From Sphingobacterium siyangense (GTDB taxonomy: Bacteria; Bacteroidota; Bacteroidia; Sphingobacteriales; Sphingobacteriaceae), in NCBI RefSeq assembly GCF_007830445.1, contig NZ_VLKR01000001.1:186001-250000 (forward strand): a stretch of DNA of 64,000 bases, given 5' to 3'. The notes beneath the pieces are model-generated. The model saw only the letters and a list, made by a program, of their open reading frames with translations, ran no database searches and had not been told where the DNA came from. This document shows, one piece after another, positions 1 to 64,000 of this stretch. A program made the translations under genes and the position numbers. Numbering within the stretch: position 1 is the stretch's first letter; each line of letters starts with the position of its first letter.

Positions 1-662
1 CTCTACTTACCAGTGCAGTTGGCCTCCTTGGTTACTTTTATTGCCGCGCTAAAACACCCTACCAAGTCGCACGTAAAAAGGCTGAAAAAGTGAGTTTTAA
101 ACGCGTATTGCTTTTAGTAGCGCCCTTTGGAATCTGTCTTGCTCTAGGAGGTCTAGGCTTTGGCAGTATCTCCACTTTTATGACGCTTTACTATGAACAT
201 TTCAATTGGCAAAATGGCGCAGCTTGCTTAACTATATTTGGCGTATTCTTCATTTTAACACGGCTTATTTTCAATAAGGTTATTGACCAATATGGCGGGC
301 TTAAAGTTGCTTTAGTGAGTCTTTTCGTTGAAACATTAGGTCTCATGGTTATCGCAGTGGCTATTGATCCATTATGGACCCTATTGGGCGCAGCATTAAC
401 GGGTTTTGGCTTCTCACTGGTATTTCCAGCGCTTGGTGTCGAAGCCATTAAGCGGGTAGATCAAAGTCAACAAGGCTCTGCTCTGGCTGCTTACGGACTA
501 TTTATAGACATTTCACTAGGTATCACAGGCCCTTTAATTGGCTTTGTGGCCAATAATATGGGTATGACAGCGATATACCCATTTAGTACCATTATAGTCT
601 CTATTGGTTTTGCCGTTGTTGGAAACCTACTCTATCAAAAGCGGCGGGAGCTGACACCATAG
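1..662 (+). CDS. MFS transporter, C-terminal part (5' end outside window)
   Basis: The reading frame is open from base 3, with no start codon that must be used, so the gene begins before the window. The GTG at base 90 is an internal codon. About 219 residues are visible and hold roughly six hydrophobic helices with Gly-rich segments (LGGLGFGSISTF, GAALTGFGFSLVFPALG) typical of the C-terminal half of Major Facilitator Superfamily transporters. A cytoplasmic basic loop (residues VARKKAEK) precedes the first complete helix, as expected between the two halves of an MFS protein. The substrate cannot be told from this half. The gene ends at TAG and faces fabV convergently, with a palindromic terminator between them. 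Confidence 0.85.
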   Translation, partial: LLTSAVGLLGYFYCRAKTPYQVARKKAEKVSFKRVLLLVAPFGICLALGGLGFGSISTFMTLYYEHFNWQNGAACLTIFGVFFILTRLIFNKVIDQYGGLKVALVSLFVETLGLMVIAVAIDPLWTLLGAALTGFGFSLVFPALGVEAIKRVDQSQQGSALAAYGLFIDISLGITGPLIGFVANNMGMTAIYPFSTIIVSIGFAVVGNLLYQKRRELTP

Positions 663-691
663 TCTCCCAAACATATAAACATAGCATCAAA

Positions 692-753
692 GATATACCT
701 ACAAAAAGAGCGGATAATGTTTAAACATTATCCGCTCTTTTTGTAGGTATATC
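692..753. terminator. 62-bp perfect palindrome, bidirectional terminator
   Basis: Bases 692-753 read the same on both strands, with the centre in GTTTAAAC. The arms contain an A-run followed by GAGCGGATAAT on one side and the mirror with a T-run on the other, so an RNA from either strand folds into a long hairpin carrying U-rich sequence. It lies exactly between the convergent MFS gene and fabV and could terminate both. Confidence 0.8.
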
Positions 754-761
754 CGTTAAAA

Positions 762-1964
762 TTAACCTTCAATACTAGGTACACCAACAACTTCATTGGT
801 ATCAGCGTTGTAATCGATACCGTCGAAATTGAAACCGAACAAATTGAAAAACTCGTTACGGTAACCTTCAATGTCTGAAATTTCGGCTAAATTTTCAGTT
901 GTTGCTTTCTCCCATAATGCTGCAACTTCAGCCTGAACATCTTCACGCATTTCTAAGTCATCAACACGGATACGACCTTTGTCATCAAGCAATACCTTTC
1001 CGTCAGCGGTATAAAGTCGCTCAGCAAACAAACGTTGCATTTGTTCAATTGTACCTTCGTGAATACCTTTTTCCTTCATAACTTTATACAATAAAGAAAT
1101 GTATAAAGGAACAACTGGAATAGCTGAACTTGATTGTGTAACCAAGGCTTTATTCACCGATACATAGGATACACCATTAATATCGCTCAAAATCGCGTTT
1201 ATTGCAGGCACTGTTCCTTCTAAATCATCCTTTGCACGACCAATCGTACCATTACGGTAAATTGGATAAGTAAGTTCAGGACCTATGTAAGAATAGGCAA
1301 CTGTTTTTGCTCCTTCAGCTAACACACCAGCAGCTTTAAGATCTTCGATCCAAAACTTCCAGTCTTCTCCACCCATAACAGCTACAGTATTCGCAATATC
1401 TTCTTCATTTTCAACAGGCTGAATGGTAATGTCTGAAATTACACCTGTATGAAAATCTACCGTTTTGTTGGTAAAAGGTTCTTGTATCGGTTTCAAAACA
1501 GAAGCGTGTGCTACGCCAGTTTTTGGATGCGTACGACGTGGTGATGCCAAACTATAAACCACTAGATCAACCTGTCCTAGATCCTTTTTAATAAGTTCAA
1601 TAGTTTGTTTTTTCACTTCGTCCGAAAAAGCATCGCCATTGATACTTTTGGCATATAATCCCGCCTCATGGGCTTCTTTCTCAAAAGCTGCCGAATTGTA
1701 CCATCCAGCAGTTCCTGGCTTGCCTTCTGCTGCAGGTTTTTCAAAAAATACACCGATTGTAGCAGCTCCAGAACCAAATGCTGCAGAAATCCGAGATGCA
1801 ATACCAAATCCAGTAGAAGCACCGATTACCAATACTTTCTTTGGACCATTCGCGATCTCACCTTTGGATTTCACGTATTCAATTTGATTTTTAATGTTTT
1901 GCGCAGCCCCTTGTGGATGCGAGGTTAAACAAATAAAACCTCTAGTTCTTGGTTGTATAATCAT
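762..1964 (-). CDS. fabV: Trans-2-enoyl-CoA / enoyl-ACP reductase FabV
   Basis: This 400-residue protein matches the FabV/TER family, which reduces the trans-2 double bond of enoyl-ACP or enoyl-CoA with NAD(P)H in fatty acid synthesis. A glycine-rich cofactor loop is seen at about residues 48-54 (GASTGFG). The catalytic Tyr-x8-Lys pair that distinguishes FabV from FabI is visible as Y236 and K245 within IYRNGTIGRAK. The N-terminus (MIIQPRTRGFICLTSHP) is family-typical and supports the chosen start. Length is normal for the family. FabV enzymes are known to be less sensitive to triclosan than FabI. The gene is apparently monocistronic, ending at the palindromic terminator. Confidence 0.95.
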   Translation of the reverse strand: MIIQPRTRGFICLTSHPQGAAQNIKNQIEYVKSKGEIANGPKKVLVIGASTGFGIASRISAAFGSGAATIGVFFEKPAAEGKPGTAGWYNSAAFEKEAHEAGLYAKSINGDAFSDEVKKQTIELIKKDLGQVDLVVYSLASPRRTHPKTGVAHASVLKPIQEPFTNKTVDFHTGVISDITIQPVENEEDIANTVAVMGGEDWKFWIEDLKAAGVLAEGAKTVAYSYIGPELTYPIYRNGTIGRAKDDLEGTVPAINAILSDINGVSYVSVNKALVTQSSSAIPVVPLYISLLYKVMKEKGIHEGTIEQMQRLFAERLYTADGKVLLDDKGRIRVDDLEMREDVQAEVAALWEKATTENLAEISDIEGYRNEFFNLFGFNFDGIDYNADTNEVVGVPSIEG

Positions 1965-2125
1965 CTTGATTAATTTTCTTACTACTTGTTTTATTGATTA
2001 GGCAAAATAAGGAATTTTAAATGAGAAAATCGCGATAAAAATCAATTAGTTTTTGTTTCATTTCCATTTGAACGGACATTTGCTTACTTTCACAAAGTTA
2101 AGTATACATCGCACTCCTTTTATTT

Positions 2126-3064
2126 ATGCCAATCCAATTTACAATAAAAAAGAATAAAAAAAATGCACTTTTTTTAGGAACGCTAGCTGCATTATTTTTT
2201 GCCAGCACCTTCGTTCTAAACCGAATTATGGCAGTCTCCGGTGGAAGTTGGCAATGGACAGCCTCTTTACGTTTTATTTGGATGCTTCCAATCTTACTTA
2301 TCATTGTTGCCATAAGAGGAAACCTCATCGATTTACTCAAAGAAATCAGATCCAACCGTTGGCAATGGCTTCTTTGGAGTACGATCGGATTCGGGCTATT
2401 CTATGCAACACTTACCTATGGCGCAAATTATGGCCCATCTTGGCTCGTAGCTAGCACCTTCGAATTCACCATTATAGCCGGCATGTTTATTGGTCCGCTA
2501 CTTGATAAAAAAGGGCAACGAAAAAGCATTTCAAAAGCTTCACTCCTCTTCTCCATCCTTATTTTTTTAGGTATTCTTTTGATGCAAATTTCAGAAGCTC
2601 AATCAACCTCCTTAAACACAATGCTATTGGGAACCATCCCGGTGTTGATCGGCGCTATTGCCTACCCCTTAGGTAACCGTAAAATGATGAAAATATCGAA
2701 CAATAGATTGGATGCTTTTCAACGTACACTCGGCATGACACTCTGTAGTATGCCATTTTGGATTATCCTGAGCCTATTTGGCTATTTAGATAATGGCCTG
2801 CCCACTGATAGTCAACTTTTCCAAACCTTTTTAGTAGCCATTTGTTCGGGAGTGATTGCCACACTTTTATTTTTCTCAGCTACCGATTTCGTTCATCAGG
2901 ACCATAAAGCATTGGCAGCTGTAGAGGCAACACAGGCTATGGAAGTCATTTTTACGTTGGTTGGCGAAATTCTTATCCTGCAGGCGGCGCTTCCAAATGT
3001 ATATTCCTGTATTGGTATTGTCATGGTGGTCATTGGTATGATTTTACATAGTCGCACAAGTTAA
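2126..3064 (+). CDS. DMT-superfamily (EmrE/EamA-like) exporter
   Basis: A 312-residue membrane protein with about ten hydrophobic segments arranged as two similar halves, as in drug/metabolite transporter (EamA-type) proteins. The start FLGTLAALFFASTFVLNRIMAVSGGSWQWTA resembles the multidrug-resistance efflux group of this superfamily. A short basic, cytoplasmic N-terminus (KKNKKN) precedes the first helix, giving an inside orientation. The substrate is not predictable from sequence. It runs divergently from fabV and ends 8 bases from the stop of the convergent ABC exporter gene. Confidence 0.85.
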   Translation: MPIQFTIKKNKKNALFLGTLAALFFASTFVLNRIMAVSGGSWQWTASLRFIWMLPILLIIVAIRGNLIDLLKEIRSNRWQWLLWSTIGFGLFYATLTYGANYGPSWLVASTFEFTIIAGMFIGPLLDKKGQRKSISKASLLFSILIFLGILLMQISEAQSTSLNTMLLGTIPVLIGAIAYPLGNRKMMKISNNRLDAFQRTLGMTLCSMPFWIILSLFGYLDNGLPTDSQLFQTFLVAICSGVIATLLFFSATDFVHQDHKALAAVEATQAMEVIFTLVGEILILQAALPNVYSCIGIVMVVIGMILHSRTS

Positions 3065-3071
3065 TAATACC

Positions 3072-4861
3072 TCACCTTTCATCTGCTTGTAATGTTCTGC
3101 TTATTTTACTCAGGTTTAAACTATTGGCCATTGCTGAGAAAATATCATAATAAGTTCCTTTATGTGCGTATAGATCTTCATGTTGCCCTTTCTCCACCAC
3201 CATTCCCTTTTCCATAACCACAATGGCATTGGAATCGATGATCTGAGAGATACTATGGGAAACGATAATTACTGTACGGTCTTTCTTTATGGCATCCAAA
3301 CTATTTTTAATCTGTTCGGTCGCGATGGCGTCCAAATTAGCCGTAGGCTCGTCGAGAAAAATAATCGGTGGATTTTTTAAAAATAAACGGGCTATGGCGA
3401 TCCGCTGCTGTTGGCCCCCTGATAGTGACTGCGCATCTGAATCATAACCTTTGGGCAGATCCATAATCTGCTCATGAATATAGGCTTTCTTGGCTGCTTC
3501 AATAATTTCTTCCCTAGAACTTCCCATCTTACCATACTCGATATTTTCAAAGATAGTCCCTTTAAAAATATGATTACGCTGCAAAACCATACCGATATGT
3601 CGACGGAGAAACGCTGTATCATACTTTGCCAGATCTACCCCATCCAAAAAAATTTGGCCACTGCTAGGTTCATAAAATTTATCCAATAAGTTGATAATCG
3701 TGCTTTTCCCGGCCCCACTCAGCCCCACTAAAGCTGTGATTTCATTCGGCTTGATCTCAAAATTCACGTCCTTTAAAGCAACGGTTCCATTTGGATATTC
3801 AAAAAATACATTCCGTAACGCCAAATGTCCTTGAATATGTGCTGGCTTATAATCACCCTTTGATTCAATATGCTCGTCAGATTCCAAAATTTCGAAGAAA
3901 GATTCTGAATAGATCAGGGCATCGTTTACCTCATCATAAATACGGTGCAACTGACGTATCGGCGCCGAAACGTTATTAAATAACATGATATGAAACATAA
4001 TCGCACCAATAGTAATTTGGCCAGAGAGAACAAGATAAGCTGTTAAAACGATGATAATGACGACAGCAATCTGTTCGACAAAATTTTTAATGCTATCATA
4101 AAGAAAACTCGTTTTTCGAGTTTCCATTTGATTCTCCGTCATTTCAAATTGGATCTTTTCATGACGTTTAGCTTCTTCTGGCTCCCGAACGAATGATTTA
4201 ATTACTAAAATTGAATCGATCAAACTAATGATCCGGTTATTTTTCGACTCCCTGTAATTGCGCATCTGCCGCCTAAAGCCTGTCAACTTGGAGGCTTGAG
4301 TCTGACTAATATAAAGGTACAAAGGAATAACAGCCACTCCCACCAGCCCTACATATACATTAGCATAGAACATACAGATTAATGCTATGATTGCATTTGC
4401 AAACAAAGGCAGAATATCAATAAAGAAATTTTGGACTAAACGTGTCAACGAGCTAATACCGGCGTCTATTCGGGTAGCCAATTTTCCACTTTCATTATCA
4501 CTTGAGGTATAAAAGGCTAACTTATAGGTTAAAATGCGGTTTACAATGGATTGAGAGAAGTCCCGTGCGTATAAATTCGAAGTTTCTCTCCGTAAAATTT
4601 CTGACCAAACTGAACAAAAGCGTAGACAATTTCTTTAATTAACAAAATAATACTGATCATGCCCACTAGATACATGCCTTTTGATAAGGGTTCTTTGGCG
4701 ACCATCAGATCATTAATCCGATCGACGGTATAACGTAAAATAAAAGCGTTTATTTGCGCAGCAAAAGACCCCACTACCGTTAATAGCAAGGTATAAATAA
4801 TCAACTGACGATAAGGTTTGGCAAAGGGAACAATTTTTTTAAATAATTGCGGGATAGTCAT
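3072..4861 (-). pseudogene. ABC exporter (membrane plus ATPase half-transporter), frameshifted
   Basis: Two minus-strand frames together make one ABC-type exporter of about 595 residues. The 5' part (ATG at 4861, MTIPQLFKKIVPFAKPYRQ) encodes the first transmembrane helices and stops at 4541. The remainder, in another frame, carries the other helices and a full nucleotide-binding domain with Walker A (GLSGAGKST), signature (LSGGQQQR), Walker B (IIFLDEP) and H-loop (IIVSHS). The frames join near 4570: reading on in the second frame gives YARDFSQSIVNRILTYKLAFY, the expected continuation. The span is 1790 bases, which is 2 more than a multiple of three, so either two bases were gained or one was lost. 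It may be a real lesion or an assembly error. A longer upstream ATG (4930) is less likely as start. Confidence 0.8.
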
Positions 4862-4955
4862 TGAAATTGATTTTAATATAGAGGAAACAACTAATCTAGG
4901 GACATTGTTTAAATGAAAGCATAAAATCAATGTGATCGCAATGACATACTACGAC

Positions 4956-4990
4956 AAAAAAGGCGTATCGTTTCAGGATACGCCTTTTTA
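4956..4990 (-). terminator. Rho-independent terminator of the S1/P1 nuclease gene
   Basis: A 13-bp stem (AAAAAGGCGTATC pairing with GATACGCCTTTTT) with a short loop lies just past the stop of the minus-strand nuclease gene. Read on the minus strand it ends in a T-run. Confidence 0.8.
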
Positions 4991-5012
4991 ATAATTTATG
5001 GTAGCCGTAATA

Positions 5013-5807
5013 TTAACCAAAAATTCGGTTTAATACTTTAGCTAGCCTTAAGCCACCTTTTAGCATACATTGCTCCATAATATCCTTGTTTTGATAAACA
5101 TAGGAGTACGATAAATTGGCATTATTAGCTACGTCAGCGTAAATCTTTTCAGCCAATTGATTTGACTCATACAACCAGTTAGCGAGCTCTCCAGCTGCCA
5201 GCTGTTCATTCTCTTTTTTGTTATTCACATCTAAAACAGTTGCAAACTCGGTATAACTATACTTCTCATTGTCTACCAAATCACTATCCCAAACACGGTG
5301 AATATTTGATTTTTTTCCAAACCAGCTTACTTCAATCTTATTACCACCTTGATCCTCGGCACGGCTAACATGCATGGGTTGATGCGCATCGCCCAGAATA
5401 TGGATCAAGAAATACAGGTTTTGCTTTTGTTGATCCATTGGAATAGTCTTATCTGCAAAGGATTTCTCAATACGGAGCGCTGTCTTATACAGATTCTCAT
5501 CAGCTGAATTTTCTAAACCCAATTGAAAATCGGCCCAGGGTAAATTTGAGTTTAAATTTATAAAATGAGAATTCCCCAGTTTTTTAAATTCAGGATTGGG
5601 ATCTGATTTGATAAAATCCCCCCAGTTGGCCCAATAGGCCAGCTTTTGCTGTCCAATAATTTTTCCAATATTCTTTTTGGCTTTTTTAGTCAAATGGCGT
5701 TCCGCAATTTCAGCCACGACACGATGCCCTGTTGTCCCCCACGCAAATACCGAAGAAAGTTGAAAACACAATGCCATTGCCAGCAAACCCTTGATCATTT
5801 TTCTCAT
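5013..5807 (-). CDS. Secreted S1/P1-family zinc-dependent nuclease
   Basis: A 264-residue protein with a signal peptide (MRKMIKGLLAMALCFQLSSVFA) predicted to be cut just before WGTTGHR. In S1/P1 nucleases the mature N-terminal Trp is a zinc ligand, and the WG..GH start is diagnostic. Further ligand-type motifs are visible: HFIN, LIHILGDAHQPMH and GGNKIEVSWFG...NIHRVWDS with the D..H and H...D pattern of the trinuclear zinc site. The length is typical for bacterial members. The enzyme is expected to act in the periplasm or outside the cell on single-stranded nucleic acids or as a 3'-nucleotidase. The gene appears monocistronic with its own terminator. Confidence 0.92.
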   Translation of the reverse strand: MRKMIKGLLAMALCFQLSSVFAWGTTGHRVVAEIAERHLTKKAKKNIGKIIGQQKLAYWANWGDFIKSDPNPEFKKLGNSHFINLNSNLPWADFQLGLENSADENLYKTALRIEKSFADKTIPMDQQKQNLYFLIHILGDAHQPMHVSRAEDQGGNKIEVSWFGKKSNIHRVWDSDLVDNEKYSYTEFATVLDVNNKKENEQLAAGELANWLYESNQLAEKIYADVANNANLSYSYVYQNKDIMEQCMLKGGLRLAKVLNRIFG

Positions 5808-5932
5808 TAGATTGTTGTTTTAAATGATGACGAAGCTCCTACCTGTTAGAAAAACGCCGTTCGCTCCCACAAACTGGAGTTGAAAAGCGGAATCAGACCT
5901 GTAATAACTCATCTTACTATACTGAATGTTAA

Positions 5933-6394
5933 TTATTTGAAAATATCGAACGTATACTTAGCCGAAGACCAAAACTCATCCAAAGCAATTATTCGAGGCT
6001 TAAAAAAAGAAATGAGCTCGGCCCAGTCATCCTCTTTAAAAACACTGTAACCGGTTAAGCTTGTATAGATCCGACAAATCGGCTTTCCATATTCGTCCAT
6101 TCCGTCCATATCCCAAATCCACTCTTCTTCAAGAAGATCCTGCAACAATGCTTTAAACTGAAGAAATTGTTCTGCCATTAATGCCCTGAGCCCAGCATCA
6201 GGTTGGGACCACTGTATCGCAATAGTTGCCAGCTTCTTATCCGCATCCATTCTGAAGTATAAATGCTTAATACCTGTCCTGTAGTTAATCCAATTTGCCT
6301 TCTCCCCATCTGCCGATGCATGTAAAGCCATAAATTGTCCAAACTTCGTCCAGAATAACTGTTTCAATTGTTTTATCTCTTCCCTTGAATACAC
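5933..6394 (-). CDS. DUF4268 domain protein
   Basis: This 153-residue protein has the features of DUF4268 proteins common in Bacteroidota: an N-terminal YSREEIKQLKQLFWTKFGQFM segment, a W-N-Y-T-G-I-K-H core (residues about 35-45) and acidic or aromatic C-terminal motifs (EEEWIWD). No signal peptide or membrane segment is seen, so it is probably cytoplasmic. The function of this family is not established, although related domains occur in restriction-like proteins. It is separated from the nuclease gene by about 125 bases and runs divergently from the lipocalin gene. Confidence 0.8.
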   Translation of the reverse strand: MYSREEIKQLKQLFWTKFGQFMALHASADGEKANWINYRTGIKHLYFRMDADKKLATIAIQWSQPDAGLRALMAEQFLQFKALLQDLLEEEWIWDMDGMDEYGKPICRIYTSLTGYSVFKEDDWAELISFFKPRIIALDEFWSSAKYTFDIFK

Positions 6395-6493
6395 CGATAC
6401 AAATTTTTAGTCAACAAAATTAGTAAAATAGCTCGGTATGTCTAAACCTTATTGGTATCAAAATTGTTGTTTTAACAATAAACATATTCGAAG

Positions 6494-7030
6494 ATGAACA
6501 TGGATAAGAAAAAATCACTGTTACTATTAACTGGCATAGCACTTGGGGCTGTGGCTTATAACGCCTTTAAACCTGTCGTCTCGCGACCTGATGTCGTGGA
6601 TCCATTTGATTTGGATAAATATCTTGGAAAATGGTTTGAAATAGCCAGACTCGACTTCTATTGGGAAAAAGGCTTAAGTCAAGTTTCCGCAGAATATAGC
6701 AAAAATAAAAATGGCACAATACGTGTCAATAACCAAGGGTACTCCGAAGACAAAGAACGCTGGAAACAGTCTATCGGAAAAGCCAAATTTGTCAACAGCC
6801 CCAATGAAGGCGCACTTAAAGTATCGTTCTTTGGTCCTTTCTACAGTGGATATAATATTGTAAAAATAACGCCGGATTATAAATACGCACTCGTTTTTGG
6901 TGACAATCTAGACTATATGTGGATTTTAGGCCGTGAGACAGAGATTCCAGATAAAATCAGAAATGAATTTTTAACCTATGCCCTGCAATGTGGCTATGAA
7001 ACCGGCGATCTTGTATGGACCAAACATTAG
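6494..7030 (+). CDS. Lipocalin family protein (Blc-like)
   Basis: A 178-residue protein with the lipocalin signature around residues 44-52 (YLGKWFEIARLDFYWEKG) and later SCR-like motifs (VSFFGPFYSGYNIVKI, YKYALVFGDNLDYMWILGR). Bacterial lipocalins (Blc group) bind lipids or other hydrophobic ligands at the envelope. The N-terminus has a hydrophobic segment (SLLLLTGIALGAVAYNAF) but no lipobox cysteine, so it looks like a signal anchor or an uncleaved export signal and not a lipoprotein signal. Two in-frame ATGs (6494 and 6500) are possible starts. Its last bases overlap the stop of the convergent gene at 7027. Confidence 0.9.
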   Translation: MNMDKKKSLLLLTGIALGAVAYNAFKPVVSRPDVVDPFDLDKYLGKWFEIARLDFYWEKGLSQVSAEYSKNKNGTIRVNNQGYSEDKERWKQSIGKAKFVNSPNEGALKVSFFGPFYSGYNIVKITPDYKYALVFGDNLDYMWILGRETEIPDKIRNEFLTYALQCGYETGDLVWTKH

Positions 7031-7332
7031 TCGAAGATCGGAGCTAATAGCGGGTAGTTTAACGTCTTGTCCTGTGTGAGTACATCAGCTATTTCCTCAA
7101 TATCTTCCGGCGTGATTGCATTTCTGATACCTGCATTGTAGAGATTTACAAGAAATAGGGCACCAGCACGTTTTTCGTTGAGTGGCAAAATTGAACTCCC
7201 GACATAAAAATTTAATACAGATACTGCATAATCACCAAACACGTTAAAACCGAAATCACCATTTTTCTGTAGGCAATAACGCATCATTTTTTCAAAATCA
7301 GAACGCAAAGTATCTTTAATCTCAGTAGTCAT
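7027..7332 (-). CDS. Small conserved-looking protein of unknown function
   Basis: I do not recognise this protein. The likely start is ATG at 7332 (MTTEIKDTLRSDFEKMM), giving 101 residues; the open frame extends to 7380 but that N-terminus (MMLCAISSTCASKKIF) does not look coding. The protein is soluble, mildly acidic, rich in helical segments, and has no signal peptide. The core reads FGFNVFGDYAVSVLNFYVGSSILPLNEKRAG. The stop codon overlaps the lipocalin stop region by four bases in convergent arrangement. Confidence 0.6.
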   Translation of the reverse strand: MTTEIKDTLRSDFEKMMRYCLQKNGDFGFNVFGDYAVSVLNFYVGSSILPLNEKRAGALFLVNLYNAGIRNAITPEDIEEIADVLTQDKTLNYPLLAPIFD

Positions 7333-7416
7333 GAAAATCTTTTTAGAGGCACAGGTACTCGAAATAGCGCATAGCATCATACACTTCTCTCCTGGCAGGA
7401 CAAAAATGCAAAAAAT

Positions 7417-7457
7417 ATCCCAAACAATGTACCGCTAAGCAGTAGATTGTTTGGGAT
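7417..7457 (-). terminator. Terminator of the ammonium transporter gene
   Basis: A 12-bp perfect stem (ATCCCAAACAAT at 7417-7428 with its complement at 7446-7457) and a 17-base loop follow the amt stop. On the minus strand the stem is followed by ATTTTTT. Confidence 0.75.
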
Positions 7458-7483
7458 AAACTATGCGTTATGCTGCGACTAGG

Positions 7484-8788
7484 TTACAATGCTTCTGCAT
7501 GTTGAGAAACATCCAAACCAAGCTCTTCATCTGTCTCTTCGACGCGTAATGGAGCAATAAGATCGGTGATCTTCAATAGCACAAGTGAACCAACGAAGGC
7601 AAAAAATGACACGGCAAATAGTGCGACCATATGGACAAAAAACAACTTCGTTTCGCCAAAAAATAAACCATTGTCCACAACAACAGGATTAATGTTATGA
7701 TGGGCAAACACACCGGTAAGTACCATACCAACCATGCCACCTACCCCATGACAAGGGAATACATCCAAGGTGTCGTCGATACTTGTTTTACTTCTCAGAT
7801 ATACAACCAGATTACTAACCAACGCGCCAACCAAGCCAATGATCATCGCATGTGGAATACTGACAAAACCAGCTGCTGGTGTAATCGCAACCAAACCAAC
7901 AACGGCACCGATACATGCCCCCATTGCTGAAGGTTTCTTTCCACGTATGATATCAACAAATATCCATGCCATGGCGGCCATTGCTGATGCTGTAGTCGTT
8001 GTCGCAAAAGCGTAAGCTGCCAAAGAATTTGCTCCACCAGCTGAACCTGCATTAAATCCAAACCAGCCAAACCACAAGAGTGCTGTACCTAATATCACGT
8101 AGCTTATGCGCGCCGGATTATGAATTTGCATTTTACGTCCTTTTAAATAAATCGCTGCTGCCAATGCTGCCCAACCTGCCGACATGTGCACAACTGTACC
8201 CCCGGCAAAATCAAGAACACCAAATTTTGCTAATATACCTTCAGGGTGCCAAGTAGCATGTGCCAACGGCATATAAATAAAAATACTGAACAGAATAATG
8301 AATAGCATAAATGAATTAAAACGAATACGTTCCGCAAAAGCCCCCGTAATCAATGCTGGTGTGATAATCGCAAACTTTAATTGAAACATCGCAAACAAAA
8401 CCAAAGGTATAGTGGGAAGCGCTCCCCAAGCGACATTCCCTAATGTACCTTTCATCATAAAAAATGTACGCGGATCACCGACAATACCACCGATATCATC
8501 GCCGAAAGCCAAACTGAAGCCAACAATGACCCAGAGGATTGTCATTAAACACATACATATAAAGCTTTGCATCATCGTTGAAATTACATTCTTCTTGCTA
8601 ACCATACCGCCATAAAAAAAGGCAAGTCCAGGTGTCATAATTAACACCAATGCAGAAGAAGTTAACAACCAGGCCGTATCTCCCGTATCAAATTCTGCCT
8701 TGTTTAAATCAGACAAGTCGATGGACGGAAATACAAGTCCCAATACTCCCAAAAGAACTAGAACAATGAGTGGAATAATTTTTTTCAT
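7484..8788 (-). CDS. amt: Ammonium transporter, Amt/AmtB family
   Basis: A 434-residue polytopic protein with about eleven to twelve transmembrane helices and an N-terminal signal-like helix. Amt signatures are clear: GLAFFYGGMVSKKNV near the N-terminus, DFAGGTVVHMSAGWAAL carrying the first pore histidine, and DVFPCHGVGGMVGMVLTG carrying the second. These twin histidines line the ammonium conduction path in AmtB. The protein takes up ammonium across the inner membrane, usually under nitrogen limitation. No glnK/PII gene is next to it; instead it is divergent from an outer-membrane porin gene, suggesting the pair is co-regulated for ammonium or nitrogen uptake. Confidence 0.95.
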   Translation of the reverse strand: MKKIIPLIVLVLLGVLGLVFPSIDLSDLNKAEFDTGDTAWLLTSSALVLIMTPGLAFFYGGMVSKKNVISTMMQSFICMCLMTILWVIVGFSLAFGDDIGGIVGDPRTFFMMKGTLGNVAWGALPTIPLVLFAMFQLKFAIITPALITGAFAERIRFNSFMLFIILFSIFIYMPLAHATWHPEGILAKFGVLDFAGGTVVHMSAGWAALAAAIYLKGRKMQIHNPARISYVILGTALLWFGWFGFNAGSAGGANSLAAYAFATTTTASAMAAMAWIFVDIIRGKKPSAMGACIGAVVGLVAITPAAGFVSIPHAMIIGLVGALVSNLVVYLRSKTSIDDTLDVFPCHGVGGMVGMVLTGVFAHHNINPVVVDNGLFFGETKLFFVHMVALFAVSFFAFVGSLVLLKITDLIAPLRVEETDEELGLDVSQHAEAL

Positions 8789-8940
8789 TTGTTTAAACTG
8801 ATTAGTGTTTTCAATATATTAATAAAATTGTTAAAAAAATACAAGAACAAAACAAAAACCTACTTTCCCTTATAATTTTTTCAAATATAAACTCTTTTTG
8901 TTAAAAAAATACTATGTCATTTTATTTTTTATGATTTTTT

Positions 8941-9076
8941 TTACATAATTTCACAAAAACAAACACAAAAACCATAATTACCAATTAATTTTTAAACAAA
9001 AACCAATACAAAACAGATAAAACAAAAGAATTAAGCCTTAAAAAATCAAACAAATCAAACTTAAACCAAAAAAAAC
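8941..9076 (+). promoter_or_regulatory. G-poor A/C-rich leader before the porin gene
   Basis: The 288-base divergent region between amt and the porin gene is very AT-rich. Its porin-proximal 136 bases contain only a few G residues on the plus strand and are dominated by A and C. This predicts an unstructured 5' leader ending in an A-tract just before ATG, in keeping with translation initiation in Bacteroidota that relies on A-rich sequence. The promoters themselves could not be fixed with confidence. Confidence 0.4.
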
Positions 9077-10129
9077 ATGAAAAAACTTCTAACAACCATC
9101 TTTTTATCACTATTTCTAATAAAAACAGCGACATCACAAGAAGAAACAAAAGAAAAAGGGATAGAAATATCCGGATCAGTGGATACCTATTGGAAATATG
9201 ATTTTCAAAACAAACCTAACATCAACACCTATTTTACCGAAGACAACAACTCCGTCTCTATTGGGATGGTGGATTTGGCTGTAAAAAAGAAGTTTAAAAA
9301 AGCATCATTTGTCGGAGAATTATCTTTTGGCCCCAGAGGGCAATATCGATCCATTATGAATGGCGACGGCCAGGCTGGCGACGACAAAAACAGTTTTCAT
9401 ATCCAAAATCTATATGTAGGCTATGATCTAACCGAGAAACTCAATCTTACTGCAGGATTCATGGGAACATTTGTGGGTTTTGAAGTGATATCACCAACCT
9501 ACAACTTCCATTATTCAACTTCTTATTTATTCGGCGCCGGCCCATTTCAAGACGCTGGTTTAAAAGCTACGTATAGTTTCTCAGATAAAGTGGCTTTAAT
9601 GGTCGGACTATTTAACGACTGGAATGTCTATCAAGATATGAACGGAGTTTCCCATGTCGGCTCCCAACTAGCCTATACCCCCAATGATAAAAGCAGCTTT
9701 TATCTCAATTTCCTGACAGGATCCTCTGCTGGCGGTAAAACCAATTACAGCTCTGGAACCTTGGTCGATCTCGTTGCTAATTATGACTTCACCTCCAAAT
9801 TTTTCCTTGGTTTAAATGCTACAAATTATAAAAAGAGAGATGGTGGGGGTTACTCTGGAGTAGCACTTTACCCTAGAATTCACTTTTCAGAACATTTCGG
9901 CCTAGGATTACGCGAAGAGTTTTTCCAAACGCATAAAGAGGAAGAAAATGGAATCCCTAGTTCCAATATCCTCGCAACCACATTGACAGCAGAATATAAT
10001 TACCATGGATTCAAATTTATTCCCGAAATCAGAATTGACAAAGGAAATACCGAACGATTCATCAAAAACGATCTAAGCCCAACCAAATCTGCAGGACAAT
10101 TTCTGTTGGCCTGTGTCTACAGTTTCTAA
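9077..10129 (+). CDS. Outer-membrane beta-barrel porin (OmpL/BBP2-like)
   Basis: A 350-residue protein with a signal peptide (MKKLLTTIFLSLFLIKTATSQ) and alternating amphipathic strands throughout, ending in the aromatic C-terminus VYSF typical of outer-membrane barrels. The mature start GIEISGSVDTYWKYDFQNKP resembles beta-barrel porin-2 type proteins of Bacteroidota. Motifs such as VGYDLTEKLNLTAGFMGTFVGFE and the LFNDWNVYQD loop are consistent. It is divergent from amt, so a role in nitrogen-compound entry across the outer membrane is a reasonable guess from context, not from sequence. Confidence 0.85.
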   Translation: MKKLLTTIFLSLFLIKTATSQEETKEKGIEISGSVDTYWKYDFQNKPNINTYFTEDNNSVSIGMVDLAVKKKFKKASFVGELSFGPRGQYRSIMNGDGQAGDDKNSFHIQNLYVGYDLTEKLNLTAGFMGTFVGFEVISPTYNFHYSTSYLFGAGPFQDAGLKATYSFSDKVALMVGLFNDWNVYQDMNGVSHVGSQLAYTPNDKSSFYLNFLTGSSAGGKTNYSSGTLVDLVANYDFTSKFFLGLNATNYKKRDGGGYSGVALYPRIHFSEHFGLGLREEFFQTHKEEENGIPSSNILATTLTAEYNYHGFKFIPEIRIDKGNTERFIKNDLSPTKSAGQFLLACVYSF

Positions 10130-10154
10130 ACAACATTGCATTACACATAAAAGG

Positions 10155-10190
10155 AAAGAGCAGGTTCCAGTGGAATCTGCTCTTTTTTAT
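10155..10190. terminator. Bidirectional terminator between porin and DUF937-OmpA genes
   Basis: A 14-bp stem with a 3-base loop (AAAGAGCAGGTTCC paired with GGAATCTGCTCTTT, one G-U) is flanked by an A-run and a T-run. It sits between two convergent genes. Confidence 0.85.
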
Positions 10191-10224
10191 TTTCACAGCG
10201 GTCTAGTTATGCTGCACAAAGCAA

Positions 10225-11595
10225 TTATCGAACACTTATCGAAACATGCCGATCCATAATACGATCAGATTCTGGCGCATCGGCCTTATACTTAGCAAAC
10301 TGTGAGCCGTACCCCTCTGCACCTATCACCTGTTTGGAAAGCTGCTCTTTACTCAGGTAATCCTTTACAGCCGTTGCCCGCTCAAGCGATAACTTTTTAT
10401 TAAAATCCTCATTGCCCGTTTTGTCGGTATAGCCACCGATCTTAATATTAGCTGCAGGAAAAGCCTTTAATATCGCTGCAAGATTACTTAGTTGCACCTG
10501 ACTTTCAGGCAGTACCTCGGCTGTACCTGTTTTGAAATTCAGGTTATCGAAATCAAACCAGGTATTTTTCAGGGAATCTTCACCCATCGATTTATAATCG
10601 GATTTTAAAAATTGGACCAAGTGATCCTCTATCCCGCCTTTAAAAGCAGCAAGTTTGACACCGTTTGGTAGGATGACCTCCGTTTGCTCGCGCTCGACCA
10701 TACCGGAACCCGTTTTCATAGTATCTGACTCTACCGTTGTCTTATTTACACTGGTGTCGGTAGCACCGTCTTGCTTGCTTCCACTACAGCCTTTTCCAAA
10801 TAAAAACCAAAGTGCAGCCAATACGACCAGGGCGATTAAAATCTTCCACCAACCGCCACCCGAACCGGTTCCAGCGATTGCTGCCCTGGACTCTTCCGCT
10901 CTTGGCAGTGACAAGGGCTCTTTATGTGCTTCCAGTTCATTTGCCGGATTAATGGGTATTGACTTATGACTATCCACCTCCTTAGCAACATCAGCAGGAA
11001 TTGCATGTTCAGTCGCGGATTCTTCCGGTGCAGAAAAATGCGCACCATCAAAAAGCTTCCCAAAGGCGCCTAAGCCTAACCCAGCTGGAACAGCAGCAGC
11101 AAAAGCGGTTTTATTTTCCTCCAAAACATGACCGATACGATCAAAATCCCAATTTTGGCCCTTATTTGTTAGACTGGAGAATATCGCGGGCAAAGAAAAA
11201 TTCATTAATTTCCCAATGGAACTGCCATCATACCCCAAATAACCGGCAACAGTACTCAAAACAGTATCCAGACCGTCACCAAATATTGATCCCAATAAAC
11301 CCTGAGCATTCTCGCCTTTCACAGCAGGATCCCCTGCGGGCTCATCTGCTTTGGTCACACTACCGAGAAGCTCGTGGAAATCAAAATTCGCAAAGTGCTG
11401 CTTAGCCCTTTCAAGTATCTCCGAAATCCCACTACCGGAATCGGAATGCTGGCTTAAACCTAAAAACAAGGCGGGAATTGTTACATTCAAACCCTGCTTT
11501 ACCCCCTCTTTATCCTGATTTAAAACTTGCCCTATCTGAGCGACCGCCTCTTCGTCAAAAAAGTCCTTCGCCCCTTTTAAAAGCTGATTTTCCAT
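10225..11595 (-). CDS. DUF937-OmpA two-domain envelope protein
   Basis: The 456-residue protein has three parts. Residues about 1-185 are a DUF937 (YidB-like) region rich in G-L-L-G-S-I-F-G-type helices. Residues about 250-267 (WKILIALVVLAALWFLFG) form one transmembrane helix after a hydrophilic linker. Residues about 346-456 are an OmpA-like domain, with the peptidoglycan-binding motif GGYTDKTGN...LSLERA (D391 and R407 align with the diaminopimelate-binding pair of OmpA). The topology implies a cytoplasmic DUF937 part and a periplasmic cell-wall-binding part. The role of DUF937 is unknown. It follows the NUDIX gene on the same strand after about 70 bases. Confidence 0.88.
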   Translation of the reverse strand: MENQLLKGAKDFFDEEAVAQIGQVLNQDKEGVKQGLNVTIPALFLGLSQHSDSGSGISEILERAKQHFANFDFHELLGSVTKADEPAGDPAVKGENAQGLLGSIFGDGLDTVLSTVAGYLGYDGSSIGKLMNFSLPAIFSSLTNKGQNWDFDRIGHVLEENKTAFAAAVPAGLGLGAFGKLFDGAHFSAPEESATEHAIPADVAKEVDSHKSIPINPANELEAHKEPLSLPRAEESRAAIAGTGSGGGWWKILIALVVLAALWFLFGKGCSGSKQDGATDTSVNKTTVESDTMKTGSGMVEREQTEVILPNGVKLAAFKGGIEDHLVQFLKSDYKSMGEDSLKNTWFDFDNLNFKTGTAEVLPESQVQLSNLAAILKAFPAANIKIGGYTDKTGNEDFNKKLSLERATAVKDYLSKEQLSKQVIGAEGYGSQFAKYKADAPESDRIMDRHVSISVR

Positions 11596-11665
11596 AATCT
11601 TTGTTTATTTATAGTTTATATAAAACTCTAACAAACAAAGGTTTAATTTGTTTACCCTACACGAT

Positions 11666-12079
11666 TTAACGATCAAAATCACCCGAAAGCCATTTTGGTA
11701 GAACAAACTCGGATGCCAGGTGTGCCCATTGATAACTTTGCCAATCAGCTCTACTGATCCACAGCACTTCTTCCAGTTCTTCATAGGGCTCAAATGCATA
11801 TTGCTCTGCAAGTTTAATTAAATAGATATAGCCCACGACCACCGTATTTACTTCATTTACAGCCTGTGTACTGTGACTACCGATAAAGCTTATTTCCATT
11901 CTGCTCACATCATACCGAAGCTCCTCTTTCAGTTCACGAATTAAGGTCTGCTCACGGCTTTCTTCTGGCCCTACCTTCCCTCCAGGTAGCTGAAAATAGC
12001 TAGACCCTTTTTTACGAACCATTAGCAAATCTCCTTCCGGAGCAAGCATCACCGCCGAGCAAATAACAATTTTGTCCAT
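11666..12079 (-). CDS. NUDIX hydrolase
   Basis: A 137-residue single-domain protein with a complete Nudix box: GGKVGPEESREQTLIRELKEEL fits G-x5-E-x7-R-E-U-x-E-E. The beginning MDKIVICSAVMLAPEGDLLMVRKKG is the usual first strand pair of NUDIX enzymes, and SSYFQLPGGK leads into the box. It should hydrolyse a nucleoside diphosphate linked to another group, using Mg2+; the substrate cannot be told. It is probably cytoplasmic. It lies upstream of the DUF937-OmpA gene on the same strand, with roughly 70 bases between them. Confidence 0.9.
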   Translation of the reverse strand: MDKIVICSAVMLAPEGDLLMVRKKGSSYFQLPGGKVGPEESREQTLIRELKEELRYDVSRMEISFIGSHSTQAVNEVNTVVVGYIYLIKLAEQYAFEPYEELEEVLWISRADWQSYQWAHLASEFVLPKWLSGDFDR

Positions 12080-12329
12080 ATCATTTATTTCAGATCACAA
12101 AACTAACTTTTTATCCATCATCGAAGAAATATCTCCCCCGCATTCAAGACAGCTCTTTAAAATAAAATTTTACCGCAATAAACGCCTTATCATTGAAAAT
12201 CTGTTACAGTTCACAAAACGAATAGTAAGGTTTAACAGCAAATCTATTTCCTTCAACTGCAATAAAATTGCAAATAATAAACTAATTATCTAAGTTTAAG
12301 GTATAAAACGATAATCTATACTTCCATAT

Positions 12330-13349
12330 ATGAATCGAAGATTAACCTGTTTAATACTAAGCATATTGTTTCTATTGCCGGGATGCCAGCAGGACAAGAA
12401 AAACACAGCAAAAACCAATCAGCAAACTGAGCAGCAAAAACCTACTCCACCTAAAGAGCAGGTTGAGCAGAAAAAAATATTTACCGCTGAGGATATTACC
12501 TTAAAAAAAGAGCTGCTTTACAACAAATACACCCTGGAAGACAGCTATCCTTACAAAGACACCACACGCGGTTTTCAATGGGAAAAGATCAAAGAACGCC
12601 TGGCCTTTATCGAAAATTTTCAACAGACACCATCACTGTATGGGGTTCTACAGAATTATCAAAATGAAAAAGGCGAAGCCCCAACAATACAGGACTATAA
12701 ACGGGACTCTTATAAACGCGTATCCGACAGTTTCAACGTTGAACGCTATCAAGCGGCACCACTCTACGATCTTAACAGCGCCAAAGCTGTTCGTTACGGT
12801 CGGGACGGCTGGCTTGTCCGCATACAAGGCCCCGACAGCATAGCTCGAATTCCGATTGAAGGTATTTCATTCGAAGGAAAATATACGGTTCCCAAAAGAT
12901 ATCTGCGTATTATTAGCGACACTGTGCAGTTCAAGATCATCAATGTCGTCGATGTAAAGAACCAAAATATCTGTACCTTGGAAAAAGTCGGAAACGAATG
13001 GCTTATCCGAAGCATGAATCCTGTGACGAGTGGTCGGCACAAACCTCCCCATGCCCAGGAAACACCAACAGGCCTCTTTGTTGTTCAGGAACACAAATCC
13101 AAGATGTTTTATTATGAAGACGGCACCAAAACTTACGCCGGATTCGCGCCTTATGCCACTCGATTTACCGCCGGAGCCTATATACATGGAGTTCCAGTCA
13201 ACAATCCCAATGGCAGCATTATCGAATATAGTGAGAGCCTAGGCACAACCCCCAAGTCGCATATGTGCGTCAGAAATGCGTCATCTCACGCTCAATTTGT
13301 CTATAAACGGTCAAAAGACCTCGCTTCACTGGTCGTTGTTATTGATTAA
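12330..13349 (+). CDS. L,D-transpeptidase lipoprotein (YkuD family)
   Basis: The 339-residue protein starts with a lipoprotein signal whose lipobox LLPGC places the acylated cysteine at residue 19, followed by a Lys/Gln/Thr-rich linker. The C-terminal part is a YkuD-type L,D-transpeptidase domain: His286 (YIHGVP) and Cys313 in SHMCVRN, corresponding to the family pattern S-H-G-C-h-R. The usual Gly before the catalytic Cys is Met here. A middle segment (about residues 150-230) with YGRDGWLVRIQG may be an SH3-like or spacer region. Such enzymes make 3-3 peptidoglycan crosslinks or attach proteins to the wall. It is followed after 82 bases by a second L,D-transpeptidase of another family. Confidence 0.85.
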   Translation: MNRRLTCLILSILFLLPGCQQDKKNTAKTNQQTEQQKPTPPKEQVEQKKIFTAEDITLKKELLYNKYTLEDSYPYKDTTRGFQWEKIKERLAFIENFQQTPSLYGVLQNYQNEKGEAPTIQDYKRDSYKRVSDSFNVERYQAAPLYDLNSAKAVRYGRDGWLVRIQGPDSIARIPIEGISFEGKYTVPKRYLRIISDTVQFKIINVVDVKNQNICTLEKVGNEWLIRSMNPVTSGRHKPPHAQETPTGLFVVQEHKSKMFYYEDGTKTYAGFAPYATRFTAGAYIHGVPVNNPNGSIIEYSESLGTTPKSHMCVRNASSHAQFVYKRSKDLASLVVVID

Positions 13350-13395
13350 CAATATTTAACATTCTGTAAATCAAATATGTATTAACTTTAATAAT

Positions 13396-13403
13396 TAATT
13401 TTG
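13396..13403 (+). promoter_or_regulatory. -7 type promoter element before the second transpeptidase
   Basis: TAATTTTG matches the Bacteroidota -7 consensus TAnnTTTG. No clear TTTG is seen 19-21 bases upstream. It lies 28 bases before the ATG, with an unusually purine-rich GGGAGAAG ribosome-binding site between them, so the second gene may have its own promoter. Confidence 0.4.
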
Positions 13404-13431
13404 TAAACATCTACACAGAAAAGGGAGAAGA

Positions 13432-14193
13432 ATGGGAAATACGTTTATGTTTCTTTTGATGGCACTCAATACAGCATTGTCCTCACAAGAAGAATTAAAA
13501 ACAACAGATCAACAAACCACCAGCACTCATCGTATCAATGTCGAACGTCAACACACCGAAGTTGACTCGTTGTATGATGAAATGAATCTAGGCAAAGTAT
13601 TAAAATACGAAGCGTTTCGTCAAGCAATGGAAGGCAGAAAAGAACTTCCGATCCACAACAAGGACATCATGACCGTCATTGACTTTTCATTGGCATCAAC
13701 GGAAAAAAGACTTGTGGTACTCGACCTTGCGCACAAAAAAGTACTTTTCAACACACTGGTTGCGCATGGAAAAAATAGCGGAGAAAACTATGCCGTCAAT
13801 TTTTCAAATCAACAGGAGTCACTTAAAAGTTCTTTAGGGTTCTTCACAACAGAAAATACGTACAACGGCGAGAATGGCTACTCCTTGGTATTAAATGGTC
13901 TTGAAGAAGGTATAAATGACAATGCAAAAGCAAGATACGTTGTGATGCATGGCGCCGATTACTGTAGCACAGGTACAATAGCAAGTTTAGGCAGACTCGG
14001 TAAAAGCTACGGCTGCCCCGCAGTACCAAGGGAATTTGCAGGCCCTATCATTAACACCATCAAAGATGGAACGTTGTTGTTTATTTATGCAGACAACTCC
14101 GAATATCTCACAAAGACACACTTGATCCATCAACCCAATATATTGATGGCACAATTTCAAAAAAGACCGCCTGCATTTGATCACGAAGGCTAA
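13432..14193 (+). CDS. Murein L,D-transpeptidase catalytic domain protein (YkuD_2)
   Basis: This 253-residue protein belongs to the Bacteroidota YkuD_2 type, distinct from the gene upstream. Visible features are a short export signal (MGNTFMFLLMALNTALSSQ), the LGFFTTENTYNGENGYSLVLNGLE core, His173 (YVVMHGADYCS) and Cys195 in SYGCPAVP, the putative catalytic pair. These enzymes are predicted to remodel peptidoglycan in the periplasm. The start is supported by a GGGAGAAG site close to ATG. It is tandem with the lipoprotein transpeptidase and ends at a strong terminator. Confidence 0.87.
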   Translation: MGNTFMFLLMALNTALSSQEELKTTDQQTTSTHRINVERQHTEVDSLYDEMNLGKVLKYEAFRQAMEGRKELPIHNKDIMTVIDFSLASTEKRLVVLDLAHKKVLFNTLVAHGKNSGENYAVNFSNQQESLKSSLGFFTTENTYNGENGYSLVLNGLEEGINDNAKARYVVMHGADYCSTGTIASLGRLGKSYGCPAVPREFAGPIINTIKDGTLLFIYADNSEYLTKTHLIHQPNILMAQFQKRPPAFDHEG

Positions 14194-14198
14194 TAAAT

Positions 14199-14238
14199 AA
14201 AAAAAGCCTGACGGAAATACTTCATCAGGCTTTTTTTT
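14199..14238 (+). terminator. Terminator after the transpeptidase pair
   Basis: AAAAAGCCTGA and TCAGGCTTTTT form an 11-bp stem followed by a run of nine T. It can also act on the convergent hydrolase gene. Confidence 0.85.
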
Positions 14239-14281
14239 TATAAATTGTCTTTCGATACACCGCTACCGGACCAATACGACC

Positions 14282-14980
14282 CTAAGATTTATGCTTTTTC
14301 TTAAATTTCAACATCCAATTGTAAATTGCATCATCATGGAACAATCGCTCCACACTTCCATGCGTCCCCCCTTTTATCACATTTAAGCTCACATTTGCAT
14401 CCGGATCTTCTCTTTTAATCGCATTCATAATTTTTCTGGACTCCGAAATTGGCACTGCACGGTCAGCGGTACCATGATGAAGCCATATCGGCACCTGCGT
14501 CAGGTTAGAAGCATACTGACTCGATCCGCCGCCACATATTACTACTGCAGCAGCCACCCTTTCGGGATATTTACCAGCCACATCCATGGTGCCATAGCCC
14601 CCCATACTCATGCCGCAAACGTAAATACGGTCGGGGTCAGCATTGTAATGTTCAATAACATAGTCAACAATTTCGATTACTTTGTCCGGATCCCATCCTC
14701 CCCGGGACTGTGGCGCAACAATTATCCCAGGTACCTCCTGCCCTTTGTTGATGGCATACAATACACCATAACGCTTTACACGATCTAAATTTGTCCCGGA
14801 CAAACTTCTTCCATGTAAAAACACAAATACAGGTTGTTTTTCAGATTCCAATGAATCTGGTGCGGCATCTTTCAATAAAAAAGGATAAGCAGTTTCTCCT
14901 TTTATAGCATGTATTTCCTGCGCGTTTACGCGCATCAACAGCATAAAGAAAAAACAGATATACAGGTAAACTTTTCGCAT
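14282..14980 (-). CDS. Secreted alpha/beta hydrolase (esterase/dienelactone-hydrolase-like)
   Basis: A 232-residue protein with a signal peptide (MRKVYLYICFFFMLLMRVNAQ). The alpha/beta hydrolase fold is shown by FVFLHGRSLSG (oxyanion region), GMSMGGYG with nucleophile Ser125, a likely acid Asp173 (HHGTADRAVP) and a likely His207 (KGGTHGSV). This is the layout of PHB-depolymerase-like and dienelactone-hydrolase-like esterases, and of small peptidase-like hydrolases. It should act in the periplasm or outside the cell; the substrate is unknown. It is a single gene, convergent with the transpeptidases. Confidence 0.85.
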   Translation of the reverse strand: MRKVYLYICFFFMLLMRVNAQEIHAIKGETAYPFLLKDAAPDSLESEKQPVFVFLHGRSLSGTNLDRVKRYGVLYAINKGQEVPGIIVAPQSRGGWDPDKVIEIVDYVIEHYNADPDRIYVCGMSMGGYGTMDVAGKYPERVAAAVVICGGGSSQYASNLTQVPIWLHHGTADRAVPISESRKIMNAIKREDPDANVSLNVIKGGTHGSVERLFHDDAIYNWMLKFKKKHKS

Positions 14981-15227
14981 ATTTCTTGTCTATGACTATC
15001 TAGCTTAATTTTGGAGCACTAAAAATACAATTAAATGACTTTTATGACACGCATTTAACATGTTTTAACATTTCAATTGCGACAACATTACACTTTAGCA
15101 CAACGCAAAGACGACATCCCATATTTGCCCCAAACTGATCATTTGGAAGATTCCATCCAATTATAATTGCATTTCATGCCAAATTTATCTTAGTTTGTAA
15201 CATTGCGCAAAATATCCAAGCTCTCAC

Positions 15228-16433
15228 ATGAAAATATTGCATACCGCCGATTGGCATTTAGGAAAACGATTGGACAGTTTCTCCCGGATAGATGAACAAG
15301 TACTGGTCATGAATGAAATCGTTGATATCGCAGACCGGGAAAACGTGGATCTCGTGATCATCGCAGGAGATCTGTTCGATGCCTTCAATCCCGGTGTGGA
15401 AGCCATCGAGCTATTCTACCGAACAATCAAGCGTCTTACCAAGAATGGCATACGCCCAGTACTAGCAATCGCGGGCAATCACGATTCACCCCATTTGATT
15501 GACGCGCCCGATCCTTTGGCACGAGCGTCGGGCATCATCCTAATTGGGCATCCGCATGCTGTGGTTACCCCTTTCACAACAGATGGTTTCACCGTGTTAC
15601 AGTCAGATACGGGCTTCATTGAATTGAGCTTACCGCAATTTGACTATCCGATTCGTATTCTTCATACAGCCTATGCCAACGAAATACGCTTAAAACAATA
15701 TCTAGGCGAAGAGAAAGAAAGTAAATTAAATGAGGTCTTAGCAGCAAATTGGCAAAAAATAGCCAATACCTATTGCGATGATAAAGGCGTAAATATATTG
15801 ACGGCACATCTTTACATGAATAAATTGGGCAGCCCACTTTTAGAGGAGCCTGACGGCGAAAAACCGGTCAAAATTGGCAATGCAGACTTAATCTATTCAG
15901 AGGCCATCCCACCACAGGTCCAATATACCGCATTAGGGCATCTCCACGGGTATAAAAATATCGGTTCTGCCGAAAAACCGGTGGTTTATGCATCTTCACC
16001 CCTATGTTATAGTTTTTCGGAGGCTGGGCAAGCTAAATACGTCGCACTGGTCAATGTATCGGCCGGCGAGCAAGCAAGGGTTGAGCGCATTCCACTAACT
16101 CAGGGCAAACCGCTGATCCGAAAATCGTTCGACGATATTGAACAGTGCATATCCTGGTTGTCTGAAAACCCCGATGCTTTGGTGGAGCTCACGCTGAAAT
16201 CAGAAACCTTCTTAAAAGCCGAAGACCGCAAGCGAATCTATCAGAGCCATTCGGGAATAATCTATCTCATTCCGCTCGTTAAACAAGATGAGCAAGCGCT
16301 TCGGGACAATAAAGAAATCAATCTTACACAAGACATGTCGACCTTATTCAACGATTATTTCAAATCCAAGAATAGCAATCAGGCGCCCAATGACGACATC
16401 CTTGATCTTTTTCGCGAAATCCTAAACTCTTAA
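15228..16433 (+). CDS. sbcD: Exonuclease subunit SbcD
   Basis: A 401-residue calcineurin-like phosphoesterase with the SbcD/Mre11 metal-binding motifs in order: DWHLGK (D8, H10), GDLFD (D48), GNHDS (N84, H85, D86), a later LTAHLYM and ALGHLHGYK. It is the nuclease subunit of the SbcCD complex that processes hairpins and protein-blocked DNA ends. Its stop is followed after three bases by the start of sbcC, so the two are clearly one operon. About 247 bases upstream hold no other gene. Confidence 0.96.
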   Translation: MKILHTADWHLGKRLDSFSRIDEQVLVMNEIVDIADRENVDLVIIAGDLFDAFNPGVEAIELFYRTIKRLTKNGIRPVLAIAGNHDSPHLIDAPDPLARASGIILIGHPHAVVTPFTTDGFTVLQSDTGFIELSLPQFDYPIRILHTAYANEIRLKQYLGEEKESKLNEVLAANWQKIANTYCDDKGVNILTAHLYMNKLGSPLLEEPDGEKPVKIGNADLIYSEAIPPQVQYTALGHLHGYKNIGSAEKPVVYASSPLCYSFSEAGQAKYVALVNVSAGEQARVERIPLTQGKPLIRKSFDDIEQCISWLSENPDALVELTLKSETFLKAEDRKRIYQSHSGIIYLIPLVKQDEQALRDNKEINLTQDMSTLFNDYFKSKNSNQAPNDDILDLFREILNS

Positions 16434-16436
16434 TCC

Positions 16437-19400
16437 ATGATTCCATTAAAGCTAACTCTAGAGGGGATATACTCTTATCAAGAACGTCAGACGATCGACT
16501 TTACCGCGCTTTCTCAAGCTGGGCTTTTTGGTATCTTCGGTGCTGTAGGCTCCGGTAAATCATCGATATTGGAAGCGATTACCTACGCCTTATTTGGAGA
16601 AACGGAACGCCTGAATGCACGGGATAAACGCGCTTATAACATGATGAATCTCAAGTCCAATCGATCTTATATCGAGCTTGATTTTGTCAATTTTGAAGAC
16701 CGTACATTTAGAATTACCCGCGAATTTAAACGCAATTCCAAAAATTTCGATGATGTAAAATCCCCCACGGTTGTACTCTACGAAAAAATAAATGAAGAAT
16801 GGGTTCCACAGGAAAGCAGCAACACACAGCATATCATTGGATTAAGCTATGAGAACTTTAAAAGAACAATCATCATTCCCCAAGGGCAGTTCAAAGAGTT
16901 TATAGAACTTGGCGCTAAGGAACGGACGGATATGATGAAAGAGATTTTTCAACTGCATCGATTTGACCTGCAGGATAAAGTTTCCAACCTCTATAAAAAA
17001 AATCAGTCCGAGCTGGATCACCTCAACGGTCAATTAATAGGTTTTGACGAGGTTACAAGCGAACAGATAGAAACGACCGAAACAAATCTCCAACTGGCAG
17101 TCGAGTCCTTCGTCGCGATTGAATCGTCGTACAAGTCGCATCATGAAAAGTTCTTAAGGCTCAAAAAACTCAAAGAGGATGTCTTAGAGCTTCGTACGGT
17201 GAAGGCGCTCTTTCAGCAATTGCTAGAACAAAAAGGTGAAAAAGAGACCTTACGATTAAAGTTAAACCGCTTTGAGGAAGCGCAAACCAACTTTCTACAT
17301 ATTCTTAAATCCAAGGAAAAATTAGCACAAGAAGGCCTAATTGCACATAAAAGAGTAGAAACCGAAAAAAAGAGACAGGCCGAAATTCAGCAGCTGATGC
17401 AGGAGCATTCCTCAAATCTCAATCTGTTGAAATCACAATACGAACTACTGCCGCAACGTCGTGTCCAGGAACTGGACCTTGAATTGATAAGCCAATTGAT
17501 TACGTTTTCAAATGAAATTAAGAGTTTACAGGATCGGGCACAGAAGGGGCGTAATTTTGTGGAGGAAACAAGAGCGCAACAACGACATTTTAAAGCCAAA
17601 ATCCAAGAGGCAGAAATTCAGATCGCTAGGCTAAAGCAATCAAAGCCTTCTGCCCATGAACTCATGGAGCTGGGCCAGTGGTACGCCAAACAGCAGGGCA
17701 TCCAACAACAGGAAGACGATCTAAACAAGCAGGCCATTGATTTAGAAACAAGTATAGCTGTGCTGAAGCAGGAACTCCAGGCCATTCATCCGGACCTCGA
17801 AAAATTCCGATCAAATCACCTCCTTGTAGCCAGTGCCCTCGAGCGAAAACTTCAGTCTCTCCAAAATGAAAAATCACATCTTCTCCTGCAGCAAAGGTTG
17901 ACCCAATATGCAGAAAACCTTAAAGCAGGATCCCCATGCCCACTATGTGGAGCATTGGAACATCCTGCTATCAACCAAGGACAGGATATTTCCCAGGAAG
18001 TTGCCGCCAATGAAAAATTGATTGCCGAGACAAATGAAAGTCTTAAGCATCAACAGGACCAACAATTCCAAGTCGAAAAACTCCAGCTGCGCTTGCAGTC
18101 ATTAAATGAGCAGCAACAAGATCTAAACACGAAAATTCAGCTGAATACCAATAGCAAAATTGCGCATGCTCAGCAATTTACATGGATCGGTTATAGCGCT
18201 ACGGATGAATCCAGCTACACATCAAATAAGCAGGAACTTGCCCGGATCGAAACACAGATAACAACAGTGGAGCAACAGCTTGGTGAGCACCAGACGACAC
18301 TCGCTTCCGTTGAGGAAAAGCTGGAGAAATACAATAAAGCACTGCATCAGTTTGAACGTGATGAAGCAAGCAAACAGGCCCAGATTGATCAAAATATGGG
18401 GAACCTGAAAGCGCTGCGCTGGTCTGATTATGAGATGCGGAAATCCGAAGCAGTTGAAAAGGAATATACTGCACTGAAAAGATCAAATCTGGAGATTGAG
18501 CGCGACTACATTACTTTAAGCGAACGATTAAATGAGTTAAACAGTCAATTTGCAGCACAATACAGCTTGGTACAGACGATTGTTGAACAGCTTGCAGATA
18601 TCCGTCGTGAAAGTCAAGAAACCGATGCTACAATCCAGCAGCTACTTGTGGCTTCATCCTTTGAAACTTTGGCAGAGATTCGGCAAATTCTTGCCGAGAA
18701 TTTGTCTGTCATACAGATCCGACAAGAGCTTGAACAGTTTCAAATCCAGTTTGAAACTGTGAAGGCACAGATCAGTCAGTCGGAAAAGAAACTCGTCGAC
18801 CAGGTATATGACGAGAACGAATTTCTTGCACAAGAAAAAATCCTGGATGAGAGCGCCCAACAATTGAAAGCGAGCACTGAAGCTGTTGCCCTACTTCAGC
18901 AGGAGCGCGATCAGCTAAAAATCGCCTATGCAAAAAAGGAAAATCTCCTGCAACAACAGGTAAAACTAAATTTACGCCATGACAATTTGAAGCAACTTTT
19001 TAATCTCTTTAAAGGTGCGGGCTTTGTACAATATGTTTCTTCGATTTACCTAAGGCAGCTGTGTGATCATGCAAATATTCGGTTCCATCGCATGACCCGA
19101 AATCAGCTTAGCCTACAGCTGAACGACAACAATGAATTTGAAATTATAGATTATTTGAATGAGGGAAAAAGTCGCAGTGTAAAAACATTATCCGGTGGAC
19201 AGGCATTTCAGGTATCCCTAAGTTTGGCTTTGGCTTTGGCCGAAAGTGTGCAGTCAAATTCGCGTGCGGCCAAAAACTTCTTTTTTATCGATGAAGGTTT
19301 TGGAACACAAGATATCACTTCTGTTAATATTGTTTTCGAAACGCTATTGGATTTACATAAGGAAAACCGGATCGTCGGTATTATTTCACACGTTGAAGAA

Positions 19401-19475
19401 CTCAAAGAACGTATTCCAGTGTCCCTTTCGATAGAAAAGGACGAAGAACAGGGTAGCAAAATTTTTATCAATTAA
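16437..19475 (+). CDS. sbcC: Exonuclease subunit SbcC (SMC-like ATPase)
   Basis: A 1012-residue SMC/Rad50-like protein. Walker A (GAVGSGKSS, about residues 35-43) is near the N-terminus and a long coiled coil occupies the middle, with a zinc hook CPLC at residues 501-504. The signature (TLSGGQAF) and Walker B (FFFIDEGFG) lie at the C-terminus. The hook sits almost exactly at the midpoint, as expected for a folded-back coiled coil. Together with SbcD it forms an ATP-dependent double-strand exonuclease and hairpin endonuclease. It is translated directly after sbcD. A decayed small gene follows. Confidence 0.96.
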   Translation: MIPLKLTLEGIYSYQERQTIDFTALSQAGLFGIFGAVGSGKSSILEAITYALFGETERLNARDKRAYNMMNLKSNRSYIELDFVNFEDRTFRITREFKRNSKNFDDVKSPTVVLYEKINEEWVPQESSNTQHIIGLSYENFKRTIIIPQGQFKEFIELGAKERTDMMKEIFQLHRFDLQDKVSNLYKKNQSELDHLNGQLIGFDEVTSEQIETTETNLQLAVESFVAIESSYKSHHEKFLRLKKLKEDVLELRTVKALFQQLLEQKGEKETLRLKLNRFEEAQTNFLHILKSKEKLAQEGLIAHKRVETEKKRQAEIQQLMQEHSSNLNLLKSQYELLPQRRVQELDLELISQLITFSNEIKSLQDRAQKGRNFVEETRAQQRHFKAKIQEAEIQIARLKQSKPSAHELMELGQWYAKQQGIQQQEDDLNKQAIDLETSIAVLKQELQAIHPDLEKFRSNHLLVASALERKLQSLQNEKSHLLLQQRLTQYAENLKAGSPCPLCGALEHPAINQGQDISQEVAANEKLIAETNESLKHQQDQQFQVEKLQLRLQSLNEQQQDLNTKIQLNTNSKIAHAQQFTWIGYSATDESSYTSNKQELARIETQITTVEQQLGEHQTTLASVEEKLEKYNKALHQFERDEASKQAQIDQNMGNLKALRWSDYEMRKSEAVEKEYTALKRSNLEIERDYITLSERLNELNSQFAAQYSLVQTIVEQLADIRRESQETDATIQQLLVASSFETLAEIRQILAENLSVIQIRQELEQFQIQFETVKAQISQSEKKLVDQVYDENEFLAQEKILDESAQQLKASTEAVALLQQERDQLKIAYAKKENLLQQQVKLNLRHDNLKQLFNLFKGAGFVQYVSSIYLRQLCDHANIRFHRMTRNQLSLQLNDNNEFEIIDYLNEGKSRSVKTLSGGQAFQVSLSLALALAESVQSNSRAAKNFFFIDEGFGTQDITSVNIVFETLLDLHKENRIVGIISHVEELKERIPVSLSIEKDEEQGSKIFIN

Positions 19476-19497
19476 TTCCGTTTTATTTTGTATATTA

Positions 19498-19536
19498 GTT
19501 ATAGCGGTCCCGCTGAACAAGCCTGATCGCTATAAC
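19498..19536 (+). promoter_or_regulatory. Hairpin between sbcC and the following decayed gene
   Basis: GTTATAGCG (19498-19506) and CGCTATAAC (19528-19536) form a perfect 9-bp stem around a 21-base loop, with an inner GCGG-TC-CCGC palindrome. There is no T-run after it, so it may be a weak terminator, an attenuator or an operator. Confidence 0.35.
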
Positions 19537-19554
19537 CAACAAAAACAAAAGATT

Positions 19555-19922
19555 ATGGGCTTATTTTCAAACAACAAAAAAGGAAAAGGGTCTCATCCTT
19601 TTTTTCATAAAGCGAGCAAAGCAGTAGTCAATACGACCTTTTCAGCTAAAGATTCCAGTCCATTAAGGACAACACAATCCATGCTTTTTGTCAAACAATA
19701 CGATATCCTAACGATCTTGAAGGAGGTTTTAATGCCGCAGAATCAAAACTAAATTCGAATAAAAAGGCTTATCTTTCCATCCAAAAGTGAACAATTGGTT
19801 TGGAGTTGCTGGATGCAAAATAGCGTCATTGCCATTCTCATGGAGCCACCCAATCCAAACTGATCCGGGGACAAAAAAAAGAAATTCAAAAAATCATTGA
19901 AATTATAAAAAAGGAAGTTTAA
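19555..19922 (+). pseudogene. Decayed small gene of unknown family
   Basis: The frame starts well (MGLFSNNKKGKGSHPFFHK...) and is open to 19752. After the Lys-Glu codons at 19720-19725 a different frame gives a natural continuation (GFNAAESKLNSNKKAYLSIQK), so one base seems lost in the GGAGG stretch. That second frame is then cut by TGA (19788-19790) and TAG (19821-19823), yet it continues as coding-like sequence (RHCHSHGATQSKLIRGQ, then KKEIQKIIEIIKKEV) to TAA at 19922. Restored length would be about 122 residues. I do not recognise the family. Three lesions suggest true decay, not one sequencing error. Confidence 0.55.
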
Positions 19923-19985
19923 TTTAACAAGATAAAACTTTTCTAAAAAAATATTGTCATACGATAAATAACAATCGATAGACAG

Positions 19986-19993
19986 TATATTTG
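19986..19993 (+). promoter_or_regulatory. -7 element before the AI-2E family gene
   Basis: TATATTTG matches TAnnTTTG and ends only 8 bases before the ATG, which would give an almost leaderless transcript. No good -33 element is present at the proper distance. Confidence 0.35.
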
Positions 19994-20001
19994 TCAGCTA
20001 T

Positions 20002-21096
20002 ATGAAGTACAAACAAATCAACAATAATTCCATCAATCAAATCATGCTAATCGTCATCATTCTGGCGATATGTATATTGATCTTTACAAGCCTATTCTAC
20101 TACCTACCCGGTTTTCTGGGAGCAGTTACCTTATATGTTCTTTTTAGAAAAATCAACTTTAAGCTGACTGAAGAAAAAAAATGGAATAAATCTTTCGCCA
20201 GTATTTTATTGATATTATTGACCATCATATTCTTGGTAGGACCACTCTATCTGTTAATCAACTACATGGTACCTCAGGTAACAGAAGTCATTAGCAACAA
20301 AGACGATCTGATGCACAAGTTTGACTCGATCAAAACCTACTTTAAAGACAGTCCTTATTTAAGCAATATTGATCTTTCAGATACTGCCTTAATGGGAGCG
20401 CTTCAAAAAGCAGCTAAATTCATACCCAATATTCTGAATTCCGTTGCAGAAGTGGGTGTCAATATATTGGTTGCTTTGTTTGTTTTGTATTTCATGTTGG
20501 TTAGCAGCAAAAAATTGGAACAAACCATCTATCAAGCGATCCCTTTCACCAAGGCCAGTAAAGCCGAATTGTGGAAAGAGTTTGACATGATGGTAAAATC
20601 CAATGCAATCGGCATCCCGATTTTGGCCATGTGCCAAGGTATTGTAGCCGGTCTTGGCTATTGGTTCTTTGGCTTGGAAAGCCCTATCTTTCTAGGGATA
20701 CTCACCGCTGTTTCCACCATAATTCCTATTTTGGGAACGATGGTAGTCTATCTACCGGCAGCGCTTTTTCTACTTGCGAATGGGCAGTCCGGAAATGCAA
20801 TAGGTCTTGCCTTATACGGGATCATTATCATCGGGAGTATTGATAATGTCCTTCGGTTTACCATATTGAAAAAGTTGGGCGATGTACATCCATTAATAAC
20901 CGTGTTCGGTGTATTATTAGGATTAAATCTATTTGGTATGCTGGGATTGATCTTCGGTCCGCTCATTTTATCCTGCGTTAGCGTACTCCTGAAAGTCTAC
21001 AGTATTGAATTTGGACGAAGTACGCCTGAAATCATTCAATCTACCTCATTGACAGACACAAAGTCTACTCATGACAGCCCTGACATTATAGAATAA
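20002..21096 (+). CDS. AI-2E family transporter (PerM-like)
   Basis: A 364-residue membrane protein with about eight hydrophobic segments and the features of the AI-2E/PerM family: paired N-terminal helices followed by a long amphipathic region (residues about 95-145), then VGVNILVALFVLYFML and the conserved C-terminal block with LGILTAVSTIIPILGTMVVYLPAA and HPLITVFGVLLGLNLFGMLGLIFGP. Members are proposed exporters of signalling or small molecules, but most have no proven substrate. The C-terminal tail is hydrophilic. The gene appears monocistronic. Confidence 0.88.
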   Translation: MKYKQINNNSINQIMLIVIILAICILIFTSLFYYLPGFLGAVTLYVLFRKINFKLTEEKKWNKSFASILLILLTIIFLVGPLYLLINYMVPQVTEVISNKDDLMHKFDSIKTYFKDSPYLSNIDLSDTALMGALQKAAKFIPNILNSVAEVGVNILVALFVLYFMLVSSKKLEQTIYQAIPFTKASKAELWKEFDMMVKSNAIGIPILAMCQGIVAGLGYWFFGLESPIFLGILTAVSTIIPILGTMVVYLPAALFLLANGQSGNAIGLALYGIIIIGSIDNVLRFTILKKLGDVHPLITVFGVLLGLNLFGMLGLIFGPLILSCVSVLLKVYSIEFGRSTPEIIQSTSLTDTKSTHDSPDIIE

Positions 21097-21317
21097 GGGT
21101 ACTTCAATAGGTTAAGTTGATTTGATCACAAATGCATCAATATCCAGTAAACTGTCATAAATGAGATTCAACGATTGATAATCCCTTTTTTTTCATAGTT
21201 TTGAATCATTAATACAATAGATTGTTCAATGCTTTCTACACAGAATTTGACAATTTATTAAGCATAAATATTAAAACGATAAAATCACTAAAACTGATTT
21301 AAAAGCAAACGTATTCT

Positions 21318-21935
21318 ATGAATAAAAAGATAATCTTAGGAGTGACTGTGGCATTGGCTGCCGGAATTCTTTCCTCATGTAACAACAACAAACCGAAAAC
21401 AGATCATACTGCAAATACGACCCAGGAAGCCAGCGCTGAAAGCCATGACCATGCAGGTCACGATCATGCAGGCCACGACCATAGTCAAGCTGCACCAACG
21501 CAATCTTCCGACCCTGCAGCCATTCTCCCTAATTTCACATTTTATCAGCTTCGTTCGGGCATCCGTGTTACGCAGGAAAACGTTGCCAAAGACAAGAATA
21601 CCGTGTTTATCCTATTTGATCCAGGATGTAGTCATTGTCAACATGAAGCTACGGAGCTAGAAAAGAATATTGATCGTATAAAAGACGTCAATATCTATTA
21701 TATTTCCATGAATGACCCGGCATTAGTATTAGGTTTTTTTGACACATTCGCTCCTAAGCTATCCAAAGCATCTAATGTAGAGGTATTGATTGATAAAGAC
21801 CAAACGTTTATACAAACAATCCATGTACCTTCACAATTTCCGGCAAATTATGTGTATGGTGCGGATGGAAAGCTAAAAGCGCATTGGGAAGGTGAAAAAA
21901 ATATTAACGAAGCAATAAGCCAATTTCATAAATAA
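21318..21935 (+). CDS. His-rich thioredoxin-like lipoprotein
   Basis: A 205-residue protein with a lipoprotein signal (lipobox LSSC, acylated Cys21). Residues about 43-55 are His/Asp-rich (HDHAGHDHAGHDH), encoded by two adjacent 15-bp DNA repeats, and may bind metal. The rest looks like a thioredoxin/redoxin fold: FILFDPGCSHCQHE contains a Cys104-x-x-Cys107 pair, followed by IYYISMND and a later P-A-N-Y strand that resembles the cis-Pro region (PSQFPANYVYG). It probably sits in the periplasm as a thiol-redox protein. The stop is 6 bases before the GAPDH start, so the two are likely co-transcribed. Confidence 0.8.
   Translation: MNKKIILGVTVALAAGILSSCNNNKPKTDHTANTTQEASAESHDHAGHDHAGHDHSQAAPTQSSDPAAILPNFTFYQLRSGIRVTQENVAKDKNTVFILFDPGCSHCQHEATELEKNIDRIKDVNIYYISMNDPALVLGFFDTFAPKLSKASNVEVLIDKDQTFIQTIHVPSQFPANYVYGADGKLKAHWEGEKNINEAISQFHK
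21447..21476 (+). repeat. 15-bp tandem repeat coding for the His-rich stretch
   Basis: Two adjacent 15-base units (GAYCATGCAGGYCAC) encode DHAGH twice, followed by a partial third unit. Such a repeat may change length by slippage in whole codons. Confidence 0.7.
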
Positions 21936-21941
21936 TCTGAA

Positions 21942-22949
21942 ATGCTAAACATAGCAATCAATGGATTCGGACGTATCGGTAGAAATACACTACGTAATAT
22001 CTTTTTAAGGGGGGCTTTCGATGAACTGAATGTCATCGCTATCAATGATCTGACAGACACCAAGACGTTGGCCCATCTATTTAAATATGATTCTGTACAT
22101 GGTCCTTTTCCTGGTACTGTGACGCACGACGACAAACATATTATTGTCAATGATCTTTCCATCTTGGTCACCAATGAAAAAGATCCCGCGGCATTGCCTT
22201 GGAGGGAGCTTCAGATTGATGTTGTCATAGAATCTACGGGGTACTTTACCAGTCGTGACAAAGCGTCGTTGCACTTGGAAGCTGGTGCAAAAAAAGTGAT
22301 TATTTCCGCACCGGCACAAGATAAAGACATTCCAACAGTGGTATTGGGCATTAATGATCGTGTCATTGATTTATCTGCTTCGATTTTATCCAATGCCTCC
22401 TGTACAACAAACAATGTTGCTCCCCTAGTTAAAATATTGGATGAAAATTGGGGCATCAAAGATGGCTATATTACCACGGTTCACTCCATGACTGGAGACC
22501 AGAATCTTCACGACGCACCACATAAAGATTTAAGGAGAGCGCGGGCAGCATCGTCGGCGATCATTCCAACAACTACTGGTGCTGCTAAGGCGATAACCAA
22601 TGTCTTTCCACATTTGCAGCATAAATTAGGGGGCGCAGGCATACGTGTACCTGTACTTAATGGCTCATTGACGGACTTTACCTGTACACTTGAGAAAGAA
22701 ACCACGGTAGAAGAAATTAATAAAGCGTTCAAAGCAGCAGCAGAAAACGACTTAAAAAATGTATTATTTTATACAGAAGACCCCATAGTTTCGGTAGATA
22801 TCATCAATAACCCCTATTCATGTGTATTTGATGCCCAGTTAACCTCGGTAGTGGGTGGTCTGGTCAAGGTTGTGGGCTGGTATGACAATGAATTTGGTTA
22901 TTCTAATCGTTTGGTTGACCTCCTGATCAAGATCGACAAGCTTGTATAA
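21942..22949 (+). CDS. gap: Type I glyceraldehyde-3-phosphate dehydrogenase
   Basis: A 335-residue GAPDH. Visible are the NAD-binding start (INGFGRIGRNTLR), the catalytic block SNASCTTNNVAP with Cys154, His181 in TTVHSMTGDQ, the HKDLRRARAA segment and the C-terminal WYDNEFGYSNRL. It oxidises glyceraldehyde-3-phosphate to 1,3-bisphosphoglycerate in glycolysis, or works in reverse in gluconeogenesis. The SMTGDQNLHDA loop in place of the more common Y-T-x-x-Q-x-x-x-D form is within the variation seen in the family. It lies behind the redox lipoprotein gene with a 6-base gap and ends at a strong terminator. Confidence 0.95.
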   Translation: MLNIAINGFGRIGRNTLRNIFLRGAFDELNVIAINDLTDTKTLAHLFKYDSVHGPFPGTVTHDDKHIIVNDLSILVTNEKDPAALPWRELQIDVVIESTGYFTSRDKASLHLEAGAKKVIISAPAQDKDIPTVVLGINDRVIDLSASILSNASCTTNNVAPLVKILDENWGIKDGYITTVHSMTGDQNLHDAPHKDLRRARAASSAIIPTTTGAAKAITNVFPHLQHKLGGAGIRVPVLNGSLTDFTCTLEKETTVEEINKAFKAAAENDLKNVLFYTEDPIVSVDIINNPYSCVFDAQLTSVVGGLVKVVGWYDNEFGYSNRLVDLLIKIDKLV

Positions 22950-22987
22950 TCAGCTGCCCCTGCAGCATCTTACGATAGGTTCCGGTA

Positions 22988-23033
22988 TAAAAAAAGCGTC
23001 TTTGCCAGCTATAGTTGACAAGGACGCTTTTTT
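22988..23033. terminator. Bidirectional terminator after gap
   Basis: AAAAAAGCGTCTTTG and CAAGGACGCTTTTTT form a long stem (one G-U) with a 14-base loop, flanked by A and T runs, between the convergent gap and TIGR02757 genes. Confidence 0.85.
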
Positions 23034-23048
23034 CTTCACGCCCTAATT

Positions 23049-23828
23049 TTACATTTCCCCTTCTACGCCTAAGCCAAACAACGCAAAATCATACTTGACC
23101 GGATCCAGCGGATCTAGTAGGCGTAGATTAGCCGTTAATTCCTGGGCTGTTTTCCAATTCACTTTATCCAATGTAATTAGACCAAATTTACGGGCAACGC
23201 GCTCAACATGAACATCGCACGGACAGATTAGATCTTTTGGGGACAGACGGTGCCAAATCCCAAAGTCTACCCCTTTTGTATCTTTTCTGACCATCCAACG
23301 TAAAAACATATTGATCCGCTTGACGGTTGACTTCTGTGCTGGACTACTAATGTGTTTCCGTGTGCGAACAGGATAATCAGGCAACGAAAAGAAATAGGTT
23401 TTAAAGGCATTCAGTGCCATTTCTAAGTCAACCTCCTCCCTGTTCTCCTGCCCTACAAGAAAAGCATCTTCTAAAGATTCGAAATGCTGATAGTGATGCT
23501 TAAAAAAAGAAACAAAATAAAGAATATCGGTATCATTGAACGTGCGGTGTTTAAATCCCAGTAAGGTTTTTAAATCCTGCTCTTGGTGATTGACGATATA
23601 ATCGTATGGTGAACCATCCATTCGAGCCACCAGCTCGTTGCATTTATTGATAATCGTCTTTCTTTGCCCCCAAGCCATAATGGAAGCCAAGAATCCCATG
23701 ATCTCAATGTCCTGCTTCGCTGAAAATTGATGCGGAATGGATATGGGATCATTTGGAATAAAACCAGGTTGATTATATTCATCAACTTTCTTATCCAAGA
23801 AATCTTTCAGATCAAAATCAACTGCCAT
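23049..23828 (-). CDS. TIGR02757 family protein (DUF2400)
   Basis: A 259-residue soluble protein with the conserved features of the TIGR02757/DUF2400 family: FIPNDPISIPHQF, GFLASIMAWGQRKTIINKCNELV, SSPAQKSTVKRINMFLRWMVR and the C-terminal DFGIWHRLSPKDLICPCDVHVERVAR. The arrangement resembles helix-hairpin-helix DNA glycosylase-type proteins, but no activity is established. It starts 8 bases after the stop of pyrD, so the two form an operon. Confidence 0.88.
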   Translation of the reverse strand: MAVDFDLKDFLDKKVDEYNQPGFIPNDPISIPHQFSAKQDIEIMGFLASIMAWGQRKTIINKCNELVARMDGSPYDYIVNHQEQDLKTLLGFKHRTFNDTDILYFVSFFKHHYQHFESLEDAFLVGQENREEVDLEMALNAFKTYFFSLPDYPVRTRKHISSPAQKSTVKRINMFLRWMVRKDTKGVDFGIWHRLSPKDLICPCDVHVERVARKFGLITLDKVNWKTAQELTANLRLLDPLDPVKYDFALFGLGVEGEM

Positions 23829-23836
23829 GCTAATCC

Positions 23837-24871
23837 TTATCTTCCTGTCTGCAATATGCCTTTACAAATCTTTGCGATCAAGCCTGGACCTTCGTAGATA
23901 AAACCGGTATAAACTTGAATAAGACTGGCTCCAGCATCTAACTTCTCTATGGCATCTTTCGCCGAATGAATCCCCCCTACACCAATGATAGGAAATGCCT
24001 TGTTGGACTTTTCACTTAAGTAGCGAATAACTTCTGTTGAACGCTTGGTCAAAGGACGTCCACTTACCCCGCCCGCTTCATTAATAAGTTCCTGTTGACT
24101 CTTTAAGCCTTCTCTTGAAATTGTTGTATTCGTTGCGATGACACCTGCAATTTGTGTCTCCAATACGATCTCGACGATATCATCCAATTGACTATCCGTC
24201 AAATCAGGTGCTATTTTAAGCAGAATTGGCTTCGGAGCTATTTTAGCGACATTGAGGCTTTGTAAAGTATTTAATAGATGTTTTAAAGGTTCCTTTTCCT
24301 GCAAATCGCGTAAGCCCGGTGTGTTCGGGGAGCTCACATTGACAACAAAATAATCCACGTAGTCAAACAATGCATTGAAGCAATAAATGTAGTCATTGAC
24401 AGCTTCTTCATTAGGCGTCACCTTATTCTTACCGATATTCCCCCCTATTAACAATCCTTTTCGATCCTTTAGATTTTTCAATCTTGTGGCAGCAACGTCT
24501 GCCCCTTGATTATTAAATCCCATTCTATTGATCAAAGCTTCATCGGAAACAAGTCGGAACATCCTGGGTTTATCGTTGCCCGGTTGTGGCTTAGGAGTTA
24601 CCGTTCCAATTTCGATAAAACCAAATCCCAAATTAGTCATATCTGCAATATATTCCGCATTTTTATCAAAGCCAGCCGCAAGGCCCACAGGATTTTTAAA
24701 TTTCAATCCAAAGACTTCGCGTTCCAAACGTGGATCTTCCACGGTAAAAAAAGCGTTCAATAATTGTTTGGCGCCCCAAATTTTTGAGAAAACATTCAAT
24801 CCACCGGTCACTTTATGGTGAGCCGTCTCCGGATTCATTGTAAAGAATATAGGTTTGACTAATTTATACAT
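23837..24871 (-). CDS. pyrD: Dihydroorotate dehydrogenase (quinone), class 2
   Basis: PyrD oxidises dihydroorotate to orotate in pyrimidine synthesis, passing electrons to quinone at the membrane. The best start is ATG at 24871 ([19 protein letters not shown]), giving 344 residues; the open frame extends to 24907 but those extra residues are not family-like. The N-terminal membrane-binding helices, the FMN-site block [21 protein letters not shown], the [11 protein letters not shown] segment bearing the catalytic Ser, and [14 protein letters not shown] are all visible. It is the first gene of a two-gene unit with the TIGR02757 gene. Confidence 0.95.
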
Positions 24872-24907
24872 AATCGCAAAGTTACTCAAAGAAGAAGAAA
24901 TATTCAT

Positions 24908-24923
24908 TACTTTTGTACTTTTG
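24908..24923 (+). promoter_or_regulatory. Tandem -7 promoter elements of the ABC-F gene
   Basis: TACTTTTG occurs twice back to back (24908-24915 and 24916-24923); each copy matches TAnnTTTG. The second ends 8 bases before the ATG at 24932, so a start about 7 bases downstream would give a nearly leaderless mRNA. No clear -33 TTTG is present. Confidence 0.5.
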
Positions 24924-24931
24924 CAGTTGAA

Positions 24932-26851
24932 ATGATATCAATAAATAATTTAACATTTGAAATAGGATCTCGCGCTTTATATGACGAAGCAAACTGGCAT
25001 ATCAAACCAGGAGATAAAGTTGGCTTGATCGGTGCCAATGGTACAGGTAAATCGACTTTACTTCGCCTTATTGTCGGTCAATATACGCCCACATCAGGAA
25101 CGATTTCCATGGCGAAGGACCTTAAGATTGGTTATTTAAACCAGGACTTATTGTCGTACCATTCTGACAAAAGCATTCTGCATGTTGCCATGGAAGCTTT
25201 TGAGCGCCAAAATCAATTACATGCCGAAATCGAAGACTTACTCCACAAACTAGAAACAGATTATTCGGATGACATCCTGAATAAACTAAGCGATAAACAA
25301 GTAGAATTTGAGGCCTTAGATGGTTATAACATCGAATTTAAGGCCCATGAAATCCTTGCTGGTCTAGGTTTTTCGGAAGAAGAACAAAAAAGACCATTGG
25401 CCACTTTCTCTGGAGGGTGGCGTATGCGGGTTATGCTTGCCCGTATCTTATTGCAAACTCCGGATATTCTGTTACTGGATGAGCCGACCAACCACATGGA
25501 CTTACCTTCCATTAAATGGCTGGAGAACTATCTGCAAGCATTTGATGGGGCCATTGTGATTGTTTCCCACGATCGATATTTTCTTGACCGCATCATCAAG
25601 AAAACAGTAGAATCACGTAAAGGAAAATTAACACTTTATGCAGGTAATTACAGTTTTTATCTTGAAGAGAAGGAATTACGAAATGAATTGCAGGCCAATC
25701 AGTTTAAAAACCAGCAAGCCAAGATAAAACAGGAAGAACGTTTAATTGAGCGTTTCCGCGCTAAGGCTTCCAAAGCCAAAATGGCGCAGTCGCGGATCAA
25801 AGCGTTGGATCGCTTGGAGAGAATTGACGATGTTGACGATGACAACCCTACAGTAAACTTCAGCTTTAAATTTTCAAAACCTTCAGGTCGTCACGTTGTG
25901 ACGTTGGAAAATATTTCCAAGTCCTACCCTAACCTGGAGATCTTAAAAAATACCTCAGCGATTATAGAAAAGGGTGATAAGATTGCATTAATTGGTGCCA
26001 ATGGTAAAGGTAAATCTACCCTCTTACGTATCGTGGCTAATGCGGATCACGAGTTTGAAGGAAAAGCAGAGCAGGGACACAACGTGTCGCAAACATTTTT
26101 TGCCCAACACCAACTGGAAGCCTTACACCTGGAAAATTCCATCCTTGCCGAGTTACAAACTTTCGCACCGAAGCATACAGAGACCGAATTGCGCTCCATT
26201 CTTGGATGTTTCCTATTCACCGGAGACGATGCTTTCAAAAAGATCAAAGTACTTTCCGGAGGCGAGAAATCACGTGTGGCTCTTGCAAAAGCATTAACCG
26301 CAGACGCGAACTTCTTAGCGCTCGATGAACCTACCAACCACTTGGATATGCAGTCTGTCAACATTCTGATCCAGGCTTTGCAGCAATACGAAGGTACATT
26401 TATCGTTGTATCCCACGACCGGTATTTCTTGGACAATGTGGCAAACAAAATCTGGTACATTGAAGACAAACAGATCAAGGAGTACCCAGGTACTTACCAG
26501 GAGTATGAAGAATGGGCTGCAAAACGCGTTGTGAAAGCGGAGGTAAAAACCGAGAAAAAAGTCAAGGAAGAACCCAAAGTAAAGAAGGAGAAACAACCTC
26601 TTACGGAAGATAAGACACGTTTGTTGAGCAAGAAAAATAAGGAGCTAACGTCTTTTGAACAAAAAATTGAGGAGCAGGAAATTTTAGTCAAAAACTTAGA
26701 ATCGAAGCTTGCGGACGAAGCGGTTTATTCGGATGCGACTAAGTTACAGGAAACTACACGTTCTTACAACTCAGCAAAGGCATTATTGACACAATTCCAG
26801 GAGAGTTGGGAGCAGTTGGCGGAAGAAATCATGGATTTGGAAAATGATTAA
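24932..26851 (+). CDS. ABC-F family ATPase (ribosome-associated type)
   Basis: A 639-residue soluble protein with two ATP-binding cassettes and no membrane domain. Domain 1 has Walker [10 protein letters not shown] (about residues 34-42), signature SGGWRMR and Walker [12 protein letters not shown]. The linker (residues about 230-300) is charged and alpha-helical ([21 protein letters not shown]), as in ABC-F proteins that reach the ribosomal P-site region. Domain 2 has [16 protein letters not shown] and [12 protein letters not shown] Lys/Glu-rich C-terminal coiled coil follows (about residues 535-639), as in Uup/YheS types. Most housekeeping members tune translation; a few give antibiotic protection. 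The subgroup is not certain. Confidence 0.93.
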
Positions 26852-26909
26852 TTTTTTTGGCTTAAAATCAGCTTATTAAGCATTAGAGCGTGATTTTAAG
26901 CCAAAATTA

Positions 26910-26941
26910 TTTGCAGGAATAGGATTAAAGCCCTACTTTTG
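26910..26941 (+). promoter_or_regulatory. Promoter of tRNA-Lys
   Basis: TTTG at 26910-26913 and TACTTTTG at 26934-26941 are separated by 20 bases, an exact fit to the Bacteroidota primary-sigma consensus TTTG-N19/21-TAnnTTTG. The mature tRNA begins 44 bases after the -7 element. Confidence 0.8.
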
Positions 26942-26985
26942 CATCACTTCAAACAAGGAACGGTAGTTCAAAAATAAAGAAGTAA

Positions 26986-27058
26986 GATTCCGTAGCTCAG
27001 CTGGTAGAGCAATACACTTTTAATGTATGGGTCCTGGGTTCGAATCCCAGCGGGATCA
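26986..27058 (+). tRNA. tRNA-Lys (anticodon TTT)
   Basis: The full cloverleaf can be folded by eye. The acceptor stem is GATTCCG/CGGGATC with one T-G pair; the D-arm is GCTC/GAGC. The anticodon stem ATACA/TGTAT has loop CTTTTAA, giving anticodon TTT at 27019-27021. The T-arm CTGGG/CCCAG has loop TTCGAAT. The discriminator is A and CCA is not encoded. Confidence 0.97.
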
Positions 27059-27061
27059 CAG

Positions 27062-27092
27062 AAAAAAGCTAATCACAAGATTAGCTTTTTTT
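27062..27092 (+). terminator. Terminator of tRNA-Lys
   Basis: AAAAAAGCTAATC and GATTAGCTTTTTT form a 13-bp stem with a 4-base loop and a T-run, starting 3 bases after the tRNA. Confidence 0.88.
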
Positions 27093-27132
27093 GTTTATAT
27101 GAATTATAAATGACAAAGACTGGACGATTATG

Positions 27133-27567
27133 TTATCTATTCTCACTCAATGACTTTAACCTTTTAATTCCGTTCAAAATACCTCCTCTAATCATATTTC
27201 CATATCCGTCATCAGATAATTTGTCCGTGAACGAAAGTGCTGATTGATAATTTTTTTCTGCATTTTCAACATCGCCTAGATCCTCATAGCATTTGGCAAT
27301 GTTCAAGTACAGCGACGGGAATGCCCCGCTGACATCGTTGTTCTTTATTTCTTGAGCCAAATGTAAGGCCGTCTCATCCCATTTCAATTTGTCTGCAACA
27401 CTCTTCTGATGTCTTGCTATATAATGGGCTGCTATAAATCTTTCAAAGTCATTTATCGCTTCATTCCAAGCTTGAGTAAATAATTTGCTTGCTTCTTCCG
27501 GTTTTCCCTCGATGTCCATACCTTGGGCACAAAGTTTAACGACGTGGTTATCTGGATCTAAATACAT
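27133..27567 (-). CDS. TPR-like helical protein, paralogue of the N-terminus of the Arr fusion at 60208
   Basis: A 144-residue soluble protein made of helices with tetratricopeptide-like spacing (LYLNIAKCYEDLGDVENAEKNYQSAL is a clear TPR unit). It aligns end to end with residues about 8-115 of the protein at 60208-60951. Shared blocks are VVKLC, FIAA, Q-K-[TS]-V-[SA]-D-[RK]-LKW, ALxHA/LxLA, LYLxIxxCYxxLG and AxxYxxA. The partner is fused to a rifampin ADP-ribosyltransferase; this one has no catalytic domain and ends with a short basic tail. The function is unknown; a binding or regulatory role is a guess. It is an isolated gene downstream of tRNA-Lys on the other strand. Confidence 0.75.
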   Translation of the reverse strand: MYLDPDNHVVKLCAQGMDIEGKPEEASKLFTQAWNEAINDFERFIAAHYIARHQKSVADKLKWDETALHLAQEIKNNDVSGAFPSLYLNIAKCYEDLGDVENAEKNYQSALSFTDKLSDDGYGNMIRGGILNGIKRLKSLSENR

Positions 27568-27643
27568 ATTGATTATTTTTAAAAATGTAACTAATCAAAT
27601 TTAAAACATTCCAACTTTAGACGCGTTGATGTATGTCAAAAAA

Positions 27644-27805
27644 TCATTTCGATTTAAGCCTGCTCAACGTTTCTTGTGTAATATCAAGATAAGAGGCAAG
27701 TATTTCTGTTACATGCTGTAGTGTGAAGCATCTGCTTATCTGGTCTATGTGTTCCTCAGTGATACTCGCGTTGTTTGTAAGATAATATTTTAGTTTTCCT
27801 ATCAT
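27644..27805 (-). pseudogene. Internally deleted Crp/Fnr-type regulator remnant (53-codon ORF)
   Basis: An intact minus-strand frame from ATG at 27805 to TGA at 27644 encodes 53 residues. The first 30 or so (MIGKLKYYLTNNASITEEHIDQI) look like the start of a Bacteroidota Crp/Fnr protein. The last 23 (TEILASYLDITQETLSRLKSK) look like the end of the same family, namely the recognition-helix region of the DNA-binding domain. The whole cyclic-nucleotide-binding barrel and dimer helix are absent, so a large in-frame deletion has joined the ends. It lies upstream of, and on the same strand as, the TPR-like gene, 77 bases away, and downstream of the oxidoreductase gene. Whether it is translated is unknown. 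Confidence 0.6.
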
Positions 27806-28047
27806 ACCAATTATTGTTTTGTTATTTGTTTATTACTGCAAGCAGTTTTGAAGTTAATTTTTAACGACACCCATGCCAAAACGTTCTTACATGCCTAACA
27901 CTTCTTGTCTATTTGAGGAAGCGCGAAACCCAGTATTTGCTTTTGAATAGTTTCAACTATTTTCAAGGTTCTGATTAATTTAGGAATATTAGGGTTCGAA
28001 AGGAGGATTGACTAGGTTTAATACAATGTAGAAATGTCTTTAAAGAA

Positions 28048-28644
28048 TTAATCGCACTTTACTCCTATTTTTTTTACCAATTCACTAATTTGACCTAAGT
28101 GCTCCTTTCTCACTTCATCTATTGCTAAAGTTCCGCCTAGAATTAACATTTCTTTATGCTGAAAGCGTGTTCCAAGTCTGTCCTCAAGCATAACTTTTTC
28201 CATGCTCTGAGCAATACCAATTTCCTCTAAAAACTTATTAGGATGTCCGGCAGTACAGATCACTATTCCCTGCTTAATTATTTTCATCTTTGGCAGCTCT
28301 GCTACTTGGCCATAAGCATAACCAAGGCAATAAACTCTATCAAACCAGCCTTTCATCATTGCAGGACAATCGCTCCACCAAACAGGATAAAGGAAGATAA
28401 TACAATCCGCATTTTCTATTTTTCGATGCTCTTCGAGCACATCATTGGGAATAGACAATTTGATATTGTTCCCCCCTTCCCGCTGGTATTCTTCTACGGT
28501 AAGATTACTCTGAAAATTGTTAGCATACAAATCGGAAACTTCAATAAAACAGTTCTCGGAAATCAACATCTTTTTTAAGTGATTATATATATCAAATGTA
28601 TACGACAGATTACTAGGATGGCAGTAAACAATTAAAATATTCAT
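28048..28644 (-). CDS. NAD(P)H-dependent oxidoreductase, flavodoxin-like fold
   Basis: A 198-residue protein of the NAD(P)H:quinone reductase / KefF-like family. Signs are the start MNILIVYCHPSNLSYTF (phosphate-binding loop for FMN), CIIFLYPVWWSDCPAMMKGWFDRVYCLGYAYG (family signature with the W-W-x-x-P-A-x-x-K-x-W-x-D-R pattern) and IVICTAGHPN. It should bind FMN or FAD and reduce quinones or related electrophiles in the cytoplasm. The Crp/Fnr remnant lies downstream on the same strand; an intact regulator of this type may once have controlled it. Confidence 0.88.
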   Translation of the reverse strand: MNILIVYCHPSNLSYTFDIYNHLKKMLISENCFIEVSDLYANNFQSNLTVEEYQREGGNNIKLSIPNDVLEEHRKIENADCIIFLYPVWWSDCPAMMKGWFDRVYCLGYAYGQVAELPKMKIIKQGIVICTAGHPNKFLEEIGIAQSMEKVMLEDRLGTRFQHKEMLILGGTLAIDEVRKEHLGQISELVKKIGVKCD

Positions 28645-28898
28645 AATAACAGTATTGTTTTTTCCTTCTAAGGATTACAAGATAATATATAAAGATTTCT
28701 GAAGCAAAGAATAAGTAACTGCTACCTAAACCACACTCAAACAATACCAGCACACTGCATCACACTTAAAATGAAATAATTATAAATTAATCTCATATAA
28801 ATATAATATTTTACAACTAGTATCAAAAAAAACACGTAGCTTAATACAGCTGGAAGTTGGAATCATATCGTATTTTTTTAATCTTATAAATTTAAAAA

Positions 28899-29411
28899 AT
28901 GAGAATTGCTCTATTTGGCACGCACAAAGTAGTTAAAACCACCTTAGCAGAAGAGCTTCTAGAAAAGCTTCCCGGGTATACACTGGAAGTAGAACCTTAC
29001 TATCAGCTGGAATCATCGGGGCATGAATTCCTTGAAGAACCCACTGCCGAAGATTTCGTTGAACAATTTAACTACTCCGCCCAGCTAATTTCACAAAGCG
29101 GAGACAATGTAATATTCGATAGATGTGTACTCGACATCTTAGCTTATCTGTATATTCTTGATCCAAAGAAAAATATTCAGTTCCTTTTTGAAAAGACCTT
29201 TGCTATATTGGCCGAAATTGATCTTTTGGTGTTTGTCCCCATTGAAGAACCCGATTTGATACCTTGCCACAAGTCGGATCTACCCAAACTTAGATCTAAA
29301 GTTAATGATTTACTCCGCGATTGGATTGACGACTTTGGTATACAAGCTATTGAAGTAAACGGCCCATTATCGAGTCGTAATAACCAGATACATGCAAAAA
29401 TTAAATCCTGA
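28899..29411 (+). CDS. AAA_28-like P-loop protein with altered Walker A
   Basis: A 170-residue protein with the look of small P-loop ATPases or kinases. The N-terminus MRIALFGTHKVVKTTLAEELLEKL corresponds to the usual G-T-H-S-x-G-K-T-T-L loop, but the Gly before the critical Lys is Val and the Ser position is Lys. The lysine and two threonines remain. A Walker-B-like strand (NVIFDRCVLDILAYLYI) and an ILAEIDLLVFVPIEEPD strand are kept, as in nucleotide-kinase folds. Activity is uncertain because of the changed loop. The next gene begins just past the stop, so both are translated together. Confidence 0.7.
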   Translation: MRIALFGTHKVVKTTLAEELLEKLPGYTLEVEPYYQLESSGHEFLEEPTAEDFVEQFNYSAQLISQSGDNVIFDRCVLDILAYLYILDPKKNIQFLFEKTFAILAEIDLLVFVPIEEPDLIPCHKSDLPKLRSKVNDLLRDWIDDFGIQAIEVNGPLSSRNNQIHAKIKS

Positions 29412-29412
29412 G

Positions 29413-29712
29413 ATGTTAGATTTTTATATTATTGATGATAAACAAGTAAAACCAGATTTCCCTGAAAAGGCAGGATTGGTTTTCGCTGGACAACTTGACG
29501 AAAAAACTTTCAGCAGTCTTCAGCGAAAAGGCATAATCGCCACACGATTTGACTATTATACGGATTTCAGGCTGGATACTGCTCTGATTAAACAAATTGA
29601 GCAAATTATACTAAACAAGGGACTCCAAATGGATACTGACATAAATAGCTTCATCCAAATACTTGACATTGCAAGTAACAAACAAAGTGGTTTAATTGCC
29701 TATAGTGATTAA
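29413..29712 (+). CDS. Unknown protein paired with the P-loop gene
   Basis: I do not recognise this protein. The best start is ATG at 29413, one base after the preceding stop, giving 99 residues (MLDFYIIDDKQVKPDFPEKAGL); an in-frame ATG at 29392 inside the upstream gene is also possible. It is small, soluble and acidic, with an alternating hydrophobic pattern (AGLVFAGQLDEKTF) and a helical C-terminus. The tight spacing suggests translational coupling and a joint role with the P-loop protein. Confidence 0.6.
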   Translation: MLDFYIIDDKQVKPDFPEKAGLVFAGQLDEKTFSSLQRKGIIATRFDYYTDFRLDTALIKQIEQIILNKGLQMDTDINSFIQILDIASNKQSGLIAYSD

Positions 29713-29747
29713 ACATATCTTTTGCATGAAGCGCGGTCCCTCCTTCG

Positions 29748-30053
29748 CTAAAACGGATCGTTTGAGCTCCCTATAAAGTTCATAAACTCAATTTTGGGCT
29801 CAACAGCAAGGTTTTTATCTCTTTGTTCCTGAAAAAGGACAAAGCTCGGTATTCTCAGCAATTGATCCTGTATCTCTTTATTCTTATATTGGGAAATATG
29901 TACGAAAGTATTGCTTTCACCACCCTGCAAAATAGTATACAGGAATTGTGTTCCATCTAACTTCCTGAAATCTTTGAGAAAGCTTTCAATCATTTTTTTA
30001 TTCATGTGTACATAGTCATCATGGACACTATAGGTTACTTTAACAACGATCAT
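29748..30053 (-). CDS. Antibiotic-biosynthesis-monooxygenase-like (ABM) protein
   Basis: From ATG at 30053 the gene encodes 101 residues (MIVVKVTYSVHDDYVHMNKKMIESFLKDFRKLDG). The pattern of a first strand, a long helix with DFRKLDG, TQFLYTILQGGESNTFVHISQY, and a SFVLFQEQRDKNL helix fits the dimeric alpha/beta-barrel ABM superfamily as found in Bacteroidota. The open frame reaches 30125, but the extra residues (MKSRSSLCALKIPLC) look non-coding. Members include heme-degrading and quinone-forming enzymes, but many are uncharacterised; no activity is assigned here. Confidence 0.72.
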   Translation of the reverse strand: MIVVKVTYSVHDDYVHMNKKMIESFLKDFRKLDGTQFLYTILQGGESNTFVHISQYKNKEIQDQLLRIPSFVLFQEQRDKNLAVEPKIEFMNFIGSSNDPF

Positions 30054-30072
30054 TTCTTTTATTAATTTATGT

Positions 30073-30365
30073 TTATAAATGCACAGCGGAATTTTCAATG
30101 CGCAAAGGGAGCTTCTCGATTTCACGTAAACTGACAGTCGAAGAAAGCCTTTGTGAATTGGACAACAAGATATGAAAAATTTGGGTCATTGGATCTCGGA
30201 ATGTACAATCTATAAGCATTAAAATGCCGGCAGCTGAGTGTACCAGCAATAAAAATTGTGAATCCCCATAAACGATTCGGTACATCACAAAAAATGAGAC
30301 TAACCATCGGGATTTTGATACGATTTGATCAAATTTAAACCTGTTATTTCATTATTTTCAGCCAT
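30073..30365 (-). pseudogene. Possible frameshifted small gene upstream of the ABM gene
   Basis: From ATG at 30365 one frame reads MAENNEITGLNLIKSYQNPDG and then meets TAG. A second frame overlapping there reads LVSFFVMYRIVYGDSQFLLLV and continues open to TAA at 30073 (RLSSTVSLREIEKLPLRIENSAVHL). Joined, they would give a protein of about 97 residues. Both parts look like normal protein sequence, but I do not recognise the family, so this is tentative. Confidence 0.35.
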
Positions 30366-30430
30366 TCATTCAATAACATTTATAAACAGTTAGCAAGTCC
30401 ATAGACATCTTCGAAATACAATCAGAAGCC

Positions 30431-31543
30431 ATGAACAATAAAAACCTTTCTACAAAGCCACACTATCCCATTTTAGACGGACTACGAGGCGTCGCTGCGA
30501 TTATCGTTGTAACCTTTCATCTCACGGAGCCATTGGGAACAGGACATCTCGATATCTTGGTCAACCATGGCTATTTGGCCGTTGACTTTTTCTTCCTTTT
30601 ATCTGGATTTGTAATCGGCTATGCCTATGATGATCGCTGGCATAAAATGTCTATTGGTACCTTCTTTAAACGCCGTATTGAACGCCTTCAGCCGATGGTT
30701 ATATTAGGTATGACTCTTGGCGCAATAGGCTTTTATTTTACAGATTCTACAATCTGGCCACTTATTCACACCGTTCCGCTCTGGAAAATGCTTTTGGTCA
30801 TGCTCATTGGTTATACGATTCTTCCAGTTCCCCTCTCTTTGGATATTCGAGGCTGGCAGGAAATGCATCCGCTCAATAGTGTCGGTTGGTCATTGTTTTT
30901 TGAATATATTGCCAATATGCTATATGCCATCGGTATTCGCAAACTATCCAAAACAGCGTTAAGCATTTTGGTCTTTATTGCAGCTGTGGCACTCGCCCAT
31001 TTGGCGATCACAAGTCCTACTGGAGATGTTAGCGGTGGCTGGACATTAAATGCTGAACAAGTGCGGATAGGAATCACCCGCACCATGTACCCTTTTTTTG
31101 CGGGACTCCTGCTATCCAGAATAACGAGCCCGAGCCGTATCCGACATGCTTTTTTATACTGTAGTATTTTAATCGCCATTGTATTGTATATGCCTCGTAT
31201 AGGTGGAGCAGAACAGCTCTGGATGAACGGGATATATGAGTCGGTATGTATTATCATTGTATTCCCCCTGATCGTTTACCTGGGGACAAGCAGCATATCA
31301 AGCAGCAGATTAGAAAACAAGCTTTGTAAATTTCTGGGTGACATCTCGTACCCGCTATACCTCGTACACTACCCTTTCGTCTATTTTTATGTTGCCTGGA
31401 TCAGCAACAATAAGGATATGACGCTTATAAAAGCTTTGCCTTATGCCCTATTGATTTTGGTAGGAAGTATTACAATGGCCTATGTAAGCTTGAAATGGTA
31501 TGACGAACCTGTCCGCAAATGGCTCAGAAAGAAACTGGGTTAA
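30431..31543 (+). CDS. Membrane acyltransferase (acyltransferase-3 family)
   Basis: A 370-residue polytopic protein with about ten transmembrane helices. The N-terminus has the acyltransferase-3 signature LDGLRGVAAIIVVTFH with the conserved His, followed by GYLAVDFFFLLSGFVIGYAYDDRW and FFKRRIERLQP with the R-x-x-R pattern. The C-terminal LGDISYPLYLVHYPFVYFY is also typical. Such proteins (OafA-like) move acyl groups onto sugars, glycans or lipids at the envelope; the substrate is unknown. It stands alone and is convergent with the DUF218 gene. Confidence 0.9.
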   Translation: MNNKNLSTKPHYPILDGLRGVAAIIVVTFHLTEPLGTGHLDILVNHGYLAVDFFFLLSGFVIGYAYDDRWHKMSIGTFFKRRIERLQPMVILGMTLGAIGFYFTDSTIWPLIHTVPLWKMLLVMLIGYTILPVPLSLDIRGWQEMHPLNSVGWSLFFEYIANMLYAIGIRKLSKTALSILVFIAAVALAHLAITSPTGDVSGGWTLNAEQVRIGITRTMYPFFAGLLLSRITSPSRIRHAFLYCSILIAIVLYMPRIGGAEQLWMNGIYESVCIIIVFPLIVYLGTSSISSSRLENKLCKFLGDISYPLYLVHYPFVYFYVAWISNNKDMTLIKALPYALLILVGSITMAYVSLKWYDEPVRKWLRKKLG

Positions 31544-31552
31544 TGTATAAAA

Positions 31553-31586
31553 AAAGTTAGCGGCATAAGGGGCAACCGCTAAAAAT
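31553..31586 (-). terminator. Terminator of the DUF218 gene
   Basis: TTAGCGG (31557-31563) and CCGCTAA (31575-31581) form a 7-bp stem. On the minus strand it is followed by a run of seven T, so it suits the minus-strand gene; the plus side lacks a good T-run. Confidence 0.6.
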
Positions 31587-31607
31587 AGTGCTATTCAATA
31601 CACCTGT

Positions 31608-32099
31608 TTAACGTTTCAGTATTCTTCGAATAGCTTGTTGTTCATGCCGTAACAACAAATTAAGTTCGTCGGGACTAACAGTCGACTTTGCAGCAATAAA
31701 CAATGCATTTGGGTAGTCAATGAATTTTTCTTGCAATAATTTCGCTCGCTTCATGTGAAAATCTGAGGTAATCACGATGAAGAGATCTGGAGAGATGTTT
31801 TTTATGATCTCTTTTGATAGCATAAAATCTTCGTAAGTATTTGTGGATAGTACACATGGAAGTAAATCTTTCTCTGCGACACCTCTTTCCATAAGATAAG
31901 CTTGAGCATAAGCGCCATGCGGCTTTTCTGTCCGATTGAAATGTTCACCCATGCCGCCGGTACACAAAATTGTAGTCCCTTCATTATGACAATAGAAATT
32001 ATAGGCACATTCATTTCTATCTAATGCCATAACGCTGAGATTCCCCCGCTCATCATTGGGTGCGCCCAACAATAATATCAGGTTTTTAATTTTTTCCAT
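31608..32099 (-). CDS. DUF218 (YdcF/ElyC-like) protein
   Basis: The best start is ATG at 32099 (MEKIKNLILLLGAPNDERGNLS), giving 163 residues; the frame is open to 32120. Motifs of the DUF218 family are visible: LILLLGAPND, ILCTGGMGE, ESTNTYEDF-like (LSTNTYEDFMLSKEII) and VITSDFHMKRAKLL. Some members act in envelope or cell-wall metabolism, but here there is no signal peptide or membrane helix, so a cytoplasmic location is likely. Function is unassigned. Confidence 0.82.
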   Translation of the reverse strand: MEKIKNLILLLGAPNDERGNLSVMALDRNECAYNFYCHNEGTTILCTGGMGEHFNRTEKPHGAYAQAYLMERGVAEKDLLPCVLSTNTYEDFMLSKEIIKNISPDLFIVITSDFHMKRAKLLQEKFIDYPNALFIAAKSTVSPDELNLLLRHEQQAIRRILKR

Positions 32100-32350
32100 A
32101 CGATTTAAATATTCATACAATCAAATGTAATAAGACCTGGATGAAAAGCAAGTAAGAAGTCGGTTAAATTTTATCCAGCCATTATTAACTCTCAACCATT
32201 TCATGCTCAAATAAATTAAAATGTTACAAAACATTTTTCAAAGTTGATTAATCAATCGATTGACTAAACTAATTGTGATAAAAGTTTATTTTTTTACACA
32301 CCAATAAAAGATGCCTTATTTATATTTATTGATACACAATATAAACCATT

Positions 32351-33931
32351 ATGAGAAAACTTTTAAATCTAATGCTTGCAACCCTCGCTTTAGGGGCTGC
32401 ATCCTGTAACAAGACCTTGGTAAATACCGAAGAAAGTGTCGAAACTCTAAAAGCAAAAACATCAACTAGCTCGGTAACAAATGAATGGAACAGTAATCCC
32501 TACAAGCTGAACGTCATCTATTTTGTTCCAAATGATGTGGATTCCATTCCCAACTTCAGAAAGCGTCTTAGCAAGATCCTGTTGGACGCCCAAAATATGT
32601 TTGCAAATAATATGGATCGCGAAGGGTTCGGCAGAAAATCCTTCGGATTGGATCTGCTCAATGACAGCCTGATTAATATCCATTACATCGCTGGAAAATA
32701 TGGCAAAGCTACTTATCCGTACTCAGGGGGCAGCGGCGCTGTGAAAGCCGAAGTGGACAGCTATTTTAATCAAAATCCGTCAGGAAAAAAAAGCGAGCAC
32801 AATCTAATCATTATTCCAACCTACAATACAGATCCAGCTAATCCGGGAGGCCCTCCATTCTATGGCACAGGTACCAGCTGCTACGCATTAGATTATGTAA
32901 ATCTGGACGCCAAAAACTTAGGAATAGGCGGTGATATTGGATGGAAAGCAACTGTATGGATAGGTGGAATGATTCACGAACTGGGCCATGGCTTAAATGC
33001 CAGCCACAACAGAATGAACAAAACGTTAGCGCCAGCTTTAGGTACGGCATTGATGGGTTCGGGCAATTCAACCTATGGAATCTCTACAACTTCTTTGACC
33101 AGTACCACAGCAGCAACATTTAACAATAGCCAAGTATTCAGCTCTGTGGTAAGAACTGACTGGTACGCATCCGCATCTGCAGAAATAACATCCTTATCAT
33201 CAAGCTTTGTGAACAATAAGATTATCGTTTCCGGGAAATTTACAACAACAAAACCGGTCAATGACATTGTTGTTTGGCATGATAGGGAGCCATTTGGAGT
33301 GAATAACGATTATGATGCCGTACAATGGTCGACAAAAATAATTGGACAGGATAGTTTTCGATTTGAGTGCCCATTAGCTGATTTTTATGATCTGACAGGG
33401 AATTACGAAATGAGAATAGGATTTCTCCATGTCAATGGAAGCCGTACCACCTTAGGATACGCCTATAACTTCGTTAACAATATACCCGATTTATCGAAGG
33501 TTGTGACCTATAAACTGTTACCGACAACAGGTTGGTCAATTGTAGCTAGCGATAGTAATGAGCCTGGATCACCAGCCAGCAATGTATTGGATATGAATAG
33601 AAGTACGGTCTGGCATACTCCGTGGTCGTCCACTCAAACCCCGCAGCCACATTTCTTTTCCGTCAATATGGGTGCATTACGCACCGTGAAAGGTATTGCT
33701 TTCCGTAACCGCGATAATTTAAATGGAGCGATGAAAGATGTCAATATTTACTCAAGTACAAATGGTGTAAGTTGGACCTTGATCAAAACGACACAATTGA
33801 GCAAAGTCGCGGGCTCCTGGATCAATGTCGACCTTACTACATCCGTTAGCACCCAATACCTTAAAATAGAGTCGACAAGTTCTTGGGGTGATTTCTTCTA
33901 TTCTCATCTTGCAGATTTTGGTGCATATTAA
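32351..33931 (+). CDS. Secreted metzincin-like protease lipoprotein with discoidin domain
   Basis: A 526-residue lipoprotein (lipobox GAASC, Cys19). A zinc-binding helix is clear: HELGHGLNASH at residues 209-219 fits the metzincin pattern H-E-x-x-H-x-x-[GN]-x-x-H, with Asn in place of the usual Gly. A Met-turn candidate is TALMGSGNS about 25 residues later. Residues about 275-380 look like a beta-sandwich. The last 140 residues (ASDSNEPGSPASNVLDMNRSTVWHTPWS... to YLKIESTSSWGDFFYSHLADF) match an F5/8-type C (discoidin) carbohydrate-binding domain. It is probably surface-exposed and acts on glycoproteins or host/plant glycans. It ends at a strong terminator. Confidence 0.82.
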   Translation: MRKLLNLMLATLALGAASCNKTLVNTEESVETLKAKTSTSSVTNEWNSNPYKLNVIYFVPNDVDSIPNFRKRLSKILLDAQNMFANNMDREGFGRKSFGLDLLNDSLINIHYIAGKYGKATYPYSGGSGAVKAEVDSYFNQNPSGKKSEHNLIIIPTYNTDPANPGGPPFYGTGTSCYALDYVNLDAKNLGIGGDIGWKATVWIGGMIHELGHGLNASHNRMNKTLAPALGTALMGSGNSTYGISTTSLTSTTAATFNNSQVFSSVVRTDWYASASAEITSLSSSFVNNKIIVSGKFTTTKPVNDIVVWHDREPFGVNNDYDAVQWSTKIIGQDSFRFECPLADFYDLTGNYEMRIGFLHVNGSRTTLGYAYNFVNNIPDLSKVVTYKLLPTTGWSIVASDSNEPGSPASNVLDMNRSTVWHTPWSSTQTPQPHFFSVNMGALRTVKGIAFRNRDNLNGAMKDVNIYSSTNGVSWTLIKTTQLSKVAGSWINVDLTTSVSTQYLKIESTSSWGDFFYSHLADFGAY

Positions 33932-33953
33932 AACTTAGATCGATAGAATAAAC

Positions 33954-33985
33954 GGCCGGTATAACAAATAGTACCGGCCTTTTTT
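33954..33985 (+). terminator. Terminator after the metzincin-like gene
   Basis: GGCCGGTA and TACCGGCC make an 8-bp GC-rich stem with a 10-base loop and a T-run. Confidence 0.88.
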
Positions 33986-33998
33986 AGCTTTGATCAAC

Positions 33999-34040
33999 AC
34001 CGAATAAGTGAGATTCATAACCGAATAAGTGAGATTCATA
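33999..34040. repeat. 21-bp perfect tandem repeat, two copies
   Basis: The 21-base unit beginning ACCGAATAAGTGAG occurs twice without a gap (33999-34019 and 34020-34040), just after the terminator and about 105 bases before the DinB gene. Confidence 0.9.
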
Positions 34041-34146
34041 ATTGAGGGTAGCAAATAATTTTATATTTTTAGTAGATCATACTGACTTTGACTTATCAAT
34101 AAGCTAGAAAAAACGATCGAAATAATCACTTATCACTAAAATTAGG

Positions 34147-34654
34147 ATGAATAGACAAGAACTGATCAAAACTTTTTCTGACAACCACCATACGGTTATT
34201 GCCTATATCCAGGCATTACCTGAGCCCCATTTTTCATATCGTAATCATGAAAAATGGACGGCTGGTCAGCAGCTAAAACATATTCTCTTAACGCTTCTAC
34301 CCTTTCCAAAGGTACTTCAGTCAAAAGATTATATAGCCCAAAAATTCGGATCCCTGCAACGCGCCACCTGGGACTACGACACGGTGCGTAACAATTATCT
34401 CAAAACAAGCCGGCAGGCCCCAAGTCAATTTTTGCCTGAAGAAATCCTGCCCGCACAGAAAGAGGGGCTGATTGCGCAACTGGAAAATCAATCAGCTATT
34501 TGTACTGTACAATGAAGAGGAGCTCGATAGCCTGGTTTTACCACATCCTTTGCTCGGCAAACTCAGTATTCGCGAAATGTTTTTTCTGATGAGCTATCAT
34601 CCCTTACACCACCTGAATCAAATCAAGGAAAACTTGGTCTCATTCAATCAATGA
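34147..34654 (+). pseudogene. DinB-like protein gene, frameshifted by a 4-bp duplication
   Basis: The first frame (MNRQELIKTFSDNHHTVIAYIQALPEPHF...) is a DinB/YfiT-like start and ends at TGA 34515. The second frame gives QLFVLYNEEELDSLVLPHPLLGKLSIREMFFLMSYHPLHHLNQIKENL, the end of the same family with the metal-ligand-like HPLHHL. The frames meet at ATCAATCA (34487-34494). Removing one ATCA restores E-N-Q-L-F-V-L in one frame, and the total of 508 bases less 4 is exactly 168 codons. This points to a slippage duplication that killed, or switches, the gene. DinB-like proteins are metal-dependent transferases or hydrolases of mixed function. Confidence 0.85.
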
Positions 34655-34704
34655 GCTACACTTTATTTATCAGCTTTTCATCGAATCAGTGTTAACGGTA
34701 CTGT

Positions 34705-35160
34705 CTATTCTCTTGTATGGACCATATCATATAAATCAAAGCCTTCAGCCCAATAGTCTTTATGGATTTCCCTTAGTATAAAACCATTTTTCTTATAAAA
34801 TCCGAACGTGAATTGAGAGGTACCGACTTCGATCTTTTCAACCTGATGATGGGTGTACAGAAAGTCAATACGGTGATGCAATAGGTTTTTTCCAAAACCA
34901 AATCCGTGATATTTTGGATTTAAAAAACTCCAGCTCAAAAATCCTGTGCGCTCATCATCAGAAAAACCTACTCCACCGCCACCAATAATTTGCCCGTTAA
35001 CCAGTGCAACAAAATACGTCTACATTTCCTGGTCAAGATATTCTGTGAAATCAGCAACCTCGCTCTGTGCAAAGTACTTCGGTATATTCATATGAAGAAT
35101 ATCGATCAGCTTATTTCTATCCTGAACATCATATTTCCTAATTTCCAAATACTTATCCAT
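34705..35160 (-). pseudogene. GNAT acetyltransferase gene with one in-frame amber codon
   Basis: One uninterrupted frame of 152 codons, from ATG at 35160 to the stop at 34705, contains a single TAG at 35020-35022 (TEYLDQEM-stop-TYFVALVNGQIIGGGG). Both sides are normal GNAT sequence: MDKYLEIRKYDVQDRNKLI at the start, IIGGGGVGF and the acetyl-CoA loop KYHGFGFGKNLLHHRI further on, and FGFYKKNGFILRE near the end. A Glu codon (GAG) may have become TAG. The 3' part could restart at a later ATG but would lack the first strands, so the enzyme is probably inactive. Confidence 0.85.
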
Positions 35161-35379
35161 AATTGGTATGATTACAAATCCCTGTCTATTGTTAACTTAC
35201 ATTTCCTTTGAAGTTTATTAAATATAATAATAATTTAGTGTGTTTTTATTGCGCTATTTCCAAGCCCACCGATTGGCCATATTTTTCCCAAGAAACATTA
35301 AAAACCATCGCTATTGGCTTGATTTTTGATTAATTTTACGGTCGCACTGCGGTAAGCAGATGATCATTAAATACCCAAT

Positions 35380-36474
35380 ATGCAAAAACCTCAAAAGGAT
35401 ATTCCGATTTTTTTTGAAGCATTAAATCAGATGCCGATTGCAACTGCCATTTATGATAATTCGAACCTCAATATCGCATTCGCCAACTCGCGAATGCTAA
35501 ATATGTGGCGTACAGAAAACGAAATATTTGGACATTCCTTTGGAGAGGTTTTTCCGGTTTTTACCCAAGAAGGATTTACAGATATACTCCGTAATGTCTG
35601 GGAGAGCGGTGTCACCTACAAGGCATTTGAAACCCCTGCAACGATCATTGACCGTGATTTCAAGATCAAACGTTATTTTGATTTTGAATATAGGCCCCTC
35701 TTTGATAAGCGTGGCCGAACTTATTCCATCCTCCACACAGCTACAGATGTCACGCATAAGATACACGAAGAGAAACCTGAAGATCAAGAAAATATAACAA
35801 TCAATCCCGCAACCAACCTGCGCATGATATCCTATACGCTATCACATGATGCTAAAAATCCTTTGGCTCTTGCTAAATTGGGCATAGGTGTGCTAAAAGA
35901 ACATTTGGATATGCAGTCCAATAGGCGGCTCGAATTGTACGATGTCATTGATCAATCACTTGAAAACATTGCTGATATTATCGACAAAACGGTCGAACTG
36001 AGTCTTGCTCCAATTAACAGACTACGGAAACAAGCTCTTCGTTTAGATCTTACATTGCCCAATTGGTGCCGGGAAGCCAAATTACTATACCGGAGCCCAC
36101 ATACTGAACTTATCTTTGGTGACCTTTTTCCAGTAAACAGTGATCAAAATGCAATCTACCAAATCTTTACAAACTTGATCAACAATGCCGTCAAATACTC
36201 TTCGGCCAATAAGAAAGCAGCGGTGCATATTTATAGTGAAAAAGTAACGAACGGTGTGTTATATATCATCAAAGACAATGGTATCGGTATTCCGCAGCAT
36301 GAACTCGAAAATATCCGCATGGAAAGACTCCGTGGTTCAAATTCAACGGATTACCAGGGAAAAGGCATCGGATTGTTTATCGTTCAGGAAATCCTTGAAA
36401 GACTCAAAGCGCAGATGGCCATCTTCAGTAAGGAAAACCAAGGAACCGAAATCCGTTTATTTTTCCCAAATTAA
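35380..36474 (+). CDS. PAS-domain sensor histidine kinase (orphan, soluble)
   Basis: A 364-residue kinase with no membrane helix. Residues about 10-128 form a PAS domain (MPIATAIYDNSNLNIAFANSRMLNMW...). The dimerisation region carries His156 in SYTLSHDAKNPLALAK, the phospho-acceptor. The HATPase domain shows the N box (FTNLINNAVKYSS), G1 (DNGIGIP) and G2 (GKGIGLFIVQEILE). It probably senses a cytoplasmic signal or small ligand. No response regulator is adjacent; two more kinases follow within 5 kb on the same strand. Confidence 0.9.
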   Translation: MQKPQKDIPIFFEALNQMPIATAIYDNSNLNIAFANSRMLNMWRTENEIFGHSFGEVFPVFTQEGFTDILRNVWESGVTYKAFETPATIIDRDFKIKRYFDFEYRPLFDKRGRTYSILHTATDVTHKIHEEKPEDQENITINPATNLRMISYTLSHDAKNPLALAKLGIGVLKEHLDMQSNRRLELYDVIDQSLENIADIIDKTVELSLAPINRLRKQALRLDLTLPNWCREAKLLYRSPHTELIFGDLFPVNSDQNAIYQIFTNLINNAVKYSSANKKAAVHIYSEKVTNGVLYIIKDNGIGIPQHELENIRMERLRGSNSTDYQGKGIGLFIVQEILERLKAQMAIFSKENQGTEIRLFFPN

Positions 36475-36567
36475 TAAAGCGATGTAGCCCTTTTATCTTC
36501 CTTTCATGGCAGATTTTGCCAATCTTAACCTGCTATTCAAGAAAAATCATTGTTGGACTGCTGATTT

Positions 36568-37932
36568 ATGGCTAATTTTGAGTGTTTAGAAATTGTAAGC
36601 AAAATCAGACACGTCTCTATGAATCATTTTCGTAAATATTGGAAACTATTTTCCCATATTGGTGCACATCCGGGCATGTCATACATCGATTTCAAACGTG
36701 TGCACATGATAAATTTGATTGCATTGTTATGTTTATTTCCGACAATTTTCTTTTCAATCCTCAATCTTATCGACCACCGCTATGTTTTATCGGCGATTAA
36801 TTTCTCCAATTCTATATGTTCGTTTACGGTCCTTCTGCTTCAATATTATGGGAAACACAATATCGCTAAGGCAACTCTATTGATAAGTAATTCTGTGTTT
36901 TTCTTCGCTGGGGCACTACTTTACAAAAATGGCGGTGAATATTTTTTATTGTGTACATTGATTGTCTCGATGTTGATGTATGACAACCGAAAGATCCATA
37001 TAGTCCTTTGTATTACGGTAGCTTTCCTGATTTTACTGTTATATTTGCTTCCTGATATACTTCCCCTGAGCCAGCAAGTTCCACGATCCAGATCTGTTTT
37101 CAATATTATCAATGCGCTTGCTTTTATGGTCGTTGCTGTCAACTTTTTTCTTGATATCATCTATAAGAATATGAAAAAAATTGAGCAGCAACGCCTCAAC
37201 TTAGAATCCATGAATCGGGACAAAGAAAAAATTTTTTCTATTATCGCGCACGACATCAAAAGTCCTTTTGCCAACTTGGAAGCACTGGTATTTATGTTTC
37301 GTAATCAGATGCTCGATAGTACGGCATCCCAGGAATATATCCAACAGATCTATCAGCAGATTACGCAGCAGAATCAAGCTTTGGATGATTTGCTGCAGTG
37401 GGGCAGCAGCAGTATGCAAGGTATGAATACTAAAGCATCACCCCAATTGATCAAACCTATGATACAACAAATTATTAAAGTTTTTAATGAGAACACACAA
37501 TCTAAACAACTAAAAATCAATATTGATATACCTAACAACACGCAGATAATTGCCAATCGGGATCATACCATCATTATTTTACGCAACTTGATTAGCAATG
37601 CGATCAAATTCAGCTATGTGAATGGGAATATCAACATCTACACCAGCATCGATGAAACCTATACACATATTCATATTCAGGATGAAGGAATAGGGATTAA
37701 CCCTTCGAAGTCTGCCGCACTTTTTAATGAAATTCAGCAAAAGTCCTTTGGCACTGAAGACGAGCCCGGATCGGGTGTGGGCCTAGTCTTATGCAAGGAT
37801 CTTATTGAACGAAACAAAGGTGTTGTGAACATCCAAAGTACACCCAATAAGGGATCCGTTTTTACAGTTGGATTGCCATCCTGCCCCAACCATAAGCAGC
37901 AAACCAAGATCGAAGTGCCTACATGCTGTTAA
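36568..37932 (+). CDS. Membrane sensor histidine kinase (orphan)
   Basis: A 454-residue protein with six predicted transmembrane helices (about residues 48-68, 74-92, 101-118, 124-138, 143-161 and 177-197), then a short coiled segment (KKIEQQRLNLESMNRDKEK). The phospho-acceptor His228 is in FSIIAHDIKSPFANLEAL. HATPase motifs follow: ILRNLISNAIKFS, DEGIGI and GSGVGLVLCKDLI. The membrane domain has almost no extracytoplasmic loops, so sensing probably occurs within the membrane. ATG at 36619 (MNHFRKYWK) is an alternative start. No partner regulator is nearby. Confidence 0.88.
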   Translation: MANFECLEIVSKIRHVSMNHFRKYWKLFSHIGAHPGMSYIDFKRVHMINLIALLCLFPTIFFSILNLIDHRYVLSAINFSNSICSFTVLLLQYYGKHNIAKATLLISNSVFFFAGALLYKNGGEYFLLCTLIVSMLMYDNRKIHIVLCITVAFLILLLYLLPDILPLSQQVPRSRSVFNIINALAFMVVAVNFFLDIIYKNMKKIEQQRLNLESMNRDKEKIFSIIAHDIKSPFANLEALVFMFRNQMLDSTASQEYIQQIYQQITQQNQALDDLLQWGSSSMQGMNTKASPQLIKPMIQQIIKVFNENTQSKQLKINIDIPNNTQIIANRDHTIIILRNLISNAIKFSYVNGNINIYTSIDETYTHIHIQDEGIGINPSKSAALFNEIQQKSFGTEDEPGSGVGLVLCKDLIERNKGVVNIQSTPNKGSVFTVGLPSCPNHKQQTKIEVPTCC

Positions 37933-38051
37933 CCCAAATATAGGTTTAGAAAATTTTTGATGAGATTATTTATGGTAGAAAAACTTTGTGTACTTCAATA
38001 TAGGTTCATTTTTGTAGATTTACTCCTAATACACATTGACGCAAAGGAAAT

Positions 38052-38579
38052 ATGGAAGCAAATGCCAATTATGTATATAAAATCATCGACACACCAGTTG
38101 GCCCTATACACTTAATCGCTACCGAAAAGGGACTTTCAGGTTTAGTTTGGGCGGACAAGGATTATATCCGCACAAAACTTCCTACAGCAACCTACAATGA
38201 AGAGGCTCCCGTTTTAATACAGGCGGAACTGCAGCTGAATGAGTACTTTGCAAAAAAAAGACAGATATTTGATATTCCGCTTGATTTTCAGGGAACAGCC
38301 TTTCAGATCAAGGTCTGGAAAATGCTTTTAGGTGTTCCCTATGGCACAACCAGGACTTACGGTCAACTGGCGCAGCAACTTGGCGACAGCAAAGCCGTCC
38401 GGGCCGTTGGTGGCGCGTTGAATAAAAATCCTATCGCTATCATTGCCCCTTGCCATAGGATAGTTGGCACCTCGGGCAAGCTCGTTGGCTTTGCCGGAGG
38501 CATTCGCAATAAGTCTATCCTGCTTGACCTTGAACAACAATATCGGACCCCGACACTATTCTTTAACGCTGACTATTAG
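38052..38579 (+). CDS. ogt: Methylated-DNA-[protein]-cysteine S-methyltransferase
   Basis: A 175-residue O6-alkylguanine-DNA alkyltransferase. The acceptor Cys134 lies in IIAPCHRIVG; upstream are GTAFQIKVWKMLLGVPYGTTRTYGQLA (the DNA-binding helix region) and AVRAVGGALNKNP with the arginine finger and asparagine hinge. It removes alkyl groups from O6-guanine in DNA by transfer to its own cysteine and is used once. The N-terminal domain is degenerate, as usual in this Ogt-like group, and no AdaA domain is fused. It sits between two sensor kinases with separate intergenic regions on each side. Confidence 0.93.
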   Translation: MEANANYVYKIIDTPVGPIHLIATEKGLSGLVWADKDYIRTKLPTATYNEEAPVLIQAELQLNEYFAKKRQIFDIPLDFQGTAFQIKVWKMLLGVPYGTTRTYGQLAQQLGDSKAVRAVGGALNKNPIAIIAPCHRIVGTSGKLVGFAGGIRNKSILLDLEQQYRTPTLFFNADY

Positions 38580-38713
38580 CCTTAGAGTATGTTATTCCTG
38601 CGGAATAACAATCATTTCAGGAAATCTTTGAATTGCGGATGAAGAGAAAAAAAATTGCATCTCCGCTTTTGTAATTAAAACTATATCTTTATGAAAAGAA
38701 TTACACGGTCACT

Positions 38714-40834
38714 ATGATAGAGAATACGTTTGGAATGGATATAATGCCTGAAAATGAACATGACAGACTGAATGCCCTCAGACGCTATAAAATAACTGGA
38801 ACCCCTTCTGAAGCCAGCTTTGATGGAATTGCAAAATTAGCCACACAAATCTTCAATGCCCCTATTGCATTACTCTCACTAGTGGATGCAGAATCTGTCT
38901 ATTTCAAAGCAAATATTGGCATGGGCACCACAAAGGAAACGAATCGAGGGCAAAGCTTGTGTAGTCTAGCTATTCTGGACAAGAAAGTAACGGTCTTTGA
39001 AGATACACTGAAAGAAGATATCCTACTGACCAATCCAAATGTAATTGGTGATTTTGGACTACGGTTTTACGCAGGTGCACCACTTATTACGCATGATGGT
39101 TTTATGATCGGTTCACTGTGCGTCATCGACAAACATCCGCGCGCTTTCACTGTGGCTGATCGACAGATATTAGAAGGTCTTGCTCGAACCGCAATGGATC
39201 AAATCGAGCTTCGAAGTTCTTCCATAGATAAAATTGATGAGCTTGAGGGTGTCAATATTACTATGGCAACCATGCAACAACGGCTGCTCGAGCTTAATGA
39301 CGAGATGGAACTTGCCAATGATGAACTTTATCGTACCAATAGCCAGCTCAACAAATCCTATGATTTGACAGTGCTGCTCAACAAAAACCTCAAAAAAAGT
39401 GAACGTCGATTCAGATCCTTTATAGATAAGGCCCCAATAGCCTTTGCGATTTTAACAGGTCGTGAATTAGTCATTGAAGTTGCCAACGATATGATGCTCA
39501 AACTCTGGCACAAAACAGAAATCATTCTTGGCAAACCACTTGGACAGGCGCTTCCCGAATTACAGGGACAGCCTTATTTGGGGATATTGGATGATGTCTT
39601 TACTACTGGCCAAAATTATATTGGAGACACTGCCTACGCAAGACTTGAGTCTATGGGAGTATTGGGCGATCATTATTTTGATTTCACCTATGAGCCGTTG
39701 AAGAATGATGAAGGCGAAACGGAGTCTATTATTGTCATCGCCAATGAGGTTACGGAGCGTATCAAAAGAAACGAACACCTTGAAGCCCTCAACTATCAGC
39801 TGGAAATTGCACTAAAAGCTGGTGAACTCGGTTCTTACAATCGTGATATAAGAACAGGTAAAATGGACTGCTCGGAAACCTGTAAACTCAATTTTGGTCT
39901 CACTAAAAACGATCGCTTTGACTATGATGTCCTCATGCAAAGCATCGTCCCGGAGCACCGCGAAATGGTCTATCAAAAAGTTCAGGATGCTATCCAGAAC
40001 AAGACCACTTATCACGCTGAATATCTCATCCGTTGGCCTGATGGATCGTTGCATTGGATCAATGCGTCGGGTCTTCCCAAATACGATGCAGAAGGTAATG
40101 CGACTCACCTCATTGGTGTAGTGGCCGATATCACAAAACGGAAAAATTATGAGTCTCAAAAAGATGATTTCCTGGGCATTGCCAGCCATGAACTAAAGAC
40201 GCCCGTCACGGGGTTAAAGGGAACGATTCAACTGCTGGAACGATTCAAGGACAAAACTGGAAGTGACATCATTTCAAGACTTATTGATCAGTCTGCTGTC
40301 AATATCAAAAAGATCGTTACACTTGTTGACGACCTGCTCAATATGCATCGAATCAGTGAAGGGCAGCTTCATCTCGAAAAAACAACCTTCAAGGCATCAA
40401 AGATACTTACCTCCAGTTGTCACAATATCATATCCCAAGGCAACCATCAAGTTAATATTACCGGCGATCTCGATGCAGATATCTTTGCCGACGAACAACG
40501 TCTGGAACAAGTCCTTGTCAATTTTGTCAACAATGCCGTTAAATATGCCCCAGAATCGAGAGAAATCAATATTACGGTTGAACAACTGCAAGATCGTATC
40601 AAAATAACCGTCAAAGATCAAGGTGAAGGTATTAATCCGGCAGTACAGCCATTTATTTTTGATCGATATTATAGAGCTAATCACGAAGGTAAATCCTACT
40701 CGGGGCTTGGACTGGGGCTCTATATTTCCGCTGAAATAATCAAAAAACACGGGGGTCAGATAGGAGTTGATAGCACCGTGGGTTTGGGCAGCAGTTTCTG
40801 GTTTTCCATCCCACTCCCGACAGCAGAAAAATAA
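38714..40834 (+). CDS. GAF-PAS-PAS sensor histidine kinase (orphan)
   Basis: A 706-residue soluble kinase. Residues about 25-165 are a GAF domain (ITGTPSEASFDGIAKLATQIFNAPIALLSLVD...GAPLITHDGFMIGSLCVID). A coiled linker follows (LLELNDEMELANDEL). Two PAS domains occur at about 225-345 and 355-475, the second with a PAC-like GVVADITKRK end. His492 lies in FLGIASHELKTPVTGLKG, and the HATPase domain has VNNAVKYAP, DQGEGI and GLGLGLYISAEII. It is the third orphan kinase in this stretch. The GAF domain type is common in Sphingobacteriaceae kinases of unknown ligand. Confidence 0.92.
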   Translation: MIENTFGMDIMPENEHDRLNALRRYKITGTPSEASFDGIAKLATQIFNAPIALLSLVDAESVYFKANIGMGTTKETNRGQSLCSLAILDKKVTVFEDTLKEDILLTNPNVIGDFGLRFYAGAPLITHDGFMIGSLCVIDKHPRAFTVADRQILEGLARTAMDQIELRSSSIDKIDELEGVNITMATMQQRLLELNDEMELANDELYRTNSQLNKSYDLTVLLNKNLKKSERRFRSFIDKAPIAFAILTGRELVIEVANDMMLKLWHKTEIILGKPLGQALPELQGQPYLGILDDVFTTGQNYIGDTAYARLESMGVLGDHYFDFTYEPLKNDEGETESIIVIANEVTERIKRNEHLEALNYQLEIALKAGELGSYNRDIRTGKMDCSETCKLNFGLTKNDRFDYDVLMQSIVPEHREMVYQKVQDAIQNKTTYHAEYLIRWPDGSLHWINASGLPKYDAEGNATHLIGVVADITKRKNYESQKDDFLGIASHELKTPVTGLKGTIQLLERFKDKTGSDIISRLIDQSAVNIKKIVTLVDDLLNMHRISEGQLHLEKTTFKASKILTSSCHNIISQGNHQVNITGDLDADIFADEQRLEQVLVNFVNNAVKYAPESREINITVEQLQDRIKITVKDQGEGINPAVQPFIFDRYYRANHEGKSYSGLGLGLYISAEIIKKHGGQIGVDSTVGLGSSFWFSIPLPTAEK

Positions 40835-40839
40835 ACGCA

Positions 40840-40866
40840 AAAGAGCCGGTTTTTACCCGGCTCTTT
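40840..40866. terminator. Terminator between the kinase and DUF1508 genes
   Basis: AAAGAGCCGG and CCGGCTCTTT form a 10-bp stem with a T-rich loop between two convergent genes. Confidence 0.78.
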
Positions 40867-40939
40867 ACTATCAAATCCTACGTGCTTATTGATAGACTGC
40901 TTACACTTACATGTAGTAGTCCGGCATTTGAAAATAGAC

Positions 40940-41269
40940 TTAGGCTGTCTCCTCAACCGTCGCGTCAGGCGCATTCTTCTTGACAGATTCAATGCCATTT
41001 TCCATACCACTTGCGCTTTCATACATCTCGCTGGTTCCAATAATTTGGCCATTGGTAGCCTTGAGGTTGAAGTAGTGCTTACCGTTCGTAGAAGTTTTAC
41101 GATCAAATTTGTTATCGTCCTGAGCGTTCTTTTTTACAGATTCAACGCCATTTAAGCAGTTTGCTTTAGTTGTATAGCCTTCACTGCTTAAAATCACCTG
41201 TCCGTTTCCAGCTTTTAGATTAAACTGGAATTCTCCATTTTTCCGTGTTTTTACTTCAAATTTACCCAT
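40940..41269 (-). CDS. DUF1508 (YegP-like) tandem-repeat protein
   Basis: A 109-residue protein with two DUF1508 repeats. The first (about residues 3-47) reads GKFEVKTRKNGEFQFNLKAGNGQVILSSEGY...C-NGVESVKKNA, and the second (about 54-100) reads KFDRKTSTNGKHYFNLKATNGQIIGTSEMYES...MENGIESVKKNAPD. Each repeat has the N-G-x-x-x-F-N-L-K-A-x-N-G-Q-[VI]-I core and the ending G-[VI]-E-S-V-K-K-N-A. YegP-type proteins are small cytoplasmic proteins without a known catalytic role. The C-terminus is acidic. Confidence 0.92.
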   Translation of the reverse strand: MGKFEVKTRKNGEFQFNLKAGNGQVILSSEGYTTKANCLNGVESVKKNAQDDNKFDRKTSTNGKHYFNLKATNGQIIGTSEMYESASGMENGIESVKKNAPDATVEETA

Positions 41270-41440
41270 TTTCTCAATTAATTAAATAAATATGTGGTTA
41301 TCGGAATTAACTTCCATACTAAAGATAATACTTTTCAATGTTTTTATTGTAAAACAACGATTAATTTTTTTATCATCAATAAGGTACATACTTCCTAACA
41401 TCTGTTCTAAAAGATTAAACGTCACAGTATGCAAGACTGT

Positions 41441-42781
41441 TTAATCTCTTAAAGCGGTTAAATCTTGTGTAGGAGCCGGCAAATTCAGATTACTGATCGC
41501 CGTATAGACAGATTCATCAACTTTAAAACCCCATTTTCTAAAAAAATCCGAAAGATCTTTTTGTCCAATCTGACATGCCGACAGCATAAAATAGCGCATT
41601 TTCTCTGCGTCTGTTGAAACTGAGGGTCTGTTCTCGCGGGTAGTTTTGCTAAGTTTGATGTAGAAATCATCACCAAATCCTAACCAAAGCTGATGAAACA
41701 TAATCATTTTCAAATCATTATCCCCTGAATTAAAGTTGCGGTCCGCGATGTTTTTCTGAAAGTAAGTCGTCAATTTAGGCCAGGAATTATTGGCAGTCAC
41801 CCGGCTTACCGGCAATCCAAATCCCCTTTCACTGGCTAGAGAATAGACATTCACGGTTGTTTCTGTCAGATTGCCCCAGGTCCAAGCTTTTTGTTGATAG
41901 GTATGCCCTACTTCATGCCATATTCCCCATCCATTTGTATTGGACAGGTATTTTGGTTGCAACATACGATAAGATAAAGCATCTGTGAAATAAATAGAAA
42001 TACCAGCAGCCATATAACCACCTGCACTCGAATCTCTCACGGTAATCAGGTGTTTATTATATGGTATGGCATGTACTCCACTCGTACCATTCAAACCACT
42101 GATCCGATTGGAAAAACCAATAATTGAATCCAGTCTATCCACAATAAGCTGTTGATCTTCGTTCTTATACAGCATCGCATCGGCAATTTTGGTTACCATA
42201 ATGGTGTGATCTGACGAGAAGACGACATCCGGCACGGTATTTTTCAACGAATCCAATGTAGCTACCCATTGCTCATGGGTGGTAATTCCCTTTTGAAAGT
42301 AAGGTACCGGGATAAAGCCATTGCCAAAAGAAAGCTCTATTTCTCCAGTTGTTGTGTAATTATCAGCTGTATAAATCACATAAACCAAGCCCCCGTATTG
42401 ATCCACTGTGAACGTTTGCGTACCTGCTTGGAGATTAAAATACTGCCGTACTGGTCGAATATTGTCTCTAAAAGGCGTCCCGATCGCCAAGCGTGCTGCT
42501 GTCGTCCCCGAGTTGACTTTGACTTTTATCGTTATAGTACTGTTTGGCGCTACATAAAATCCGGTCATTTGCATCTCATTATGATTTGCGCGAAACTGAA
42601 GTCTATCAACCTCAGTTGCAGCCGAAGGACTTACTTTAAATCGTTGGACCGAATCCGCTATTGCTAAGGATTCTGCGCTGGAATCGTTCAGTAAAGTGTA
42701 CATTAAGCTACCATCCTTCCGGCAGGAAGTGGTCATAGCGATCACTAAAATCGTGATTAAGGAAAACACGGTCTTTCTCAT
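41441..42781 (-). CDS. M60-family metallopeptidase-like lipoprotein (glycoprotein-targeting type)
   Basis: From ATG at 42781 the protein has 446 residues and a lipoprotein signal (MRKTVFSLITILVIAMTTSC, acylated Cys20). The zinc site HEVGHTYQ (His289, Glu290, His293) followed by aromatic W-T-W fits the M60/enhancin-like gluzincin motif. Preceding blocks FYVAPNSTITIKV and TVDQYGGLVYVIY are also typical. M60 peptidases in Bacteroidota cleave mucin-like O-glycoproteins; that function is inferred here. An upstream in-frame ATG (42844) adds 21 residues that hide the lipobox and is unlikely. It is one of several surface metallopeptidases in the window. Confidence 0.85.
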   Translation of the reverse strand: MRKTVFSLITILVIAMTTSCRKDGSLMYTLLNDSSAESLAIADSVQRFKVSPSAATEVDRLQFRANHNEMQMTGFYVAPNSTITIKVKVNSGTTAARLAIGTPFRDNIRPVRQYFNLQAGTQTFTVDQYGGLVYVIYTADNYTTTGEIELSFGNGFIPVPYFQKGITTHEQWVATLDSLKNTVPDVVFSSDHTIMVTKIADAMLYKNEDQQLIVDRLDSIIGFSNRISGLNGTSGVHAIPYNKHLITVRDSSAGGYMAAGISIYFTDALSYRMLQPKYLSNTNGWGIWHEVGHTYQQKAWTWGNLTETTVNVYSLASERGFGLPVSRVTANNSWPKLTTYFQKNIADRNFNSGDNDLKMIMFHQLWLGFGDDFYIKLSKTTRENRPSVSTDAEKMRYFMLSACQIGQKDLSDFFRKWGFKVDESVYTAISNLNLPAPTQDLTALRD

Positions 42782-42844
42782 AATTTTTAAATAAAGTTTA
42801 TAATTTGTATTAATTGTCAACACTTCTTTCCGATCACCCTTCAA

Positions 42845-43713
42845 AGCCTCAGCGGCTGTTTCGAAGTTTTTATTTTTCTAATCGATTTATGGTTCATCGA
42901 AACCTGAAAACCAGATGATCCCTGCAAAGAATTCACTTCACCTTCAGCAAAGTATTTTAGTTCATAATCTAAAAGCAAGATATAATATATTGTACGGAAA
43001 AATAATCAACCACTCCACATCAAACGTTTGCACAATCAGTGAAAACCTTTTCGCTTTGATAAATTTCAAATAATTATAAAGAAAATCTGTTTTAAAAAAA
43101 TGACAAGAAACGAGTAACACCCCTATTCTCTACTGCTATAGAAGCTAGATGTTATTCAAACTAATTACACAACCCCAACGTTATTCCCTCGAACACCACA
43201 TCATAAAGGACTAACATGGCAGCACATGATCATCACAACTGTTACCATCAATAACATTATATATCATTCTCTTGATGCAGAATAATCATTACGTGAAGTC
43301 GAAAAACTCCAAAAAAAACAGTATAACCAAAAGTTATAACACACCTGTTTCTATAATCAACTTTTAATACAGATAACAAACATAAACACCTACAATACAA
43401 AGAATAACGAAAAATAAAATCATAAAAAAACAGCAGTCAAAAAAATAAAATAAAAAAGGCGATTTCTCTGTTATTGGAATCAGGTTTTTATTCATCCGCC
43501 TATTTTTCCAGTGATAGTCTTCTGCAGGTTGGTTTTACCACAATCGGTGATAAAAAATTATAATTTTAAAAAGCGAATCGTTAAATTCGAAAAGTACACT
43601 ATGAAATTAATACGCTAATTTTGCTTGCAATCAAACAAGATTGATGGAACACTTAACCTAAACTATAGCCCTAGACACTATAGTGCGGCAATAACGAGCG
43701 ATTATCTTAAAAC
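42845..43713. other. Gene-free AT-rich region (about 870 bases)
   Basis: No convincing gene, RNA or mobile element is seen between the M60 gene and the AraC-type gene. A run of A-rich, C-containing sequence (about 43290-43450) dominates. A short minus-strand frame that begins after a stop near 43005 and ends at 42841 has no good start and is only weakly coding-like. TAATTTTG at 43616 is the single promoter-like match. Confidence 0.5.
43616..43623 (+). promoter_or_regulatory. -7 element before the AraC-type gene
   Basis: TAATTTTG matches TAnnTTTG; no matching -33 element is visible. It would leave a leader of about 80 bases before ATG at 43714. Confidence 0.35.
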
Positions 43714-44115
43714 ATGAAAAACAACATAAAGGAACAAAACGAAACGTTAAATCAATTGGATCAAAATTCAGCATTGCTAGCAGAACACCCCATTCTAGTA
43801 GAATTTAAAAACCTTATTCACCAGTATCCTCAGAATCACTGGGATCTCCAATTCTACTTGAAAAAGCTCAATATATCAAGAATAGCGTTACATCGATTGA
43901 CGCTTTCAAGTAATGAAACTTCACCCAGCACGATCGTCAAGGAAATTGTTGCAAGTGAGATTGCCAAAAAACTAGCTTCTACGGAGATTCCGATTAAAGA
44001 GTTGACTTCGTATTATGGTTTTAGTTCATCAGCATCATTAACACGGTTTATAAAAAAGCATACTGGTCTTAGTCCGCGAAAATTTAGAGCATTAAACGCA
44101 TTGGATTATATTTAG
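43714..44115 (+). CDS. Short AraC-type DNA-binding protein
   Basis: A 133-residue protein whose C-terminal 80 residues look like an AraC-family double helix-turn-helix. IVASEIAKKLASTEIPIKELTSYYGFSSSASLTRFIKKHTGLSPRKFRALNAL contains the conserved second HTH with the F-S-S-x-x-x-x-x-R-F-x-K pattern and the closing G-x-S-P-x-x-F-R. The N-terminal part (about 50 residues) is far too short for a ligand-binding sensor domain, so it is a DNA-binding domain with a small extension. It lies alone between a long gene-free region and an interrupted peptidase gene. Confidence 0.85.
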   Translation: MKNNIKEQNETLNQLDQNSALLAEHPILVEFKNLIHQYPQNHWDLQFYLKKLNISRIALHRLTLSSNETSPSTIVKEIVASEIAKKLASTEIPIKELTSYYGFSSSASLTRFIKKHTGLSPRKFRALNALDYI

Positions 44116-44267
44116 ACTTGTCCAGCGACTATCTCTCATTTCGATGGTTAAAAATTGAATATCTTTAGGTAAACCTTTTTACGATGTTTCATGATACTCA
44201 TGCATTTACCAACATTTAATATTGATTCAATAAGGCTGCACAGTGAATAAAAATCAAGATAGTGCAG

Positions 44268-45566
44268 CTACTGCTTTTTGATAAGCTTGTAATTATTCAG
44301 CGATTCGTCCTTTTGAACAGTATACTGATCTTTGAGTTGCATCACCCAACCCTCACCCTCTATTCGCTGTCCTTCGATTTTAGTAGGCCTACTAACGGTT
44401 ATTTTATCCCAATTGGGCGCCATGAGCGCCCCACTTTTGACATCTAGAATCCCCCAGTTATCGGTGATCCTTATGGTTGGATAAACAGTTCCCAAATCTG
44501 TGATTGGGAGGATATTTCTCGGATCAAAAGACACATTCATTTTCTCAAATTTAATGGTCATATGAGGCTGATCCACAAACAAGGAACGATATAATGCAAT
44601 TTGCTTCTTTATTTTTTCCGCTCGTAATTGTTCTTCTGTGAATATCTGTTTTCCATTATACTCCGCTGTAATGGCTTTTACTGTTGCTGCAAGATCTTTC
44701 GGAAGTTCAATGTTCAATTCGCGCATAAAGAATACAGTTAAATCTGTATTTACTGAAATCTTTTGATTCCAAAGCGGATCCTTTAAACTCATTATATATC
44801 CATAGATGGGCGTGGTATTGTAGGCAAAAGACCTTACATAAGTGGGGTTCTTGAAAAATCTGTCTATTACATCAATGAAATGTTTTTTTGTTTTTTCTTT
44901 ATCTCTCCCACTGATCATTACTCCGGTATACTCTGCAATCCCTTCATTAAGTTCCAATTGATTTTCAATATGGGCAGAGCCTGGAAAAAGTGAATTTCGA
45001 TACTTCCGAAAAATCAAAGCATCCTTCAAGTGCATTCGTTGTTCATCTTGCGCGTCTGAACAAACCGCCTTTTTAAGCGCCTCCAATTCAAAACGTAAGT
45101 ATATCCGTCCATTCTCTTGATCCAGATGGGTACTTTCGCTGTTATTTTGAACGAAGCCCAAAGCCGATTGTGCGGAATGAAACAATTCATGAGCCAACAA
45201 ATTGATCCGTGCATAATAATCTTTAGATAAAGGCAACATAATCATCGCCCAAGTTCGGCCATTCCACGTTAAAGACGTATTGGCAATATTTACACTGTCG
45301 GGCAATTTACCAATATAGCTATTTTTATATTGCACAAACGAACTATCGGCACCAAAGTTATTACTAAATAGCTGTCGTGTCTAAGGCTCCACCAAAATAA
45401 TATCACCATATAAATCCCTATTCCATAACGAATAACCAATTTTAGTTGCAGTTTTAATTTCACTAAAATATTGAACGATACTGTCTGGCTTTGTCTCCTT
45501 AGATTCTTGTCCAAGCGCTAATGCACTGAGCAAAAGATATAGAAACGTTATAGATATTTTCTTCAT
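44268..45566 (-). pseudogene. Secreted HExxH peptidase-like gene with one in-frame amber codon
   Basis: One minus-strand frame of 433 codons runs from ATG at 45566 to 44268, interrupted only by TAG at 45381-45383. The first 61 residues have a signal peptide (MKKISITFLYLLLSALALGQ) and end ...GDIILVEP. After the TAG comes TRQLFSNNFGADSSFVQYKNSYIGKLPDSVNI. A zinc-site helix follows (INLLAHELFHSAQSALGF), so it looks like an M-clan metallopeptidase, though I cannot name the family. TAG may replace CAG (Gln). The downstream part could start at an internal ATG (45335), but it would lack a signal peptide. The later half has an unusual Y-x-L-x repeat region and ends LKDQYTVQKDESLNNYKLIKKQ. Confidence 0.75.
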
Positions 45567-45691
45567 TAAACACTTGTGAAAACGGTTATAAATGATATTT
45601 TTTAGTTAAAAAGAGATTATTAGAATTTGACAAACATCTTCTTTTAAATCCCTAAAAATACATTATATCACTAAAATATCTATCATTAAAC

Positions 45692-45724
45692 AAAAAAAGC
45701 ACACTTAATATGTGTACTTTTTTG
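45692..45724 (-). terminator. Terminator of the GNAT gene at 45775
   Basis: A-run plus GCACAC and GTGTAC plus a T-run form a stem with one mismatch and a 7-base loop, about 50 bases past the GNAT stop. Confidence 0.65.
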
Positions 45725-45774
45725 CTCAACATAGACTATGCTGTGTTTATACATCAATATAAAGACTCTTTGAA

Positions 45775-46290
45775 CTACAAAGTCTCCTTGAGATATACTA
45801 CTGATTCCAAGTTCAATCCATCGAGTCTGCTAATACCTGGTTGTTTTACAAATCCATTCTGTTCAAAAAGTCCGATCAACGAACTTCTTAAGGGTTCATT
45901 GATCCAAATCACGTCGTAGGTACTGCAGACGGCAAGACATTTGTCCATTAATGATACCTCCATTTGCTGCAAAGCCTCATGCTGGCAGACACCGAAATCC
46001 GCGATTCGAATCACACGTTTACCTGCCAAGCCATCCGGCTTCTGCCCTTTCGAGGTTATTCTGGCATAACCCATCGGCTGATCGTTAGCATATACTACCA
46101 GCCATTGATTTGACATACTGTTTATTTCGTTGACAAGTGTTTTGGAATTAAAACTATCAACAATGTAATTGTCTAGTTCAGCTGGCTCCACTAAGCTGCC
46201 GAATTTTTCTAGGGCTAGAGTTTTGGTGAGCATTGACAACGCTTCAATTCCCTGCTCTGTTGCTACCGTAAATTTTGTGACTATATTCAT
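45775..46290 (-). CDS. GNAT family acetyltransferase
   Basis: From ATG at 46290 the gene encodes 171 residues (MNIVTKFTVATEQGIEALSML). The central part has the GNAT strands and cofactor-loop pattern (WLVVYANDQPMGYARITSKGQ, then GKRVIRIADFGVCQH), and the end has LIGLFEQNGFVKQPG, the usual last strand and helix of the fold. The pyrophosphate loop is poorly conserved, so the cofactor use is likely but not certain. It is downstream of the MocR-type gene on the same strand with a gap of about 75 bases, possibly forming a unit with it. The frame opens further upstream to 46332, but the extra residues look like a stray extension. Confidence 0.75.
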   Translation of the reverse strand: MNIVTKFTVATEQGIEALSMLTKTLALEKFGSLVEPAELDNYIVDSFNSKTLVNEINSMSNQWLVVYANDQPMGYARITSKGQKPDGLAGKRVIRIADFGVCQHEALQQMEVSLMDKCLAVCSTYDVIWINEPLRSSLIGLFEQNGFVKQPGISRLDGLNLESVVYLKETL

Positions 46291-46366
46291 ATGTGCATCT
46301 ACTATTAAATACACAAATGTACATGCTATCACTTGCTATTATTCGATACACATTGTTCATTTAGCA

Positions 46367-47785
46367 TCAGTACAGGCTCCCACATAAATAACGACCTATA
46401 TGCTGGATCGCTTCTATTCGTTTAGCAGAAAACTTGTCCGCGATGACCAACCTAAAATAATGTTCAAAAGTATTCGCAAAAGAGAACGTATAGCCCGGCG
46501 TAAATCTTGCACCAATTTTTTCACACTGCGCGTAAAAATCCGCCATATCTGTACTTTCAGGCATTTTAACCCAAAGATTATACCCACCTGCAGGTGTGAT
46601 CACTTTGGTTTTTTCAGGAAAACTGGAAGCGATTAGGTTGGTGGCCAGATAGGCATTTTTTGCCAGTTGCATCTTCAGTGAACGAATATGCCGATCGTAA
46701 CTGCTGCTACCGATCAAACGGTTTACGGTCTCCTGATTCAGAGGAGAAACTGTACTGCCCAATGCAAACTTGATCTGTTCAGCATCTTTCAGAAATCGCC
46801 CTGTGCTTAACCAACCCAGCCGAATTCCAGGTGCCAGGGTTTTTGAATACGATGAATACGTCATGACCAATCCGCTTTCATCAAATTGTTTTAGTGTGGA
46901 TGGTCTGCTCCCCTGAAAGTTCAGGTCTCCATAGATATCGTTCTCGATTACAGCAACATGATATTTATGAGCAATCGCCAATAAAGCAATTTTCTGTTCA
47001 TCTGAGAGCAAAATACCTGTTGGATTATGAAAATTCGGTGTTAGGACGACTGCTTTTACAGCACTTCCTTGACATGCTTGTCTAAAAAAGTCTATATCAA
47101 AACCATCTTTAGTAAGAACAGGAATTTCAATAACGCGCAGCTTGAGCACCCGAATGACCTCCAATACAGAAAATACGCACGGACTTTCCACAGCAACAAT
47201 ATCTCCGGCTTCACATGCAGCAGCCAAGGCGATATACAAAGCCTGCAGGGCGCCATCTGTGATCAGCAGTTCATCTGCATGCAGTAAGGTCTGATAGGAG
47301 GCCGCACGCCTGATAATATTGTCCTTCAATTGTACCGAACCGTTAGATGGATAATAGCGTAGTAACCCTGCCCCTTGTTCCCGAATGACCTGCTGCATGG
47401 TCCGAAGTAAAAGTTTTTGCGGAACAAGAAGGTCCCCTGGGGCAGCAACATTAAATTCCGAAAAACCCCGCCCCACAGGTGACGCTGTTGTCAGACCAAG
47501 CCCTTGCTCAAAGACAGCATCCCTTACTACCGGTGGACGTCGACGCCCTTCCGGTTCTGCCAGCATTTCATTCTTCGCACTGACATAGTAGCCAGATTTC
47601 GGAACGCTCTCCACCAAACCAATAATCATAAGACACTCATAACCTGACTGAACAGTACTCATACTTAAACCGTAGTAATCTTTAAACTCGCGTACTGAAG
47701 GCAGCTTTTGCCCCGGTTTATAGACTCCTGATTTTATATTTTTCTCAATTGCTTGTGTAAAAATTTCAAATTTATAGCTCTTCAT
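46367..47785 (-). CDS. MocR-type transcriptional regulator (GntR HTH plus aminotransferase-like domain)
   Basis: A 472-residue fusion. Residues 1-70 form a GntR-type winged helix (IKSGVYKPGQKLPSVREFKDYYGLSMSTVQSGYECLMIIGLVESVPKSGYYV). The rest is a fold-type I aminotransferase-like domain with YYPSNGSVQLKDNIIRR, LITDGALQALYIAL, ENDIYGDLNF (Asp283) and SYSKTLAPGIRLGW with Lys315, the expected PLP-binding lysine. MocR proteins sense PLP or PLP-linked amino acids and control metabolic genes; PdxR members govern vitamin B6 synthesis. It is divergent from dxs with only about 70 bases between likely starts, so it probably regulates itself and dxs. Confidence 0.93.
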   Translation of the reverse strand: MKSYKFEIFTQAIEKNIKSGVYKPGQKLPSVREFKDYYGLSMSTVQSGYECLMIIGLVESVPKSGYYVSAKNEMLAEPEGRRRPPVVRDAVFEQGLGLTTASPVGRGFSEFNVAAPGDLLVPQKLLLRTMQQVIREQGAGLLRYYPSNGSVQLKDNIIRRAASYQTLLHADELLITDGALQALYIALAAACEAGDIVAVESPCVFSVLEVIRVLKLRVIEIPVLTKDGFDIDFFRQACQGSAVKAVVLTPNFHNPTGILLSDEQKIALLAIAHKYHVAVIENDIYGDLNFQGSRPSTLKQFDESGLVMTYSSYSKTLAPGIRLGWLSTGRFLKDAEQIKFALGSTVSPLNQETVNRLIGSSSYDRHIRSLKMQLAKNAYLATNLIASSFPEKTKVITPAGGYNLWVKMPESTDMADFYAQCEKIGARFTPGYTFSFANTFEHYFRLVIADKFSAKRIEAIQHIGRYLCGSLY

Positions 47786-47801
47786 CTGTATTGATCACTT
47801 T

Positions 47802-47846
47802 TACCTATACTGTACCTGTATCGCAAATCTAATCAATCTAAATTTG
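47802..47846 (+). promoter_or_regulatory. Candidate operator (direct repeats) and -7 element of dxs
   Basis: TACCTATA (47802-47809) and TACCTGTA (47813-47820) are direct repeats 11 bases apart, one helical turn, as expected for MocR-type binding. TAAATTTG (47839-47846) fits the -7 consensus, which puts the repeats over the -33 region. The -7 element overlaps the TTG at 47844, so the real start of dxs is more likely ATG at 47859. Confidence 0.5.
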
Positions 47847-47858
47847 TCTAAAAAAGAA

Positions 47859-49811
47859 ATGACAGGTAATTATCAAATCAATAGCCCTAGCGAATTACGT
47901 GCTCTTCCACAGGAGGTATTACCCGAATTAAGTCAGGAACTAAGAAACTTCCTCATTGACCATATTGCTACACATGGCGGTCATTTTAGTTCAAGCCTTG
48001 GTGCTGTAGAACTTACTATAGCAGTTCATTATGTATTTAACACCCCTAAGGATAAATTGATCTGGGACGTTGGTCATCAGGCTTATATCCATAAACTACT
48101 CACAGGGAGAGCGGCTCGCTTCCATTCGAACAGACTTCTAGGCGGCATAAGCGGATTTCCTGTTATGGAAGAAAATAACTTTGACGCCTTTGGTACAGGT
48201 CATTCTTCCACATCCCTATCAGCAATTCTGGGTATGGCCTGCGCAGCCAGGTATAAGGGTGATAACAGCCGTCAACACATCGCTGTTATCGGCGACGGCG
48301 CCATGACTGCCGGTCTAGCATTCGAAGCTTTAAATAATATAGGTTTCGAACAGCCTAACCTATTGATTATATTAAATGATAACGATATGTCTATTGATGC
48401 CGGTACGGGAGCCCTACAAAACTATCTGACCGACCTGACCTCGGGGCAAGCCTATAATCAGTTCAAATCACAGATCAAAAAGCTGCTGTCATCCCATAAA
48501 GATCGGACACAATGGTCAATTGCTGCGATTAGAAAAATAGAGAAATTGATAAAAACAGGGCTATTTGCTTCGAGCAATATTTTCGAGGCCTTAGGAATAC
48601 GTTATTTTGGACCACTGGATGGTCATAACCTCCACAAGCTTATCAAAATATTTGAACAGTTGAAGCATATCCCCGGGCCCAAAATAGTGCATTGTGTAAC
48701 ACAAAAAGGAAAAGGTTTTACACCAGCCATGTTAAACAAGGCGGAATGGCATGCCACAGGGAAATTCGACAAACTGACAGGTATACGGTTAGAAAACCAA
48801 CTACCGCAACTCTACAAGGAAACTTTTCAGCAAGTGCTGGGCGAAACGCTGATACAGCTCGCCCAACATAATAGCCGTATTATCGCTATAAGCCCAGCTA
48901 TGCTTTCCGGCAGCAGGCTGACGGCAATGAAACAGCAGATGCCTAACCGCGTTTTTGATGTTGGTATCTGCGAGCAGCATGCCATTACTTTCTCCGCAGG
49001 CCTTGCTGCTGATGGGCTACTTCCTTTCTGTGTGATCTATTCGACATTCTTACAACGCGCCTATGATCAACTAATCCACGACGTCGCTTTACAGAAATTA
49101 CCGGTCGTGTTCTGTATCGACAGGGCCGGCGTTGTCGGCCCCGATGGCCCCACCCATCAGGGGGCATTCGACATTGCTTTTCTTCGCTGTATACCCAACA
49201 TCGCAGGCGCTTCGCCCATGACGCTCACAGACTTTAAAAATTTGTTGTTCACGGCTCAGGACATCACTCTTGACGGACCGCTTGCAATCCGCTACCCAAA
49301 AGGCCCAGGTGGTCGAGAGAAGCAATCAGACAAATTTATAAGACTTGAAATTGGAAAAGGAAGAAGGCTTTGTTCAGGCCAGGACATTGCCATACTCTCT
49401 CTTGGGCCCGTTGGTCAATATGCACAGGACGCATGCAACGAACTGCTCCGGGAAGGCATGCAGGTTGGGCACTATGATCTACGGTTCTTTAAACCGCTCG
49501 ACGAAGCGTTATTACATGAAGTATTCCAATCATATTCCTATATCATCACTGTTGAAGATGGATGTATAGCTGGTGGAGTAGGAACTGCAGTACTGGAATT
49601 TATGACCGAACATGGCTACTCAGCGACCTTGAAGCGACTTGGCTTGCCCGATACTTTTGCAGTACAGGGTACACAGCAACAGCTTCACCAACTTTATTAC
49701 TACAATAAGCAGGCTATTATCGCCACGGTGAGACAGCTATACACGGGCCCGCTCGAATCGGCAGGCTCAGGGTGTAGCCTTAAGCCGAACGAGTCTTCCC
49801 CAAACAGTTAA
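47859..49811 (+). CDS. dxs: 1-deoxy-D-xylulose-5-phosphate synthase
   Basis: DXS condenses pyruvate with glyceraldehyde-3-phosphate to DXP, the first step of the MEP isoprenoid pathway and a precursor of thiamine and, in DXP-dependent organisms, of pyridoxal phosphate. The protein has about 650 residues from ATG at 47859. Family marks are HIATHGGHFSSSLGAVELTIA, WDVGHQAYIHKLLTGR, the TPP motif GDGAMTAGLAFEALNN with ...LNDNDMSI, ICEQHAITFSAGLA, and the transketolase C-terminal domain (YIITVEDGCIAGGVGTAVLEF). The TTG at 47844 would add 5 residues but overlaps the predicted -7 element. It is divergent from a MocR-type regulator. Confidence 0.93.
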   Translation: MTGNYQINSPSELRALPQEVLPELSQELRNFLIDHIATHGGHFSSSLGAVELTIAVHYVFNTPKDKLIWDVGHQAYIHKLLTGRAARFHSNRLLGGISGFPVMEENNFDAFGTGHSSTSLSAILGMACAARYKGDNSRQHIAVIGDGAMTAGLAFEALNNIGFEQPNLLIILNDNDMSIDAGTGALQNYLTDLTSGQAYNQFKSQIKKLLSSHKDRTQWSIAAIRKIEKLIKTGLFASSNIFEALGIRYFGPLDGHNLHKLIKIFEQLKHIPGPKIVHCVTQKGKGFTPAMLNKAEWHATGKFDKLTGIRLENQLPQLYKETFQQVLGETLIQLAQHNSRIIAISPAMLSGSRLTAMKQQMPNRVFDVGICEQHAITFSAGLAADGLLPFCVIYSTFLQRAYDQLIHDVALQKLPVVFCIDRAGVVGPDGPTHQGAFDIAFLRCIPNIAGASPMTLTDFKNLLFTAQDITLDGPLAIRYPKGPGGREKQSDKFIRLEIGKGRRLCSGQDIAILSLGPVGQYAQDACNELLREGMQVGHYDLRFFKPLDEALLHEVFQSYSYIITVEDGCIAGGVGTAVLEFMTEHGYSATLKRLGLPDTFAVQGTQQQLHQLYYYNKQAIIATVRQLYTGPLESAGSGCSLKPNESSPNS

Positions 49812-50058
49812 GTTAGTCACAATAGTAGTGCTTAAACAATATAGATTAAACTATCATTTGGTCTGATCATAGGATCTAAACAGCAAAGGGCCGACCCTGT
49901 CAGACATTCAGCTTGCGAAGCTTTCCTAAAAGGTCTTTTTGTCAGGACATGCCTTTCATAGATTTACTTCGTCTTTCAATTGTAAAAAGAATCTATAAGA
50001 ACCAAAACTGCTTATATCTTCTAAGACAAACATCCAGAAAGGTACGGTGTTTGTGGCT

Positions 50059-50092
50059 TACATGAAAGAAACAATGTTGTTTCTTTCATGTA
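50059..50092 (+). promoter_or_regulatory. 34-base palindrome before msrAB
   Basis: Arms of 16 bases (50059-50074 and 50077-50092, starting TACATGAAAGAAAC) are perfect inverted repeats around a 2-base centre. It ends 12 bases before the msrAB start. There is no T-run, so it looks more like an operator or a leader hairpin that hides the start region than a terminator. Confidence 0.6.
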
Positions 50093-50104
50093 GCAATTCA
50101 TACC

Positions 50105-51208
50105 ATGAAACACTTATTCGTCCTCCTTGCTATAGCGACAGGCTTATTTCTGATCAGCAAGGTTTGCTTTTCACAAAAAGGGAAAGATTCAAAACCGTCA
50201 ATACAAAATACTATGAATACTATAAATCAAAAAGATCATGTTGTCTATTTTGCCGGAGGATGCTTCTGGGGAACTGAGCATTTCTTTAAACAAGTCCGCG
50301 GGGTCACGGCAACCGAAGTTGGCTATGCCAATGGAAACCTTCAGCACCCTTCATACGCACAAGTTTCGACAGGAACCTCAGGTTTTGCCGAAACGGTAAA
50401 GGTAACCTTCGACCCGGAGCTTGTCGATCTAAAGCTTCTCGTAGACCTTTTCTTCAAAACAATTGATCCAACTTCATTAAATAAACAAGGCAACGATATC
50501 GGTACACAATACCGTACAGGAATCTATTATACCAATGCGGATGATGCCGCTGTTATCAAAGAACAGATAGCTGCTTTAGCAAGTCAATACAACAGCAAAA
50601 TCGTGGTGGAAATAGAACCTTTACAGAATTATTATAATGCTGAAGCTTATCATCAAAAATACCTGGACAAAAACCCTGGCGGTTATTGCCATATAAGCCC
50701 TGATTTATTTAAACTTGCGCGAAATGCCAACCCCGAAAAAGCGAAAGCGGACGTTAAAAACACGTATAAAAAAGCAGATAAGGAGACCTTGAAGAAAGAG
50801 TTGACTACATTGCAATACGATGTTACACAAAACAGTGCAACGGAGCGCGCGTTTGACAATGCCTATAATGATGAATTTAGGGAAGGTATTTATGTCGATA
50901 TCACAACCGGAGAACCCTTATTTGTTTCTACAGATAAATTTGAATCGGGATGTGGGTGGCCCAGTTTTTCCAAACCGATTAGCGATAGCCTGATTCAAGA
51001 ACACTCCGACAATTCGTACGGGATGCGCAGAACGGAAGTACGCAGCAAAACTGGTGATGCACACCTTGGCCACGTTTTTAACGATGGACCGGCAGATAAA
51101 GGTGGTCTGCGCTATTGTATAAACAGTGCTTCACTTCGATTTATTCCAAAAGACAAGATGAAAGCACAGGGTTACGAAAAGTATTTGCCATTATTGGTAA
51201 AAAAATAG
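50105..51208 (+). CDS. msrAB: Bifunctional methionine sulfoxide reductase MsrA/MsrB, exported
   Basis: A 367-residue fusion. An N-terminal signal-like segment ([24 protein letters not shown]) suggests export. MsrA follows with catalytic Cys53 in [12 protein letters not shown] and motifs GYANG and [13 protein letters not shown] linker (about residues 205-230) leads to MsrB with [25 protein letters not shown] and catalytic Cys338 in [11 protein letters not shown]. The MsrB part lacks the zinc-binding CxxC pairs seen in many members. Together they reduce both S- and R-methionine sulfoxide, here likely to protect periplasmic proteins from oxidation. A strong palindrome precedes the start. Confidence 0.94.
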
Positions 51209-51267
51209 GCTGCAGCGCCTCATTGGAGGCGCTTGCTCTGAACATTTCAGAATCCTTCAGGCTACCC

Positions 51268-52023
51268 TTATAATAACCTATTATTCAATGCAAAAACCAA
51301 TGCTTCATTCATGTTGCTTACCCCTAGCTTTTCAAATAATTTTCGCCGATGAAATTTCACCGTATCAATGGAAACGAAAATTTTCTCCGAAGTTTCATGA
51401 ATGGTCAGACCTCGATGATAAAAACGTAAAATCTCTATTTCACGTTCGGTAAGATTAATCTTTTTCTGGGAGTTCCATTTCCCAGTCAACAGATCCAATT
51501 CCCATACTAAGTTGGAGTGCAACTTTTCGATAGTCACGTTACCTGAAGATATATTAGTGGATAAAGACACGATACAAATTGCTTTCCATATTTTCCCCTC
51601 TTCTGTCAAAAAAACAGGTGTCAGTTTATGATTAATTAAAATAAACTTGTTGTGTGCATTTTGTATCTGAAAATCATACGATATAACATAAAGCTTCCGT
51701 TCCTCAATGGGTATTTTTTCATAAAAGCTAAACCCCGCTTCGTTAATCTTAATGAGCATCTGGAAATCATCAGATGGAACATATTTTTGATAAAAGCCAT
51801 AGCCCATTTCCATCACCTCTTTGGCTGTTAAACCAGCTAGAAACAGCGGGTTGTCTGAAACAAACTCAAAACTTTTAGCTTGGTAATCGATTAGGTAAAT
51901 ACTCTGATAAGTAATCCGTGAGAAGGCTTTGACGAGCTCAATATAGCCGTGGGTCTGCTGGATGTCCTTTTCTGAAAGACGATCAACAGTATTTTTTTGT
52001 GAAAATAGCGCGTTAAAATCCAT
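51268..52023 (-). CDS. PAS-LuxR type transcriptional regulator
   Basis: A 251-residue protein. Residues about 35-175 resemble a PAS-type sensing domain (SIYLIDYQAKSFEFVSDNPLFLAGLTAKEVMEMGYGFY). The C-terminal 62 residues are a LuxR/GerE HTH: LTEREIEILRFYHRGLTIHETSEKIFVSIDTVKFHRRKLFEKLGVSNMNEAL, with the T-V-K-x-H recognition helix. No receiver domain is present. It is convergent with msrAB and divergent from the DUF5694 gene, which could be its target. Confidence 0.9.
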   Translation of the reverse strand: MDFNALFSQKNTVDRLSEKDIQQTHGYIELVKAFSRITYQSIYLIDYQAKSFEFVSDNPLFLAGLTAKEVMEMGYGFYQKYVPSDDFQMLIKINEAGFSFYEKIPIEERKLYVISYDFQIQNAHNKFILINHKLTPVFLTEEGKIWKAICIVSLSTNISSGNVTIEKLHSNLVWELDLLTGKWNSQKKINLTEREIEILRFYHRGLTIHETSEKIFVSIDTVKFHRRKLFEKLGVSNMNEALVFALNNRLL

Positions 52024-52172
52024 AACGAAATTCTAAATGTCGAAGTTAATTAAAACTACACTCAAGTGTAGCTTTTATTTGGACAAACTGTAATACTTTT
52101 GGACAAAACAGCTAAGAAATATAGCTAACTGAACGAAAAGCCGGAAAAAACATAAAACCACTTCTTACACAA

Positions 52173-52979
52173 ATGCTTATTAACACTATTCAAATTCGAA
52201 ATATTGGAATCGCTATCGGGATCTTATTTTTTGGAAACAGCTATGCACAGCAGAAAATTGAGGTTCTAAATTTTGGGACATTTCACATGAGCTATACGCC
52301 TGATGCACATAAAGTGGAATTTGACGAAAAAGATCAAAAAAACAGAAAAGAAACATACCAAGTAGCCAAACTATTGGCAGACTTTAAACCAACTATCATC
52401 TGCGTGGAAATCATTCCTGAAAAAAACGAAGAATTGAACGGCGATTACAGCTCTTTTATTAAAGATAAAGGATATAAAGCTAAGTTCGGTGGTGAAATAG
52501 CCATAATTGCATATGAAGTTGGCAAACTTGCAGGGGTAAAAAAAATTTATGGAATTGATGAACAACAAACTGCTGCTTATAATTACAACATTGCAAATGA
52601 GTTGGAGAATCAGGTAGACAGTGTAACCTATAAAAGCTACATGGGAAAAATTATGCAGGAATTCACCCATATTGATAAACTCTCCATTTTAGAAAAATTA
52701 AAGGTATTTAATCAAAAAGAGACCTTGCAAAAGTTTATCAATGTAAACGCCGATATCTTAACCTACAGCAGTACAAAAGGTAATTTTGAAGGAGCAGATG
52801 AAGCCAGTAAATTCTACCGAAGAAATCTACGGATATTCTCCAATTTAAATCAGATCCCAGTCACTGGGCAGGATCGAATTTTGCTAATCACGGGCGCTAC
52901 TCACGCAGCTTTCCTTGGTGAACTTTTGCAACGGAGCCCCAAATACAAACTCGTAGAGGTTGCCGAATACCTTCAATAA
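52173..52979 (+). CDS. DUF5694 domain protein, exported
   Basis: A 268-residue protein with a signal peptide (IGIAIGILFFGNSYAQ). The first mature strand reads KIEVLNFGTFHMSYTPDAH, then RKETYQVAKLLADFKPTIICVEIIPE and, near the end, DRILLITGATHAAFLGELLQRSPKYKLVEVAEYL. This is the DUF5694 pattern, with conserved G-T-F-H and H-A-A-F-L motifs related to TraB/PrgY-like folds. No enzymatic activity is established. It is divergent from the PAS-LuxR regulator. Confidence 0.82.
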   Translation: MLINTIQIRNIGIAIGILFFGNSYAQQKIEVLNFGTFHMSYTPDAHKVEFDEKDQKNRKETYQVAKLLADFKPTIICVEIIPEKNEELNGDYSSFIKDKGYKAKFGGEIAIIAYEVGKLAGVKKIYGIDEQQTAAYNYNIANELENQVDSVTYKSYMGKIMQEFTHIDKLSILEKLKVFNQKETLQKFINVNADILTYSSTKGNFEGADEASKFYRRNLRIFSNLNQIPVTGQDRILLITGATHAAFLGELLQRSPKYKLVEVAEYLQ

Positions 52980-53063
52980 AACCATCGGTAAGCAAAGACT
53001 CTTTTGGCGACTTTCGAATGAAACAGATTAACAAACCTTAATTACTTAAAGAAACACTTCAAC

Positions 53064-53795
53064 ATGATCACATGCAGAAACTGTGGCACGGGCATTACAT
53101 CAAAATTCTGTCCCGATTGTGGCCAACCTGCGACGCTAAAAAGGATAGACGCTCATTACATCACCCACGAAATAGAACATGTGCTTCACTTTGAACGCGG
53201 TATTCTCTATACCATTCGAGAATTGGTGACAGCTCCAGGTAAGAATGTGCAAAACTACATTTCTGAAAATCGCAGCCGACTGGTCAAACCTATTATTTTC
53301 GTTATTGTCACATCTTTAGTGTATTCTATTATTGCCCACTTTTTCCATACTGAAGAGCGCTATTTGCAATCAATCGACAGCCATGGTATTGAAAGCAAAC
53401 TCGTCATCACAACCAACATCTTTCGATGGCTACAAGGTCATTATGGTTATGCTAACATTATTATGGGGTTCTTTATTGCCCTTTGGACTAAATTATTTTT
53501 TAAAAAATACGGTTATAATCTTTTTGAAATCATCATCTTATTATGTTTTATTATGGGGATGACAATGTTAATTTATGCACTTTTTGCAATAATTGACGGT
53601 ATCACGCACCAAAGTTTAATCCTATATGCAACTTTAGTAATTTGTATATATTACTCCTGGGCCATAGGACAGTTTTTTGATAAAGCTAAAAAGATCAACT
53701 ATTTTAAAGCATTTGCCGCTTCAATAATAGGTTTTTTCTCCTATTTGATCGTCATACTTTTCATTGGTATTACATTGGATGTACTTATAAAATAG
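53064..53795 (+). CDS. DUF3667 membrane protein with zinc ribbon
   Basis: A 243-residue protein. The N-terminus is a small zinc ribbon with two CxxC pairs (CRNCG and CPDCG, residues about 4-19). DUF3667 follows (HYITHEIEHVLHFERGILYTIRELVTAPGKNVQNYISENRSRLVKPIIFVIVTSLVYSII), with about five transmembrane helices after it. The family is found widely in Bacteroidota and has no known function. It is preceded by 84 bases after the DUF5694 stop and may be co-transcribed with it. Confidence 0.88.
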   Translation: MITCRNCGTGITSKFCPDCGQPATLKRIDAHYITHEIEHVLHFERGILYTIRELVTAPGKNVQNYISENRSRLVKPIIFVIVTSLVYSIIAHFFHTEERYLQSIDSHGIESKLVITTNIFRWLQGHYGYANIIMGFFIALWTKLFFKKYGYNLFEIIILLCFIMGMTMLIYALFAIIDGITHQSLILYATLVICIYYSWAIGQFFDKAKKINYFKAFAASIIGFFSYLIVILFIGITLDVLIK

Positions 53796-53840
53796 CATTT
53801 TTTTGACTGATGCAGACATGTATCTAAGAAGCCACCATCA

Positions 53841-55556
53841 TCAATTGATGCGATAAATGGGATAAAGAAGATGTGACTCTTCATAATAAGGTGAATGTTT
53901 GTATATCCAATCCAGCTGCGCACTACTACTTGCAGCAAGTTTAGGGTTGTTCATCTTTTCGCGTTCAAAGGCAGATCTTAAATCTTTATTCTCTTTTAGA
54001 AGCTTGGCTGCTGTATCTTCAAAAACATAAGCTGAATAGTATTCTTTCTGTCCTAAGATCGCATCAAAGAAATTCCAATTAAAATAAGAGTCTATTGCTT
54101 CAGGTTCCAAGGTTTCCAGCAGAAACTTCACACCGTCCTGGTTCAAAGGGACCAAAAAATCACCGGCACTGAAGTTTACCTTGTTGGATTCCCTAAGGAG
54201 ACTGGTGTCAAAATGTAAATAATGTCCTTCATATGGACTTGAAGTTGTCTTGAAATCCTTAATCCTATACTGTTCCACCGCAATAACAGAATCTTGTTTA
54301 AGCGGAATCATCTTGATTTGATTGAGTGTCAACAATTCAATAACTTTCCATTCAGACTGCGGAATGACATAATACGATGGAATCGTCACTTCTTTTGTCG
54401 GAACATATGTATTATATAACTTAACTTGTTTTGAAAACTTAGCGTTTCTATCATACCACAACCTATCTTTCGAAGAAACGTCACTTGGTTTATATTTTGC
54501 CTCGAAGCCCTTAAATTCCAGCGATTCATATTTTGATGAATCAAGCTTCCATGCTATGGCATATTTATCCCCTATTTGATATTGCTTTAGGTTTTCAGCT
54601 CTTTTTTGTTTAATCACCTTATAATTCTGTTCGATAAAATCCAAGTTACAACGCATATAGTCATAAGTCGCTTTGACACGTTCTTGATAAGGTTTCAACA
54701 TATGTGTTTCCACAACAGTTCCGATTACATTAAATAGACTGGTGTAGCCTGTTGCGTATCTTGGCGAATCCATAAAGGTTGGAAAACCACCATCGGGCAC
54801 ATCGTTGTGGATGTTGACATAGGGAACAGACATAAATCCTTTCTTTTGGAGATCCTTGAGTAAGTTCTTTTGCATGTGGCTGTTAAAATAATTTCCCAAA
54901 AGGTTTCCTAAACGTTCTTTGTTTGTTGAGATATAGGTGAAGGTGTACTGATAATCGGCTCCATTGCTGACATGATTATCTATAAAAACATCTGGTTTGA
55001 CCCATTGGAAAATCCGCTGAAAGCTCCGCGAGTTTTTAGTATCTGTCTTAATAAAATCCCTATTTAAGTCATAGTGTCTTGCATTTCCACGAAAACCATA
55101 CTCTTCAGGGCCATTTTGATTAGCTCTAGAAAAGCTCCCACGATTTAACATCCCACTCACATTATAACTCGCCAGCGCAACAACAATAACATTTTGAGGT
55201 GCCTTTATCTTTCCTGTTGCCAAATCGCGCATAAGCATCATAGTCGCATCAATACCGTCTGGCTCTCCAGGATGAATACCATTGTTGACCAATAAAACGC
55301 ACTTCTCTTCCCTAGCCACTTCCAGTGTCTTTCCAAACGGATTAAATACAACAACATCTATTGGTTTATTGTTATCGTCTTCTCCCCGTGTTTCATAGTG
55401 AATTGTTGTATATTTCCGTGCCAATTCCTGATAATATGCCCGCATTTCCTCAAAAGTTGTCGATTGATTGCCATTACCCCGTTCATAAGGTGTAAGTATT
55501 TGCGCATAACTTCTGCCAAAAAGCATGAAAGAAAATAATATCAGGAACTGTTTCAT
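53841..55556 (-). CDS. M14 family zinc carboxypeptidase-like metallopeptidase, secreted
   Basis: A 571-residue protein with a signal peptide (MKQFLILFSFMLFGRSYAQ). Zinc ligands of the M14 site are His95 and Glu98 in NNGIHPGEPDG and His195 in FIDNHVSNGADYQ, with the substrate-binding region GNARHYDLNRDF between them. The C-terminal 250 residues are a less conserved accessory part. Bacteroidota M14 enzymes act as carboxypeptidases or related amidases on peptides outside the cytoplasm. It is convergent with the DUF3667 gene. Confidence 0.9.
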   Translation of the reverse strand: MKQFLILFSFMLFGRSYAQILTPYERGNGNQSTTFEEMRAYYQELARKYTTIHYETRGEDDNNKPIDVVVFNPFGKTLEVAREEKCVLLVNNGIHPGEPDGIDATMMLMRDLATGKIKAPQNVIVVALASYNVSGMLNRGSFSRANQNGPEEYGFRGNARHYDLNRDFIKTDTKNSRSFQRIFQWVKPDVFIDNHVSNGADYQYTFTYISTNKERLGNLLGNYFNSHMQKNLLKDLQKKGFMSVPYVNIHNDVPDGGFPTFMDSPRYATGYTSLFNVIGTVVETHMLKPYQERVKATYDYMRCNLDFIEQNYKVIKQKRAENLKQYQIGDKYAIAWKLDSSKYESLEFKGFEAKYKPSDVSSKDRLWYDRNAKFSKQVKLYNTYVPTKEVTIPSYYVIPQSEWKVIELLTLNQIKMIPLKQDSVIAVEQYRIKDFKTTSSPYEGHYLHFDTSLLRESNKVNFSAGDFLVPLNQDGVKFLLETLEPEAIDSYFNWNFFDAILGQKEYYSAYVFEDTAAKLLKENKDLRSAFEREKMNNPKLAASSSAQLDWIYKHSPYYEESHLLYPIYRIN

Positions 55557-55639
55557 AAGATCAATTTAGGCTCCAATTTACGATAAACTTGTTAAAATGC
55601 GTAAGCAATTTCTACCTTCTATTAGGAACCGCTTCCCAA

Positions 55640-55679
55640 TAAAACAAAATCCCTAAGAAATGTAGGGATTTTGTTTTTA
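55640..55679 (-). terminator. Terminator of the aldo-keto reductase gene
   Basis: ACAAAATCCCTA and TAGGGATTTTGT form a 12-bp stem with a 7-base loop, followed on the minus strand by TTTTA. Confidence 0.8.
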
Positions 55680-55694
55680 CGCTTTATCACTATT

Positions 55695-56639
55695 TCATTT
55701 GCTGACCTCATTTAATAATTCAATATCTTCCGTATCTAATTTAAGAGTCGGCGCCGCACATAGCGTATCCAATTGACTCTCACTTGTAGCACTTACAATG
55801 GGAGCGGTAATTAGCGGTTTAGCCAACAACCATGCTAATGCTACAGTAGCCTGTTTTGTCCCGTGTTTCTCGGAGATAACATCGAGCGCTTTTAGGACAG
55901 CTTTACCTTTAGCATCAAAATATTTTTTGATCCCACCACCCCTAGCCGTTTTATCAAAGTCAGCTTCAGTACGGTATTTACCGGTCAAGAAACCTGCAGC
56001 AAGCGACCAATATGGAAATACGCTCAAACCGTACTTCTCGACCAATCCCGCATAATCTGTTTCAAAACCAGCACGCTCTACCAAATTGTAATGCGGTTGC
56101 AAAGCAACATATTTAGGAAGACCATTTTTCTCCGCAACATCAAAGCTTTCCGTTAACCGCGTTGGCGATAGATTAGAAGCGGCAATATAACGTACCTTAC
56201 CTGCTTTTATTAAGTCAGCATAAGCCGACAATGTCTCTTCCAAAGGGGTTACGTTATCGTCAAAGTGGGTATAGTATAAATCAATATGATCTACTCCCAA
56301 TCGTCGCAACGATTCATCAGCAGATTTCAAAATATGTTTTCTTGAGATATCATACCCGTGCTCCTTAGTCTCGGATCCAACTTTTGTTGCGATTACTATA
56401 TTTTGACGGTTGCCACGGCTTTTTAACCATTTCCCAATAATTTCTTCGGACTGCCCGCCGGTTCCATTCACCCACCAAGAATACGTATCTGCCGTATCGA
56501 TAAAATTAAATCCTGCTCCTACAAATTTATCTAGCATTTCAAACGATTTTTGCTCATCTAATGTCCAGCCAAAAACATTCCCGCCAAAATTAATTGGAGC
56601 TATCTGCAAATCTGTGTGTTGTATTTCTACCTTTTTCAT
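55695..56639 (-). CDS. Aldo/keto reductase
   Basis: A 314-residue TIM-barrel oxidoreductase. The catalytic tetrad is visible: Asp48 and Tyr53 in FIDTADTYSWW, Lys86 in ATKVGSE and His125 in YYTHFDDN. Further family marks are GQSEEIIGKWLKSRG and VALAWLLAKPLITAPIVSATSESQL. It should reduce aldehydes or ketones with NADPH; the substrate is unknown. It is a single gene with its own terminator. Confidence 0.93.
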   Translation of the reverse strand: MKKVEIQHTDLQIAPINFGGNVFGWTLDEQKSFEMLDKFVGAGFNFIDTADTYSWWVNGTGGQSEEIIGKWLKSRGNRQNIVIATKVGSETKEHGYDISRKHILKSADESLRRLGVDHIDLYYTHFDDNVTPLEETLSAYADLIKAGKVRYIAASNLSPTRLTESFDVAEKNGLPKYVALQPHYNLVERAGFETDYAGLVEKYGLSVFPYWSLAAGFLTGKYRTEADFDKTARGGGIKKYFDAKGKAVLKALDVISEKHGTKQATVALAWLLAKPLITAPIVSATSESQLDTLCAAPTLKLDTEDIELLNEVSK

Positions 56640-56782
56640 TGAAATTATCTGTTTATTGTTCCTTTAAATAAAAAATCGCTATGCAAGTACAGCTATAAAG
56701 CTAAAGTTACGGTATTCATCTTGAGCCACGCCAGCATTCTTCACATCTAAATGTCAAAAAGAGTAAAGTACGCTATTGCAAT

Positions 56783-56959
56783 TTAGTACGCAGTTACTAT
56801 GATTATACTAAATTGCAGCCGACTTTCGATCAGATCATTGTGCTCATAGTTAAAAATCTTATCTTCGTACTCATGGCCCATATCAATCTGACCTTCTTTG
56901 AGCATGTCAGATAAAGCCTTCGATAGATTGAACAGATTACATTGATAAAACCCAATCAT
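56783..56959 (-). CDS. Small 58-residue protein, unknown
   Basis: A complete minus-strand frame from ATG at 56959 to TAA at 56783 codes for MIGFYQCNLFNLSKALSDM and then KEGQIDMGHEYEDKIFNYE and a hydrophobic end. The composition looks like real protein, and the start lies two bases from the GNAT start on the other strand. I do not recognise it. It may be a small gene or the tail of a decayed one. Confidence 0.4.
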   Translation of the reverse strand: MIGFYQCNLFNLSKALSDMLKEGQIDMGHEYEDKIFNYEHNDLIESRLQFSIIIVTAY

Positions 56960-56961
56960 CT

Positions 56962-57429
56962 ATGATCCCAATAGTATATAGACGAGCAATGGAAAGTGAT
57001 TTGACTTTTCTTTTAGATCTACGATTAAAGACAATGACCCAACATTTAATAGCCGCTGCTTTACCCACAACGAGGGATTCACATCTACAAAGAATTAAAT
57101 ACAAATTTGAACATGCTGCTATCATTGAATACAACCATATCCCTATCGGACTTTTGAAAACCGAGAAAGGACGGGCTCATATCGAGTTGATTCAAATACA
57201 GATCGATCCCCGATACCAAGGGAAAGGGCTAGGAAAAAAGATATTAAAAGATCTTATAGATGAAGCAATTTACGAAGGGAAGTCGATTTCATTACATGTA
57301 TTAAAAACCAATAAAGCGCAAAAGCTCTACTTCAGTATTGGTTTCGAAATTATCGGAGAAGATGAGCATTCATATCATATGAAGTACTCAAACAAGGATA
57401 AGATTTTAAAAAACAGGTCGGCTCTTTAA
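56962..57429 (+). CDS. GNAT family N-acetyltransferase
   Basis: A 155-residue acetyltransferase with a full GNAT core: IVYRRAMESDLTFLLDLRLKTM at the start, AIIEYNHIPIGLLKTEKG, the acetyl-CoA loop HIELIQIQIDPRYQGKGLGKKIL (Q-G-x-G-x-G-like QGKGLG), and SLHVLKTNKAQKLYFSIGFEIIGEDEHSYHMKY at the end. The substrate is unknown. Its TAA stop lies in the loop of the terminator shared with the convergent alcohol dehydrogenase gene. Confidence 0.9.
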   Translation: MIPIVYRRAMESDLTFLLDLRLKTMTQHLIAAALPTTRDSHLQRIKYKFEHAAIIEYNHIPIGLLKTEKGRAHIELIQIQIDPRYQGKGLGKKILKDLIDEAIYEGKSISLHVLKTNKAQKLYFSIGFEIIGEDEHSYHMKYSNKDKILKNRSAL

Positions 57430-57443
57430 CCGACCTGTTTTTT
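57408..57443. terminator. Bidirectional terminator overlapping the GNAT stop codon
   Basis: AAAACAGGTCGG and CCGACCTGTTTT form a stem of at least 12 bp with A and T runs. The GNAT stop (57427-57429) lies in the loop, and the alcohol dehydrogenase stop is just beyond at 57446. Confidence 0.85.
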
Positions 57444-57445
57444 CA

Positions 57446-58501
57446 TTACTTTTCAATAGACGACATATCGATTACAAAACGATATTTCACATCACTATCC
57501 AATACTCTTTGATACGCCTCATTTACATAATCGATATCAATCATTTCTGTTTCGGGTAGAATATTATGTTCAGCACAAAAATCAAGCATATCCTGAGTTT
57601 CCTGTATTCCCCCAATACTGGAAGCCGTTAGGATCTTATTTCCCCCCATGATCGAGCGTCCATTAATTTCCATGGGTGCAGCCGGAATCCCCACGCAAAT
57701 ATAAACTCCTTTTGTTTTCAATAATGCAAGATAGAGGTTATAATCATGTGGTGCTGATACGGTATCAATAATAAAATCAAAATACGAGGAGAATTCTTTT
57801 ATTTCATCGGCCTCATGGGTATTTAAGAACTTGTGTGCTCCAAGTAGAGCGGCATCGTCCTTTTTGCGTGGTGAATGGCTTATCATTGTAACTTCTGCCC
57901 CCATTGCCACTGCAATTTTAACAGCCATATGTCCCAATCCGCCTAAGCCTAACACACCAACTTTATGCCCTTTGCTAACATTCCATCTTTTTAATGGCGA
58001 ATAGGTGGTGATTCCTGCACAGAGTAGCGGTGCCACCTTTTTAATATCCAAAGATTCCGGCACATGCAGCACAAAATCTGCATCCGCAACAATATTATTG
58101 CTATAACCACCAAAAGTATAGCTGTGATCGTGCATCACATCTTTGCTGTTGTACGTCCAAACGGTCTTCTTTTCTGAACAGAACTGTTGTTGGTCTGACT
58201 TACAGTTATCGCATTCGCCACAGGAAGCGACCATACAACCGACACCTGCCAGGTCACCTTTTTTGAACTTAGTCACTCCAGGACCAACTGCACTTATCCG
58301 ACCAACAATTTCGTGCCCGGGAACAATTGGGTATTGTGTACCACCCCACTCATCATGTACTTGATGAATATCGGAGTGACAAATCCCGCTGTACAAGATA
58401 TCTATTAAAACATCGTTTGCACCAAGCTCTCTCCTTTCAAACTCCCAGTATTCAAGTGGAGAACTACTGTCTTTCGCCGCATAACCTTTCGACTTAATCA
58501 T
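57446..58501 (-). CDS. Zinc-dependent alcohol dehydrogenase (CAD/YahK-like)
   Basis: From ATG at 58501 the gene encodes 351 residues (MIKSKGYAAKDSSSPLEYWEFERRELG). The catalytic-zinc Cys-His pair is in GICHSDIHQVHDEWGG and PGHEIVGRI; the structural zinc cysteines are in CGECDNCKSDQQQFC. The cofactor site is GLGGLGHMAVKIA. This is the NAD(P)H-dependent aldehyde reductase (YahK / cinnamyl-alcohol-dehydrogenase-like) branch. It interconverts alcohols and aldehydes in the cytoplasm. The frame opens to 58522, but the seven extra residues (MVYKKDN) are not family-like. Confidence 0.93.
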   Translation of the reverse strand: MIKSKGYAAKDSSSPLEYWEFERRELGANDVLIDILYSGICHSDIHQVHDEWGGTQYPIVPGHEIVGRISAVGPGVTKFKKGDLAGVGCMVASCGECDNCKSDQQQFCSEKKTVWTYNSKDVMHDHSYTFGGYSNNIVADADFVLHVPESLDIKKVAPLLCAGITTYSPLKRWNVSKGHKVGVLGLGGLGHMAVKIAVAMGAEVTMISHSPRKKDDAALLGAHKFLNTHEADEIKEFSSYFDFIIDTVSAPHDYNLYLALLKTKGVYICVGIPAAPMEINGRSIMGGNKILTASSIGGIQETQDMLDFCAEHNILPETEMIDIDYVNEAYQRVLDSDVKYRFVIDMSSIEK

Positions 58502-58671
58502 ATTATCTTTTTTATAGACCACAATTTGGATACGAAGATATCTTCGATCCCCTATTTACGTTGTACTAAGTTAGCGGGTATCGATGACGAATAAAGAAAG
58601 GCAAGCACAATATTGACACTGCGCAAACAAAAAAACAAGTTTAAACATAGAAGTATCCGCACAAGACCATG

Positions 58672-58679
58672 TATATTTG
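58672..58679 (+). promoter_or_regulatory. -7 element of the YceI gene
   Basis: TATATTTG matches TAnnTTTG and lies 20 bases before the ATG. A -33 match at the right distance is not evident. Confidence 0.4.
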
Positions 58680-58699
58680 AGTTCATATAAATCACTTCA

Positions 58700-59266
58700 A
58701 TGAAAAGAACCAGTCTAACGCTAGCAATTATTTGCTTAACATCAATGGCCTTCGCCCAAAAGATAAGCTACAAAGTGAACACGCAAAATTCGACGATCAA
58801 ATGGAATGCGAAAAAAGTTGTCGGGGGACATGTGGGAACAATCAATATACAAGAAGGAACGGTACAGACAGAAAAGGGGAAAATTACCGGCGGTGGTTTT
58901 ACCATAGATATGAATTCCATGGCTTGTACTGACGCACCTAAATTGACCGGGCACCTAAAAAATGAAGATTTCTTCAATGTGCCTACCTACCCTAGCAGCA
59001 AATTTGTCATCAGTAAAGTTGATAATAGCAAAGGCACTCCAATCATAACCGGTAATCTGACGATTAAGAATAAAACAAAATCGATCTCCTTTCCAGCAAA
59101 AGTCACCACAACTGCAGATGGACTTTCTGCTGAAGCTATAGGGGTTAAGGTAAATCGGCTGGACTTTGATATACAGTATCGTTCAGCAAGCTTTTTCTCC
59201 GACCTAGGCAATCGCGCCATCGATGATGAATTCACCTTAGATATCGTGCTTAAGGCTGTAAAATAA
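58700..59266 (+). CDS. YceI family periplasmic protein
   Basis: A 188-residue protein with a signal peptide (MKRTSLTLAIICLTSMAFAQ). The YceI fold (an isoprenoid-binding-type beta barrel) is shown by NSTIKWNAKKVVGGHVGTINIQEG near the start, then ITGGGFTIDMNSM, LKNEDFFNVPTYPSSKFVISKV and a C-terminal FSDLGNRAIDDEFTLDI. Family members bind polyisoprenoids or quinones in the periplasm; some respond to osmotic or base stress. It stands alone, with a hairpin downstream. Confidence 0.92.
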   Translation: MKRTSLTLAIICLTSMAFAQKISYKVNTQNSTIKWNAKKVVGGHVGTINIQEGTVQTEKGKITGGGFTIDMNSMACTDAPKLTGHLKNEDFFNVPTYPSSKFVISKVDNSKGTPIITGNLTIKNKTKSISFPAKVTTTADGLSAEAIGVKVNRLDFDIQYRSASFFSDLGNRAIDDEFTLDIVLKAVK

Positions 59267-59275
59267 AAACCTCAT

Positions 59276-59310
59276 AAGAGCCCTCTGTTAATACAGGCGG
59301 CTCTTCCTTC
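59276..59310 (+). terminator. Terminator after YceI
   Basis: AAGAGCC and GGCTCTT pair, with an inner CTGT/ACAG stem separated by a bulge, giving a two-part hairpin followed by TTCCTTC. Confidence 0.5.
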
Positions 59311-59590
59311 ATTGAATAATCGCACCGAGAATCGACATAATTTACTCGAGCTGCTTTTACACACAGACTACTTAAGGCTGTGATGTCACCTCATACCGGC
59401 ACGGAAAATCCAACAGTGTGGCACTTATTCTTCCTCAGAAATAGCGCATTAGCGCTGTGCTACAACACTAAACAAAGACTCTGTTAAATTAGATTTGATT
59501 CAAATTGCACTTAGCAAGCGATAAGATTGATGAAAGTAAAGTTTTAAAATTATCTTTAAACTCGCTAAAGTAAGGTTAGACAAATTATAT
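59311..59590. other. Gene-free region before the 194-residue gene
   Basis: Beyond the hairpin after YceI the rest of this 324-base gap shows no gene, RNA or repeat. Its last 70 bases are AT-rich and probably hold the promoter of the next gene. Confidence 0.4.
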
Positions 59591-60175
59591 ATGGAGAAAA
59601 TAAAAACTTTTCAACAACACGAGCTTAATAGAATTAGAAAAAATTGGAGTGAAAGTGACCTCGCATTTGAAAAGTTGGGAAGATCTTCTAATATATCCGA
59701 TTATTCGGATCGGGAGATCAATGAAATGCTGCTCGGTGTATATAAAGACAGTAAACACCTTATGGTCGATGAAGGCTACTTTATTGATCTCGCGAAAGCG
59801 TATAAAGCCAGTTGTATTTTGGTTGATGTATCCTATTCAAGACGTATCAAACCTGCTCCGAACAGCATACTTAATCTTCAGGATATCCGTAATTTTTACA
59901 TTGAAGATTATTTTATAGAGACGAAAGAAGCATTCTCCAACAAAAATAAACATAAGATAACGGGTTATCTCAAAAAGATCGGCGGTATCAGTTTGGGTAA
60001 AGGGCAATACAATTATCTGTATTCTATTCCGAACGATTTCAAAACGTTTTTCGGTGATACACCGGCCGATCTGTTCTATCCTATACAGCGTTATATCAAC
60101 GGGTTATTTTTTGACGACGATTATCGAATTTCAGATTTTGAAGTCATCAGTAAGATTGTTATCAGTAAGACATAA
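59591..60175 (+). CDS. Unknown cytoplasmic protein (194 residues)
   Basis: I do not recognise this protein. It has no signal peptide or membrane helix. The N-terminal third is charged and helical (MEKIKTFQQHELNRIRKNWSE, then EINEMLLGVYKDSKHL). The middle has an alternating beta pattern (ASCILVDVSYSRRIKP) and the end is rich in aromatic and acidic residues (LFFDDDYRISDFEVISKI). The A-rich leader just before ATG supports this start. The frame is long and free of competing real frames. Context (YceI upstream, Arr fusion convergent downstream) does not suggest a role. Confidence 0.7.
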   Translation: MEKIKTFQQHELNRIRKNWSESDLAFEKLGRSSNISDYSDREINEMLLGVYKDSKHLMVDEGYFIDLAKAYKASCILVDVSYSRRIKPAPNSILNLQDIRNFYIEDYFIETKEAFSNKNKHKITGYLKKIGGISLGKGQYNYLYSIPNDFKTFFGDTPADLFYPIQRYINGLFFDDDYRISDFEVISKIVISKT

Positions 60176-60207
60176 TTCCGATTGCCGGAGCAACCGCTCT
60201 TGGTTTC

Positions 60208-60951
60208 TTAATTGATAATCTCACCATCATTCTGATCTAGTTTATCACGAAATTTTTCAAGTTCCTGAACACCTGGTTTTGCCCATTCAGCAACCTCACC
60301 TATAATTTTTAATGGAAATTCAGATCTATAGGAACGTGTAGGATTTCCGGGAAACTTCTGGTCCGTCAGATTAGGGTCATGCTGATAATCACCGGTAGGT
60401 TCAACAATAAATACCCGCTCGCTGCGCTCACCTTTTGCCAGGGCCGCTGCAAGTCCGGCCCCATTCATCATACCTGTAAAATAAATATGATTCATTTTGA
60501 AGTCGGCTTGATAGTTAGAATTGAAGCCTGGAACCAATAAGTCGCCGATTTGTGCATCTGCTTTTGTACCGTGATAAAAAGGTCCCTTATCAAAGGGAAT
60601 GTTCTTATAAGAAGAGGCCAACCTAGCATATTCACTTGCCATTGCTTCTTCTCCTAAACTTGTGTAACAGGCACAAATCTTCAAATACATTCTGGGCAAT
60701 GCACTGGTAGTCCGATCATCACCGATTACCAATGCGTGATCTAAGGCTATGTGCAGCCATTTCAGACGATCCGACACCGTTTTCTGCTGCCGGGATACAA
60801 AATAGGCTGCAATAAACTTCTCATGGTCATCGCTTGCCTCCCGATAACCCTCTGCAAAAAAGGACAGCGCTTCATCGTGTCTACCGTTTTCTTCCAATTG
60901 TATGCCTTTTAGGCAAAGTTTGACAACCCCGTTAAATGGTGAAAATTCCAT
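60208..60951 (-). CDS. arr: TPR-like domain fused to NAD+-rifampin ADP-ribosyltransferase (Arr)
   Basis: A 247-residue two-domain protein. Residues about 1-115 are TPR-like helices closely related to the separate protein at 27133-27567. From residue about 118 the sequence is a complete Arr enzyme: IPFDKGPFYHGTKADAQIGDLLVPGFNSNY, then HIYFTGMMNGAGLAAALAKGE, VFIVEPTGDYQHDPNLTDQKFPGNPTRSYRS and a closing KIIGEVAEWAKPG. Arr enzymes inactivate rifamycins by ADP-ribosylation at the C23 hydroxyl, using NAD+. The conserved His (YHGT), Y-x-T, and D-P-N-L-T-D-x-K-F-P-G-N-P-T-[RQ]-S-Y motif are all intact, so activity is likely. The use of the extra domain is unknown. Confidence 0.92.
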   Translation of the reverse strand: MEFSPFNGVVKLCLKGIQLEENGRHDEALSFFAEGYREASDDHEKFIAAYFVSRQQKTVSDRLKWLHIALDHALVIGDDRTTSALPRMYLKICACYTSLGEEAMASEYARLASSYKNIPFDKGPFYHGTKADAQIGDLLVPGFNSNYQADFKMNHIYFTGMMNGAGLAAALAKGERSERVFIVEPTGDYQHDPNLTDQKFPGNPTRSYRSEFPLKIIGEVAEWAKPGVQELEKFRDKLDQNDGEIIN

Positions 60952-61049
60952 CGTATAAATTATTATCTATTCAACCGAATATTATCCTCGCTGTAGTTAT
61001 AAGTGAACACCCTTAGTAACATCAGGACTTAAGCAAGGCTATGTATGTA

Positions 61050-61080
61050 AAAAGCCAGTTATTAAGAATAACCGGCTCTT
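61050..61080 (-). terminator. Terminator of the amidohydrolase gene
   Basis: AGCC-A-GTTATT pairs with AATAAC-C-GGCT (one mismatch) around a 3-base loop; on the minus strand it is followed by TTTTT. It lies about 100 bases past the amidohydrolase stop. Confidence 0.6.
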
Positions 61081-61176
61081 CAACAAAATTGTTCTCTTAT
61101 TTTCAATATTTCTCGCTGGAATCCTGAAAACAGTTGGCCTCCAGAGAGCAGCTAAATTATCCGATAGATGGTCTCC

Positions 61177-62388
61177 TTAGAATACAATATTGCCTTTGTG
61201 TATCAAGGAAGTCACCGGTGAAATACGAGAAACTGCTTCAGCGGAACAACTTGCCTCAACAAAAACCATGCTTGCCTCATCACCCACTTTCGGCCATTGT
61301 TGATTTCCATTATTGTCCAAAGGCAATTTGTAGCGTGTCGCGAAAGCAAGTGTTCTAGATAAGCCGAATTCTGTTCCATAACCATAAAGCTCAGCAATAA
61401 GATTCGCTTTCTGCAGCATGTTTCCCGAGCCAAACGTATTCCAGTGATCCTGAATATTGTCATTTCCAATCAAAACCTCCACCCCATATTTCCGAAGTGT
61501 CGGAATAGGCATAATCATATTGCCAAAGGGCACAGAGGACACGATTCCCACCCCCGCTTCTGCGAGACGTGCCGCAATTTTTTCAGCTTCGACATTTGTG
61601 AGACGACTAAGTGCAAAAGCATGGCTAACAAAAGCTTTCCCTTTTAATTGGGGGTTTTCCAATGTACGGTCGATCAAAAACTCGATTGTCTTCATACCAC
61701 TTTCTCCCATTTCATGGAGGTGTATGTCAATTCCCTTATTGTTATCAAGCGCCAACTGTGTAATCTGCTCCATACTTTTTTCGATACTTCCGTCCAAAGA
61801 GTACGGATCTACTCCACCTATGAAACTAACAGCATCCAGTTTTGCAACATCCTTCAAAATGGGTAAAGTATCCGTATAATAGAGGCCATGCTGTGGAAAA
61901 GCAACCAGCTCCGCTTCTACCGTGTGTTTTTTCGATGCAAGTGCCTTTTCCAAATTTGTTAACGATTTTAGTCCAGATGTTGGATCAACATTGAAATGTG
62001 AACGAATAAAATCAGTTCCGTATGCCTGCAGAAAATTCAGCATTTTGCCCGTTCTTTCGACTGAGGTGCTTAACCATTCTGGGATCATCTTCTGCTCATA
62101 CGCGATCATATCTTTTACGGTATGCCGTGTTGGCGATACAGCTTCCCATGCCAGACCAAACAACATTTTATCCAAATGGGCATGCATATCCTTAAAAGCC
62201 GGCAACATCAAATGTCCTTTTGCATCGATCGCATTAGCATTTGCAGTATTTGGTTTGATTCCTTTGATCTTACCCTCTTCAACTTCTACACAGAATAAAG
62301 CCGTATTTGTGCTTATAACTTCCTTTCCATCAAACTCGAATCCTGTCTCAAGCCGTACGTTTTTTAAAATATATGTTTTAGCTTTCAT
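61177..62388 (-). CDS. Amidohydrolase family protein (cytosine-deaminase-like)
   Basis: A 403-residue metal-dependent hydrolase. Visible are the N-terminal beta part ending at LMLPAFKDMHAHLDKM (first metal ligands His-x-His), IRSHFNVDP, GIDIHLHEMGESG (His pair), VSHAFALSRL and IGNDNIQDHWNTFG with the catalytic Asp. The layout matches the cytosine deaminase / atrazine-type branch of the amidohydrolases. It should hydrolyse a ring amine or amide; the substrate is unknown. It lies alone, upstream of the Arr gene on the same strand by about 225 bases. Confidence 0.87.
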   Translation of the reverse strand: MKAKTYILKNVRLETGFEFDGKEVISTNTALFCVEVEEGKIKGIKPNTANANAIDAKGHLMLPAFKDMHAHLDKMLFGLAWEAVSPTRHTVKDMIAYEQKMIPEWLSTSVERTGKMLNFLQAYGTDFIRSHFNVDPTSGLKSLTNLEKALASKKHTVEAELVAFPQHGLYYTDTLPILKDVAKLDAVSFIGGVDPYSLDGSIEKSMEQITQLALDNNKGIDIHLHEMGESGMKTIEFLIDRTLENPQLKGKAFVSHAFALSRLTNVEAEKIAARLAEAGVGIVSSVPFGNMIMPIPTLRKYGVEVLIGNDNIQDHWNTFGSGNMLQKANLIAELYGYGTEFGLSRTLAFATRYKLPLDNNGNQQWPKVGDEASMVFVEASCSAEAVSRISPVTSLIHKGNIVF

Positions 62389-62765
62389 ATTTATTTTGAT
62401 AATATTCTTTTTCTCTAAAAATTACCGGACAATAGAAACGGTATTATTTTTCCACTTTTATTATTCAGTATCACCAAAACAAAGGTCGCAATGATTCTCC
62501 CAGATCTTTTGCAGAATACATCTCGATACTTGAACAATTTATCACAGCGCCGACTTTTGCTCAACAGTATGCATAAGGTGAAACTACAACGAATGTGCTT
62601 TCAGCCAGCATGAGACCAATGAGAACGACACTTAAAATACACTGTAGTAATAAATTGTCCAACAGATGGAATGAAAACCACATTGTAAAAACAGCCTTAG
62701 CTACTATTTTTGTATTAAACATCGAAGCTTCTTCGGCTTTATCGAAAAAATTATAGCACAATAAA
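62389..62765. other. Gene-free region, possible decayed coding traces
   Basis: This 377-base gap separates the divergent amidohydrolase and ankyrin genes. A minus-strand stretch near 62478-62550 reads like a protein end (INCSSIEMYSAKDLGESLRPLFW then stop at about 62471) but has no start, so it may be debris. No RNA gene or repeat is seen. The ankyrin gene's promoter should lie in the last 100 bases. Confidence 0.35.
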
Positions 62766-63446
62766 ATGATGAAAACAACTTTAATACTCCTGATAATGAT
62801 GAGCATAACAAATTCGTGCCGATCGGCATTAACAGAAAACTCATATACTGAAAATCCGTCCCAGGAAGAGATTATTAAATTGGTCACCAAAAATGACTTA
62901 CAGGGAGTGAAAAAAGCGCTAGAAAATAATGCCAACGTGAATAGTGAAGATACGAATAAACGTTCTATTCTACTTATCGCGACAAACAACGGAAATATTG
63001 AAATGGCTAAATTATTGGTAGAGTATGGTGCCGATGTCAACCTTCAGGCCGACAATATGGACAGCCCATTTTTATACGCAGGAGCAAGTGGGCAAGTTGA
63101 ACTCGTCAAACTTTTCTTAGATCACGGCGCTCGCTTCGATCTATTTAATCGATATAACGGCACAGCTTTAATCCCGGCATGCGAACGTGGATATGTAGAA
63201 ACGGTAAGATTATTGGCCAATACCAAAAATTTCCCTTTGGATCATGTCAATCGTTTAGGATGGACTGCTTTGATGGAAGCCATTGTACTCGGTGACGGAA
63301 GCAAAAAATATCAGGAAATTATTCAGATTCTAAAAGATGCTGGGGCAAAATTGGATATTCCAGATTGTAATGGCACAAGCCCTTTGCAACACGCAAAACA
63401 AAGAGGCTTCAATGAAATTGTTAAGATACTAACATCAGAAATATAA
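62766..63446 (+). CDS. Ankyrin-repeat lipoprotein
   Basis: A 226-residue protein. The N-terminus MMKTTLILLIMMSITNSC is a lipoprotein signal with acylation at Cys18. After a short linker there are about five ankyrin repeats (about residues 40-225). Clear units are ATNNGNIEMAKLLVEYGADVNLQA, AGASGQVELVKLFLDHGARFDLF, ACERGYVETVRLLANTKNF and LQHAKQRGFNEIVKILTSEI. Ankyrin repeats bind other proteins; in the envelope the partner is unknown. A 159-residue frame on the other strand across the N-terminal half is a shadow. Confidence 0.9.
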   Translation: MMKTTLILLIMMSITNSCRSALTENSYTENPSQEEIIKLVTKNDLQGVKKALENNANVNSEDTNKRSILLIATNNGNIEMAKLLVEYGADVNLQADNMDSPFLYAGASGQVELVKLFLDHGARFDLFNRYNGTALIPACERGYVETVRLLANTKNFPLDHVNRLGWTALMEAIVLGDGSKKYQEIIQILKDAGAKLDIPDCNGTSPLQHAKQRGFNEIVKILTSEI

Positions 63447-63544
63447 AGGTTCATCTTCCTTTAAATACTCAAATTTGAATAAAATTTCAAGCAGTATTCC
63501 ACCATGCTATCTGATTTTTCATTCTCAATGGCTAGTTTTGCAAT

Positions 63545-63949
63545 ATGCAGCATAAAATAATAGACAAAGTTGCTTTAATTAACATTAAAGACAGGAAAAT
63601 ACTGAGCACACGTTCTAAGACTAAAACAAAATTTTACTTTCCTGGTGGTAAACGAGAGAATAATGAATCCGATATTACCTGTTTAAAAAGAGAAATACTG
63701 GAGGAGCTTTCTGTGCACATCGTCGAAGAATCAATGCGCCTTTTGGGCACCTTTGAAGCAATTGCCGATGGACGAAATCAAGATACGCTCGTAAGAATGA
63801 CCTGCTACTTTTCTGATTTCGAAGGAGTATTGCATCCAGCGAATGAAATCGAGACATTTGAATGGTTAACCTATAAGGACAAACATAGGACTTCTGTCGT
63901 AGATCAGATTATCTTTAGCCGATTAAAGGAAATGAATCTTATCGATTGA
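63545..63949 (+). CDS. NUDIX hydrolase
   Basis: A 134-residue single-domain NUDIX protein. The box GGKRENNESDITCLKREILEEL fits G-x5-E-x7-R-E-U-x-E-E. The first strands are KIIDKVALINIKDRKILSTRSKTKTKFYFPGGK, and the end has ETFEWLTYKDKHRTS. It should hydrolyse a nucleotide-diphosphate derivative, using Mg2+; the substrate is unknown. It is distinct in sequence from the NUDIX gene at 11666. A hairpin downstream is probably its terminator. Confidence 0.9.
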   Translation: MQHKIIDKVALINIKDRKILSTRSKTKTKFYFPGGKRENNESDITCLKREILEELSVHIVEESMRLLGTFEAIADGRNQDTLVRMTCYFSDFEGVLHPANEIETFEWLTYKDKHRTSVVDQIIFSRLKEMNLID

Positions 63950-63959
63950 TAGAACAGAT

Positions 63960-63999
63960 GAGCGTTGTTTCTCATACCAAAATATCAGACAACGCTTTT
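63960..63999 (+). terminator. Terminator after the NUDIX gene
   Basis: AGCGTTGT (63961-63968) and ACAACGCT (63989-63996) form an 8-bp stem with a 20-base loop and a short T-run at the window edge. Confidence 0.65.
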
Positions 64000-64000
64000 C

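What the first reader, a model, noticed from the sequence alone, without database searches (positions are those of the whole stretch)
50059..50092. Strong palindrome just before exported msrAB
Perfect 16-base arms with only two central bases end 12 bases before the start codon. This is larger than common operators, and as RNA it would make a hairpin next to the ribosome site. It could be a redox-regulated operator or a translational switch.
Basis: partly seen in the sequence, partly recalled or inferred. Interest (0 to 1): 0.5.

Follow-up and report, generated by a model that had tools for sequence, protein, structure and literature searches.

The report
5'-end hairpin of msrAB mRNA
In a Sphingobacterium and three sister species, the messenger RNA for an exported methionine-repair enzyme probably begins with a perfect 16-base-pair hairpin that may protect the message from decay or tune its use; the kind of element is known, but its function here is untested.

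Summary
The palindrome is real: perfect 16-nt arms, 2-nt centre, 50059-50092, ending 12 nt before the msrAB ATG of a Sphingobacterium genome. It is a one-gene cis element: no second copy in the genome (up to 3 mismatches), and among 199 genomes searched it is found in 4 closely related species (own included), each time 12 nt before msrAB, with 34 of 34 bases identical while the far upstream DNA differs by 19-24% between the two lineages. It is not a terminator. Comparing 30 msrAB loci shows a promoter unit just upstream: block B (mostly GTCTTnnnATTGTAAAAAGA) and a -7-like block C ending TTTG, 58-60 nt apart in the 19 loci that have both, while the distance to ATG varies. With the published Flavobacterium spacing, transcription would start at about 50058, the base of the hairpin. 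Best reading: a 5'-terminal mRNA stem-loop like those of ompA, papA and vacA, shielding the 5' end from decay. Against it: six further orthologues have shorter or weak hairpins, share a sequence core (AACAATnnTGTT) and show no significant covariation, so a DNA operator remains open; the start site is unmapped. Nothing links it to redox control. Modest interest; new member of a known kind.

The parts
50059..50092 (+). Perfect palindrome, 16-nt arms, 2-nt centre; inferred 5'-terminal stem-loop of the msrAB mRNA (predicted +2 to +35)
50070..50081 (+). Core AACAATnnTGTT at the middle of the palindrome (50070-50075 and 50078-50081 invariant) in the ten nearest orthologues
50058..50058 (+). Predicted transcription start (inferred, 50058 or 50059, from the F. 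johnsoniae spacing of 4-5 nt after the -7 element); pairs with G50093 as U-G, as C-G in G037
50041..50053 (+). Block C, GGTACGGTGTTTG: -7-like promoter element (50046-50053 GGTGTTTG; seven orthologues have the consensus TATCTTTG)
49971..49990 (+). Block B, GTCTTTCAATTGTAAAAAGA: conserved upstream element, possible activator site at about -87 to -68; ends 59 nt before the TTTG
49933..49945 (+). Block A, GTCTTTTTGTCAG: further conserved block; its TTTGTCA starts 41 nt before the ATTGTAAAAAGA of block B in the ten nearest orthologues
50105..51208 (+). msrAB: MsrA-MsrB fusion (PF01625 + PF01641), 367 aa, signal-like N terminus
47844..49811 (+). Upstream co-directional gene: DXP-synthase-like (PF13292, PF02779, PF02780); its stop lies 247 nt before the palindrome

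Best explanation
The palindrome is a 5'-terminal stem-loop of the msrAB messenger RNA. Shown: the perfect inverted repeat, its identity in four species, and its place directly after a conserved promoter-like unit. Inferred: transcription starts at about 50058 from block C, so the 47-nt leader begins with a 16-pair hairpin (lowest pair U-G 50058/50093) with essentially no free 5' nucleotides, followed by 11 unpaired nucleotides and AUG. Inferred from established cases: a base-paired 5' end hinders pyrophosphate removal (RppH-type enzymes) and 5'-end-dependent RNase E/G cleavage, so the message lives longer, while the bare stretch before AUG leaves the ribosome site open. It would be a constitutive stabiliser or tuner of one mRNA, not a switch.
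For: Promoter unit: block B to the TTTG of block C is 58-60 nt in 19 of 19 loci having both, of 30 loci examined, while the leaders inferred from block C vary from 28 to 92 nt in those 19, so block C behaves as promoter and not as leader. In seven of them (G034, G084, G090, G077, G022, G042, G038) block C holds TATCTTTG, the Bacteroidetes -7 consensus. In F. johnsoniae that element spans -12 to -5 (passages of PMC6847099), as in F. psychrophilum (passages of PMC9723704); this gives +1 at about 50058. Palindrome identical 34 of 34 in four species, while between the two lineages 30-37 of 154 bases at -290..-137 and 27-36 of 143-144 fourfold sites differ. Leader z -7.0 to -8.6 in those four. The pair 50058/50093 is U-G in three species and C-G in G037. 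One RNase E/G gene in the genome. [quoted passage not shown] pylori cut mRNA half-life 1.6-fold, and a mutant with pairing restored was like wild type (passages of PMC4843948).
Against: The start site is not mapped. Block C here (GGTGTTTG) lacks the nearly invariant TA and has G at -9, where F. johnsoniae has virtually none. Outside the four species the structure is shorter or weak: leader z -0.83, -1.36, -2.12, -1.38, -0.88 and +0.26 in the other six nearest orthologues. Over the ten (9 distinct rows) 78.6% of cells pair, against 43.5-50.4% with slid partners, but shuffles reach it in 51 of 500, the covariation score in 75 of 500, and the number of pairs changed on both sides (2) is at shuffle level, reached by 459 of 500. 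RNAalifold keeps 6 inner pairs of the palindrome and adds 10 pairs between block C and the bases before AUG; 0 of 16 has a two-sided change. Those 10 outer pairs would belong to a longer transcript, against my start site. The core is kept in sequence, as a protein site would be. The spacer between B and C also changes slowly (6-8 of 47 differences across the lineages), which makes 0 of 34 less striking. RppH was not searched for.
Confidence: 0.48

Rival explanations
1. DNA operator: a dimeric regulator binds the palindrome over the first transcribed bases (+2 to +35) and controls the promoter; the conserved core AACAATnnTGTT is its main contact.
For: The core is invariant in sequence in the ten nearest orthologues and the outer arms are not; no significant covariation. 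Position just downstream of the -7-like element suits a repressor.
Against: No second copy in the genome within 3 mismatches. The core pattern AAGAAAC-N6-GTTTCTT within 2 mismatches gives 63 places against 87 for the reversed control; only msrAB matches without mismatch. TTTG plus ACAATnnTGTT gives 11 places against 1 for the reversed control, but of the ten others 9 lie inside ORFs of 80 aa or more and none has such an ORF start within 150 nt downstream. The gene next to it upstream is DXP-synthase-like, not a divergent regulator; the regulator-like proteins nearby are MocR-type and LuxR-type with unknown targets. A 34-bp perfect palindrome is longer than most operators need (recalled).
Confidence: 0.25
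2. Translational control: the hairpin next to the ribosome site lowers initiation; or it hides out-of-frame AUGs (50062, 50088) in the stem; or, in a longer transcript, block C pairs with the bases just before AUG and closes the start site.
For: Structure within -20 to +20 tunes initiation in F. johnsoniae and stray AUGs near starts are under-represented in Bacteroidetes (passages of PMC6847099). Three out-of-frame AUGs lie in the leader, by the fold two in the stem and one in the loop. With block C included, GGUGU pairs with AUACC before AUG, and the consensus fold of ten has 10 such outer pairs, several kept in 10 of 10 by G-C to G-U changes.
Against: With the inferred start the last 11 nt before AUG are unpaired. 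The rigid B-C distance and variable C-ATG distance argue that block C is promoter, not leader. No outer pair has a two-sided change. The leaders of G069 and G075 contain no upstream AUG (rows).
Confidence: 0.12
3. Mutational by-product: a weak ancestral inverted repeat was turned into a perfect one by a template-switch (quasipalindrome correction) event in the ancestor of four species and has little function.
For: G078, G069 and G075 have a 9-pair version at the same place, and the four species differ from them mostly in a few bases of the outer arms. The mechanism is recalled.
Against: 34 of 34 bases stay identical in four species while far upstream bases differ by 19-24% between the two lineages.
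Confidence: 0.1
4. Terminator of the upstream transcript.
For: It is an inverted repeat downstream of a co-directional gene.
Against: No T run on either side, not in the terminator list, a conserved promoter-like unit lies between.
Confidence: 0.02

Closest known systems
5'-terminal stem-loops that stabilise mRNA (E. coli ompA and papA, seen as reference titles; H. pylori vacA, passages)
   Same: Predicted stem-loop at the 5' end of one gene's leader with a free stretch before the start codon; acts in cis.
   Different: Perfect 16-pair, A/U-rich stem (74% A+T) in a Bacteroidota leader; start site and half-life effect unproven.
Bacteroidetes housekeeping promoter (-33 TTTG / -7 TAnnTTTG)
   Same: Block C ends TTTG; seven orthologues match TAnnTTTG exactly at the same distance from block B.
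   Different: In this genome TA is replaced by GG, and I saw no -33 TTTG at the usual distance (read by eye); a fixed-distance upstream element suggests an activator.
PM2 promoter motif of Bacteroides thetaiotaomicron (near-palindromic, genes enriched for oxidative stress; passages of PMC7366714)
   Same: Near-palindromic sequence near start sites of stress genes.
   Different: PM2 elements lie at -10 and -30, upstream of the start; this palindrome lies downstream of the -7-like element. The PM2 sequence was not seen, so not compared.
Dimeric repressor operators overlapping +1 (recalled)
   Same: Dyad symmetry next to a promoter.
   Different: Single site in the genome, 34 bp, no cognate regulator found.

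Membership tests
5'-terminal mRNA-stabilising stem-loop | Stable stem-loop predicted in the leader RNA | tested here: met
   z -7.7, 0 of 300 shuffles as stable
5'-terminal mRNA-stabilising stem-loop | Begins at or within a few nucleotides of the transcript's 5' end | tested here: inconclusive
   Predicted +1 at about 50058 from block C and published spacing; not mapped
5'-terminal mRNA-stabilising stem-loop | Structure kept in relatives through compensatory changes (supporting, not strictly defining) | tested here: not met
   No significant covariation over ten orthologues
5'-terminal mRNA-stabilising stem-loop | Loss of pairing shortens mRNA half-life, restored pairing rescues it | not testable with these tools
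   Needs bench work
Intrinsic terminator | G+C-rich stem followed by a U run | tested here: not met
Regulon operator | Same site before other genes | tested here: not met
Known Rfam leader or riboswitch | Match above a family's gathering score | tested here: not met
   One sub-threshold hit in 49700-51400, 20.4 bits against 50, downstream of the palindrome
Bacteroidetes sigma-A promoter (block C) | TAnnTTTG at -12 to -5 | tested here: inconclusive
   GGTGTTTG here; TATCTTTG in 7 orthologues at 58-60 nt from block B

The most novel reading that the evidence does not exclude
The element acts twice: as DNA, its conserved core over about +13 to +24 is bound by an envelope-oxidation regulator working with block B; as RNA, the hairpin formed by the perfected arms protects the 5' end, so one palindrome couples induction of msrAB to message survival. 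This would be a dual DNA/RNA leader element.
Probability: 0.07. Interest if true: 0.6.

Novelty: new member of a known kind. Interest (0 to 1): 0.3.

Why it matters
Bacteroidota lack Shine-Dalgarno sequences and use their own promoters, and 5' leader control there is little explored. A single-gene, 34-base perfect hairpin that begins at an inferred start site is a clean test object for whether 5'-terminal structure stabilises mRNA in this phylum. The conserved promoter-like unit found on the way is a testable lead to how exported MsrAB is controlled.

Tried and rejected
Terminator: rejected. Repeat family or mobile element: no other copy in the genome within 3 mismatches. Rfam leader: none above threshold. 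Regulon site: palindrome core (63 places against 87 reversed); TTTG plus core (11 against 1 reversed; ten others looked at, 9 inside ORFs, none before an ORF start); block B (7 places within 2 mismatches; 69 within 3 against 54 reversed, not examined one by one); block C (94 places within 3 mismatches against 71 reversed). Of the block C near-copies, five of the ten loci given (L177-L180, L183) were read and none sits before a gene start as at msrAB. The six other exact ATTGTAAAAAGA places were read; none was seen before an msr-like gene. A long-leader model in which block C pairs with the bases before AUG is kept as part of a rival, not excluded. An upstream reading frame from 50062 (71 aa) was set aside because its ATG is missing in G069 and G075. 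Other msrAB copies or more distant msrAB genes of the genus: 13 further places were fetched and read by eye; no comparable hairpin was seen, no scan was run. Of the 63 loci found, 16 were taken for an upstream scan of 150 nt: 15 had an ATG to anchor on, and only L082 showed arms of 8 or more, placed at -80 to -58. In one search minus-strand loci had been read in the wrong direction; one search replaced it and no number is taken. Paper searches (listings only) showed no title or abstract about this element; one search found no paper.

Full report
What is there. The palindrome at 50059-50092 is exact: 16-nt arms and two central bases, 12 nt before the ATG of a 367-codon gene for a MsrA-MsrB fusion (PF01625 6.4e-62, PF01641 7.2e-48) with a hydrophobic, signal-like N terminus (read by eye). 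Chance does not give it: about 1.4e-4 such repeats are expected in 64 kb, and 15 Markov-simulated windows had longest arms of 9-14. Of seven inverted repeats with arms of 11 or more in the window it is the second longest; it has no T run on either side and is not among the terminator-like sites. The 60 nt before msrAB are the most structured of 53 ORF upstream regions.

Whose genome. The window lies in a 6.29-Mb genome of 71 contigs.

Distribution. Up to 3 mismatches, the genome holds only this copy. Of 199 genomes searched (93 of the genus, own included), 4 have the palindrome pattern within 2 mismatches: G000, G037, G055 and G087, each with the palindrome 12 nt before the msrAB start. In these four the 34 bases are identical, while between the G000/G087 and G037/G055 lineages 30-37 of 154 bases at -290..-137 and 27-36 of 143-144 fourfold codon sites differ. 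At a 24% rate, 34 unchanged bases would have a chance of about 1e-4; at the 13% rate of the spacer between B and C about 1e-2 (my arithmetic). Constraint is likely but not overwhelming.

Promoter footprint. msrAB relatives were found in 93 of 93 genomes of the genus (many are only MsrA-like or distant); 30 loci came with DNA and all 30 upstream regions were printed and read. In 19 of 30 two blocks are present: B (ATTGTAAAAAGA, with a one-base variant in G086 and G022, preceded by GTCTT in 16 of the 19) and C (GG[TCA]AnnnTnTTTG). From B to the TTTG of C is 59 nt in 13, 58 in 5 and 60 in 1 of the 19, whereas the leaders inferred from C range from 28 to 92 nt. Five more loci have C without B and six have neither. 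Rigid spacing between B and C and loose spacing to ATG is how a promoter with an upstream regulator site behaves (inference). In G034, G084, G090, G077, G022, G042 and G038 block C holds TATCTTTG, the Bacteroidetes -7 consensus TAnnTTTG. In F. johnsoniae the final G is at -5 (passages of PMC6847099), so here +1 is about 50058, the base just before the palindrome. Caveat: in this genome the element is GGTGTTTG, without the nearly invariant TA and with a G at -9 that is virtually absent in F. johnsoniae.

Structure in the leader. From that start the leader is 47 nt and folds as one 16-pair hairpin from its first base, -19.1 kcal/mol, z -7.7; the other three species give z -7.0, -8.6 and -8.1. 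The lowest pair is U-G (50058/50093) in G000, G087 and G055 and C-G in G037. The last 11 nt before AUG stay free. In the next six orthologues the hairpin is shorter (G079, G069, G078, G075) or weak (G091, G060), z from -2.1 to +0.3. Pair counts over ten orthologues beat slid partners but not shuffles: 51 of 500 for cells paired, 75 of 500 for covariation. The consensus fold keeps six inner pairs of the palindrome and adds ten pairs between block C and the bases before AUG, none with a two-sided change; those ten would need a transcript that starts upstream of block C. What all ten share is a sequence core AACAATnnTGTT. By eye, G079 can pair GATA with TATC where others pair GAAA with TTTC if a one-base shift is allowed; a single case, not counted.

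Is it a regulon site? The core pattern is no commoner in the genome than its reversed control (63 against 87). TTTG followed by ACAATnnTGTT is commoner than its reversed control (11 against 1), but of the ten places other than msrAB nine lie inside ORFs and none stands within 150 nt before an ORF start. Blocks B and C are close to their controls (69 against 54; 94 against 71).

Mechanism. The position, at the inferred 5' end with a free stretch before AUG, matches 5'-terminal stem-loops that protect mRNAs (ompA, papA: recalled; titles seen in a reference list). B. subtilis RppH needs at least two unpaired 5' nucleotides (passage of PMC3997798). In H. pylori, breaking the vacA leader stem-loop lowers half-life 1.6-fold and a mutant with pairing restored is like wild type (passages of PMC4843948). 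The genome has one RNase E/G gene. I therefore favour mRNA protection, at 0.48. An operator at +2 to +35 is the main rival (0.25), because the core is kept in sequence and not by covariation. Translational control, including a long-leader form, has 0.12; a palindrome perfected by template switching with little function 0.1; a terminator 0.02. Redox control has no evidence either way.

Verdict. It is a lineage-restricted, single-gene leader hairpin, a new member of a known kind, of modest interest.

Noticed in passing
49971-49990 and 50041-50053: Conserved upstream element (block B) and -7-like block C at a 58-60 nt spacing before msrAB in 19 of 30 Sphingobacterium loci, with no clear regulon elsewhere in the genome. 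The TCTT-N11-AAGA symmetry of block B recalls LysR-type sites (recalled, untested).
   Followed up: partly
692-753: A perfect 62-nt palindrome (31-nt arms, no loop) with A and T runs inside the arms, downstream of an ORF at 180-662; single copy in the genome within 3 mismatches; probably a bidirectional terminator (inference).
   Followed up: partly
50062, 50074, 50088: Three out-of-frame ATGs in the msrAB leader, the last directly followed by TAG (start-stop), in a phylum in which AUGs near starts are under-represented.
   Followed up: partly
L099-L105 (G078, G055, G037, G075, G069, G091, G060): A second msrAB copy, 75-77% identical to the query, in seven of the same genomes, with a different upstream region. 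The window's own genome has instead a 79% match to the MsrB half only at G000:C15:5705-6199.
   Followed up: partly
47844-49811: DXP-synthase-like gene, TTG start as called; whether it is a second dxs of the genome was not checked.
   Followed up: no
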